A stretch of DNA of 44,120 bases from Flavobacteriales bacterium (GTDB lineage Bacteria > Bacteroidota > Bacteroidia > Flavobacteriales_F > PHOS-HE28): NCBI GenBank assembly GCA_020437805.1, contig JAGQVV010000001.1, positions 1-44,120 of the forward strand, in the 5' to 3' direction. The position numbers and the translations under genes are program-made. Below, in pieces: positions 1 to 44,120 of the stretch; positions within the stretch are counted from its first letter, which is position 1, and each line of letters opens with the position of its first letter. The notes beneath the pieces are model-generated. The model saw only the letters and a program-made list of their open reading frames with translations. It was not told where the DNA came from and did no database searches.

Positions 1-165
1 GTGATCGGCGGTGCCTATGGGATGAACGATGCGGTGCGGAAGCGTGCCGATCTGGTATTGACCCTCTCGGCCATGGTGTTCCCGCACCAATTGGTCAGGG
101 TACTGTTCGCGGAGCAACTCTACCGCGCTACCACGATCCTGCAAGGAAGTCCCTACCATCATTGA
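1..165 (+). CDS. rlmH: RlmH, 23S rRNA (pseudouridine1915-N3)-methyltransferase, C-terminal part
   Basis: The window opens inside this gene; only the last 54 codons are present. The visible part starts with the glycine-rich VIGGAYG segment that forms part of the SAM-binding trefoil knot. It continues through the [14 protein letters not shown] and EQLYRA segments and ends in the family's typical GSPYHH tail. RlmH (SPOUT superfamily) methylates pseudouridine 1915 in helix 69 of 23S rRNA. The gene is convergent with the methyltransferase gene that follows, with only about 20 bases between stop codons. It is a housekeeping gene marking the left border of the glycan locus. The identification is strong because the C-terminal tail is highly conserved. 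Confidence 0.93.
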
Positions 166-185
166 AGGAACGGTGATGGTCGATA

Positions 186-926
186 TCACCTCTCCTCGGA
201 CACGGCGATGATCGACGTGCCCCGCCATGTTGCCGGTAACAGCTTGTATTCCAGATGGAACAAGGCCCCCAGCATGGCATGTATCCAACTCGAAGGGCCT
301 TTGGCCGGAACACTGAAATACGGTCGGCGAGCACCCGATAATCGGAGTTGCAATGCTGCGGCCGGGTACAGGGCATGGAAGAAATACCCTCCGCTCCAGG
401 TCCGCACCCCCTCGGGATCCATGTGCGCTTGCAATGTCGCGAGGTCGTACCGGCGGAAGTGACCATTGAACCGGTCGAAGTTGCTGAACAGTTCCTGGCG
501 CGCGGGCACTGTGCAGATCACGTGGCGCGCGGCCGGGAATTTGATGCGGATCGCGCTAAGGAACCCCTTGGGGTCCTCGATGTGCTCGATCACATCCAAC
601 AACAGGATCGTACGCACCGTTGCGGCGAAGCCATCATCCATCATCATCGCGTCCGCACCGGTCGTTACATGGTCCTTCATATCGTCCAAGGCATCCACCA
701 CGGCAAGTTCAACTCCGGTGGCATCGATCCCTCGGCCACGCAGATCGGCCACCACGAGGCCTTTGCCACAGCCTATCTCCAGAACGGGACCTTTAGCGCC
801 TGAGGAGCGCAGGACATCGGCGATCACCTGATAACGGCAACGGTTCCAATAATGACGTTCCACCCCAACAGGGTAGATGGCCTCGAAATGCTCCTTGTTG
901 AAGGCGGTGTCCTGTTGCTCGGTCAC
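186..926 (-). CDS. Class I SAM-dependent methyltransferase (glycan locus)
   Basis: A 246-residue protein with a Rossmann-type SAM-binding site: motif I reads VLEIGCGKG at about residues 48-56, followed by the acidic end of strand 2 (GVELA) and a motif with LLLDVIEHIEDP, typical of the Methyltransf_23/11 group. The start codon is GTG and overlaps the TGA of the upstream glycosyltransferase (GTGA arrangement), so the two are translationally coupled. The substrate is not visible; in this context it is probably a lipid-linked sugar or a glycan precursor. The C-terminal third carries hydrophobic and aromatic stretches (FFHALYPAAALQ) that could contact the membrane. The family call is firm, the role is inferred from the neighbours. 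Confidence 0.85.
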   Translation of the reverse strand: MTEQQDTAFNKEHFEAIYPVGVERHYWNRCRYQVIADVLRSSGAKGPVLEIGCGKGLVVADLRGRGIDATGVELAVVDALDDMKDHVTTGADAMMMDDGFAATVRTILLLDVIEHIEDPKGFLSAIRIKFPAARHVICTVPARQELFSNFDRFNGHFRRYDLATLQAHMDPEGVRTWSGGYFFHALYPAAALQLRLSGARRPYFSVPAKGPSSWIHAMLGALFHLEYKLLPATWRGTSIIAVSEER

Positions 927-1879
927 GTTGTGGTGGTCGTCTCAATGATGTAACGGGGCCGATGCTTCACCTCCTTGTAGATCTTGCCGATGTACTCCCC
1001 GATCACCCCAAGGCTGATCATGTTCAAGGCCGAGAAGGCGATCACCAATAGGGAAAGGCTTGCCCACCCTTCGATCGGATCACCGGACAGGGCCGCGTAC
1101 AACACCCAGCAACCCACCAGGATGGCGAGCACGAATATGACAAGCCCGGTGTAGAAGACGAACTTCAGCGGTGCGGTGCTGAACGATGTGATCCCCTGCC
1201 ACGCCAAGCTGAGCAGCTTACGGTATGGGTATTTCGATTCACCGGCGTGCCGTTCCTTGCGCACGAAGTGGACCTCCGCTGAGGGGTAACCGATCAATGG
1301 GAAGAGCCCGCGCAGGTATATGTTCGCCTCGCCGAACCGCTCCAGGTCGGCTATCACGCCGGAATCAGCGCTGCGAAAATCGGCGTGTCCGCGTACGGTG
1401 CGGTCGTTCATCAAGCGCATGATCCGATAGAACATGGCGGCCAGGATCCTCTTGGGCAATACATCCACCTGCCGGTCGAGCCTTACCCCGTATACCACGC
1501 GTTTGCCTTCGTGGTGATGTTGCATCATGGTGGTGAGCACGGATACATCGTCCTGCAGGTCGGCATCGATGGTCACAAGGATGTCGGCTTCGCGATGGTT
1601 CGAGAACAAGCCTGCGATCAAGGCGTTCGGATGACCGAAGTTGGCGCTGAGCTTGATCCCACGCACATTGCCGTGCGCCCGCGCCAATTCGCTGATCTCG
1701 GACCACGTCGTATCCCGGCTTCCATCGTCCACACAGCAGAGGTAGCTGTCGGTGGCTATCAGGCCCGCGGTTGCCATGCTATCCAACTCCCCAAGCAGGG
1801 TGTGCACGGTATGTGTGATCACGCCGGCCTCATTGTAGCATGGCAGTACAACGCAAAGTTTGAACGGGGGGCGTTCCAT
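923..1879 (-). CDS. GT2 glycosyltransferase, GtrB/DPM1-like, with two C-terminal membrane helices
   Basis: A 318-residue protein. The N-terminal GT-A domain shows VVLPCYNEAG near residue 10, VDDGSRD near 50 and the metal-binding IDADLQDD near 104. The C-terminal part has two strongly hydrophobic helices (about 235-260 and 275-300), as in GtrB-type bactoprenol-phosphate glycosyltransferases, ArnC and dolichol-phosphate mannose synthases. Such enzymes move a sugar from a nucleotide donor to undecaprenyl phosphate on the inner leaflet, giving the donor used by GT-C enzymes such as the one at 3158. The frame is open upstream to 2227, but that extension lacks family similarity and overlaps the divergent gene, so the ATG at 1879 is preferred. 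It overlaps the downstream methyltransferase by 4 bases. Confidence 0.88.
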   Translation of the reverse strand: MERPPFKLCVVLPCYNEAGVITHTVHTLLGELDSMATAGLIATDSYLCCVDDGSRDTTWSEISELARAHGNVRGIKLSANFGHPNALIAGLFSNHREADILVTIDADLQDDVSVLTTMMQHHHEGKRVVYGVRLDRQVDVLPKRILAAMFYRIMRLMNDRTVRGHADFRSADSGVIADLERFGEANIYLRGLFPLIGYPSAEVHFVRKERHAGESKYPYRKLLSLAWQGITSFSTAPLKFVFYTGLVIFVLAILVGCWVLYAALSGDPIEGWASLSLLVIAFSALNMISLGVIGEYIGKIYKEVKHRPRYIIETTTTT

Positions 1880-2103
1880 GGGTGCTTTCGATGCGCGAAG
1901 ATCGGCGCTCAATGTAGTACCCGCGGCTGGATCGGAGTACGACCAGCAGGGGGGTGGGGCCAATGAGAAGGGTCGGAACGGCGACTTCGGGCTCCGTGTC
2001 GCACCTTGTTCCGCGGGTACATGACCTGCTGGCGGCGGCGCCCCGTTATCTTGGCCGATCCGTTCAACGAAAGGGCATTTCTTTGGTCCCCGAACATACA
2101 GGT

Positions 2104-3018
2104 ATGGCCGACCCGATACTTCGCTATTCGTTCCATCCAGTGGAACACTGCAATATGTGCGGTTCATCCGCCGATCGGCATAAGGTGCTGGGAAAGCGCC
2201 TGAATCGTTCCCAGGGAATCTTTCCACGAAGGAAGACAGGTGTCAGTACCACAGTGAAGCGCTGCACCGAATGCGACTTGATCTTCTCGGATCCGCAGCC
2301 TGTTCCCTTCGATCTTCAGGACCATTATGGTGTGCCTCCGGAAGCTTATTGGAAGGAGGAGTACTTCACGGTGTCAGAGGCATATTTCAGCATGGAGCTC
2401 GATCGTGCCAGCAAGCTGATGACGATCGAGCCGGGCATGAAGGCCTTGGACATCGGTGCCGGGTTGGGCAAATGCATGATCGCCTTGAGAAGAGCAGGGT
2501 TCGATGCGTACGGGTTCGAACCCTCGGTGCCGTTCAGGGACCGTGCCATAGATCGTATGGGAGTGGACCCGGAGCGCTTGCGATTGGGCGACATGGAGAC
2601 CATTACCTACGATAACGCACAATTCGATCTGATCACCTTCGGTGCGGTGCTCGAACATCTCTATGACCCATCGGCATCGATCGCGAAGGCCATGCAATGG
2701 TTGAAGCCCGGAGGGCTCATCCATGTGGAGGTTCCTTCGTCGCATTGGTTGATCAACCGGATCATCAACACGGCATACAGGGTGCAAGGATTGGATTACG
2801 TAGGGAATATCAGTCCGATGCACCCGCCTTTCCACTTGTACGAGTTCGGTCTCGATAGCTTCCTCGCGAATGGTCGCGCCTTGGGGTATGAGGTGGCCTT
2901 CCACCAGTATATCGTTTGCCAAACCTATATGCCGCGGATCCTGGACCCCTTCCTGAAATGGTACATGGCACGCACGGACCGGGGTATGCAATTGAGCATC
3001 TGGTTGAAGAAAGTATGA
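2104..3018 (+). CDS. Zinc-ribbon SAM-dependent methyltransferase
   Basis: A 304-residue protein. The N-terminus has two CxxC pairs (C16/C19 and C54/C57) that look like a zinc ribbon. Then comes a class I methyltransferase domain with motif I ALDIGAGLGK around residues 113-122 and the LEHLYDP motif after strand 4. This architecture is common for sugar or small-molecule methyltransferases in bacterial surface-glycan loci. It is divergent from the GT2 gene at 1879. The frame is open back to 1954, but the homologous part begins at about the ATG at 2104, so this start is used. The substrate is unknown. Confidence 0.85.
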   Translation: MADPILRYSFHPVEHCNMCGSSADRHKVLGKRLNRSQGIFPRRKTGVSTTVKRCTECDLIFSDPQPVPFDLQDHYGVPPEAYWKEEYFTVSEAYFSMELDRASKLMTIEPGMKALDIGAGLGKCMIALRRAGFDAYGFEPSVPFRDRAIDRMGVDPERLRLGDMETITYDNAQFDLITFGAVLEHLYDPSASIAKAMQWLKPGGLIHVEVPSSHWLINRIINTAYRVQGLDYVGNISPMHPPFHLYEFGLDSFLANGRALGYEVAFHQYIVCQTYMPRILDPFLKWYMARTDRGMQLSIWLKKV

Positions 3019-3157
3019 ATTGGCCCTCACGTTGTGGTGGTAGGAGGGGCAACCAAGGGCCATGTTGCCCGTTCCTTTCTCAGGATCGGGACCCAGGTGC
3101 TTCCTTGGACGGCGATCGAGGGTCAGCAAGGCGTACCGGGATGGAAAAGAACACGGC

Positions 3158-4591
3158 ATGGGAACAATGATGGAACGAGGGCTTCGCATGTTGTCCTCTC
3201 AACGGGCATTTCAGGTGTTATTGGTGCTCAATGTCCTGATGGTCTTTTTCCTGATGTGGTCCACGCGTGGTGTGGTGCTCTCGGATACGTGGTCCTATGT
3301 GGGGCTGGCCGAGGGGATCCTGCACGGTGAGTACAGTATGTGGTGGCCTTTGGAAGCGGATTATCCGGATACGTTCCGCACACCGGGGTTTCCGCTGATG
3401 ATAGCGGTGGTGATGTTCATTTTCGGTACGTGGAAGGCCATGGTCTGGGTGAATTTCGCGCTCTATTGGGTGGCGTTGTACCTCACCCTACGGACCATCG
3501 AACGATACGATGCAAGGCCCTTGACGCGGAATCTCTTCCTCTTGTTGCTGCTTCCCATGATCAACGTGCCTTACTACGTCAATCAGGTGTACACGGAGAT
3601 CCCGACGCTGGTGGCGATAAGCCTTTTCCTCTTTGTCGTTATGCGACCGGGGAAGTGGACCGTCGGTGGTTCGGCCGCACTCGGCCTGTTGCTCGGCTTC
3701 TTGTTCCAGTGCAAACCGGTGTTCCTGATCTTTCCACCGTTGTTCGCCGCTGCCGCCTATTTCTTGGACCGGAGGAACTTCGATGTTCGAGGGCAGCTGG
3801 TGATGCTCTTCACCTTCGTTGTGACCTTGTTACCATACGGCCTCTGGAACCTCCGGAACCACGGTGTCTTCAAAGTGACCCAGTTGGAAGGCGGGGGGGG
3901 GTACATGCACTTTTCGTATTGGTGTGGTAAGATGCCCGGTTATACGGATCACATCTCCTTGGGGAATTTCACCGGTGATGAGATCATCCGTTTCACCCCT
4001 GAGGACTCCGTTCCGAAGCACATCGCGGCCTTCGAAGAGGAATGGGCGGGGATCAAGGCGCGTATCGATCCGCTGCTTACGGCGAAGGATAGCCTGATGG
4101 TCGCATCTCGGGCGGACATGCCATACATCCCGCATATGACCTTCAACTCGGAGTTCACCTTGTTGCGTGAGAAGATCCTGCAAAGACAAGGGCTGGAGCA
4201 CATGTGGAACGACCCTTGGTACACCTTGGCCTACAAGTCGTACTCTGCGGTGAGGCTTTGGGTCATCGGTATCCAGCGGGGTGATTTCCAGCGGGCTTCG
4301 ATGGCCGGTAAGGTGCAAATGCTCTATGCTACCGGGATCACCGGGCTCGTGTTCCTGATGTCACTGTTCCTGACCCCACTGGCCTATAAGCGAGGGAGGC
4401 TTTCCTGGGCTGGCACATGGCCCTTGGTGTTCGCCATGGTCTACGTGGGCTTCTTCCACCTCCCGTTCACCATACAAGCCCGCTATACGACTTGTGTGCG
4501 CTTTGCCATGCTGGCGTTATTGGCCATGGCTATCGTGGGTCTGATCCAAGGACGGGCCACGACGGACAGGGTCGATGCCAAGCGGCCTTGA
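3158..4591 (+). CDS. GT39/PMT-like multispan glycosyltransferase
   Basis: About 477 residues with some ten hydrophobic helices. The first extracytoplasmic loop has an acidic motif (LSDTWSYVGLAEG, about residues 30-45) followed by FRTPGFPL. This pattern is typical of GT-C enzymes of the ArnT/PMT/GT39 type, which use polyprenyl-phosphate sugars and act on the periplasmic side. The GtrB-like enzyme at 923 could supply such a donor. The frame is open to 3062, but the upstream part is not hydrophobic or conserved in look; ATGs at 3158, 3167 and 3170 are all plausible. Nine consecutive G bases at 3893-3901 encode a glycine run and could slip (see findings). Family call moderately sure, acceptor unknown. 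Confidence 0.75.
   Translation: MGTMMERGLRMLSSQRAFQVLLVLNVLMVFFLMWSTRGVVLSDTWSYVGLAEGILHGEYSMWWPLEADYPDTFRTPGFPLMIAVVMFIFGTWKAMVWVNFALYWVALYLTLRTIERYDARPLTRNLFLLLLLPMINVPYYVNQVYTEIPTLVAISLFLFVVMRPGKWTVGGSAALGLLLGFLFQCKPVFLIFPPLFAAAAYFLDRRNFDVRGQLVMLFTFVVTLLPYGLWNLRNHGVFKVTQLEGGGGYMHFSYWCGKMPGYTDHISLGNFTGDEIIRFTPEDSVPKHIAAFEEEWAGIKARIDPLLTAKDSLMVASRADMPYIPHMTFNSEFTLLREKILQRQGLEHMWNDPWYTLAYKSYSAVRLWVIGIQRGDFQRASMAGKVQMLYATGITGLVFLMSLFLTPLAYKRGRLSWAGTWPLVFAMVYVGFFHLPFTIQARYTTCVRFAMLALLAMAIVGLIQGRATTDRVDAKRP
3893..3901 (+). repeat. Homopolymeric G9 tract inside the GT39-like gene
   Basis: Nine consecutive G bases lie in the reading frame of the multispan glycosyltransferase and encode part of a GGGG run. 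One extra G leads to a TAA within about 13 codons. Loss of one G keeps a shifted frame open for about 65 codons before a stop. Such tracts are known slippage sites in phase-variable surface-glycan genes of other bacteria; here that role is only inferred. Confidence 0.6.
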
Positions 4592-4636
4592 GTAAGGTGG
4601 GCTGCACATGCTCAAGTAGGAAGATGCGAGGAGGTC

Positions 4637-4644
4637 TAGATTTG
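4637..4644 (+). promoter_or_regulatory. Candidate -7 promoter element (TAGATTTG)
   Basis: This is a full match to the Bacteroidota -7 consensus TAnnTTTG, in the 88-base gap between the GT39-like gene and the unassigned membrane protein starting at 4680. The implied leader is roughly 30 bases. No clear -33 TTG was found at the right distance. Confidence 0.4.
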
Positions 4645-4679
4645 GGCTTGCGGACATTGAACAGCGAACGAGGCGCTCC

Positions 4680-6182
4680 ATGATCCCTTTGTTCTATATG
4701 CACTACCATGGTGATGTATCCATCGCCTATTGGGAGTATACCCTAGCGGTGGTGTACATCGTGGTGCTTTACTTGAATTTCGCCCGGAAGAAGAACCTGA
4801 TGATCAAGAAGGCCCCGGAATACAAGTATTACCTCTGGGGCTTCCTTGCCAAGATCTTCGCCGGTCTCGTCTTCAGCCTCATCTATTTCTATTACTACGA
4901 GGGTGGGGATACCACGGCGTTCTTCTATTCCGCAGTGGCGATGCGGAATATGGCGGTCACCGAACCGCTGGAGTACCTCTCGCAGATGTTCGGGGACAAT
5001 ACCATGGAAGCGTGGTCCAGGTACACGTTGGACACGGCGCGCCCCTATCAATATGTCTTTCTGGACGATCGCACGTTCGTGGTGCTGCAAGTGACCAGTA
5101 TACTGGCGATCCTGACCTTCAAGAGCTATCTCATCACAACGCTCATCATCGCCAGCATCTCCTTCTACGGGATCTGGGCATGCTACCGAACGTTCGTGAG
5201 CTACTATCCCCAATTGATGGACAAACTGGCGATCGCCTGCCTGTTCATGCCCTCTGCGGTGTTCTGGGGCTCGGCCATCCTCAAGGACACCTTCAGTTTC
5301 AGCGCGGTCTGCTTCTGGGTCCATGCGGTGGACGAGATCTTCTACAAGCGAAGAAAGGTGTTCAATAAGAGCGTCGTGCTTGTGCTCAGCGCCTTCATCA
5401 TGCTCATGGTGAAACCTTACATCTTCATGGTGATGTTCCCGGCCACGTTGCTTTGGTTGCTGTACTTCCGTGTGGTCAGGATCCGGAACATGATGGTGAA
5501 GTTCGTTCTGGTCCCCTTGGCCGGTGTATCGCTTGTGGCGTTGTCCATATTCGTGCTGACAAGGATGGAGGACATGCTCGACAAGTTCGCGTTGGATGGT
5601 GCGTTGGAAACGATCCAAACAACCCAGCAGGATATGGTGCGAACGGAGTCCTACGGGTCGAACTCCTTCGATGTCGGTGAATTCGATGGTACCTGGTTGA
5701 GCGTACTCTCCAAATTCCCGGTGGCCACCAACGCAGCCCTTTTCCGTCCTTATCTGTGGGAATCGCGAACGGCGGTGATCATGATGAGCGGGTTGGAGAA
5801 CTTCTGGGTGCTTGGGCTATCGGTCTATGCGCTGTTCAGGGCGGGGCCACGCTTCTTCCTTCGCAGTCTGGTCGGTGTGCCGCTCCTGCTCATGTCCATG
5901 ACCTTTGCGCTCTTGTTCGCCTTCACGGTAGGGGTCACCACCCCGAACTTCGGGGCCTTGGTCCGGTTCAAGATCCCAATGATCCCGTTCTACATCAGTT
6001 CCCTGTACATCATCATCTACCTCGCCAAGCTGAAGCGAAAGCGGGAGAACCAAGGGTTGAGGTTCACGTTGGACGACCTGCGCATGGGAACGGCTCATTT
6101 GGAGGATGATACGACCGTCCGAAAGAAGAAGTATGCGGCGGGGCGGGCGGCGGCACGCGGGAGCGGTCTTCAGCCTGCTTAG
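4680..6182 (+). CDS. Multispan membrane protein of the glycan locus, possible polymerase or ligase
   Basis: A 500-residue protein with about ten or more hydrophobic helices and a basic, probably cytoplasmic tail (KRKREN, RKKKYAAGRAAARG). I do not recognise a catalytic signature. Features that stand out are a charged extracytoplasmic segment after helix 2 (YYYEGGDTTAFFYS), the FMPSAVFWGSAILKDTFSFS segment near residue 200 and a large soluble loop around 300-360. Its length, topology and position among glycosyltransferases fit a Wzy-type polymerase or O-antigen ligase, which are known for poor sequence conservation. That assignment is an inference from context only. A promoter-like element at 4637 lies just upstream. 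Confidence 0.72.
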   Translation: MIPLFYMHYHGDVSIAYWEYTLAVVYIVVLYLNFARKKNLMIKKAPEYKYYLWGFLAKIFAGLVFSLIYFYYYEGGDTTAFFYSAVAMRNMAVTEPLEYLSQMFGDNTMEAWSRYTLDTARPYQYVFLDDRTFVVLQVTSILAILTFKSYLITTLIIASISFYGIWACYRTFVSYYPQLMDKLAIACLFMPSAVFWGSAILKDTFSFSAVCFWVHAVDEIFYKRRKVFNKSVVLVLSAFIMLMVKPYIFMVMFPATLLWLLYFRVVRIRNMMVKFVLVPLAGVSLVALSIFVLTRMEDMLDKFALDGALETIQTTQQDMVRTESYGSNSFDVGEFDGTWLSVLSKFPVATNAALFRPYLWESRTAVIMMSGLENFWVLGLSVYALFRAGPRFFLRSLVGVPLLLMSMTFALLFAFTVGVTTPNFGALVRFKIPMIPFYISSLYIIIYLAKLKRKRENQGLRFTLDDLRMGTAHLEDDTTVRKKKYAAGRAAARGSGLQPA

Positions 6183-6246
6183 ACCATGTTACTGTGCACT
6201 CCCATGCTGAACCCAGTGTGATCGATCGACGAATGGTATCTGCGGA

Positions 6247-7452
6247 ATGAAGGGAGCGCGAAATATCCTTGTGCTGACCTACTGGAGCTACTCCGATGCG
6301 CTGATCCAAGCGTATACGCTCCCGTACCTGCGGATCATGTTGCGTGTTCTTCCACCGGGCAGCAAGGTCCATTTGGTCACATTGGAGAAACAGCTGGTGG
6401 CAAGGACCGACGTATCGGTGGACCAGGGCATTACCGTTCACCAAAGGCAATACCGACCATTCGGTGCACGAGGGCTCGGAATGATCCTTGGACTTCTGGT
6501 ACACTTGCTCCGTGTGGTCCGCAAGGAGCGCATCGATACCATACACGCATGGTGCACCCCCGCCGGGATGATCGGTTACATGCTGTCCTTGATCACCGGG
6601 AAACCGCTGATCATCGATAGCTACGAACCACACGCCGAGGCCATGGTGGAGAACGGAACATGGTCGCGTAGCGGGATCGCCTTCCGCGTGTTGTTCCGAT
6701 TCGAGCGTTTACAAAGCCATCGAGCGCGGGTGTTGATCGCGGCGTCCCGTGGCATGGAGGATTACGCACACCGGAAATATGGGGTACGGGGAAAACCGTT
6801 CTTCGTGAAACCGGCCTGTGTGGACCTCGATCTTTTTTCAATGGAGAAGGTCGGGAACAGGGCGCTCGCGGAACAACTCGGCTTGGATGGTAAGCTCATT
6901 GCGGTATACGCGGGTAAATTCGGAGGGATCTATTGGGACCAGGAAGTTTTCGATCTGCTCAGGGTGGCCCAAGGGTTTTGGGGCGATCGCTTCCATGTCT
7001 TGATCCTCACCGGCCATGAACGGAAAGAACTGGATCGATACATCCGGACCGCGGGCCTGGATCCGGCGATGCTGACAGTGATGAAGGTGCCCCACGCGGC
7101 CATACCTGAACATGTGGGCTTGGCGGATTTCGCCTTGACCCCCGTGCGACCGGTGCCTACCAAACGCTACTGCACCCCGGTGAAGGATGGGGAGTATTGG
7201 GCCTTGGGCCTGCCGGTCATGATCACACCCGGTATCTCCGACGACTCGGACATCATTGAGGCGGAGCGGATAGGCTGCATCATCCGCTCCGCCGATACAA
7301 AGGCGTACGAGGAGGCCGTGCGGGAAATGGATCTGCTGCTGAACAGCGGAACGCGCGAGGTCCTGCGGTCGCGCATAAGGGCCGTAGCCGAAAAGTATCG
7401 CCACCTTCGCATTGCGGAAGAAGTCTACAAAGAGCTCTATGGCACAGCGTGA
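6247..7452 (+). CDS. Glycosyltransferase family 4
   Basis: A 401-residue GT-B fold protein. The N-terminal half has the IHAWCTPAGMIGY segment and DSYEPHAE near residues 120-140. The C-terminal half starts with a typical IAVYAGKFGG strand near 220 and carries a late acidic/PVKDGEYWALGLPVM region near 310-330, where GT4 enzymes hold the nucleotide-sugar donor. It probably adds one sugar to the lipid-linked glycan on the cytoplasmic face. Its last 14 bases overlap the start of galE, so the two are probably cotranscribed. The sugar and linkage cannot be told. Confidence 0.85.
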   Translation: MKGARNILVLTYWSYSDALIQAYTLPYLRIMLRVLPPGSKVHLVTLEKQLVARTDVSVDQGITVHQRQYRPFGARGLGMILGLLVHLLRVVRKERIDTIHAWCTPAGMIGYMLSLITGKPLIIDSYEPHAEAMVENGTWSRSGIAFRVLFRFERLQSHRARVLIAASRGMEDYAHRKYGVRGKPFFVKPACVDLDLFSMEKVGNRALAEQLGLDGKLIAVYAGKFGGIYWDQEVFDLLRVAQGFWGDRFHVLILTGHERKELDRYIRTAGLDPAMLTVMKVPHAAIPEHVGLADFALTPVRPVPTKRYCTPVKDGEYWALGLPVMITPGISDDSDIIEAERIGCIIRSADTKAYEEAVREMDLLLNSGTREVLRSRIRAVAEKYRHLRIAEEVYKELYGTA

Positions 7453-8482
7453 AAGGATCCTGGTCACCGGTGGTGCAGGTTATATCGGTTCGCACACCAT
7501 CATCGAGTTGATCGAACGAATGGATTGCGATGTGGTCTCGGTGGACAACTTCGCGAACTCCGACCGCGCGACGTTCGATCGCATCGAGCGGATCACGGGG
7601 CGTCGGGTCTTCAATCACGATATGGACCTCTGCGATCAAGCCGCTGTTGACGGTCTCTTCGATAGTGAGGAAGGGATCACCGGAGTGATCCATTTCGCGG
7701 CGTTCAAATCGGTACCCGAATCGGTGTCGGACCCGCACAAATACTACCACAACAACATCGCTTCGCTGCTCACCGTGCTTCAGGCCTGTGTGCGCCATAA
7801 GGTGGGTCGCTTCATCTTCTCTTCTTCCTGTTCGGTCTATGGCAACATCGATCGGCTCCCGGTTTCCGAGGATACTCCGATGTCACCGGCGGAATCGCCC
7901 TATGGCTTCACCAAACAGATCGGTGAACGTATCCTGCAGGACTACGCCAGGACCCATCCTGAAATGCGGCTGATCGCCTTGCGCTATTTCAATCCGGTGG
8001 GTGCACATCACTCGGGGTTGATCGGGGAGGCGCCCATCAACTCCCCAAGCAGTCTGGTGCCTGTGATCACCATGACGGCAATAGGGAAGCGCTCCGAGGT
8101 CGTTGTCCATGGCGACGATTACGATACCCGTGATGGAACATGCATACGGGATTACGTGCATGTGTCGGATATCGCAGCGGCCCACGTCGCGGCGCTTGTC
8201 CATGCGAGCGGCGAAAAGATGACCTCCTCGCTCGCGATCTTCAACCTCGGGACCGGAGATGGCGTCAGTGTGCTTGAAGCGATCGCAGCATTCGAATCCG
8301 CCAGTGGTGTGGTCTTGAACCATCGTATCGGTCCTCGGCGGGAAGGGGATGTGGAAGCCATCTATTCAGACACCACCAGGGCGGAAAAGGAACTCAAATG
8401 GAAGGCCGAGCGCGGGTTGCGCGAGATGATGCGGTCGGCCTGGGTTTGGGAACAGAACAGTTCAGCGGAACAGGCCGGGTGA
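7439..8482 (+). CDS. galE: UDP-glucose 4-epimerase
   Basis: A 347-residue extended short-chain dehydrogenase. It has the NAD-binding GGAGYIG motif at residues 11-17, the SSSCSVYG segment with the catalytic serine region near 130-136, and the catalytic YGFTK with Y155 and K159. The NPVGAHHSGLIGE and RDYVHVSDIA segments are characteristic of GalE, so this call is more specific than general SDR. It interconverts UDP-glucose and UDP-galactose (possibly the N-acetyl forms) and would feed donor sugar to the locus. The start at 7439 overlaps the GT4 gene by 14 bases. The in-frame upstream extension to 7412 adds only basic residues before the Rossmann strand and is unlikely. Confidence 0.93.
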   Translation: MAQRERILVTGGAGYIGSHTIIELIERMDCDVVSVDNFANSDRATFDRIERITGRRVFNHDMDLCDQAAVDGLFDSEEGITGVIHFAAFKSVPESVSDPHKYYHNNIASLLTVLQACVRHKVGRFIFSSSCSVYGNIDRLPVSEDTPMSPAESPYGFTKQIGERILQDYARTHPEMRLIALRYFNPVGAHHSGLIGEAPINSPSSLVPVITMTAIGKRSEVVVHGDDYDTRDGTCIRDYVHVSDIAAAHVAALVHASGEKMTSSLAIFNLGTGDGVSVLEAIAAFESASGVVLNHRIGPRREGDVEAIYSDTTRAEKELKWKAERGLREMMRSAWVWEQNSSAEQAG

Positions 8483-8498
8483 ACAGGAACATGGGACG

Positions 8499-9212
8499 AT
8501 GGGAGTGAGAGTGCCACGAAGGAAGGAACGGGTCATGCTCTTGTCCGTGTTGTACCGGATGCATCGGTTATTGCCGATGGGCATGCGATCCAAACTGCGG
8601 CTGTATCTGGACCTTGAATGGATCTTCGACCGCCTGGCCATGGAGGAGTCGTTCCGCTATTATCCAACGAATGACCACCCGTTCCGTGTCCATGCACATC
8701 GTTTCCTGCTGCGTCGGATCGGACCTGGTTCCGTTGTGCTCGACCTGGGCTGCAATGCCGGCGACCTTACCAAGGTCATTGCAAGCAAGGCGCGGGAAGT
8801 GGTTGGAGTGGACCACGACCCTGAGGTCATCTCAAGGGCGAACAAGGGGCTCCATCAGACGAACGTGACGTTCCACCACACCGATGCACTGGCGTACCTG
8901 CAAGGCACGGAGAAGCACTTCGATACGCTCGTGCTGTCGCATATCCTCGAGCATTTGGACGAGCCTGAGCAATTCCTGCAGGCTTTCAGAGGCCACTTCC
9001 AGCAGATCTATATCGAGTTGCCGGATTTCGACAAGACGTATCTGAACCACTTCAGGGTGGAGGTCGGTTCCAGCTTGGTCTACACGGACGATGATCACGT
9101 GCGCGAATTCGACCGGGATGAGTTGCGCGAACTATTGGAGCGTTGTAGCATCCGTATAGTCGAGGCGGAATACCGCTTTGGTATCCAACGCCTATGGTGT
9201 GAGGTCATTTGA
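8499..9212 (+). CDS. Class I SAM-dependent methyltransferase (glycan locus)
   Basis: Up to 237 residues. Motif I reads VVLDLGCNAGD around residue 80, followed by VVGVDHDPEVI and the LSHILEHLDEPEQF segment, all as in Methyltransf_11/25 enzymes. It begins 16 bases after galE and ends 7 bases before the convergent GT2 gene. An internal ATG at 8535 with a purine-rich stretch in front (near 8520) is an alternative start and would remove a basic 12-residue extension. It is the last gene of the plus-strand half of the glycan locus. The substrate is unknown. Confidence 0.82.
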   Translation: MGVRVPRRKERVMLLSVLYRMHRLLPMGMRSKLRLYLDLEWIFDRLAMEESFRYYPTNDHPFRVHAHRFLLRRIGPGSVVLDLGCNAGDLTKVIASKAREVVGVDHDPEVISRANKGLHQTNVTFHHTDALAYLQGTEKHFDTLVLSHILEHLDEPEQFLQAFRGHFQQIYIELPDFDKTYLNHFRVEVGSSLVYTDDDHVREFDRDELRELLERCSIRIVEAEYRFGIQRLWCEVI

Positions 9213-9219
9213 GCCTTAC

Positions 9220-10083
9220 TCAGGAACGCATCAAGCGGCGCATCAGGATCCGAGGGTCGCGAAGGATGGATCGGATCAGGTACGGGACCGCCTTCAGTGG
9301 TGCACCCGCGTTCTTCCAGTAGCTGCCTCCGATGGACCAATAGGCATTGCTCCATACCTCACGGGCCATCGCCGGGTCGTTCAGCAGACCCATGTCCACG
9401 GCCTTGTGCATCAATCGCATATGATCCGCAGCGTACAGGTCCACGTTCCTGCTCATACTGTCGCTCAACACGCGGTAGCGGTTCAAGGCCTTGGGCAGGT
9501 GTGCGTAGCGGAAGTGTTGTGCCATGAACAAGGAAAAGTGCTGGTCGGCGGCGTTGGATAGGTCCGTATCGAAACGGAAACCTACTTCGAAACAAGCACG
9601 TTTCAGCAAGGCGTTACTGCAGGATGCTGGAACCGCAGGTTCGATCCCGAGCAATACGGTCCGGACCACATCCCCGTCCGTTCCTTTCAGCACCAGTCCC
9701 TTCGAGTTCATGTTCGGATCACAGAGCAGAAGGTCCCCGAACACCCAGTCCACACCATCGTTCCGCAGCACATCATACTTCTCCGCGAGGTTCGTGGGTT
9801 CCATGGCGTCATCGGCATCCAAGAAGCCTATACACGCACCTTGGGCAAGGTCCAATCCGGTGTTCCGCGCACTGCATACCCCGCCGTTCGGCTTGTCCAC
9901 GACGCGGATCCGGTCGTCTTCGAAGGCGCGTGCGACGCTGGACGTGTCATCGGACGAACCATCGTTCACGATGATGAGCTCCCATTCGGTCAATGTCTGG
10001 GCCTGCACCGAGCGAACAGCATCACCCAACCACCGCGCGGCGTTGTATGCAGGAATGATGACCGAGACCGTGGGTTCGGTCAT
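9220..10083 (-). CDS. GT2 family glycosyltransferase
   Basis: A 287-residue GT-A protein. It starts with VSVIIPAYNAARWL, then has VNDGSSDDT near residue 40, a PNGGVCSARNTGL segment near 65-77 and the metal-binding FLDADDAM near 88-95. It has no membrane helices, unlike the GT2 at 923, so it is probably a soluble or peripheral enzyme adding one sugar to the growing glycan. Its ATG overlaps the TGA of the flippase-GT4 fusion by 4 bases, so it is the last gene of the minus-strand run that begins at 15925. Confidence 0.88.
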   Translation of the reverse strand: MTEPTVSVIIPAYNAARWLGDAVRSVQAQTLTEWELIIVNDGSSDDTSSVARAFEDDRIRVVDKPNGGVCSARNTGLDLAQGACIGFLDADDAMEPTNLAEKYDVLRNDGVDWVFGDLLLCDPNMNSKGLVLKGTDGDVVRTVLLGIEPAVPASCSNALLKRACFEVGFRFDTDLSNAADQHFSLFMAQHFRYAHLPKALNRYRVLSDSMSRNVDLYAADHMRLMHKAVDMGLLNDPAMAREVWSNAYWSIGGSYWKNAGAPLKAVPYLIRSILRDPRILMRRLMRS

Positions 10084-12623
10084 GCTGACTTGGATAGCGG
10101 GGAGACTTGCACGGAAGCGTATACCTCCACGATCCGTTGGCTGATGGCATCTGCCGAGAAACGCGGTGCGGCCTCGATGGCGACCTTGTTCCGGTCGAAA
10201 TGATCGGGGTTTTCGATGCAGGCGTTCAAAGCCTCGGCCAATGCCCGCGGATCATCAGGAGGGACCAGGATCCCATTGGATCCGTCCACCAACTCGGGTA
10301 CCCCGTTCACGTTCATGGAAACAACCGGTGTCCCACAGCACAGGCTTTCGATCACCACGCAAGGGAGGTTATCCGCGTGTGTGGGCAACACGAAGAGGTG
10401 GCACTGCCGCATCATTTCCGCCATGTCCGCCTTGTTCATGTATCCGGGGAATCGGATGTCCACATGAGGCAGTTCCGCGGCACAGCGTTCTTGGATCGTG
10501 GCGTAATCCACACCGTATCCGACCCAATCCACGCGACAGGACCTCAACCGGTCCGTGGGGATCAAGGCCAAGGCCCGGATGAAGACATCATGGTCCTTCG
10601 GAGGTCTCCATACGGCAGCGAGCATCATACGGAAAGGCTCTGCTTCAGGTGGTGGTCCGGGTCGGAAGACATCCGCAGCAACATTGTGGACGACCACCAG
10701 CTTCTCCTCCGGCACACCGTAATCCTCGTGTAGAACATGGGCAAGGTCCCGGGACACCGGCATCACGAGCTTGATCTGCGGATGTGTGAACCACCGACGG
10801 ATGGCCTTCCGCTCCTGCTCCTGCGCCGCGGGTGGCAGCGATAGGATACCCAGATGATAGTACGAATTGTGTTCGGTAAGGACCACCGGCAGGGACAACC
10901 GGGAGGCCACGTTCAAGACATGGGAGGTGACTTCAGTACGAACATGGATGTGTATCAACGAGAATGGATCCTCCCGATGCCATTCGGCGATCAGGCGGTC
11001 GTAACAGCGACGCACAAGTCGATCGGCCAGTTCGAACCTGCGCAGTGGTGTGAGGATGCTTACGCGATGGACCAATAGGCCATCCTCCATCCCGCTCACG
11101 ATCCGCGTCGTGGGCCAGGGTACACGGCCTTTGATGACCTGTACATACAACACCTCCAGCCTTTGTTGCCGGGCAATGGCCTGGATATGCTCCTTGATGA
11201 ACACACCATTGATGTCCGTACCGGTGGGCCACCAGCCCACCACGCACAGTACCCGTTCCGTGAGCCGTGGAACAGTGACGGGTGATGACAAACGCACGGG
11301 AGGTGCACCAAGCAGGATCGTTCTGAAACGCCCGATATCCGAGCGTCGGATCAAGAACAGGTCGTACACCGGAATACCCATATGGAACCTGATCGTGAAG
11401 AGCATGGTGAGTATGATCACCAAATACACGATGGAAGTGGCCACTGCGGCACCTTCGATCCCCCAGATGGGCACCATGATGAGATCCAGGACGATCGTGA
11501 GCACGGCTGCTAAGGATATGGCATAGAGGTTCACCCGCTGTAGACCGCCGTGTACGATCAATGGCGCCAGGAGTTTCGAGGAACTGCTGAGAACGATACC
11601 CGGCAACAGCAGATACAATGCGGGTACCGATGCGCTGAACACCTCGCCGAAGAGCAATGGTAGCATCCACTTCGCGGTAATGGCGACCAGTATCGCAAGT
11701 CCCAGCACGGCCGTGAAATTCAAACGGGCGACCGTCTTGAACCGTTCCAACATCTCATCTTTGAGTTGGCCGAACAAATAGGGCTGTACCACCCGGGAAA
11801 AGGGGTCTGGAATGTAGAATAGCAACTGTGCAACACCCACGGCCACGGTGTAGATGCCCAGTTCTGATGCCCCCAACTTGTCCCCGATCACCCATATATC
11901 GAAGCGGTAATTGATCAAATTGATCAGGTTGGTGAGGTGGCCCACCAAGGAGAAAGCAAGGATCGGTTTCAGGATGGACCAGGTCCAGGTCGGTATGGGT
12001 GTAATACCGACATCGGTGACGTAGATCACCACCCAGATCATGGTCTGAATGGTCATGGCCGAGGCGGATACGGCAAGAACGGTCGGTAGCACGGTCGAGG
12101 CCTCCATACCGTCACGAACGAAGTAAAGGATGAAGAACGCCACAGCGCTCAAGCCCGCATTCAGGATCCCCATCCAGTTCAGCGTCTTGAACCTTTTCAT
12201 TCCCAGCAGGAATGCGGATACGGCGGTGTTCACCAAGCTCAGGATGATGCTCAGGTATACATAGCCCCAGTAAAGCCATTGGGTCCTCCCACGGGGCATC
12301 AACAATTCGGTCAGTCGGTCGGATCCGGATACGGCAAGGAGCATCAGGGGTACCACGACGATGTCCAGCAGTAACATGGTCGACGCGGTTCCAACAATGC
12401 TCTTGGTCGGGCCTCCGGCCTTGGATGTGAAGAAGGTGATGCCGAAGCCGACGTTGAAGCTCACGAGCATGGCGAGCAAGGCGACCTGGTTCGTCAACAA
12501 GGCATATTCACCTCGGCCCACATCGCCCAGCAAACGCGTTATCAGTGTGCTGGAAACGAAGTACAGGAGCAGGGTGGGCGCCTGCGTAAGGAAGGTGTAG
12601 AATATGCTGCGCTTGAAGCTCAA
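10080..12623 (-). CDS. Fusion protein: Wzx-type polysaccharide flippase plus GT4 glycosyltransferase
   Basis: About 847 residues in one uninterrupted frame. Residues 1 to about 430 form a MATE/Wzx-like transporter with around 12-14 hydrophobic helices; its N-terminal SSTLITRLLG...GRGEY segment is typical for polysaccharide flippases. From about residue 455 to 840 a complete GT4 domain follows: the GWWPTGTDINGVFIKEHIQ start, LTEHNSYY, VVHNV, and the donor-site PTHADNLPCVVIE with its ESLCCGTPVV end. The two halves normally occur as separate proteins. No ATG lies between 12815 and the first helix; a TTG at 12623 sits exactly where homologous flippases start and is taken as start. The GT domain would face the cytoplasm. 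Confidence 0.82.
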   Translation of the reverse strand: MSFKRSIFYTFLTQAPTLLLYFVSSTLITRLLGDVGRGEYALLTNQVALLAMLVSFNVGFGITFFTSKAGGPTKSIVGTASTMLLLDIVVVPLMLLAVSGSDRLTELLMPRGRTQWLYWGYVYLSIILSLVNTAVSAFLLGMKRFKTLNWMGILNAGLSAVAFFILYFVRDGMEASTVLPTVLAVSASAMTIQTMIWVVIYVTDVGITPIPTWTWSILKPILAFSLVGHLTNLINLINYRFDIWVIGDKLGASELGIYTVAVGVAQLLFYIPDPFSRVVQPYLFGQLKDEMLERFKTVARLNFTAVLGLAILVAITAKWMLPLLFGEVFSASVPALYLLLPGIVLSSSSKLLAPLIVHGGLQRVNLYAISLAAVLTIVLDLIMVPIWGIEGAAVATSIVYLVIILTMLFTIRFHMGIPVYDLFLIRRSDIGRFRTILLGAPPVRLSSPVTVPRLTERVLCVVGWWPTGTDINGVFIKEHIQAIARQQRLEVLYVQVIKGRVPWPTTRIVSGMEDGLLVHRVSILTPLRRFELADRLVRRCYDRLIAEWHREDPFSLIHIHVRTEVTSHVLNVASRLSLPVVLTEHNSYYHLGILSLPPAAQEQERKAIRRWFTHPQIKLVMPVSRDLAHVLHEDYGVPEEKLVVVHNVAADVFRPGPPPEAEPFRMMLAAVWRPPKDHDVFIRALALIPTDRLRSCRVDWVGYGVDYATIQERCAAELPHVDIRFPGYMNKADMAEMMRQCHLFVLPTHADNLPCVVIESLCCGTPVVSMNVNGVPELVDGSNGILVPPDDPRALAEALNACIENPDHFDRNKVAIEAAPRFSADAISQRIVEVYASVQVSPLSKSA

Positions 12624-12738
12624 AGGATCGCCTCGTGTATTCCGCGATGATCGTCGTGGCCTATCGGAAAAGTGGAACTCCAAAGGAACGCATCCGTACC
12701 CGATACAGCCCACCTTGGGAAGAACAAGTATCGGTCGC

Positions 12739-13887
12739 TCATATCGTGCGCTCGACCGCCGCCTGGTACTCCGCCATGTATCCGTCCCACATCCGATCGA
12801 ACGAGAACCGTGCAAGGGCGACCGCCTGCCCCGCTTGCCCTACGGCTTTGTGATCACCATCGAGAAGTGAAAGCACACCCCCGGCCAAGGCCGATCCGGT
12901 CCGCATGTTCACCAGTACGCCGCATGGACCATCCTTCATCACATCGGCGAAGCCGCCGGTACGGGTCGATACCACGGGGACCCCGGACATCATGGCCTCG
13001 GCGAAAACAAAGCCGAAGGGTTCATGGTCCGCGGCGTGCAGGTAGACGTCCATGGTCCTGTAGAGCGACGGCACATCGTCCCTGTCAACCCATCCCGTGA
13101 AAACCACATTCGCTTCCAAGCCAGCGTCCTTCACCCATTGTTCCACATCGGGACGCTGCGGACCAGAGCCACAGAATAGGAAACGGACCTTCGGGTAGTG
13201 CTGGACAATGACCTTGGCCGCGTCCACGATATGACGGTATCCTTTCCATTCGATGAACCGGGCCACGGTTCCAATGACCGGGTACGCGTCGTGCAGGCCG
13301 AAACGCGCCCTCAGTCGATCGCATGTCGCCTCATTCCTGGTGGTGAATCGTTCTGTCGGGATGCCATGATGGACAAGCCCCACCTTGGTGCGTGGAACTT
13401 GTTCCATTTCAGTGGTGAAAGTGCGTGTATCCTCTGAAACAGCGATGATGCGTGTGGCCAATCGTGCGGCAAGCCGGTCCAGGAACACCCAACGTGGTGC
13501 ATAGTTCCAATGGAAGCAGGAGTCTTGGCGGGTGAAGAGGCGCACCTTGATACGCGCCAGCCATGCCGCTACCATTCCGGGCAGGGTGTCGTCGAAAAGG
13601 TGACCGTGCACGATATCCGGCCGGTAGCGCATCATATGCCACCACATTTTGGGCACGGCCAGCAACATGCCTGTGGGGCGATGGCGGTCATCGTACTTGA
13701 TCCATTCACAATCGAAGCCATGGGAACGGATCTCATCCAACATGGCCGGCCGGGTGGGGAAAAGGATCAGAAAGCTGAAATGGACACCAGCAGCCTCCTC
13801 CGCGCGCTGCATGAACCAAGATAGGTAAGGAACACCATCGTTGTTGGCGAAGGTGTGCATGATATGGATGCCACGTTGTTCTGTCAT
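12739..13887 (-). CDS. Glycosyltransferase family 4
   Basis: A 382-residue GT-B protein. It has an N-terminal HTFANNDGVPYLSWFMQRA segment, the DIVHGHLFDDTLPG motif near residue 95, VSEDTRTF near 155 and the C-terminal donor domain with VIGTVARFIEWKG, FCGSGPQRPD and the late HAADHEPFGFVFAEAMMSGVPVV motif. The last contains the two glutamates (E-x7-E) used by GT4 enzymes for donor binding. Its ATG overlaps the stop of the upstream glycosyltransferase gene by 4 bases. It probably adds a sugar to the surface glycan; specificity cannot be read. Confidence 0.9.
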   Translation of the reverse strand: MTEQRGIHIMHTFANNDGVPYLSWFMQRAEEAAGVHFSFLILFPTRPAMLDEIRSHGFDCEWIKYDDRHRPTGMLLAVPKMWWHMMRYRPDIVHGHLFDDTLPGMVAAWLARIKVRLFTRQDSCFHWNYAPRWVFLDRLAARLATRIIAVSEDTRTFTTEMEQVPRTKVGLVHHGIPTERFTTRNEATCDRLRARFGLHDAYPVIGTVARFIEWKGYRHIVDAAKVIVQHYPKVRFLFCGSGPQRPDVEQWVKDAGLEANVVFTGWVDRDDVPSLYRTMDVYLHAADHEPFGFVFAEAMMSGVPVVSTRTGGFADVMKDGPCGVLVNMRTGSALAGGVLSLLDGDHKAVGQAGQAVALARFSFDRMWDGYMAEYQAAVERTI

Positions 13888-15023
13888 CCCCGCTGATCCA
13901 GGATTGCGTTGCTCGGGCCATCGCTCACACCATGGGTGGTCCCTTCCAAGAACTCTTCGATCCTTCGGAGGATCACTTCATAGGTCTTCGTCCGTGCATG
14001 TTCGATCCGGTCCGTTGCCAGGGATCTCGACTCTCCGTTCGCAAGAAAGTGGGCCAGATCGGTCAATAGCTCCTGTCGGTCGTTACGCATGTACAGCAGG
14101 TGCCCAATGGGGATGTATTCCGTGAAAATATTGCAGAACACGGGTTTTCCGAAGGCGAGGTATTGGAAGATCTTATGGTGGGAAATGTCGTTGCCGGGCC
14201 ATGTGAAGTCCATGGGGGAGATACAGAAGCGCGAAGCTGCGATGTACGCTTTGAGCTCCTTGAAAGGAAGCACCCCGAGGTAGTGGACATTACCGTGACG
14301 ACCGCCTTGGATCAGCCGCTCGGCCTCCTCCACACCGCGTAGGGCAAAGCGGCCGATGAGCAGGAAAGGGACCTCGGGATGTGCCTCCGTGATCTCCTTG
14401 AGCAGTCCGATATCCACACGCTTGTCCAGCGTACCGACATACAGGCCGAATTCGTGCTGTGGCATGGCTTGGAAAGGAGCTTCGAACTCCTCGGAGGAAA
14501 TGGCATGACTGATGGTGAGCAGCGGCTTACCATAATGCACGAGATCCTTGCTGATCTGTTCGGATATGGTCACGATCCGGTCCACGCGGTCGAAAACGTA
14601 GCGTTCGCCTCTGATCCGGCCATCGTACGCATCCACCGCGATGAAGAGCGACGTCCCGGCCCCAAGCAAAGTCGGTTCGTACAGTCTCGCTGGGTCGAAA
14701 GTGATGAACAGGTCAACCGGCCAACCGTCCGTCTTCAATCGCTGCCGGATGTCACGGGAGACCCAAGTGTTGTTCAACTCGAAGAGGCGATCGTTCAGGG
14801 AAGGGATCCGATTGGTATATCGGAGCACGCGCAAGGAAGGCGATATCGTCGTGTACCCGATCCTCGATCGCAGGAGATCCATAGGGGACCAGCGCCTTGG
14901 AGGATCGAGGAAGAGCACATTGTTGTGCTTCGAAAGTTCGTACGCGTAATTGTGTTTGGAGAACCAGATGTCCCCCCAGCCCTCATTGGATACGATGATG
15001 ATGTTCTTCCCGCGCAGTTCCAT
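13884..15023 (-). CDS. Glycosyltransferase (GT4/GT1-like)
   Basis: A 379-residue protein with GT-B organisation. The N-terminal part has IIIVSNEGWGDIWFSKHNYA, a pattern seen in capsule and O-antigen glycosyltransferases of Bacteroidota. The middle has VDRIVTISEQISKDL near residue 180. The C-terminal part has FGLYVGTLDKRVDIGLL, LLIGRF and FTWPGNDISHHKIFQYLAFGKPV, the last corresponding to the donor-binding loop. The classic E-x7-E is not evident, so catalysis may rely on other residues. It starts 11 bases after the FkbM methyltransferase and overlaps the next gene by 4 bases, so it is part of one operon. Confidence 0.82.
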   Translation of the reverse strand: MELRGKNIIIVSNEGWGDIWFSKHNYAYELSKHNNVLFLDPPRRWSPMDLLRSRIGYTTISPSLRVLRYTNRIPSLNDRLFELNNTWVSRDIRQRLKTDGWPVDLFITFDPARLYEPTLLGAGTSLFIAVDAYDGRIRGERYVFDRVDRIVTISEQISKDLVHYGKPLLTISHAISSEEFEAPFQAMPQHEFGLYVGTLDKRVDIGLLKEITEAHPEVPFLLIGRFALRGVEEAERLIQGGRHGNVHYLGVLPFKELKAYIAASRFCISPMDFTWPGNDISHHKIFQYLAFGKPVFCNIFTEYIPIGHLLYMRNDRQELLTDLAHFLANGESRSLATDRIEHARTKTYEVILRRIEEFLEGTTHGVSDGPSNAILDQRG

Positions 15024-15034
15024 TCAGCCGATGG

Positions 15035-15925
15035 TCATACCGGAAGTCCGATCCTGCGTGCCACGTCCGGCCGGCAAACCAGGAAGTTGAAATGGCCGCT
15101 TCGCGTCAATCGTTCCACTTGCGGGGGTGGCCAGGTCACATCATCGATGTTGAAGAAGAGGTAATCCAACCCTTCGATATGCTTCGATACGCGGTCCGCG
15201 ACCTCATCGGTGAGCAATTCGATGAGCATGGAAGGTCGGTCACGCCGAAGGATCTCGATGAAGCCTTGTAGCACCGCAGGTTCATGCGTCTCGACATCGA
15301 TCTTCAGGAGGTCGACCGTAGAGCATCCCACCTCGTTCAGAATGTCGGTCACGGTGCGGCAGGGTACCTCCACCGGGCGCAGTCGGCTACTGGTATTGTT
15401 CCATTCGGGGTCCAATGAGACGGAGAGCACATGCTCGCTATCGGGCATGTCGTATAGGGTGGCCGTGCCGGTACTATCGCTAACGGCGGCATATATGGCA
15501 TGGATCCCCTTGGCGTTGAGGTCGAAATTGGCCTTCATCTTCCGATGGATCCGTTCAACCACCTCTACCGCTACGATGGTCGCCGAGGGCCTTACGGTCT
15601 TGGCGATGAGTGCATAGACGCCCGTGTTCGCCCCGATGTCGAGGATCACGTTCGCGTCACGGCAAAGCAACACCCACAAGCGGAAGGAGATCTTCTCCCA
15701 CCCGTCCAGACCACGCCAGAACAACTCGTTCTCGATCATGTACCCATGATGCATGATCCGGAATTCACCATGGCCGGGAACCGGAACGGTCACGATCCCT
15801 TTGAAATGCAAATGGCGATAGATCGATCCCGGAAGGGTTACCACCGATCGGATAGCCTTGAAAATGGGCTGCTTGAACGGGATCGCTCCATAGATCCCTT
15901 TCGCGGCGCGCTTGAGCGTTGACAT
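15035..15925 (-). CDS. FkbM family methyltransferase
   Basis: A 296-residue protein with the FkbM signature: VILDIGANTGVYALIA near residues 93-107, a VEVVERIH strand-2 end, and the VDLLKIDVETHEPAVLQG motif near 205-222, which is diagnostic for this family. These enzymes O-methylate sugars or polyketides; here a surface-glycan sugar is the likely target. It is the first gene of the minus-strand glycan operon (15925 down to 9220) and is divergent from rdgB with about 100 bases between the starts. Confidence 0.9.
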   Translation of the reverse strand: MSTLKRAAKGIYGAIPFKQPIFKAIRSVVTLPGSIYRHLHFKGIVTVPVPGHGEFRIMHHGYMIENELFWRGLDGWEKISFRLWVLLCRDANVILDIGANTGVYALIAKTVRPSATIVAVEVVERIHRKMKANFDLNAKGIHAIYAAVSDSTGTATLYDMPDSEHVLSVSLDPEWNNTSSRLRPVEVPCRTVTDILNEVGCSTVDLLKIDVETHEPAVLQGFIEILRRDRPSMLIELLTDEVADRVSKHIEGLDYLFFNIDDVTWPPPQVERLTRSGHFNFLVCRPDVARRIGLPV

Positions 15926-16012
15926 ACTGGACTTGTGGCCATCAAAGAACGTGGATCGAACGCAATGGTTGTCCCGATGCCGTCACAAGTCGCGATATGG
16001 TGATCGGTCCTG

Positions 16013-16020
16013 CATCTTTG
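16013..16020 (+). promoter_or_regulatory. Candidate -7 element (CATCTTTG) placed 4 bases before the rdgB start
   Basis: Seven of eight bases match TAnnTTTG. Only four bases separate it from the ATG at 16025. With the usual distance between -7 element and transcription start, the transcript would begin at or next to the start codon. No convincing -33 element is visible. Confidence 0.5.
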
Positions 16021-16024
16021 TCCC

Positions 16025-16603
16025 ATGCCATCATTGCTGCTCTGTAGCGGTAATCCGGGGAAGCTGGTCGAGCTCCGTGCCTTGCTTCCAAGAGAGATCG
16101 ATGTCCTCTCCTTGGCCGACGTGGGACTTGCCTCCGACCTCCCGGAGAACGGGGGCACTCTTCTCGCGAACGCCTTGGAGAAAGCACGGTTCGCATTCGC
16201 CCATGCAGGCCTGCCTTGCCTGGCGGATGATACAGGCCTCGAGGTGGATGCCTTGTCCGGTCGCCCGGGCGTCCGTTCCGCCCGGTACGCTGGTGAAGCG
16301 AAGGATCCCTATGCGAACATGGAACTCCTGTTGCGCGAATTGGAGCGAGCCGATGACCGTAGCGCTCGATTTCGCACCGTGCTTGCATTGGTCACTGCCG
16401 ATGGCGAGCATACGTTCGAGGGCATTGTGGAGGGTGAGATCGCCAAGGCTCCCTCCGGGAAAGGCGGCTTTGGCTATGACCCGGTATTCCGACCCAAGGG
16501 ATTCACCACCACCTTCGCGGAAATGGATGCGGCGACGAAGAATTCGATCGGACATCGCGGCCGAGCGATGCGATCGTTCCTGGAGTTCCTCACGACCAAC
16601 TAA
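16025..16603 (+). CDS. rdgB: XTP/dITP diphosphatase (RdgB/HAM1 family)
   Basis: A 192-residue protein of normal family length. It has the N-terminal SGNPGKLVELR substrate-binding motif (family form TxNxxKxxE), DDTGLEVDAL near residues 68-77, the PGVRSARYAG segment and GGFGYDPVF near 148-156. It hydrolyses non-canonical purine nucleoside triphosphates such as ITP and XTP, keeping them out of DNA and RNA. Its stop codon overlaps that of convergent ddl by three to four bases. A -7 promoter element lies directly before the ATG, suggesting a leaderless mRNA. Confidence 0.95.
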   Translation: MPSLLLCSGNPGKLVELRALLPREIDVLSLADVGLASDLPENGGTLLANALEKARFAFAHAGLPCLADDTGLEVDALSGRPGVRSARYAGEAKDPYANMELLLRELERADDRSARFRTVLALVTADGEHTFEGIVEGEIAKAPSGKGGFGYDPVFRPKGFTTTFAEMDAATKNSIGHRGRAMRSFLEFLTTN

Positions 16604-17583
16604 CGACGTTCCAGGCAAACCTGCAATGTGCTGTTCACGGCGGCGTCTATGCCGAGCCCATCCACCTTCAACATCTTGGGGTAGATGCTGGCCTCGCTGA
16701 AGCCGGGTGTGGTGTTCACCTCGATCGTCACGAGTTCCGTTCCGGTCCAGAAGTGGTCCACGCGCACCATTCCTCGGCACTCCAGGGCTTGATAAATAGC
16801 CACCGACCGTTCTTGGACCAGTCGCGTTACCTCGTCCGATACCGGCGCAGGCACGATCTCCTGGGTATCAGTCGCGTGATATTTCGCCTCGTAGTCGAAG
16901 AATTCACGCGTGGTCCGGATCTCGCACAGTGGGAGTGCACGAACGCCCGTTGCCGTGGTGAGTACGCCACAGGTCAGTTCCGTTCCGCTAACCGCCCCTT
17001 CCACCATCACTACCGGGCTTTCGCGAAAAGCCGCTTCAAGAGCGGCTCCCAACTCATCCGCCTTTTTCACTTTGCTTACTCCCAAACTGCTTCCGCTTTG
17101 GTCCGGCTTCACGAACACGGGAAGGCCCAATGCGGCGATGGACTCCTCGGGCATGGTAAGATCACGATGCACCAATACCGAAGGGGCGACACGGAATCCC
17201 AACTGGCGCAGTAAGGCGGTGGTCGCGTATTTGCTGAATGTGAGCGACATATTGAGCACACCTCCGGTCTGGTAGGGGATACCAAGCATGTCCAAGTAGC
17301 CCTGGAGCAGGCCATCCTCACCCGGCGTTCCATGGATCGCGATCAATGCCCCTGCGAATCGTTCAGTTCCGTTGCCCCGGTCCAGTGTGAAGCCACCGCG
17401 GTCGAACGGAACAGGGCTGCCATCAGGTCGTTCGCATGTCCATGGTGAACGGGTCAAGGTCACATAGTACGGGTCGAAACGCTTGGTGTCCAAGGCATTC
17501 AGCATGCATGCAGCACTCTGGTGACTGATGACGGATTCCCCGGAATAACCGCCACGGACCACGGCGATGGCTGGAACTTGCAT
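16600..17583 (-). CDS. ddl: D-alanine--D-alanine ligase
   Basis: A 327-residue ATP-grasp enzyme that joins two D-alanines for peptidoglycan precursors. Visible are the N-terminal VVRGGYSGESVISHQSA segment, IHGTPGEDG near residue 90, FVKPDQSGSSLGVSKV (ATP-grasp loop) near 150-165, the R-x-D-x-F metal-site strand VRVDHF and the EVNTTPGFSEASIYPKM segment near the end, where most Ddl enzymes read ENVNTLPG-like motifs. An in-frame ATG lies 24 bases upstream at 17607, but a CAGCTTTG promoter-like box at 17605-17612 favours the start at 17583. It is divergent from the PASTA gene, a functional fit since both concern the cell wall. Confidence 0.92.
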   Translation of the reverse strand: MQVPAIAVVRGGYSGESVISHQSAACMLNALDTKRFDPYYVTLTRSPWTCERPDGSPVPFDRGGFTLDRGNGTERFAGALIAIHGTPGEDGLLQGYLDMLGIPYQTGGVLNMSLTFSKYATTALLRQLGFRVAPSVLVHRDLTMPEESIAALGLPVFVKPDQSGSSLGVSKVKKADELGAALEAAFRESPVVMVEGAVSGTELTCGVLTTATGVRALPLCEIRTTREFFDYEAKYHATDTQEIVPAPVSDEVTRLVQERSVAIYQALECRGMVRVDHFWTGTELVTIEVNTTPGFSEASIYPKMLKVDGLGIDAAVNSTLQVCLERR

Positions 17584-17604
17584 GGGTGCAGGAGGGTGTT
17601 GGGG

Positions 17605-17612
17605 CAAAGCTG
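17605..17612 (-). promoter_or_regulatory. Candidate -7 element (CAGCTTTG) for ddl
   Basis: On the minus strand this matches TAnnTTTG in seven of eight positions and lies 21 bases before the ATG at 17583. It overlaps the alternative start at 17607, which argues for the shorter protein. Confidence 0.4.
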
Positions 17613-17693
17613 GGCCGCGCCCGGAAAGGAACGGATGGGGTTCCTGTCAAAGTGTGAACCGGGCCGTGTGGAACCGCCGCAGGCACAGGCGGC

Positions 17694-17701
17694 TATCTTT
17701 G
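17694..17701 (+). promoter_or_regulatory. Candidate -7 element (TATCTTTG) for the PASTA gene
   Basis: This is a perfect TAnnTTTG match, 36 bases before the ATG at 17738, in the 154-base gap between the divergent ddl and PASTA genes. It would drive the PASTA, T9SS and pseudouridine synthase operon. Confidence 0.55.
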
Positions 17702-17737
17702 GCGCCTTGCCATCCTTGCGGCAAGCTCTTGACCTGT

Positions 17738-18559
17738 ATGAAACGCCTCTTGGCCATCATCCTTCCCGTGATCATGCTGGGCATTCTGCTGCTCGGTGGA
17801 TGGCTCTGGCTGCGATATTACACGCGTCATGGAGATGTCATGCGGGTCCCCGACTTGAAGGGGATGCCCTTGGCCGAAGCTGAAAGCATACTGGGATCCA
17901 GGGAGTTGAGGGCATTGGTGATCGATTCGGTCCACACCGATGAATGGGCGAAAGGTGCTGTTGTGGAGCAGGATCCAGCAGCGGGTTTGGATGTGAAGTC
18001 CGGTCGCAAGGTCTATCTCGTGGTGAATGCCACTCAGCCGAAGATGATCGACATGCCACAGCTGGTGGACCTGTCCAAACGACAGGCGATATCCGTGTTG
18101 GATATCATCGGATTGAAAGTGAAGGAACTGCAGTACAAGCCGGACCCCTGTGTGGATTGTGTGATCGCGCAATTGTACAAAGGCGAGCCCATCGCAGCTG
18201 ATGCGCGGATCCGCCGTGGCGAATCCATCACATTGGTGCTGGGCAGCGGGGACAAGGGTGAGCGCGTCCCTATACCGGACCTGGTGGGATTGACGAACGC
18301 CGAAGTGCGCATGGTATTGAACATGGCCTCATTGAACCTGGGTGTCCTGGTGGAATGCAAGGGATGCAATACCGTAGCGGATTCAGCGTTGGCGAGGGTG
18401 TGGCGACAATCTCCTGCGTCCCATGCCAATGAACGCACTTCCTTGGGGAGCGCGATCGACATTTGGCTCAATGCCGATACAACCGGTCTCCGGCCGGCTT
18501 CCGACTGGAACAACCCTGCACGCTATCATGAGATCGACTCAGTGGATGTTGTGGAATAG
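17738..18559 (+). CDS. PASTA-domain membrane protein without kinase domain
   Basis: A 273-residue protein: a short cytoplasmic N-terminus (MKR), one membrane helix at about residues 4-26, then three PASTA repeats in the periplasm (about 35-105, 108-182 and 185-250). Each repeat begins with a V-P-D-L/M-P-Q-L type motif (VPDLKGM, MPQLVDL, IPDLVGL). PASTA domains bind peptidoglycan fragments or beta-lactams and are usually attached to Ser/Thr kinases or penicillin-binding proteins; no such domain is present. Repeats 2 and 3 each carry a CxxC pair (C138/C141 and C207/C210). The gene is divergent from ddl and overlaps the T9SS protein that follows, which points to an envelope role. Confidence 0.88.
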   Translation: MKRLLAIILPVIMLGILLLGGWLWLRYYTRHGDVMRVPDLKGMPLAEAESILGSRELRALVIDSVHTDEWAKGAVVEQDPAAGLDVKSGRKVYLVVNATQPKMIDMPQLVDLSKRQAISVLDIIGLKVKELQYKPDPCVDCVIAQLYKGEPIAADARIRRGESITLVLGSGDKGERVPIPDLVGLTNAEVRMVLNMASLNLGVLVECKGCNTVADSALARVWRQSPASHANERTSLGSAIDIWLNADTTGLRPASDWNNPARYHEIDSVDVVE

Positions 18560-20795
18560 AACGCTTCCTTGCGCTTGCTTGTGCTTGATCGTCGCTGTCT
18601 CGTCCGCTCAGGACGAAGTGTTACGGGCGCTGTCCTTCAGACCCTCGGCCGATGCTCCTCGAGCCAAGGACAACATCGACCGCTTGTTCCTCTACGAGTA
18701 CGAACAACAGGAGATCCCCTTGATGGACGACTTCTCCGTTGATCGTACGCGGAAGCGCAACGCTCAGGTCGGGGATCCTGGCGTGACCTATGACCAGACC
18801 TTGTATCACTTGGCCGTGGGAGGGGCTTCGACGGCCGATATGCGGTTCAATTCGGACACCACCTTCACGTACACCATCGATGGTTCCGATCCACCGGTCC
18901 GGACGCGCGAGCCGCTTGAGAGCATAATGGTCACCCTGTTCGACCTTTCCGTGTACCCGCCTACAAGTGAGGAGGTGGAGGTTTGGCCGGCGTACAACGT
19001 GTACGACACGCTTACCTCACCACCACGCGATACGGTGTTCCTTACCTCGGTGGCCTACATCCAGGATTCCTTGCTTTTGTATTCCGTGGCACCGGAAGCA
19101 GGCACCTACCTGATGAACAACGTGGCCACACCTTTGGTCCTTTGGCAGGATGATGACGTGTACGTGAACGGATCCTATCCCATCGATCCGCCCACCATCG
19201 GCGTTGCCACGTTCGACGGGCTTGCACGTACCGGCTATCCATACGATTTCCCGAACTACTCCGCGTACGGTCAAGCCGATCATTTGACCTCGGTGCCCAT
19301 CGATCTGGAGTATCCGGCGAGCGACTCCATCTACCTGAGCTTCTTCTATCAGACGCAAGGCCTGAGCGGTGATGCCGAAGTGCAACCCATCGATAGCTTG
19401 ATCCTTGAATTCTATGCTCCATTGGAGCAGTCGTGGTACAAGGTCTGGGGTATTGGCTACGTCGACCCTGCGGATTTCCAACAAGTGCTCATTCCGATCA
19501 CGCAAGGGCGCTTCTTGAAGGAGGGGTTCCAGTTCCGTTTCACCAACTATGCCACCTTGAGCGGCTCCTTCGACCATTGGCACTTGGATTATGTGCGTTT
19601 GGCCGCACAACGCACTTTTGATGATACGCGCTTGGTGGACGTGGCTTATCTGTACCCCGAAACGAGCATCTTGCAGACCTATACGTCGGTGCCGTTCAAT
19701 CAATTCGAAGTGGCCTCATCCGCATCCATGGCCTTGTCCGTCGATGAACGGATCCGTAATCTGGACATCAATGATCGTTTCATCACCTATGGCATGACGG
19801 CGCGATCGGAGGATGGCGGGCCGACCGTGAACTTCTCGAATGGCCTGAACTCGAGCGGTAACGCGAGCCAGATATTCACCTCAACGCATGCGATCAACAG
19901 TGCACCGAACGACTTCGTGTACAACAACGACCTTTCCACGGATGCGGCTTTCTGGGATGTGAAGTTCTGGGCCAACACTACACCGGACATCAATCCGTAC
20001 AACGACACCATTCGCTTGGTGCAGGAGCTGAGCAACTACTACGCTTACGACGATGGTTCAGCCGAAGCCGGTTATGGGCTGACCGCTGCTGGCGCTCGAC
20101 TGGCCTACCGGTACGACCTCATCGGCCCTGATTCGCTGCGGGCCGTGCGCATGTATTTCAACCCTTTGGCGAACACACCTCCTGCTTTGCCACCCACCCA
20201 AGGGGTTTTCCTGCTTACGGTCTGGTCGAGTTTGGACCCCGAAGTGGTGCAGCATCAGAATGTCACCTTCTCCACGCCGGAGTATCGAATGGACGGGATC
20301 GACAAGTTCGTGGAGTATGAGCTCGATTCGGTGATCTATGTGCAGGGCACCATCTACATCGGTTGGATACAGACCAATACGGCGGCGATGAACCTGGGTT
20401 TCGACAAGAACAGGAACAACCGCACGAAGATCTTCTATCGAACGGGAGGAAGTTGGACGAATACGAGCTTCGAGGGGTCCTTGATGATGCGGCCGGTCTT
20501 TATCGCTGCGCTGGATCCGTGGGCCGGTGTTGAGGAGGAAGGAACCGTAGGTCATGGCCTGATCGTCTATCCGAACCCGGCAAGCGAGTTGTTCCGTGTG
20601 AAGGTGGAAGGAGAGGTTGCCCGGCGTTCAACCGTGGTATGCCAGGATGCCACCGGTCGACTTGTGCTGCAAGAACCCTATGTCGAGGGAGGGGCGATAC
20701 CTACGTCAGGGCTTTCTCCCGGTGTCTATGTTGTTCGGGTGAATGAGCCGAGCGGGACCAGTGTTGCGCAAGGCCGCTTGGTGGTTCAACGATGA
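18546..20795 (+). CDS. Secreted protein with T9SS type A sorting domain
   Basis: About 749 residues. The N-terminus MLWNRTLPCACLCLIVAVSSAQ is a signal peptide with likely cleavage before QDEVLRAL. The C-terminal 75 residues form a type A sorting domain (IVYPNPASELFRVKVEG, TGRLVLQ, LSPGVYVVRV, final VVQR), which directs transport by the type IX system and surface attachment. The central part is rich in beta strands and aromatic/Asp residues; I see no catalytic motif, though the FDHWHLDYVRL segment resembles jelly-roll or lectin-like strands. The ATG at 18546 overlaps the PASTA gene by 14 bases; an ATG at 18528 is an alternative that slightly lengthens the signal peptide. The RluD-type gene follows with a 4-base overlap. 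Confidence 0.85.
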   Translation: MLWNRTLPCACLCLIVAVSSAQDEVLRALSFRPSADAPRAKDNIDRLFLYEYEQQEIPLMDDFSVDRTRKRNAQVGDPGVTYDQTLYHLAVGGASTADMRFNSDTTFTYTIDGSDPPVRTREPLESIMVTLFDLSVYPPTSEEVEVWPAYNVYDTLTSPPRDTVFLTSVAYIQDSLLLYSVAPEAGTYLMNNVATPLVLWQDDDVYVNGSYPIDPPTIGVATFDGLARTGYPYDFPNYSAYGQADHLTSVPIDLEYPASDSIYLSFFYQTQGLSGDAEVQPIDSLILEFYAPLEQSWYKVWGIGYVDPADFQQVLIPITQGRFLKEGFQFRFTNYATLSGSFDHWHLDYVRLAAQRTFDDTRLVDVAYLYPETSILQTYTSVPFNQFEVASSASMALSVDERIRNLDINDRFITYGMTARSEDGGPTVNFSNGLNSSGNASQIFTSTHAINSAPNDFVYNNDLSTDAAFWDVKFWANTTPDINPYNDTIRLVQELSNYYAYDDGSAEAGYGLTAAGARLAYRYDLIGPDSLRAVRMYFNPLANTPPALPPTQGVFLLTVWSSLDPEVVQHQNVTFSTPEYRMDGIDKFVEYELDSVIYVQGTIYIGWIQTNTAAMNLGFDKNRNNRTKIFYRTGGSWTNTSFEGSLMMRPVFIAALDPWAGVEEEGTVGHGLIVYPNPASELFRVKVEGEVARRSTVVCQDATGRLVLQEPYVEGGAIPTSGLSPGVYVVRVNEPSGTSVAQGRLVVQR

Positions 20796-21886
20796 TGGAA
20801 TCCGAACAGGATAGCAGTGGCGAAGAGCAGGAGCTCTTTGAGCATCACCGCATTGTTTGTGACCCGAACCAGTCGCTGATCCGGCTGGACAAATTCCTCT
20901 TCGATCGGCTCCCGCATACATCCCGGAATCGGATCCAGATAGCGGCCAAAGCGGGTAATGTGCTGGTGAACGGCAAGGCCGTCAAGCCCAGTTTGAAGGT
21001 GAAGCCCGGCGATGAGATCAGCATCGTTCTTCCCTATCCCCAGCGTGATACGGAGATCCAGCCCGAGGACATCCCGTTGAACGTTCTGTATGAGGATGAC
21101 CACATTCTGGTGATCGACAAGCAAGCAGGACTAGTGGTACATCCCGGACATGGCAATTGGTACGGCACATTGGTGAACGCACTGTTGTTCCACTTCGGAA
21201 AGCTGCCCAGCACGCCCGGCGCCGAAATACCACGTCCCGGTCTGGTCCATCGCTTGGACAAGGATACCAGTGGGGTCATGGTGATCGGTAAAACTGAGGA
21301 AGCGCTCACCCACTTGGCCCGTCAATTCTTCGAGCGGACAAGTGATCGTCGCTACCAAGCCTTCGTTTGGGGTGATTTCGATGAGGACGAAGGCGAGATC
21401 GAAGGGCACATCGGCCGTTCCGTGAAGGACCGGACCGTGCAGGCCGTATTCCCGGATGGTGATCAGGGTAAGCACGCGTTGACGCGCTACAAGGTGATCG
21501 AACGGTTCCGCTACATCACCCTGGTGGAATGCAAATTGGAAACGGGGCGCACGCACCAGATCAGGGTGCACATGCAGTGGAAGGGGCATCCACTTTTCAA
21601 TGATGCCAACTATGGCGGTGACCGCGTGCTCAAGGGGACCACCTTCACGAAATACAAGCAATTCGTGGAGAATTGTTTCAAGATCCTTCCACGACAAGCG
21701 CTGCATGCTCGAACGTTGGACATCGATCATCCGATGACCGGAGAACGCATGCACTTCGAGAGTGAACTTCCTGCGGATATGCGGACCGTCTTGGAAAAAT
21801 GGCGGCACTACACCGCGTACAAGCCCCTTGGGAATGACGATGATGAGGAGCCCATGGACAAGGAGGCGGTGAACAACATGAAGTGA
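20792..21886 (+). CDS. rluD: RluA/RluD-family 23S rRNA pseudouridine synthase
   Basis: A 364-residue protein. An N-terminal S4 RNA-binding domain (LIRLDKFLFDRLPHTSRNRIQ, VLVNGKAVKPSLKVKPGD) is followed by the RluA-type catalytic domain with PGLVHRLDKDTSGVMV; the catalytic aspartate of RLD is D156. The C-terminal part has ETGRTHQIRVHM and HPLFNDANYGG, typical for RluD. It isomerises uridines in helix 69 of 23S rRNA, the same helix that RlmH (1-165) methylates. The C-terminus has an acidic tail (DDDEEPMDKE). The start overlaps the stop of the T9SS gene. A family member other than RluD (for example RluC) is possible. Confidence 0.92.
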   Translation: MMESEQDSSGEEQELFEHHRIVCDPNQSLIRLDKFLFDRLPHTSRNRIQIAAKAGNVLVNGKAVKPSLKVKPGDEISIVLPYPQRDTEIQPEDIPLNVLYEDDHILVIDKQAGLVVHPGHGNWYGTLVNALLFHFGKLPSTPGAEIPRPGLVHRLDKDTSGVMVIGKTEEALTHLARQFFERTSDRRYQAFVWGDFDEDEGEIEGHIGRSVKDRTVQAVFPDGDQGKHALTRYKVIERFRYITLVECKLETGRTHQIRVHMQWKGHPLFNDANYGGDRVLKGTTFTKYKQFVENCFKILPRQALHARTLDIDHPMTGERMHFESELPADMRTVLEKWRHYTAYKPLGNDDDEEPMDKEAVNNMK

Positions 21887-21930
21887 TCAGGCGTCCGATC
21901 GGCCCACGTGGAACAAGGTGGCCTGTGCTC

Positions 21931-23004
21931 TCAGTTCCTGCGCACCAACTTCCCGCTCTCCGTCCGGATGAAGCCGGGCACTGTACGGACATGACGTGGT
22001 AGCTCATGTTTTTCGAGCACCTGCATCAATGCGGTCATGATGTCGGACATCACTTCCTTTGCTGTGTTTTCCGTTTCCAACACGAGTACCACGGCTTGAC
22101 CCAAGCGTTCATCGGCAGTGGCCGTGAAGTAGTGCGGGTATGGCAGGACGGTTGCTGTCCGTGCCTCCAGTTGCTCAGGGAAGACCTTCTTTCCACCGCT
22201 CAGTATCACATTGTCCACCCGGCCCAGCCAACGAAAATGTGTGGTATCGATCAGCTCCACCAGGTCGTTGGTGATGTGCTGGGAGGTCGATAGATGAGGC
22301 GTGTAGATCACCAAACAGCCGCGCACATCAAGTCCAAAGTTCACCGGACCCAACGCACGGAACGCGTCCGACCGGTCCGGGCCGTTCAATGCTCGCAACG
22401 CCACATGGGTCAAAGTCTCCGTGCTGCCGTAGCTCTGGAAGACCTTCGTGCCGATCGTGTTCACCAGGTCCAATAGCATGGACCCCACCGGACCGCCACC
22501 GAGCAGAATGGTGTTGAACTGCGCATTGACACGCTCAGGATCCTCCTCCAATGCCCGTTGCAATTGGTGGGGCACCATTGCCGTGAACCGGAAATGCTCC
22601 TCTCGGTCCAAGTGATCCAGAATACTTCCTCGAGGGTCGATCACATGCAGGTCCAGGCCAAGGACCATGGCACGCACCACCATCATCTTTCCAGCAATGA
22701 AGCCGCATGGTAGGCAGAGTAGAGCGCGGTCCCCTTTGGTGAGGCCGAAGGTCTTCCCTGTCAAATGGGCACTCGCCAGGAGGTCCACGCGATCCAAGAC
22801 GATCCGTTTCGGTGGACCTGTCGTACCGCTCGTATGCGCGATCAGCGGACCATCGGAGGTGATCAACTCATCGATCAAACGCTGAAAGGAACAGGTCCAC
22901 TCGGCATCTTCACGGTCAATGCGCAACGCGATCGCAAGGTCCACGAGCGCATCACCGCTCAATGTCAGGCCATCCAAGGTCAGCGTATTTAGCGGGGCGC
23001 CCAT
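21931..23004 (-). CDS. menE: O-succinylbenzoate--CoA ligase (MenE)
   Basis: A 357-residue AMP-forming ligase, shorter than usual ANL enzymes (about 450-500), as is common for MenE of Bacteroidota. Motifs visible are the P-loop-like HTSGTTGPPKRI near residues 57-68, FQSYGSTETLTHVA near 205-218, and the hinge WLGRVDNVILSGGKKVFPEQLE near 275-295. The last Lys of a typical A10 motif may be that in GKLVRR at the C-terminus. It activates O-succinylbenzoate with CoA in menaquinone synthesis. The start at 23004 (MGAPLN) lies 2 bases after the stop of menC; the frame is open upstream but that region overlaps menC. Last gene of the men operon. Confidence 0.9.
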   Translation of the reverse strand: MGAPLNTLTLDGLTLSGDALVDLAIALRIDREDAEWTCSFQRLIDELITSDGPLIAHTSGTTGPPKRIVLDRVDLLASAHLTGKTFGLTKGDRALLCLPCGFIAGKMMVVRAMVLGLDLHVIDPRGSILDHLDREEHFRFTAMVPHQLQRALEEDPERVNAQFNTILLGGGPVGSMLLDLVNTIGTKVFQSYGSTETLTHVALRALNGPDRSDAFRALGPVNFGLDVRGCLVIYTPHLSTSQHITNDLVELIDTTHFRWLGRVDNVILSGGKKVFPEQLEARTATVLPYPHYFTATADERLGQAVVLVLETENTAKEVMSDIMTALMQVLEKHELPRHVRTVPGFIRTESGKLVRRN

Positions 23005-23006
23005 GT

Positions 23007-24059
23007 TCAGGCGAAAAGGGATAGGTCCCACGCGACCTCCGGACGATAACGGAGAAAGCCACGGCCAGCGAGCAGTGGTGATGGAATGTTGTTCGCATAA
23101 ACGTTCCCGGTCCCCAAACCTTGCGGCATTTCCACATCCAATGTCGCGGTGTATTGTGCGATAGCATTCAGCCCGATGCTGCTCTCCAGTGCGCTCGTGA
23201 TCCACCAGCCGATGCCGCGCTCCTCGGCAATGTCGATCCATTCCTGCGTCGCCACCCAGCCACCGACAAGGCTTGGTTTGATCACGATGTACCGTGGCTT
23301 GACATGCCTAAGCAGGTCCACTTTCAGGTCGTGGGTGTTCAGGCCGATCAGGTCCTCGTCCAACGCGATCGGAACAGGGGAGCGTTCGCACAATTCGGCC
23401 ATCACCTCATACAAGCCCGGTGCTACGGGTTGTTCTATGCTATGGATCGAAAGCCCGGCCAAGCGCTCCAATACCGGCATGGCGTTCAAATGGTTGAATG
23501 CGCCATTGGCATCCACCCGAAGGGTGATGTCGTCCGGGCTGAATTCCTTTCGTACCGCATCGAGCAGCTCCAATTCATCGTCGATCCCTATCGCCCCGAT
23601 CTTCATCTTCACCGTAGTACATCCCTTGTCGATCTGTTCCTTGATCCGGGTGCGCATGGTGTCTTTATCGCCCATCCATACCAACCCGTTGATCGGTATG
23701 GGATCCTTCCCCAGTAGGAAAGGGGAAGGGAACAGTTGCTTGGTACCGCTCACGGCCAGGTCCCGAAGGCATTGCTCCGTCGCGAATCGCACGCTGGGAA
23801 CTCCCACAAGGTCGGTGGTCAAGCGCTCGTGCCAATCATCGGTCCTGGCGCAGAGTTCCACGAGCTTGGTGCGCACATCAGCTGGGAATTCCTTGCTATG
23901 TCCGGGGAAAAGCGCGGCCTCGCCAATACCTCGGATCTGCGGATCGCGATCATCCCAAGCGATCAGGTACCAAACGGTACGCGCGTTGATCGGCCCTTTC
24001 GACGTCCCCAATTCGAAGCGTGGCTCCAGAACGTGCTCGATCCACTTGGCGTGAAGCAT
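23007..24059 (-). CDS. menC: O-succinylbenzoate synthase (MenC), enolase superfamily
   Basis: A 350-residue protein. Enolase-superfamily motifs are in order: the capping domain with GIGEAALFPGHS, the catalytic Lys strand TTVKMKIGA (KxK) near residue 150, the metal ligands LRVDANGAF, SIEQPV and IALDEDL (D, E, D), and the second catalytic lysine in YIVIKPSLVGG near 265. It dehydrates SHCHC to O-succinylbenzoate. The start ATG overlaps the TGA of menA by 4 bases. The upstream in-frame extension lies inside menA and is not expected to be translated. Confidence 0.92.
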   Translation of the reverse strand: MLHAKWIEHVLEPRFELGTSKGPINARTVWYLIAWDDRDPQIRGIGEAALFPGHSKEFPADVRTKLVELCARTDDWHERLTTDLVGVPSVRFATEQCLRDLAVSGTKQLFPSPFLLGKDPIPINGLVWMGDKDTMRTRIKEQIDKGCTTVKMKIGAIGIDDELELLDAVRKEFSPDDITLRVDANGAFNHLNAMPVLERLAGLSIHSIEQPVAPGLYEVMAELCERSPVPIALDEDLIGLNTHDLKVDLLRHVKPRYIVIKPSLVGGWVATQEWIDIAEERGIGWWITSALESSIGLNAIAQYTATLDVEMPQGLGTGNVYANNIPSPLLAGRGFLRYRPEVAWDLSLFA

Positions 24060-24949
24060 CACGCAAGGATAAGGCCGAGTGAGAATAGGATCGCAGTGAA
24101 GAAGGTGCCGAGCGCCACGCGCTTCAACTCGAGGTCCAAGGGGATCTTCCCAGCTGCATGCTGAATTCGGAACAGGTGGATCATGGGTAGGATGTACCCT
24201 ATCAACGCCAGCCACATCCACGGGCCGTGAATACCCGACCATGCCATGTGGGACAGAAGCATGAAAGGGATGAAAACAAGGAAGAAGTGGTACTGCAACG
24301 CGTTCTTCAGTCCCAAGCGAACGACCAGCGTGCGTTTGCCACACGCCCTGTCGTTCTCGATGTCCCGCATGTTGTTCAAATTCAGTACAGCTACGGAAAG
24401 AAGCCCGAAAATGAGCACGGGTCTTAGTGTGATGGCATCGAACGACCGTGAGTAGAGATAGAACGTGCCCGCCACACCCACTACTCCGAAGAACAGAAAG
24501 ACGCTCAGGTCTCCGAGGCCTGCATATCCGTATGGATTCTTGCCGAAGGTGTATTTCACGGCCGCTCCGATAGCTGACAGTCCGATCATGAGGAAAGCAA
24601 CGGTGGTCATACTCGAACCGAAGGCGAAGAAGATCAAAGCGAGACCGCTCAACAAAGCCAGTGCTCCACAGATCACCATGGCCCGTTTCATGGAAGCAGG
24701 ACTGATCGCCCCGCTTTGTACACTGCGAACAGGGCCTATGCGATCGTCGTTGTCCGTACCGTGCTCATGGTCGCCCAGGTCGTTGGCGAGGTTGCTCAGA
24801 AGTTGGAGAAGGATCGCCGTGATCAGGGCCATGCCGAATATCGCCCAGGAAAATACACCACGGTAATGCGCGAGCGCACTGCCGACCAGGATACTGCTCA
24901 CGGCCAAGGGCAACGTCCGCAACCTGAAGGCCTGGACCCAATGCTTCAT
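24059..24949 (-). CDS. menA: 1,4-dihydroxy-2-naphthoate polyprenyltransferase (MenA)
   Basis: A 296-residue UbiA-superfamily membrane protein with eight to nine hydrophobic helices. The first aspartate-rich motif is NLANDLGDHEHGTDNDD near residues 50-66, and the second is NNMRDIENDRACGKRTLVVRLG near 180-201; both bind the prenyl diphosphate through Mg ions. It attaches the polyprenyl chain to DHNA in the inner membrane. The start MKHWVQAFRLRTLPL at 24949 matches family N-termini. The gap to menB is about 46 bases and the overlap with menC is 4 bases. Confidence 0.93.
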   Translation of the reverse strand: MKHWVQAFRLRTLPLAVSSILVGSALAHYRGVFSWAIFGMALITAILLQLLSNLANDLGDHEHGTDNDDRIGPVRSVQSGAISPASMKRAMVICGALALLSGLALIFFAFGSSMTTVAFLMIGLSAIGAAVKYTFGKNPYGYAGLGDLSVFLFFGVVGVAGTFYLYSRSFDAITLRPVLIFGLLSVAVLNLNNMRDIENDRACGKRTLVVRLGLKNALQYHFFLVFIPFMLLSHMAWSGIHGPWMWLALIGYILPMIHLFRIQHAAGKIPLDLELKRVALGTFFTAILFSLGLILA

Positions 24950-24995
24950 TCCTCGCGTACCTCGGAGTTCACCTCGACCCTGCGTGGACACACGC

Positions 24996-25817
24996 TCACG
25001 GGAATTTCGGGTACTTCTGGAAGTCCGGTGCCCGTTTCTCCAAGAAGGCATTGCGTCCTTCCTGTGCCTCGTCCATGAGGTAGTACATCAAGGTCGCATC
25101 CCCGGCGAACTCCATCAGGCCGCGTTGGCCATCGAGTTCCGCGTTCAATCCACGTTTGATCATGCGCAAGGCCAATGGGCTGCGCTGCATCATGATGCGG
25201 CACCATTCCACGGTCGTGTCCTCGAGATCCGCCAAGGGGACCACCTTGTTCACCATGCCCATGTCCTCGGCTTCCTTTGCGCTGTACTGTTGGCAGAGGA
25301 ACCAGATCTCGCGGGCTTTCTTCTGGCCCACATGACGCGCGAGATAGTTGCTGCCGAAGCCGGCGTCGAAGCTGCCCACTTTCGGCCCGGTCTGTCCGAA
25401 GCGTGCATGGTCCGCGGCAATGGTGATGTCACAGACCACATGCAGCACGTGCCCACCTCCGATCGCATACCCGTTCACCATCGCGATCACCGGCTTGGGT
25501 ATCTCGCGGATCCGCTTATGCAGGTCCAGTACGTTCAGACGAGGCACACCGTCCGTGCCGATATAGCCGCCTCGTCCTTTCACGTTCTGGTCACCGCCGC
25601 TGCAAAAGGCTTTGTCGCCTTGGCCGGTGAAGACGACGACACCGATCGCGGGATCCTCGCGTGCCAGGTCCATCGCGTCGATCATCTGCGTGTTGGTATC
25701 CGGACGGAAGGCGTTGTAAACCTCCGGGCGGTTGATCGTGATCTTACCGATCCCCTCGAAGAATTCGAAGCGGATGTCGGAGTATTCCTTGATGGTCTTC
25801 CAGTCTCTCTTGCTCAT
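24996..25817 (-). CDS. menB: 1,4-dihydroxy-2-naphthoyl-CoA synthase (MenB)
   Basis: A 273-residue crotonase-fold enzyme. Visible are [14 protein letters not shown], the oxyanion-hole segment [17 protein letters not shown] near residues 80-95, [20 protein letters not shown] near 120-140 and [21 protein letters not shown] near 150-170, the last being diagnostic for MenB. It closes the ring to form DHNA-CoA. The ATG at 25817 (MSKRDWKTI) is preferred to one nine codons upstream. A 63-base gap containing a small palindrome separates it from menD. Confidence 0.95.
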
Positions 25818-25825
25818 GATATGGT

Positions 25826-25864
25826 CGTCATTCCGGGCCGTCATCCCGGCCTGGAGCAGGGACG
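25826..25864. repeat. Short palindromic, REP-like element between menD and menB
   Basis: Two near copies of a GTCATYCCGG-type unit lie in the 63-base menD-menB gap. They can form a CCGGG/CCCGG stem with a seven-base loop, and the second copy can also pair with the GGGACG downstream. It resembles short palindromic repeats dispersed in many genomes, but no second copy was noticed in this window. Confidence 0.3.
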
Positions 25865-25880
25865 TGGTCGCACCTTCACG

Positions 25881-27566
25881 TTAGGTCCCCCTTAGTTTCT
25901 TGAAGTATTCGCGCAGTATCCTGGGTGAGGTCAGCGCATCTGTTGTGATGTGGAGCACGGCCGGCTTATCGTTCTCCTTGTACAGCGAATCGATCCCTGC
26001 CTCCAACGAAGCCTGGTCCGAGGCATGGTGGTACACGAGGTCGAAGGAACGCACGAGCTGTTCGATGCTCCGTCCGTGCGGGGCTTCGAACCATGGAAGC
26101 AGTTCCTCATTCTTGTCGGGACCATCAATGAACCGGAATATGTTGCCTCCGCCATTGTCGATAACGATCACCTTCAATAACGGGGAAAGGTGTTCGTTCC
26201 AGAAGGCATTGCTGTCGTAACAGAAGGCGGTATCGCCGGTGATCAGTGTAGTGAGCTTCTTCGTGGCGAACGCAGCACCCAAGGCAGTGCTCGTGCAACC
26301 ATCGATACCACTGGTCCCGCGATTGCTGAACCACCGGTGGCCTCGCAAACGATCGAAGAGTTGTGCATAACGGGCCGGAGTGCTGTTCGCCAAGTGCACA
26401 TCGGAATCGCCGGGAATGCGGTCGTTCAAGGTATTGAATACGGTCAGGTCGCAGAACGGTGCCTCGGCCAAGGTCCGGTCATGGATCCCGCGTGTGCTCA
26501 CATCCAGCATCTTCCACGCTTCGCCGTAGATGCTTTCGTTCGGTTGGACCTGCGAGGCGATCTGCGCGAAGAAGATCTCCGGGCTCACCGCAATGTCATG
26601 CGAGAGGCTCTGGTAGGTGTCAAAATGCCGCTGCCCCAGGTCGATGTTCCAGTGTTGCGCTGGTTTCCATTTGCGCATCAAGCTCCTTATGCGCTTGCTC
26701 ACCACCGCACCACCGAAGGTGATCAATAGGTCAGGTCGCAGGTCCCGTTCATTCCTGGCGTTCACGCCTTCTATCACGCGGTCGATGCAAGTGATGAAGC
26801 TGGCCTCGTCCAGATTGCTCGTGGCCTCGGTGAGCACGGTGATCTGCGGCAAAGTGGCCAAGTGGAGCAGCTGGTCACGCAGCCCCTTGCTCCAAACCCC
26901 TTGGCCCGCCAGGATCATTACGCTCCGGCATGCTGAGAGTTGCGCGATCAACCAACGTGCGTGTTCCGGCAGGATGAACGATTCGGTCATCACCGTGGCG
27001 ATGGCCCGGGAATTTCCTTCACTTTCCGTGGTGCCGTAGAGCGGTTCGGCGAAGGGGATGTTCACATGCACAGGACCCGGAACAGGCAGAAGGGTGGCAC
27101 CGATCGCCTCGTTGATCATCCTGCCACATTGCCATTGTGCGAGTTCGTCATCGGTCGTTCGCGGCAATTGGATGCTACGCCTCACGTGCAAGGCGAGCAC
27201 ACCATGTTGACGGATCGCCTGTCCTTCCCCTTGGTCCACCAATTCTTCCGGGCGGTCCGCAGTGATCAAAAGCAATGGGGCCCGCTGGTAGAAAGCCTCC
27301 GCAATGGCGGGTCCGTAGTTCAGGACCGCACTTCCTGAAGTGCAGATCAGTGCCACGGGTGCGTGGAGCTGTTGCGCCATGCCCAACGCGAAGAAGGCGG
27401 CGCTGCGCTCGTCAATGACCTGCATGCATTCGATCCCGGCCTGTGCATTGAATGCTATCACAAGCGGAGCACTACGGCTTCCGGGGCTGATGATCGCGTG
27501 TTGAATGCCTTTCGCAGCGCAGAGTCGAGCCAATTCGGCCGCGGCAAGGTGGTCACTCGTGGGCAT
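25881..27566 (-). CDS. menD: SEPHCHC synthase (MenD), thiamine-diphosphate enzyme
   Basis: A 561-residue protein of usual family length. N-terminal segments AIISPGSRSAPLV and VIDERSAAFFALGMA, with TSGSAVLNYGPAIAEA near residue 85, are MenD hallmarks. The C-terminal ThDP-binding part has TLITGDTAFCYDSNAFW near 440-455 and VIDNGGGNIF near 470. It condenses isochorismate with the succinyl semialdehyde unit derived from 2-oxoglutarate. The start MPTSDHLAAAELAR at 27566 lies 8 bases after the stop of menF. The in-frame upstream extension overlaps menF. Confidence 0.95.
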   Translation of the reverse strand: MPTSDHLAAAELARLCAAKGIQHAIISPGSRSAPLVIAFNAQAGIECMQVIDERSAAFFALGMAQQLHAPVALICTSGSAVLNYGPAIAEAFYQRAPLLLITADRPEELVDQGEGQAIRQHGVLALHVRRSIQLPRTTDDELAQWQCGRMINEAIGATLLPVPGPVHVNIPFAEPLYGTTESEGNSRAIATVMTESFILPEHARWLIAQLSACRSVMILAGQGVWSKGLRDQLLHLATLPQITVLTEATSNLDEASFITCIDRVIEGVNARNERDLRPDLLITFGGAVVSKRIRSLMRKWKPAQHWNIDLGQRHFDTYQSLSHDIAVSPEIFFAQIASQVQPNESIYGEAWKMLDVSTRGIHDRTLAEAPFCDLTVFNTLNDRIPGDSDVHLANSTPARYAQLFDRLRGHRWFSNRGTSGIDGCTSTALGAAFATKKLTTLITGDTAFCYDSNAFWNEHLSPLLKVIVIDNGGGNIFRFIDGPDKNEELLPWFEAPHGRSIEQLVRSFDLVYHHASDQASLEAGIDSLYKENDKPAVLHITTDALTSPRILREYFKKLRGT

Positions 27567-27574
27567 AGGGGCGC

Positions 27575-28690
27575 CTAAGATACCCGTGTGGTGGCCAGTG
27601 CTTGGATCACACTGCGCCAGCTGTCCGCTTTGTGTTCGGTCTCGTCCCATTCGCTCGCGGCGATGGACCCCGCTGTGATGCCCGCACCGACATGGAGTTG
27701 TGCACCAGTATCGAACAAGCGCATGCAACGGATGTTCACGAACAGTTCCATTCGCCCGTCAGCGCTCCATGGACCCCAGAACCCCGCGTACAGTTCCCTG
27801 TCCCGGGACTCCGATTCAAGGATCACGGTACGGGCAAGGTCCAGCGGAACACCACACACCGCTGGGGTCGGGTGCAGGGCCAGTACCACGTCACCGACGG
27901 ATCGCCCACCAGCGGTGGCCGTGATCCTTGTCCGCAGGTGCGCGATGCTCCCGGTGATCATCACTTCAGGCCCTTCCAATGAGATGGAGGGTATACCCAG
28001 ATCGATGAGCGTTCCGGTGATCGTGCGGGTGACCACGTTCTGTTCATGACGCTCCTTTTCTCCCCAATCCTGGGCTTGGGTCGGAGCCTCCGCGCTCCGC
28101 AATGTACCGGCCATCGCGTCAATATGAACGATGTCATTCTCCGCGAGGATCAATCGTTCCGGTGATGCGCCCAACCAAACACCGTGTTCCGGAGTGGCCA
28201 CCAAGGTCACCAACGCTTCAGGTCGTTGGTCCAAGGCCTCCACGAAAAGTCGTGGCGCGTCCTGTTTGGATACGTCCAGATCAATGCTGCGGGAAAGAAC
28301 GGCTTTCTCCAACTTGCCGGTACGACAGTGTTCTTGGGCTTTGCGCACAGCCGTCTCGAATTCCTGTTTGGCCATGGCCGGTCGCGGTGAAGAAGCCGGG
28401 TCCGACGCAGCACCTGTGCATTCCATCAGCCGATGCCACGCTGGTTCAGCGTCCCCGAAGGTCAATTCAACGTCCGACCGTATGATCGGGATGCGTTCCT
28501 GAATGTCGAACGGGGCGAACAGGAACACATCGTTCAATTCCCACCAAAGCCCATTGTCAACCCGATCGAGCTCAGGGGTTTGCTGCGCCCAAAGCGTTAC
28601 CTGCCCGCTCGGGGTCCGGAACGCAGCGAATGTCAGTCGGTGAGCGACACAGTATTCAAGGGCTTCGAGGAGCGCAGGTGCAGTGCTCAT
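27575..28690 (-). CDS. menF: Isochorismate synthase (MenF/EntC family)
   Basis: A 371-residue chorismate-binding enzyme. The catalytic core begins near residue 110 with the KLEKAVLSRS segment and continues with WLGASPERLI, IDAMAGTLRSAE, MITGSIAHLRTRI, ALHPTPAVCGVP and ELYAGFWGPW. The ALHPTPAVCG segment is typical of isochorismate synthases rather than anthranilate synthases. It converts chorismate to isochorismate, the committed step to menaquinone. Its ATG at 28690 overlaps the stop of menI by 4 bases. A siderophore function is unlikely given the surrounding men genes. Confidence 0.93.
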   Translation of the reverse strand: MSTAPALLEALEYCVAHRLTFAAFRTPSGQVTLWAQQTPELDRVDNGLWWELNDVFLFAPFDIQERIPIIRSDVELTFGDAEPAWHRLMECTGAASDPASSPRPAMAKQEFETAVRKAQEHCRTGKLEKAVLSRSIDLDVSKQDAPRLFVEALDQRPEALVTLVATPEHGVWLGASPERLILAENDIVHIDAMAGTLRSAEAPTQAQDWGEKERHEQNVVTRTITGTLIDLGIPSISLEGPEVMITGSIAHLRTRITATAGGRSVGDVVLALHPTPAVCGVPLDLARTVILESESRDRELYAGFWGPWSADGRMELFVNIRCMRLFDTGAQLHVGAGITAGSIAASEWDETEHKADSWRSVIQALATTRVS

Positions 28691-29109
28691 TTCGGTAGTT
28701 CGATGATCATGTTCGACAAGCGGCATATCGCACACAGATCCCCGGCTTCATTGTGCACGCGGATATCCCATACATGCATTGTACGTCCTTGGTGCACCAG
28801 TTCCCCGGTAGCGAACACAAGCCCATCACGGACAACGCGAAGATGATTGGCACTCACCTCCAAGCCCACCACGCCGTAGCGATCCAGATCGACCAACATG
28901 GCCGACCCCATGCTTCCGAGGGACTCGGCAAGGGCTGCGGTGGCACCGCCGTGCAAGAGGCCCATGGGCTGCCGGGTGCGTTCATCCACGGGCATGCTTG
29001 CGGTGAAGTGGCCCTGATCGTCCAGTCCGAAGCGGATGCCGAGGTGTTCCACCAGCGTGTCGGCTTGCATGGCGTTCGCCTTTTCCACATGGGCAGTGGT
29101 GAATTGCAT
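28687..29109 (-). CDS. menI: Hotdog-fold thioesterase, probable DHNA-CoA hydrolase (MenI)
   Basis: A 140-residue 4HBT/PaaI-like hotdog protein. It has the central LLHGGATAALAESLGSMGS segment near residues 50-68, where the His and the Glu of AAL-A-ES are the expected catalytic residues of the YdiI/MenI group, followed by SANHLRVVRDG. As first gene of the men operon it is best read as the hydrolase that releases DHNA from DHNA-CoA before MenA acts. A perfect TAACTTTG element ends five bases before its ATG, so the operon mRNA may be leaderless. Confidence 0.88.
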   Translation of the reverse strand: MQFTTAHVEKANAMQADTLVEHLGIRFGLDDQGHFTASMPVDERTRQPMGLLHGGATAALAESLGSMGSAMLVDLDRYGVVGLEVSANHLRVVRDGLVFATGELVHQGRTMHVWDIRVHNEAGDLCAICRLSNMIIELPK

Positions 29110-29114
29110 GGTGC

Positions 29115-29122
29115 CAAAGTTA
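29115..29122 (-). promoter_or_regulatory. Candidate -7 element (TAACTTTG) of the men operon
   Basis: This is a perfect TAnnTTTG match on the minus strand, five bases before the menI ATG. It lies 8 bases from the opposing -7 element of the response-regulator gene, so polymerase bound at one would block the other. Confidence 0.6.
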
Positions 29123-29130
29123 GCCGTGAC

Positions 29131-29138
29131 CATCTTTG
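29131..29138 (+). promoter_or_regulatory. Candidate -7 element (CATCTTTG) of the response-regulator gene
   Basis: Seven of eight bases match TAnnTTTG, and it ends five bases before the ATG at 29144. A TTG at 29104-29106 is a possible but distant -33 element (24-base gap). Confidence 0.5.
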
Positions 29139-29143
29139 CACGC

Positions 29144-29845
29144 ATGGAAGCTGAACGTCGCCCGCGGGTGCTATTGGTGGAGGATGAGGAAGCCTTGCGC
29201 TCGGCCTTGCGCATGAACTTCGAGTTGGAGGGCTATGATGTGACCGCGGTCACCAACGGCCCGGATGCCCTTCAACGGATGCGGGGTGCTCATTTCGATG
29301 CAGTGGTGATGGATGTGATGCTTCCCGGTATGGACGGGTTCACGGTGGTGGAGACGATCCGCTTGGATGGGAACACCACCCCTGTGCTGTTCCTTACCGC
29401 GCGTTCGGGCCCGGCGGACCGGGTCAGGGGCTTGCGTGCCGGTGATGATCACCTAGGGAAGCCCTTCGAATTGGAGGAACTGCTGCTGCGTCTCGGGAAG
29501 CTGGTCAAGCGCTCAGAAGAGAAGCCGACATCGACCGTCCTCGAGGAATACACTTTTGGGGGGAACCATGTGGATTTTCGGAGCTATGAGGTGAAAGGCC
29601 AAGGAGGGTTGGTCCATACCCTTAGCCAGCGAGAGATGATGTTGTTGCGCTTGCTGATCGAGCAGGAGGGTGCTGTTGTGTCCCGTGAGCAGATCCTACA
29701 GAAGGTCTGGGGTTACAATGTGTTCCCGACCACCCGAACGGTGGATAATTTCATCGTGGGTTTCAGGAAGTATTTTGAGCCGGACGCGCGGGTCCCCAAG
29801 CATTTTCATTCGGTCCGTGGGGTGGGCTACAAATTCACCGCGTGA
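29144..29845 (+). CDS. OmpR/PhoB-type response regulator (orphan)
   Basis: A 233-residue two-domain regulator. Receiver domain, residues 7-120: acidic pocket E13/D14, phospho-acceptor D57 in VVMDVMLPGMDG, T85 in FLTAR and K106 in KPF. The winged-helix DNA-binding domain (about 130-233) has LSQREMMLLRLLIE, SREQILQKVWGY, RTVDNFIVGFRKYFE and the terminal VRGVGYKFTA. The segment before KPF reads AGDDHLG rather than AGADDYLT: it is one residue shorter and has His at the usual Tyr switch position. No histidine kinase gene is next to it. The frame is open to 29036, but the start at 29144 follows a -7 element and avoids overlap with menI. Confidence 0.93.
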   Translation: MEAERRPRVLLVEDEEALRSALRMNFELEGYDVTAVTNGPDALQRMRGAHFDAVVMDVMLPGMDGFTVVETIRLDGNTTPVLFLTARSGPADRVRGLRAGDDHLGKPFELEELLLRLGKLVKRSEEKPTSTVLEEYTFGGNHVDFRSYEVKGQGGLVHTLSQREMMLLRLLIEQEGAVVSREQILQKVWGYNVFPTTRTVDNFIVGFRKYFEPDARVPKHFHSVRGVGYKFTA

Positions 29846-29956
29846 ACTTTTTTTTCAGGGTAGTGGCAACCCTTAACGGACCGCGTCGTCTTCTGGACAG
29901 CGGGGTCGGTCTTCCTGACCCTGACTGGTTCCACAATTCCTTGCAGGTTTGCCGCG

Positions 29957-29987
29957 CAGGGGTCCGAAAGGGCCCCTGTTCGGTTTT
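29957..29987 (+). terminator. Rho-independent terminator with a GAAA tetraloop
   Basis: A nine-base-pair stem (29957-29965 with 29970-29978, one G-T pair) is closed by a GAAA loop and followed by TTCGGTTTT. It lies 112 bases after the response-regulator stop codon. On the minus strand no T-run follows, so it should act on plus-strand transcripts. Confidence 0.7.
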
Positions 29988-30102
29988 AGGACCTTCCCAT
30001 CGGTCGAAAAACAGGCTTCACCGAGAAACGAAGCACGATCCGCGAAAATGCTTGCGCAGACCCCCTTTCATATATTACCTTGCCGCTCCTATCCCTTTGG
30101 GG

Positions 30103-30121
30103 GGAGGCTCATTATGCCTCC
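30103..30121 (+). promoter_or_regulatory. Hairpin in the leader of the 257-residue T9SS gene
   Basis: A GGAGGC/GCCTCC stem of six pairs with a seven-base loop lies about 50 bases before the ATG at 30172. It could affect mRNA stability or translation, or just be chance in GC-rich DNA. Confidence 0.3.
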
Positions 30122-30171
30122 TTCCCGCCGGGAAATAACGTTCGAACAATTTCCGTAAACGCGACCGCACC

Positions 30172-30945
30172 ATGAACCGAATGTTCCGCAACACCGCGCT
30201 CTCCTTCCTTTTCACGGCACTTGCCGGCACCGCATTCGCGCAGAGCGCGGTGGATATCGGCCTCTATCAGAACGATGGCGTTCTGGAGGTGAAGGTTCGG
30301 CCGGAGGCCGACTTCAACGGGATCTTCTCTTCATTGGTCTTCTCCATCCGATGGGATGCCAATTCCGGGGCGAACTTGGGCGAGGTCGTCCAAGAGGGTG
30401 TTGAGGCCCAATACATGGGAGTGAGCAGGTCCGGGAACGTGCGCGACGCTGGTGGATTCAAGTACATGGTGTTCGCAGGCTTCGGTATGTCGTCCATGAG
30501 CAGCCATGGTGTCAATTGGAGAGCGGGAGAGGAGTATACGATCGCCACCATCCCTGTTACCGGCAGTGCCGAGTTCGAACTGGTGAATGATGCATACACC
30601 GGTGAGGTGAGCAACAATGCCGACTTCTACGCTGCGTTGGGCGGGTCTGACCGTACGGGGATCATTTACAAAGGGCTGGCCAGCGCTGAGGAGGATGGTT
30701 CCGTCGTGATCCAGCCCAACCCGAACAATGGACAGTTCACCTTCAGCTTCAATAACGATACAATGGGCGATGTTGTCGTCGAATTGGTGAACAACATCGG
30801 ACAGTCTGTCTTCAATGACACCGTACGCGACCTCGAAGGCAGCTACAAGAAGGAAATGGACCTGACCAGCCACAGTGCTGGCGTGTACTATCTCAAGATC
30901 AAGCGGGGCACGAAGACCACGACCCACAAGATCGTCTACCGGTAG
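30172..30945 (+). CDS. Small secreted protein with T9SS type A sorting domain
   Basis: A 257-residue protein. Signal peptide at residues 1-23 (MNRMFRNTALSFLFTALAGTAFA, cleavage before QSAVDIG). Residues 24-165 form a beta-rich domain (VDIGLYQNDGVLEVKVRP, FSIRWDANSG) that looks somewhat cohesin-like, though I cannot name it. Residues 180-257 are a type A sorting domain: VIQPNPNNGQFTFSF, LVNNIGQSVFND, SAGVYYLKI, THKIVYR. It should cross the outer membrane by the type IX system and be surface-bound or released. It is monocistronic, between the terminator at 29957 and its own terminator at 30979. Confidence 0.85.
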   Translation: MNRMFRNTALSFLFTALAGTAFAQSAVDIGLYQNDGVLEVKVRPEADFNGIFSSLVFSIRWDANSGANLGEVVQEGVEAQYMGVSRSGNVRDAGGFKYMVFAGFGMSSMSSHGVNWRAGEEYTIATIPVTGSAEFELVNDAYTGEVSNNADFYAALGGSDRTGIIYKGLASAEEDGSVVIQPNPNNGQFTFSFNNDTMGDVVVELVNNIGQSVFNDTVRDLEGSYKKEMDLTSHSAGVYYLKIKRGTKTTTHKIVYR

Positions 30946-30978
30946 TTGGGCGAAAGAGTTGAACGAAGGGGCTGTCCC

Positions 30979-31003
30979 GAAAGGGGCGGCCCCTTTCATT
31001 TTA
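30979..31003 (+). terminator. Rho-independent terminator after the small T9SS gene
   Basis: An eight-base-pair stem GAAAGGGG/CCCCTTTC (30979-30997) with a three-base loop is followed by ATTTTA. It lies 34 bases after the T9SS stop codon and also covers the stop codon of convergent addB. Confidence 0.7.
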
Positions 31004-33725
31004 CCTCCACGCAGAAGCGACAATACCTGCTTTCCGGGTCATGTGCGAACGGTTTGGCCGGGTCAAGCATCTCGTCCACCAATTCGACCAGTAGCGCACC
31101 GATGGCCACCATGGTCTCCCTGGAAAGGATCGTTCCTTTCGCGATGCTGAGGAACTCGCCTCCCGCTTGACTGGAGCGTTGCAAGGGGATGATCCCGGCA
31201 CTCACCGCGTGCAGCTCGGGGTGCTGGGCCATGTAGGTCCACGCGTAGATCATCAGTTGCAGCGCATAGCGTTTCGCTGGCGTAATGGCCTCGCGCGTCA
31301 ATTCGGCAAGGCGCAGGTCCTCTGATCGAACGGATCCGGTCTTCATGTCCAACACCGTGGTCGAACCATCGCGAACATCGATCCGGTCACTCCGGCCCTT
31401 GAGCAGCACACCGTTCGCTAACGTGGCGCTCAACTCTTCCTCTACGGATACCACCGTGGTGGACGATCGCTCGCAGCGACGCTGTTCCTCCCGAAGGTAG
31501 GAGCGCAGTGCTTCTGCTGCCATTTCCCTGCGTAGGCGGAAGTCACCGTGGGTCAATGTTGTAGGTGAATGCTCCTCGGCCAAATGGCGGAGCAGAAGAT
31601 GGTCCACGTGATCGGGCATCGCTGCGAGCATGTCGGGGCTCAGGATCCGACCCTCCAAGGGTTTGAACAGGTCTTGGAGCACATTGTGGACCGCTTGGCC
31701 GAGAACATCGCTGCCCAAGGTGCCGTCGACCGGATCAGTATCCTTGATCCCTAGTACATACTTGAAATGGAAGTCCATCGGGCAACGCAACCAGGTTCCC
31801 AGCGCGGAGGGAGAAAGACCACGTTCGCAGATCGCCTTCAATCGCAACAATGTCGCAGGATCCTTTTCCATGACCAATGGGCGTGCTCGCCTCATCAGGC
31901 TCTTGGCCGCCACCGCTCTGTCGGACCATATCGTACGGGATCGACCGACCACCTCTTTCCGCCATTGCGCCAAGAAACGGGAAGCCTCAGTGCTATCCTC
32001 TCCTCCGTTGTGGATCAATTCCACGTGCTTGGCCGAATGCATGGACCGTTGGAAATGATAAGCTGAGATGGCTTCTCCGTCCGACGGCATGGGAAGGTGG
32101 TGATGTTTGCGCACATCGAAGGGGATCCAGCTTTGATGTGAGCTGGCGGTCGGCATGATCCCCTCGTTCATGGAGACAATGAAGAGCCGTTCATGATCCA
32201 GTGCACGGGTCTCCAACAAGCCCATTACCTGCAACCCGCGAAGCGGTTCCCCAAGGAAAGCAATGCGCTCATCCCGCAACAGTTTGTCCCGGATGGACCG
32301 ATATGTGCGCAGGTCCATGCTCATCTGACCGCAGCGCTCCAAGGTGCTGTGAAGACGCTGCTGCGATCGTGCCATTTGGAACAATTGTTCTTGTATCAGA
32401 CGGTCTTCCATCGCCGACGCATTGGCCCATGCGAAAAGCGCATCGGATAGATCGGAAAGCCCATTGAGCGTGCCGTCCAATGGGGCCAACATCTGCTGCA
32501 TCCGACCAGCGTTGAGCGATCCGACCTTGTCCATCTCAGCCAAAAGCTCTTCCGTATTTATACGGATCGTCCCCTTGGCACGTAGCGCGGCGATCAGCGC
32601 TGCAGTGGACCGGCCTTCGTGCAGGAACGGGTGGCCCAGCAAGGATTCGAGGTCCTGGAGCAACACCATCCCCCCGTCGGTCATGGTGGTATGGACCTGT
32701 AGCAGAGCATCCGTCAATCCGTTCACCGGTAAGGCCTTCAAGGGCATGCCCATGGTCACATTGACCGGGCCGATGTCCGCGGGAAGTTGCTCCAGAAATG
32801 GAAGCAGGAGTTGTTCATCCGCAAGGACGACCGCTGTTACTGAACGTTGCGTCGGGTCCAGTTCAGCCAATCGTTGGGCAACGTACGTGGTCTGGGCCAG
32901 TGCGTTCGGCGCCGCTACCGCATGCACTTCCCGTTCCCGTTCCAAAATGGTGGGTTGGGGTGGCAGTTCACCAATACCCAATTCGCGGATCGATCGCCTG
33001 AGGTATCGGCCGGCTTCCTGTTTCTCGTCCTCCAAGTAGAAGGGGTCCGCATCCCACGCGATCTTGGCAAGACCCCGTTGTTGCAAGACCTGGATAACGG
33101 CGGTGCTGGCAGGGTCCAGTGCATTCAGCCCGGCGAACCAGATGGCGTTCCAAGGGAGTCGTGGGGCCTTCTCGAGTGCGGAGACCGCACATCGCGCGAT
33201 ATACCCGGATGAGGCCACACCGCGCTCCTCCATCAACTCGGAAAAAGCCTTGTGCAACTCACCTGTGGAGCGCCAACGTTGATTGAGCCGCTCTTGGCCA
33301 GGGCTCAATTCACCCAGACGAAAGCTCCATTCCTCCAATTCGCGGTACTCACGCAGGTCCTTATAGAGAATATCGGTATCGATCAGATGGGAGTCGACCT
33401 CGCTCATATCGCGCACGGTCATCGGAGCCCATTCCATGAATTCGGCAATGGGATCGGCACGATCCCCATTAAGCCTCACATGGGCTTCGTACAGCAGGAA
33501 CACGAGTTCCAAGGACCCACCTTGTTCCTTGTTACTGAGACGCTCAAGGAAGGCGCCCAGGTCGAGTATCTCCGGACTCCACAGCGCTTGGCCATTGGCC
33601 TTGGCCAGGTACTTTCGCAGGTGCAATCCAGCGCGACGTCCGGGCAGCACCACCGCAACGCGGCCCATTTCGGGCCGATGGCGTTCGAGAAGAAGGTCTG
33701 CGAGGCGTTCGAGGAATGGACGCAT
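30996..33725 (-). CDS. addB: AddB-like subunit: PD-(D/E)XK nuclease with inactive helicase-like region
   Basis: A 909-residue protein. The N-terminal part begins with RVAVVLPGRRAGLHLRKYL, the degenerate helicase start typical of AddB of Bacteroidota. The C-terminal nuclease domain has LGTWLRCPMDFHFKYVLG near residue 640-660, LGQAVHNVLQDL, GRSDRIDVRDG and VLDMKTGS near 790, which holds the D and K of the PD-(D/E)XK site. The end reads RYCRFCVEVK, so of the four cysteines that form the iron-sulfur staple in AddB, three are seen (one near 645, C902, C905) and the last is missing. It should pair with AddA (38575-41679) in double-strand-break resection. A TATCTTCC box at 33736-33743 may be its -7 element. 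Confidence 0.85.
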   Translation of the reverse strand: MRPFLERLADLLLERHRPEMGRVAVVLPGRRAGLHLRKYLAKANGQALWSPEILDLGAFLERLSNKEQGGSLELVFLLYEAHVRLNGDRADPIAEFMEWAPMTVRDMSEVDSHLIDTDILYKDLREYRELEEWSFRLGELSPGQERLNQRWRSTGELHKAFSELMEERGVASSGYIARCAVSALEKAPRLPWNAIWFAGLNALDPASTAVIQVLQQRGLAKIAWDADPFYLEDEKQEAGRYLRRSIRELGIGELPPQPTILEREREVHAVAAPNALAQTTYVAQRLAELDPTQRSVTAVVLADEQLLLPFLEQLPADIGPVNVTMGMPLKALPVNGLTDALLQVHTTMTDGGMVLLQDLESLLGHPFLHEGRSTAALIAALRAKGTIRINTEELLAEMDKVGSLNAGRMQQMLAPLDGTLNGLSDLSDALFAWANASAMEDRLIQEQLFQMARSQQRLHSTLERCGQMSMDLRTYRSIRDKLLRDERIAFLGEPLRGLQVMGLLETRALDHERLFIVSMNEGIMPTASSHQSWIPFDVRKHHHLPMPSDGEAISAYHFQRSMHSAKHVELIHNGGEDSTEASRFLAQWRKEVVGRSRTIWSDRAVAAKSLMRRARPLVMEKDPATLLRLKAICERGLSPSALGTWLRCPMDFHFKYVLGIKDTDPVDGTLGSDVLGQAVHNVLQDLFKPLEGRILSPDMLAAMPDHVDHLLLRHLAEEHSPTTLTHGDFRLRREMAAEALRSYLREEQRRCERSSTTVVSVEEELSATLANGVLLKGRSDRIDVRDGSTTVLDMKTGSVRSEDLRLAELTREAITPAKRYALQLMIYAWTYMAQHPELHAVSAGIIPLQRSSQAGGEFLSIAKGTILSRETMVAIGALLVELVDEMLDPAKPFAHDPESRYCRFCVEVK

Positions 33726-33754
33726 GAAAGGTGCGGGAAGATAGCCACAGGGCC

Positions 33755-34006
33755 ATGCCTAAGGACCCATCCTATCCGATCTATCGTCAACTAGCCGGGG
33801 GAGGACACTTCTACCGCGTGGAGTCCCTTGAGCGGTTCACCGAGCTGCAACGGATCGGTGGTCGGTGGGTGAAACATGAGATCCATGCGGTCGCCTATCC
33901 GGAGATGCTCCGGATACACGAGTTGATCGAAGGTGCGGAGGGTCGCTATGTGGCCTTGGATGTTGACCAATGGCGGATCGCCGAGGGAAAGGTCGGGGAA
34001 CCATAG
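33755..34006 (+). CDS. Small protein of unknown function, 83 residues
   Basis: The start MPKDPSYPIYRQL at 33755 is chosen because the frame upstream runs into the addB start region. The protein has many aromatic and charged residues, no signal peptide, no membrane helix and no cysteine, and looks like a small soluble alpha/beta protein (HFYRVESLERFTELQRIGG, then YPEMLRIHELIE, ending VDQWRIAEGK). I do not recognise a named family. It is divergent from addB with a 29-base gap and stands 94 bases before the first type B T9SS gene. Coding is supported by a continuous frame and plausible composition. Confidence 0.6.
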   Translation: MPKDPSYPIYRQLAGGGHFYRVESLERFTELQRIGGRWVKHEIHAVAYPEMLRIHELIEGAEGRYVALDVDQWRIAEGKVGEP

Positions 34007-34100
34007 GGGCTTTCGAGCACTGCGATCGGCGCGTGCTTGGAAGGTGTATCTTCACGAGCCGTCCGGGCAACGTTGCACGCCCCCTACCTGTCATTGCACC

Positions 34101-35966
34101 ATGCGACACCTTCTCTCCTTCGGTCTTCTGGCGTTGATGGCCTTGAACTCGAATGCAACGCACATCATCGGTGGAGAGATCTACTACGACCATCTTGGTG
34201 GAGACCAGTATCGTGTGTTCTTGAAACTATACCGGGACTGTGGCCCGGGTAACGTGAACAATACCCAATACGATGCTGCTGCCACGATCGGTGTGTTCGG
34301 CGGGGACGGTTCCGCCTTGTTCACACAATCCTTGCCCTTTCCGGGCGCTGAACGTGTTCCCGTGGTGCTGGACAATCCATGCCTCACGGCCCCACCCTCG
34401 ATCTGTGTGGAACTGGCGACATACACAGGCGTGTTCACCCTTCCCGCTCGGCCGGATGGTTATCACCTGACCTTCCAACGGTGCTGCCGCACTCCAACGA
34501 TCATCAATATCCCTAACGCTGATGACCTCGGTCTGACCTGCACCGTCAGGATCCCCGGAACGGAGAACAGGGCGAACAGCGCGGCCCGGTTCGAGGTGTA
34601 TCCGCCGATCGTCCTTTGCCTCAACGAGGCCCTTAGCTTCGATCATTCCGCTACGGACCCCGATGGCGATGAGCTTGTCTATGAACTATGCACACCGTAC
34701 AATGGAGGAACACCGGGTGATCCGATCCCGACACCGACGGCACCACCGTACGTGGAGATCCCATGGGCCGCGGGTTACTCCGAGGGATACCAGATGGATA
34801 CCGACCCTGCCATCGCGATCGATGCGAGCACCGGTCTGCTGACCTTGCGACCCACCTTGGCAGCGAGCTATACCGTGGCGATCCGGGTGAAGGAATTCCG
34901 CAACGGCGTGCTGCTCTCTGAAACGCGGCGAGATTTCCGTTTCGATGTGGTGCCGTGCCAAAGCACGGTATCCGCGGCGATCGCACCACAATCCGTCTGG
35001 TGCGATGACCTGACGATGGATTTCAACAATGTGAGCCCTACCGGTAGCGTGTGGGAGTGGGATTTCGGCGAAGCCGGTTCAGAAATGGACACCTCCAGCT
35101 TGCATTCTCCGTCCTGGACCTATAGCGGACCAGGAACCTACAATGTCACCCTGATGGCGAATCCCGGGCTGACCTGCGCGGATACCACCGTGGCCACTTT
35201 TGAGGTATACCTGCAACCTGAACCGACCTTCGCATTGCCGGGGCCTGTATGCAGTGAACTTGTCACCGAGCTTGTGGCCGAGGGCGAATTCGGGCCGAGC
35301 GCCACCTATGCCTGGAACCTAGGGCCGAACACGCTACCTCCCACCGCCAATACCCCTACGGTTTCCGCCCAGTTCCCCACCGTCGGTGTCACCACGGTTT
35401 CGTTGACGGTGACCGACAATGGGTGCGTTGGAGTGTACGCTGGGGATGTATCCGCCTTTCCACCGCCCACGGCCTTCTTTTCCGTGTTCCCTCCTTCACC
35501 CCAGTCCTACGGAACGGATGTCGGATTACAGGACGGTTCTTCCGGTAACGGAGGTACGATCGTGGACTGGACATGGTACGCGAACGGGTCATCGATCGGT
35601 TCCGGACAGGACTATACCTGGTCGTCCCCCGTTCCTGGTACATATGACCTCGTCTTGCAGGTGACCAGCGCGGACGGGTGTACCTCCAACTATTCCATAC
35701 CCTATGAGATCATCGAAGTGCCGATCGTGATCCCGAACGTGTTCAGTCCGAATGGGGATGGTCGAAATGAGCAGTTCTCGATCCTGAACATCGAACAGCA
35801 CAAGAACAACCTGACCATCTTCAATCGGTGGGGCATGTCGGTGTATGAAACCAGCAATTATAGGAACCAATGGAGCGCGGTGGGTGTTCCGGATGGGACC
35901 TACTATTATGAACTGATCCTGCAGGATGGCCGGTCGTACACGGGCCACCTCACCTTGTTGCGATAA
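34101..35966 (+). CDS. Large secreted protein with PKD-like repeats and gliding-motility (T9SS type B) C-terminal domain, paralogue 1
   Basis: A 621-residue protein. Signal peptide at residues 1-19 (MRHLLSFGLLALMALNSNA). Residues 20 to about 290 form a domain with conserved cysteines (YRDCGPG, NPCL, PSICV, RCCRTP, LTCTV, LCLNEALS) and a DHSATDPDGDELVY segment that resembles a calcium-binding or cadherin-like strand. About 290-530 hold PKD-like modules (WEWDFGEAG, GPGTYNVTL). The last 85 residues are a CHU_C/type B sorting domain: IPNVFSPNGDGRNEQF, IFNRWGMSVYET, PDGTYYYEL, GHLTLLR. It should be exported by the type IX system, perhaps as an adhesin. Paralogue 2 follows after 37 bases. Confidence 0.88.
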   Translation: MRHLLSFGLLALMALNSNATHIIGGEIYYDHLGGDQYRVFLKLYRDCGPGNVNNTQYDAAATIGVFGGDGSALFTQSLPFPGAERVPVVLDNPCLTAPPSICVELATYTGVFTLPARPDGYHLTFQRCCRTPTIINIPNADDLGLTCTVRIPGTENRANSAARFEVYPPIVLCLNEALSFDHSATDPDGDELVYELCTPYNGGTPGDPIPTPTAPPYVEIPWAAGYSEGYQMDTDPAIAIDASTGLLTLRPTLAASYTVAIRVKEFRNGVLLSETRRDFRFDVVPCQSTVSAAIAPQSVWCDDLTMDFNNVSPTGSVWEWDFGEAGSEMDTSSLHSPSWTYSGPGTYNVTLMANPGLTCADTTVATFEVYLQPEPTFALPGPVCSELVTELVAEGEFGPSATYAWNLGPNTLPPTANTPTVSAQFPTVGVTTVSLTVTDNGCVGVYAGDVSAFPPPTAFFSVFPPSPQSYGTDVGLQDGSSGNGGTIVDWTWYANGSSIGSGQDYTWSSPVPGTYDLVLQVTSADGCTSNYSIPYEIIEVPIVIPNVFSPNGDGRNEQFSILNIEQHKNNLTIFNRWGMSVYETSNYRNQWSAVGVPDGTYYYELILQDGRSYTGHLTLLR

Positions 35967-36003
35967 TGGCTCGTATACCGGAAAAGGCCACTGGGCCCAT
36001 GGA

Positions 36004-38121
36004 ATGATCCGCGCCTTCGCCATCGGCCTGGCCATGTTGACCGCACTCGGGTCATGGGCAACGCATGTGCTCGGTGGTGAGATGTACTACGATAAGCTGA
36101 GCGGGAACCAATACCGGGTCACCCTGAAGATCTATCGGGACTGCGGCCCGGGGAATTCGAACAACACGGGCTTCGATGCGAACCTGCAACTCGCGGTGTA
36201 CAGCGGTACCGGTGCATTCCAATTCACCCAGAATGTGTCCTATCCGGGTGAACAGACCGTGCCTGTGGACCTGAGCAATCCATGTTTGGCCGCACCTCCG
36301 TCGATCTGCGCCCGTTGGGCCGAGTACGTTACCGTTCTGGACCTGCCACCGAACCCCAGTGGTTATGTGGTAAGCTACCAGCGTTGCTGCCGCACACCCA
36401 CCACCATCAATTTGCCCACGGGCGTGCTACAAGGTCTGACATGCACCGTACAAATACCACCTGTCGCCACCACGCCGAACAGTAGTCCTCGTTTCGTGGA
36501 GTATCCACCTGTGGCCTTGTGTCTGGGTGAGGCGCTATCCGTCGATCATTCCGCGACGGACCCCGACGGAGATGACCTTGTCTATGATCTGTTCACCCCA
36601 TGGGCGGGTGGCACGGCCACGGACCCGGCTCCCGTGGCAGGACCGCCGCCATATGTGCCGATCCAATGGGCACCAGGGTACTCTGCGGGCAACCCCGTTG
36701 ATGGTGCGCCGCCATTGTCGATCGATCCGGTGTCGGGTGAACTGACGGTGCTTCCCACGCTGCTCGGTTCGTTCGCGGTCGGTGTTCGCGTGCGCGAATT
36801 CCGTGACGGGGAGTACCTGAGCGAATCGATACGCGATTTCCGCTTCGATGTGGTGCCCTGTGAGGCGACGATCGTGTCCGTGATCCAGGAACAACAAGAA
36901 TTCTGTTCCGGCCTCACGATCGACTTCGAGAACCAGAGCATGAACGGTGATTTCTGGCATTGGGATTTCGGCGTGGACGGTATCGACACGGATACTTCCG
37001 ATCTGGCCGAACCACAATGGACCTACGCTGAAGGAGGCACCTACACCATCACCCTGATCGCGAATCCGGGATGGCCTTGTGCCGATACGAGCATCTCCGT
37101 GTTCGATGTGCATGCGCCCTTACAACCCACGTTCGCTCGACCACCGATCCGGTGCCCGGATGAGCCGGCGGAATTCGTGGCCTTGGGCACGTTCACCTCA
37201 GCGGCCCTGGTGAGCTGGGAGTTCGGTGATGATGCCAGTCCTTTCGAGGCGCAAGGCACAACGGTTTCAGCCGCCTTCAGCCAATTGGGTGCGTCAGCGG
37301 TCCGCTTGACCGTGGAAGAGTTCGGGTGTACGGAGAGCTATGTGGATTCCGCGGTGGTTTTCCCGCGCATTGTCACCGAGACCTTCACGGACAGTGCGGG
37401 TTGCATTGATGGGTCTTTCGGGTTCGTGGGGGGCGCAGTGGCATGGACCCCGTTGCGATACCGATGGGACCTTGGCGACGGAACGGTGATGGAGGTCGCT
37501 TCCGTGGAACATCAGTATGGAGCCCCGGGTGTGTATGATGTGTCCTTCACTGCTTCAACGGATGAAGGATGTGTGGACGAAGCGCACGTCGCATTTCCGG
37601 GGCGGGTCAGTGTGTATCCAAGACCGGTGGCGGATTTCGTTGTTGAACCGGACGAAGTGAGCCTGATGGATCCACGTATCGAGGTGAAGGACCGATCACT
37701 GCTCGCAGCGGATCTCAGCTACGTGATCGACGGAACAACGTTCATGGAGCCGTCGTTCTCATATGAATTCCATGATGCTGGACGATTCGATATCACGCAA
37801 GTGGTGACCAGCGGATACAATTGCAGCGATGCGATCACGCACACGGTCTTCGTAACGGACCATTTATTCTACGCTCCGAACGCCTTCACCCCTGACGGTG
37901 ATGGACTGAATGATACGTTCGCTCCGGTGGTGCGTGGGGCTCGGGAGTACGAGATCGTGATCATGGACCGATGGGGAGTGGAGCGCTTCCGCAGTACCGA
38001 TCCGAGATCGGCGTGGACGGGTGATGGACTGCCGGACGGTACATACACCTACGTCGCAAGGATCGCTGAGCACGGGGCTTTCAGCAGGGATTACACCGGA
38101 CACGTGACATTGCTGCGATAG
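36004..38121 (+). CDS. Large secreted protein with PKD-like repeats and gliding-motility (T9SS type B) C-terminal domain, paralogue 2
   Basis: A 705-residue protein built like its upstream neighbour. Signal peptide at residues 1-18 (MIRAFAIGLAMLTALGSW), then THVLGGEMYYDKL and the same cysteine-rich domain (YRDCGPG, NPCL, PSICA, RCCRTP, LTCTV, LCLGEALS). PKD-like modules include HWDFGVDG, SWEFGDDA and RYRWDLGDG, one more than paralogue 1. The end has the type B sorting domain APNAFTPDGDGLNDTF, MDRWGVERF, PDGTYTYV, GHVTLLR. The strongest match between the two lies in the first 300 residues; the middles are diverged. The stop lies one base from that of the convergent GNAT gene. Confidence 0.88.
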   Translation: MIRAFAIGLAMLTALGSWATHVLGGEMYYDKLSGNQYRVTLKIYRDCGPGNSNNTGFDANLQLAVYSGTGAFQFTQNVSYPGEQTVPVDLSNPCLAAPPSICARWAEYVTVLDLPPNPSGYVVSYQRCCRTPTTINLPTGVLQGLTCTVQIPPVATTPNSSPRFVEYPPVALCLGEALSVDHSATDPDGDDLVYDLFTPWAGGTATDPAPVAGPPPYVPIQWAPGYSAGNPVDGAPPLSIDPVSGELTVLPTLLGSFAVGVRVREFRDGEYLSESIRDFRFDVVPCEATIVSVIQEQQEFCSGLTIDFENQSMNGDFWHWDFGVDGIDTDTSDLAEPQWTYAEGGTYTITLIANPGWPCADTSISVFDVHAPLQPTFARPPIRCPDEPAEFVALGTFTSAALVSWEFGDDASPFEAQGTTVSAAFSQLGASAVRLTVEEFGCTESYVDSAVVFPRIVTETFTDSAGCIDGSFGFVGGAVAWTPLRYRWDLGDGTVMEVASVEHQYGAPGVYDVSFTASTDEGCVDEAHVAFPGRVSVYPRPVADFVVEPDEVSLMDPRIEVKDRSLLAADLSYVIDGTTFMEPSFSYEFHDAGRFDITQVVTSGYNCSDAITHTVFVTDHLFYAPNAFTPDGDGLNDTFAPVVRGAREYEIVIMDRWGVERFRSTDPRSAWTGDGLPDGTYTYVARIAEHGAFSRDYTGHVTLLR

Positions 38122-38122
38122 C

Positions 38123-38575
38123 TCATTCCGCTGAGCGGACCATATCCACGTGCGGGATACCGTCCCACGGGTAGTCCGGGCCTTTCCGTTCGAATCCGAA
38201 CGAGGCATAGAACGTTTCGAGGTGCGATTGCGCGGCAAGCGCCGAGCGTCTGGACCCGTACCGCTCAGCGATAGTGCTCAAGGCCAGTTCCATCAATTCC
38301 TTGGCAAGACCTCTGCCGCGGTGTTCGTGATCCACCGCGATGCGCCCCAGGTGAGGTCTGCCATCCTCATCCGGAGGCAGGATACGTGCCACTGCCACCA
38401 TCCGGTCCTCATGGTCCAGTCCGAACAGATGCACGGCCTCCAGGTCCTTTCCGTCCAGTTCGGCATATGGGCACGTCTGTTCCACAACGAATACATCGAT
38501 CCGCAACTTCAAAAGATCATGGAATTCCCGCAATGAGAGTTCATGGAACTCCTTCGTCCTCCAAAGGATCTTCAT
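38123..38575 (-). CDS. GNAT family N-acetyltransferase, ElaA-like
   Basis: About 150 residues. The N-terminus FHELSLREFHDLLKLRIDVFVVEQ is typical of the ElaA group of GNAT proteins. The acetyl-CoA-binding motif A is seen as LGRIAVDHEHRGRGLAKEL near residues 75-95, followed by FYASFGFERKG near 125. It transfers an acetyl group from acetyl-CoA to an unknown small molecule or protein. The start is one of two adjacent ATGs (38578 or 38575) that overlap the TGA of addA, so it is translationally coupled to addA. Confidence 0.85.
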   Translation of the reverse strand: MKILWRTKEFHELSLREFHDLLKLRIDVFVVEQTCPYAELDGKDLEAVHLFGLDHEDRMVAVARILPPDEDGRPHLGRIAVDHEHRGRGLAKELMELALSTIAERYGSRRSALAAQSHLETFYASFGFERKGPDYPWDGIPHVDMVRSAE

Positions 38576-41500
38576 CATACCACGGTTCGGAGTTTGCCGT
38601 CCAGATACCACAACATGCCATCCACGTTGGCATGACCGATCTCACGGAGCAGGTCGAGGTAGGAACGGACCTGTGATTCGTGAGCGGGATCCGGCCTGCC
38701 GGTCTTGATCTCCAACACACGGACACGATCTTCTTCCACGAGCATGCGGTCCGGTCGGATGCTATGTCCATCCGCCGCGATCAGGGCCGCTTCGGGATGG
38801 AGCTCCGATCCACCTTCGAACCATGGCTGCAATTCAGGTGAGGTGATCATCGATCCCAACTTGGTGAGCAGCGTCTCTGCTTCTTCCTTGCTCAGGTCGC
38901 CGATGGCAACGGCCCGCTCCAATGCCTTCGGCAGGTCCTCCTTGGTTCGCGTAGCAGCGATCACCGCGTGCACAGCAGTGCCGTACGCGCGCCGGGTCCC
39001 GGGTGCTGCCGGGTCCAGATCGACCGGCGCCTCGAAGCGCAAAGTGAGTTCAGGGCGGGTGTCGTTGGTGACATCGATGAGCGGTCCGGACGGGATCGTT
39101 GCCGTCCTGTTTTCGGCCGGCTCGGCGTCCTCGGTTGCATCGGCGAGTTCGGTTCGAGCGTGCACGAACTCCACGAGCCCTTTGGTGACCGCATCGGTTG
39201 CTCCAGGAACGTACGCATACAATCGATGTTCCGCACGGGTGAATGCCACGTACAACAAGTTCAAGGCATCGAGTGTACGTAGACCTTCCTCTTCGATCAA
39301 TTCCGGTAGTTCGGCTCCTCTGCTGGTCTTGTTGTCACGAATCAAGGCTTTGTGGAGTTCGGGTACCGCGTTCCCTGGGTCCACCCAGAACAATTCGCCG
39401 TGGTTCACACCACCGGACATGCGGGCATCCGGTACGATGACCACCGGGAATTGTAGACCCTTCGACTTGTGCACGGTCATCACTTGGATCGCTCGATCAT
39501 CGGCGGGAGGGGCGGTGCTGCGGTCCCCGCCGCTTCGCTCCCAGTGGGCAAGGAATCCGCCGATATCCTGTGCATGGTCCATCGCCCAGGTGTGCACTTC
39601 GTCAAGCAAGGTCAGGATAGCGGCATCCTCTGCGGGTCGGAAACCATGAGCACGCGCGAGTTCAGCAACGAGTGCGGAAACCGTGGTGCGCAGCCGTGGG
39701 TCACCATGCGCTTGGAGCCACCGCTGCACGAGAGCGACCGGGTCCGGCCGTTCATCACTCGGCGGGAACAGCGGCACGGTCCCCGCCTTGCCTTCGCCAT
39801 CGAGGATGGCTCGCCATTGCAATACTTGGATCGCCGAAGCGGCATCACCGGCATGGAGGAATCGGAGGGATCCAATAAGGAGTTGGATGGTCGGGTCGGC
39901 CGCAAGTTGCAGACCATCCGGGGAAACCACTGCATGACCAAGACCCAGGAAATGTTCGGCGACGGCACGTCCGGTCCGTTTGGAACGAACCAGGACCGCC
40001 ACATCCCCGGGCGTGAAACCGGCGGCCAAGGCTTGTTCGAAACAGCGTTGGGCGTGGTCGAGGATGGCTTGCTGGGCCTCTTCACCACGAGTGGTGCTTT
40101 CGGGAAGTTCGATCCGCACCAGCCCGAGCTCCTGGCGGGCATCGCGTTGATCGTGGTGGTCGTACACCTTGCGCAGTTCCTCCGGTAAGAGCTGGGCAAG
40201 GCTCCCGAACAGGGCATTGTTCAGTGCGATGATGCGCTTGGTGGAGCGCCGATTGTGGTCCAGCCGTTCACCTGCGCGGTAGCCGCGCACCAGGGTCTCC
40301 TCACGTTGGGCATCCATCGGGTCATCGCCGCGACCGAAGAGCTTGGGCAACTCGACGAAGAGGCGTACCTCTCCGTTCCGCCAACGGTAGATCGCTTGTT
40401 TAGCGTCGCCTACGAGCAACGTGCTTCCACCGGTCGCGATCGCGTTCTCGATCAATGGAAGCAACGCATTCCACTGAAGGAGGGAGGTGTCCTGGAACTC
40501 GTCGATCAGGAAGTGCCGATAATGCTCGCCGAGGCGTTCGTAAATGAAGGGGACGGGTTCGTCCTTCACTACCTCCGAAACTCGACGTGTAAGATCGCTG
40601 AAGAAAGCGACGCCATCGTCGTGCTTCAGTTCCTCCAACTTGCTGTCCAGCTCATGCAGGGCGAAGGCGGGCATCAGGTCGCGTGCCACGGCCCGCTGGA
40701 TAAGGTAGCCTCGCAAGGGGCCTTCGAGCAGGCGTAAGGATTCCTCGAACAGCCCGGTCAAGGTGTTGGCGATCGCGCCCAACGCAGTGATCGCAGCGGC
40801 ATCGGCCTTGCCGGAATGCCACCTGCCGGTTTCGAAGGGCTTCAAGACTTGCACGCCGGGTGCGGACCACTCTTCCTTGAAAGAAGCCAGTTTGCGGAAA
40901 TATCCAAGGATGCCACCCTTCCCGTAAGCCACATCTGCTTCCTGGATCCCGTGATCAGTGAAAAGCTGGAGCCCTGCCTTGCCGAGTTCATTGACCTGTC
41001 GTCGGAAGGTGGCCTCCTCCACGCGCAATCGTTCGATCAAGGGAAAGAGCTGATCCAAGGGGAACGATCGCAATTGTTCCAAGGGCTTCATCGAACTCTC
41101 CTTCTGCAATTCCCTGCTCAGTTCCCGGAGGGGGCGCGCAGGGTCCCAGGAGCGCTCCTCGTGCAGCAGTTGTGCGCACGCGGCGCTCAGGATCCGGGTT
41201 ATCCGTTCATCACTACCGGCCGCTTCGATCAGTGCACCCACGGCACGTTCACGGTAGTACACCTCATCGGTGGTCATGCGAAGGTCATGGCCCAAGCGTA
41301 GATCACGCGCGAAGGGTTTCACCACGCGCTGTGTGAACGCATCAATGGTGCTGATGGCCACATCGCTCCAATGATGCAGCATATGGCCGAGTACGACATC
41401 CGCCCGTCGGGCCAGTTCATTCTCGTCGACATGGGAGGCTTCCTTCAAGTGTCCCAATAGGTCACGCATCGCGCTGCTTTCCCATTCTCCCTTGGAAAGC

Positions 41501-41679
41501 TGTTCCAGATAGCGCATCACGCGCTCCTTCATTTCGGCGGCCGCCTTGTTGGTGAAGGTGAGCGCCAATACATGGCGGTACGCAGCATGGTCCTCCGTGC
41601 GCAAGCAATGCCGCAAGTAATGTTTCACCAGGGCATGCGTTTTACCTGCACCAGCCGAACTGTGAAGGACATGGAACAT
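38575..41679 (-). CDS. addA: AddA-like subunit: UvrD-type helicase with C-terminal nuclease domain
   Basis: A 1034-residue protein. The Walker A motif SSAGAGKTHALV lies at residues 8-19 and the Walker B/helicase motif II HFLIDEFQDTS near 395. Motif III/IV region GDAKQAIYRWRNGE, motif V VMTVHKSKGLQFPVVIV near 735 and motif VI YVAFTRAEHRLY follow. The C-terminal PD-(D/E)XK nuclease has AYGTAVHAVI, RPDRMLVEEDRVRVLEIKTG near 990-1008 and QVRSYLDLL. With AddB it unwinds and resects DNA double-strand ends for RecA loading. A TACCTTTC box ends four bases before the ATG. About 4.8 kb of other genes separate it from addB. Confidence 0.9.
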   Translation of the reverse strand: MFHVLHSSAGAGKTHALVKHYLRHCLRTEDHAAYRHVLALTFTNKAAAEMKERVMRYLEQLSKGEWESSAMRDLLGHLKEASHVDENELARRADVVLGHMLHHWSDVAISTIDAFTQRVVKPFARDLRLGHDLRMTTDEVYYRERAVGALIEAAGSDERITRILSAACAQLLHEERSWDPARPLRELSRELQKESSMKPLEQLRSFPLDQLFPLIERLRVEEATFRRQVNELGKAGLQLFTDHGIQEADVAYGKGGILGYFRKLASFKEEWSAPGVQVLKPFETGRWHSGKADAAAITALGAIANTLTGLFEESLRLLEGPLRGYLIQRAVARDLMPAFALHELDSKLEELKHDDGVAFFSDLTRRVSEVVKDEPVPFIYERLGEHYRHFLIDEFQDTSLLQWNALLPLIENAIATGGSTLLVGDAKQAIYRWRNGEVRLFVELPKLFGRGDDPMDAQREETLVRGYRAGERLDHNRRSTKRIIALNNALFGSLAQLLPEELRKVYDHHDQRDARQELGLVRIELPESTTRGEEAQQAILDHAQRCFEQALAAGFTPGDVAVLVRSKRTGRAVAEHFLGLGHAVVSPDGLQLAADPTIQLLIGSLRFLHAGDAASAIQVLQWRAILDGEGKAGTVPLFPPSDERPDPVALVQRWLQAHGDPRLRTTVSALVAELARAHGFRPAEDAAILTLLDEVHTWAMDHAQDIGGFLAHWERSGGDRSTAPPADDRAIQVMTVHKSKGLQFPVVIVPDARMSGGVNHGELFWVDPGNAVPELHKALIRDNKTSRGAELPELIEEEGLRTLDALNLLYVAFTRAEHRLYAYVPGATDAVTKGLVEFVHARTELADATEDAEPAENRTATIPSGPLIDVTNDTRPELTLRFEAPVDLDPAAPGTRRAYGTAVHAVIAATRTKEDLPKALERAVAIGDLSKEEAETLLTKLGSMITSPELQPWFEGGSELHPEAALIAADGHSIRPDRMLVEEDRVRVLEIKTGRPDPAHESQVRSYLDLLREIGHANVDGMLWYLDGKLRTVV

Positions 41680-41683
41680 GGTG

Positions 41684-41691
41684 GAAAGGTA
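41684..41691 (-). promoter_or_regulatory. Candidate -7 element (TACCTTTC) of addA
   Basis: Seven of eight bases match TAnnTTTG on the minus strand. It ends four bases before the addA ATG, which fits a leaderless transcript. Confidence 0.45.
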
Positions 41692-41774
41692 TTCGGATCC
41701 GAGGCGACTTCGACCGCGTTCGATGCGTCTTTACCAATGAAATGGAAGGTGAATGACCTGGAGAGGAGCTGAAA

Positions 41775-41801
41775 GTGAGGCAAGTCACCTTTTCCGGTCA
41801 C
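41775..41801. promoter_or_regulatory. Possible operator: GTGA-N6-TCAC dyad plus a second GTCAC
   Basis: A small inverted repeat (41775-41788) and a further GTCAC (41797-41801) lie just before the -7 element of the MbnP-like operon. Its position would suit a regulator binding site, but the dyad is short and may be chance. Confidence 0.25.
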
Positions 41802-41810
41802 TAACGCTGG

Positions 41811-41818
41811 TAAATTTG
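41811..41818 (+). promoter_or_regulatory. Candidate -7 element (TAAATTTG) of the MbnP-like operon
   Basis: This is a perfect TAnnTTTG match. The ATG at 41826 lies 7 bases after it and the preferred start at 41865 lies 46 bases after it. Confidence 0.55.
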
Positions 41819-41864
41819 TGGAACAATGAACGTTGGTGATGTACACCGCGTTATCAAGGAGATC

Positions 41865-42641
41865 ATGAGCGACGGTATACATCTTTTGAAGGTCCTGTCC
41901 TTTCTCTCGGTCACGTTCATCCTGACCGCTTGTCAGCACGAACCCGTAGAGCCCGAGCCTGCCCCTCCGGTCCCGACCACCGGAACACTTCGCATGGTGA
42001 TCGTGCCACAGTGGGAAGGGGTTCCTTTCGCATTGAATTCGATCCAGACCAATGTGAACGATTATCGCGTGAAGGTCGAATTCCTCAAGATGTATCTCGG
42101 TGACGTTCGGCTGATGAACGGGAATGATTCAACGAACCTCGATGACATCGAGTTGTTCAACTTCAGCAACTCCCCGGTGGTGGCCGAGTGGCCCGCTGCA
42201 CCCGGGACTTGGTCCGTGTTCCGTGCCGGGCTCGGGGTGCCTTCCCGATTGAACGATGCCGACCCGATCGTATACCCTCCGGGGCACCCCTTGGACCTGA
42301 ACAACGGGACCTGGTGGACATGGGCTTCGGGTTATCGCTTCGTGATATTCGATGGGCGCTATGATACCGATGCGAATGGCGCCGGTTCGCCGATCGCGCC
42401 CTTTTCGATGCATACCGGTATGAATGCCGTCTATCGTGAATTCGACCTTGCCTTGGGCAATGGGATCACGATCACTGCCGGGAACACGACCACGTTGACC
42501 TTGGACCTGGCGATAGACCGTTTCTTCTATTCCGCAACGGACACCTTGGACCTTGTAACCGAGAACCAGACCCACGGGGAGAACATTCCATTGGCCATGG
42601 AACTCACGGACAACGTGATCGGCAGTTTTTCCGTGCATTGA
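41865..42641 (+). CDS. MbnP-like lipoprotein, putative copper-binding partner of a diheme peroxidase
   Basis: About 258 residues. The N-terminus MSDGIHLLKVLSFLSVTFILTAC is a lipoprotein signal with lipobox LTAC (C23), followed by a proline/glutamate-rich linker. The rest matches the MbnP pattern as I know it: an early VEFLKMYLGDVRLM strand, DDIELFNFSNS, then the tryptophan-rich GTWWTWASGYRFVIFDGRYD (W150, W151, W153) and an FDLALGNGITI...TLTLDLAIDRFF end. In methanotrophs MbnP binds copper through a tryptophan oxidised to kynurenine by the diheme enzyme MbnH. Two such peroxidase genes follow directly. An in-frame ATG at 41826 would lengthen the signal by 13 residues. Confidence 0.78.
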   Translation: MSDGIHLLKVLSFLSVTFILTACQHEPVEPEPAPPVPTTGTLRMVIVPQWEGVPFALNSIQTNVNDYRVKVEFLKMYLGDVRLMNGNDSTNLDDIELFNFSNSPVVAEWPAAPGTWSVFRAGLGVPSRLNDADPIVYPPGHPLDLNNGTWWTWASGYRFVIFDGRYDTDANGAGSPIAPFSMHTGMNAVYREFDLALGNGITITAGNTTTLTLDLAIDRFFYSATDTLDLVTENQTHGENIPLAMELTDNVIGSFSVH

Positions 42642-43657
42642 ACCGGATAGCGCATATCGCACTGCTCCTGGTGGTGGTCCTATCGGGTTGCCGAAAGGAC
42701 CCAGTGACCGCTGTGGATGAAGCACCCGATGGTCCCTTCATGCTGGACCTGCCTCCCGGAGCGCCGATGCCGGTCTTTCCTGCGGACAACCCCCTCTCGC
42801 AAGCGTCGGTGGAATTGGGCAAGGCCCTGTTCTTCGATCCGCGCCTTTCGCGTAACGGCACGGTTTCTTGTGCTTCGTGCCATTTTCCCGACCGTGCGTT
42901 CAGCGATACGGTGGCGCGAAGCGTCGGCATTGAAGGAAGAACGGGTCTACGGAATTCGCCGACCTTGGCGAACGTGGCCTATCATCGGGATCTCTTCCGT
43001 GATGGTGGGGTGCCCGATCTGGAGCGCCAAGTGATCGCGCCTGTCCATGACCCTCTGGAAATGGACCATAACATCCAATTGGCCGCAGCGATCGTCGGCC
43101 TAGAACCCGAATACCAGCGGCTGAGCCAAGAAGCATACAGGCGCCCCATGGACGCCTTTGTCCTCACCCGGGCCATCGCGAACTACGAGCGGACCCTGAT
43201 AAGTGGCTGGTCGCGATACGATCGGTATGAATACCAAGGTGATGCGGACGCGCTGAGTGCTGCGGAACTTCGAGGAATGCAGCTGTTCAATGGTCCGGAA
43301 TTGAATTGCACGGCATGCCACAATGGTTTCGACCTGAGCGATCATTCGTTCCAGAACGTGGGACAGTACATGGAGTATGCGGACAATGGCCGCGAACGCA
43401 TCAGCTTGGATCCCGCCGATAACGGGAAGTTCAAGGTGCCCACCTTGCGGAACATCGCGTTGACCGCCCCGTATATGCATGATGGGGCCATGGCCACCTT
43501 GGAGGAGGTGATCGACCATTTCGCCAGTGGAGGGCTGCCGCACCCCAACAAGAGCCCTGAATTGACGAACTTTGTACTGACCGATATCCAGAAGGCCGAT
43601 CTGATCGCCTTTTTGAATGCGCTTACCGACGAGCGTTCCGTAGATCAAGTCCGATGA
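42638..43657 (+). CDS. Diheme cytochrome c peroxidase family lipoprotein (MbnH/CcpA-like), first copy
   Basis: A 339-residue protein with two c-type heme sites: CASCH at residues 78-82 and CTACH at 224-228. Other family segments are ELGKALFFDPRLS, the LRNSPTLANVAYH region, FKVPTLRNIALTAPYMHDGAM near 267-287 and LTDIQKADLIAFLNAL. The N-terminus has a lipobox (LSGC, C18). The start is a TTG at 42638 that overlaps the stop of the MbnP-like gene; no ATG is available near it and the signal peptide begins right after. Family roles are H2O2 reduction or, in MauG and MbnH, oxidation of protein tryptophans. The neighbouring MbnP-like gene suggests the latter. Confidence 0.85.
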   Translation: MNRIAHIALLLVVVLSGCRKDPVTAVDEAPDGPFMLDLPPGAPMPVFPADNPLSQASVELGKALFFDPRLSRNGTVSCASCHFPDRAFSDTVARSVGIEGRTGLRNSPTLANVAYHRDLFRDGGVPDLERQVIAPVHDPLEMDHNIQLAAAIVGLEPEYQRLSQEAYRRPMDAFVLTRAIANYERTLISGWSRYDRYEYQGDADALSAAELRGMQLFNGPELNCTACHNGFDLSDHSFQNVGQYMEYADNGRERISLDPADNGKFKVPTLRNIALTAPYMHDGAMATLEEVIDHFASGGLPHPNKSPELTNFVLTDIQKADLIAFLNALTDERSVDQVR

Positions 43658-44120
43658 ACCGATCGATCGTACGCACACTACTTCTCGCGGCCGCTGCCAT
43701 GATGGCGATGGTGGGTTGCCAGCATGATCCGGATGATCAGCCGCAACCGGCGCCACCGGCGACCGGTCCGTTCGGCACTCCTTTGACCGTGGAGATTCCG
43801 GCCAATTTCCCACAGATGCCGATCCCGGCGGACAACCCGTTCACGGTGGAAGGAGTGGAGTTGGGTCGCTATCTGTTCTATGATGAGCGACTTTCGGGGA
43901 ACAACACGCAATCCTGTGCTTCCTGCCATATGCCACACTTGGCATTCACCGATAATGGCACTCGCTTCAGCACGGGCATCGATGGGATCGAAGGGGATCG
44001 GAACGCCATGGCCCTTGTTAATCTGGCTTGGGACACACGTTTCTTCTGGGACGGTCGTGCGTTGACGTTGGAGGAGCAGATACTAGGCCCTGTGGTGAAC
44101 CCGATCGAGATGCACGAGAC
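43654..44120 (+). CDS. Diheme cytochrome c peroxidase family lipoprotein, second copy (cut by window end)
   Basis: The first 155 codons are present. The N-terminus MNRSIVRTLLLAAAAMMAMVGC is a lipoprotein signal (lipobox MVGC, C22) with a proline-rich linker after it. ELGRYLFYDERLSG precedes the first heme site CASCH at residues 88-92. It is followed by FTDNGTRFSTGIDG, ALVNLAWDTRFFWDGRALTLEEQ and LGPVVNPIEMHE, which agree with the family. The second heme site would lie beyond the window. The start ATG overlaps the TGA of the first copy by 4 bases. The FFWDGRA segment is characteristic of MauG/MbnH-type and CcpA-type enzymes. Confidence 0.85.
   Translation, partial: MNRSIVRTLLLAAAAMMAMVGCQHDPDDQPQPAPPATGPFGTPLTVEIPANFPQMPIPADNPFTVEGVELGRYLFYDERLSGNNTQSCASCHMPHLAFTDNGTRFSTGIDGIEGDRNAMALVNLAWDTRFFWDGRALTLEEQILGPVVNPIEMHE

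Follow-up and report, generated by a model that had tools for sequence, protein, structure and literature searches.

A probable lineage-specific fusion of a Wzx-type flippase and a GT4 glycosyltransferase in a Flavobacteriales genome

One open frame in a polysaccharide gene cluster appears to encode a Wzx-type flippase and a GT4 glycosyltransferase as a single chain. This raises the question of whether the two proteins are really joined in this organism and, if so, whether the joining controls which glycans are exported, as an initial annotation of the DNA proposed. The window (the whole stretch of 44,120 nucleotides that was analysed) comes from an uncultured Flavobacteriales MAG that is 85.6% complete and 5.1% contaminated, in 356 contigs. 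Both parts of the putative protein belong to well-known families; their lineage-specific joining is what is new here.

The interval originally assigned to the fusion, 10080-12623, stands, but its gene is read from the minus strand; many stops close the interval on the plus strand. On the minus strand, a single uninterrupted frame of 847 codons (847 aa) runs through both complete domains, within a stretch that is open from 12815 to 10080. Translation probably starts at TTG 12623: read from this codon, the protein (LSFKRSIFYTFLTQAPTLLL) lines up with the N-termini of relatives' stand-alone flippases, which begin with ATG, for example MSMKRGIFYTFLTQAPTLLM. The frame ends with the TGA at 10082-10080; this stop and the ATG of the GT2 glycosyltransferase gene that follows share bases (ATGA, 10083-10080). 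The features of the region, with the evidence for each, are:

9220-10083, minus strand: GT2 glycosyltransferase, the next gene after the fusion (Pfam; its orthologue is also a neighbour in relatives)
10080-12623, minus strand: fused ORF, 847 aa (open frame; TTG aligned to relatives' ATG)
10110-11255, minus strand: GT4/GT-B glycosyltransferase domain, residues 457-838 (PF13439, PF00534, PF13692; stand-alone orthologues; GT-B fold)
11256-11315, minus strand: linker, residues 437-456, predicted to be unstructured (AlphaFold2; relatives' flippase stops, at 435-449, fall in the linker region)
11316-12623, minus strand: flippase (Wzx/MOP) domain, residues 1-436, about 12 TM helices (PF13440, PF01943; stand-alone orthologues; Foldseek match to WzxE)
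12739-13887, minus strand: separate GT4 gene, upstream of the fusion (Pfam)
13884-15023, minus strand: GT-like gene with a weak Glyco_trans_1_2 match, upstream in the same run (Pfam)
15035-15925, minus strand: FkbM-type methyltransferase, the start of the minus-strand run (Pfam)

The run is thus read in the order FkbM methyltransferase, GT-like gene, GT4, fusion, GT2, and a facing run holds galE, a GT4 and membrane proteins. The flippase half therefore sits in a polysaccharide gene cluster (GT2, GT4, FkbM and galE neighbours).

A profile search of each half, a check suggested by the initial annotation, matched Pfam families above their curated cut-offs on both sides. PF13440 (Polysacc_synt_3; 45.5 bits, cut-off 23) and PF01943 (Polysacc_synt; 35.9 bits, cut-off 28.2) cover residues 4-334. 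Residues 1-436 align end to end, without large gaps, with stand-alone flippases of 441-447 aa, the identity being 53-59% to those with a neighbouring GT4, and the hydropathy of this half is compatible with about 12 TM segments. When the half was modelled on its own, its top Foldseek match was WzxE in the inward-facing form (9g9n, TM-score 0.74/0.80, E 5.9e-10), followed by MurJ and MATE proteins (MOP fold); the flippase profile matched the WzxE sequence weakly (E 0.0073). Judged by sequence and model, this half is a whole polysaccharide flippase of the Wzx/MOP superfamily, predicted to translocate repeat units. It resembles WzxE and other Wzx/MOP flippases in its fold, its Polysacc_synt Pfam families and its siting among glycosyltransferase genes. 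However, WzxE stands alone and ends at a stop of its own, whereas the window flippase carries an enzyme at its C-terminus.

By similar evidence, the second half is a whole GT-B/GT4 glycosyltransferase with predicted sugar transfer activity. Matches to PF13439 (Glyco_transf_4, 47.4 bits), PF00534 (Glycos_transf_1, 91.4 bits) and PF13692 (Glyco_trans_1_4, 92.4 bits) lie within residues 521-818, and residues 451-847 align, catalytic motifs included, with stand-alone GT4 proteins of about 400 aa; the stand-alone orthologues are 50-58% identical to the GT half. The motifs TEHNSYYHLG, WRPPKDHD and DNLPCVVIES are kept. The E/D-x7-E motif and the donor-binding Lys are intact, with (D/E)NLPCVV(I/L)ES and WRPPKD present in the window and most orthologues, and the K and D of WRPPKD are invariant across the GT4 alignment. 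AlphaFold2 modelled the GT-B domain with high confidence in the whole chain (pLDDT >90 over most of the GT), and the best Foldseek matches of the half were MshA, BshA, GlgA-type, HepE and similar GT-B enzymes. MshA, BshA, HepE/Alr3699 and PglA, retaining GT-B enzymes of family GT4, have in common with it the whole GT-B fold and the GT4 motifs, but they are stand-alone enzymes to which the GT half is only about 15-20% identical. Because the identity is so low, neither donor nor acceptor can be read from them, and any assignment of the sugar would be conjectural. Pfam, alignments, AlphaFold2 and Foldseek together bear out the original description of a complete flippase and a complete GT4 enzyme in one frame.

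Between the helical domain and the GT-B domain, the whole-chain model leaves residues 439-453 unstructured (pLDDT <50); its pTM is 0.54, and we gave the relative placement of the domains no weight. The junction is probably a flexible linker of roughly 20 residues, located at about 11256-11315 and hence inside the range of about 11250-11350 first given for it. That about 20 codons stay open is by itself no evidence of selection.

How is this gene pair arranged in relatives? Our genus sample comprised 45 genomes, 21 of which gave a strong match. All 19 other same-genus orthologues with a readable C-terminus have a flippase stop at residue 435-449. The initial annotation had held that two genes with a conserved stop in relatives would count against the fusion, and this is the state found in the genus; it means that the fusion is not a conserved device, and the fusion in this genome is not thereby refuted. 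The GT4 orthologue is the next, separate gene after the flippase in five genomes: G061, where the flippase TGA is followed by 66 nt and then the GT4 ATG in the same frame; G012 and G067, where the two genes overlap out of frame by 19 nt; G017, whose two genes overlap in GTGA provided that the GT4 starts at the first GTG; and G059, where the GT4 lies directly behind the flippase, out of frame. Three genomes have the GT4 beyond a methyltransferase, which is a gene product of 234-235 aa between flippase and GT4 in G011 and G031 and is fused to the GT4 in G060.

Nine same-genus flippase orthologues have no strong match to the window's GT4 in their genome. Where a window-type GT4 lies nearby, the flippase mostly shares 53-59% identity with that of the window; flippases without a strong GT4 match share 45-51%. 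The two genes thus seem to travel together, a tendency in keeping with a common repeat-unit structure and likewise with mere co-inheritance. The matching loci belong to Flavobacteriales, Bacteroidetes or Bacteroidota MAGs; the closest relative of the window flippase reaches no more than 59% identity, and trees did not resolve the window's closest partner.

The same fusion, which the initial annotation had suggested seeking in related genomes, was found nowhere else in the 45 genomes of the genus, where orthologous loci keep the genes separate. Because same-genus orthologues have a flippase stop, and a separate GT4 where one is present, the sequences indicate a young, lineage-specific fusion in one MAG. 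The class sample of 395 contained no other case. A first scan of 84,980 GTDB species genomes gave no match, a second scan of 84,980 gave 14 GT4 relatives with 0 fused to a flippase, and none of the papers that a literature search (open-licence PMC) turned up dealt with a flippase-GT fusion.

The premise that flippases and glycosyltransferases are normally separate agrees with two surveys of Bacteroidota flippase families, in which about 300 listed flippases (about 150 best matches each, partly the same genes; the counts are coarse, as the listings are confined to the best matches) included one other flippase-GT fusion. This was the one frame longer than 700 aa among the flippases listed, a flippase-GT61 protein of 894 aa in a single-contig genome (G400, L075:5061-7745, plus strand). 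It resembles the window protein in having a Wzx-type flippase and then a glycosyltransferase in one frame, but its flippase is of another branch and its enzyme is GT61 rather than GT4, which makes it an independent event. In two same-genus genomes that were checked, no gene next to the flippases matched its GT61 part. A 624-aa flippase frame in G609 was rejected as a fusion, having an extra N-terminal frame only, without a second domain.

Closer to the window, a profile survey with its flippase branch yielded 22 genomes in the class sample, two of which have a fused flippase: the window and G051, where a flippase of the same branch carries a C-terminal methyltransferase (685 aa; L045:7406-9463, plus strand). 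The fused protein of G060 joins a class I methyltransferase to a GT4 of the window's family (639 aa; L054:8009-9928, minus strand), directly behind a separate flippase. Both cases show a homologous flippase or GT4 fused to a neighbour gene in the same kind of cluster; unlike in the window, the partner is a methyltransferase, and neither chain holds both flippase and GT4. A GT4 of the window's branch is also joined to an N-acetyl sugar amidotransferase (WbuX, TIGR03573), both in a Bacteroidales MAG (L068:5998-8322, plus strand) and in G020 (L044:10090-12453, plus strand). As read from these genes, fusions recur around the flippase/GT4 pair in the forms methyltransferase-GT4, flippase-methyltransferase and GT4-amidotransferase.

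We favour, with a probability of about two in three, a real fusion, specific to this lineage, that joined two neighbouring genes of a Wzx-type cluster in frame and encodes a bifunctional, membrane-tethered protein. This is because the two genes also neighbour each other in relatives, whether with a methyltransferase between them, adjacent, 66 nt apart in the same frame or overlapping, and because fusions recur at these gene boundaries (G060, G051), in addition to the unrelated G400. The fusion would have arisen when the flippase gene lost its stop and a short spacer before the GT4 gene; alternatively, it may have arisen by deletion of an ancestral methyltransferase gene like the one that separates the two in G031 and G011.

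The C-terminus of MOP flippases is usually cytosolic, on the side where GT4 enzymes work, and by analogy we take that of the flippase in the fusion to be cytosolic as well. We infer that the full-length protein is made and that both halves are active. In the resulting single membrane protein, a short flexible linker at the cytosolic C-terminus of the flippase would hold an active GT4. At the inner leaflet this enzyme would add one sugar to the repeat unit, which is linked to undecaprenyl-PP, and the flippase half would move repeat units to the periplasm. An otherwise peripheral GT would in this way be tethered to the membrane. Enzyme and membrane exporter are probably held together at a fixed 1:1 stoichiometry, and any benefit of tethering and fixed ratio is probably small.

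While a real fused gene could still work as two proteins, with internal initiation at GTG443 or TTG445 or proteolysis of the linker yielding free GT alongside flippase-GT, we consider this unlikely. The linker is predicted to be unstructured, and the in-frame GTG 11297 and TTG 11291 stand at about the distance of the relatives' GT start, but the linker contains neither a stop nor an ATG, and a ribosome that has completed the flippase would therefore continue into the GT.

An assembly error near the junction had been named as the other threat to the fusion, and a frameshift can be set aside: flippase similarity continues in frame to about residue 436, the stops of frame +1 flank the junction at 11353 and 11098 with none between, and the next stop of frame +2 is at 10935, so a single indel near the junction cannot yield a flippase end like that of relatives. 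A substitution or collapse error is, in our judgement, unlikely. The real population would then have two genes, the fused form being a minority allele or the MAG having lost the stop through a base error or collapse of a short intergenic stretch, as is conceivable in a fragmented MAG and would agree with the stop in 19/19 readable orthologues. The codons of R426, S428, R434, L445, S446, S447 and E456 are each one substitution from a stop. With a lost stop no later than 434, the GT could begin at GTG443 or TTG445, whereas a stop lost at S446, S447 or E456 leaves no ATG, GTG or TTG before the GT's first strand. Moreover, no single indel restores two genes, and an erroneous substitution would have to hit one of a few sites, which is a priori less common than a real fusion (compare G060 and G051). 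As the mutational route to the fusion, one-base stop loss at S447 (TCA versus the relatives' TGA in a gapped register) was considered but not adopted: in the ungapped alignment the stop falls at residue 444, and the loss would also leave the GT without a start codon.

If the genuine fusion is accepted, could it serve export? One could speculate that the tethered GT4 completes the repeat unit at the flippase's mouth and feeds export, the independent fusions marking a repeat-unit finishing complex at the C-terminus; we regard this as very doubtful. Hardly probable at all is a stricter version, in which the GT adds the last sugar and hands the finished unit to the flippase, so that only complete units are exported. 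Wzx can indeed prefer units with the correct terminal sugar (PMC6436433), and a terminal GT in Rhizobium has possible but ambiguous two-hybrid contacts with Wzx/Wzy proteins (PMC7589315). However, Wzx proteins that carry no fused enzyme can already distinguish terminal residues, and data from the overexpression of Wzx imply that an obligatory complex is unnecessary (PMC6436433); in Rhizobium, loss of the terminal sugar does not block flipping (PMC7589315). The nine same-genus flippase orthologues without a strong match to the GT4 also speak against it, and the GT's position in the pathway is not fixed by sequence.

A useful comparison is with the Mur enzymes, where MurE-MurF, MurG-MurC and MraY-MurG fusions occur in some lineages only (PMC6420597). 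There too, adjacent genes of a lipid-linked glycan pathway are joined in one polypeptide in some lineages; unlike in the window, no flippase is among the fused Mur enzymes listed. Such fusions do not require consecutive steps (MurG/MurC, MurC/Ddl; PMC6420597). Given the orthologues without a strong GT4 match and the discrimination by unfused Wzx (PMC6436433), the idea that only the finished unit is flipped is unsupported; of the proposal that the fusion tethers the last glycosylation step to export, the tethering is probable and the last step unsupported. The fusion itself seems to be real, though an oddity of one lineage; as a form of export control it has no support so far.

One lineage-specific fusion in one MAG is, alone, a modest finding; it would be weightier if the fused protein were made and coupled. 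If made and active, it would be a naturally occurring construct with which to test for docking of glycosyltransferases on Wzx flippases, which has so far been inferred from ambiguous two-hybrid data. The flippase, methyltransferase and GT4 fusions of related clusters suggest that proximity at the flippase's cytosolic C-terminus is tolerated, and perhaps used.

Two other parts of the window deserve mention. Large membrane-protein-like ORFs at 3062-4591 and 4680-6182, both on the plus strand, had no match in a Pfam search (E up to 1); their orthologues recur in relatives' clusters, and they may encode a GT-C enzyme and a Wzy-type polymerase. The GT-like gene at 13884-15023 is a single-domain copy, and among its relatives are tandem double-domain proteins of 755-840 aa encoded just upstream of the flippase (L034:11427-13727, minus strand; L033:5454-7721, plus strand; L032:4280-6619, plus strand; L052:10407-12929, minus strand).
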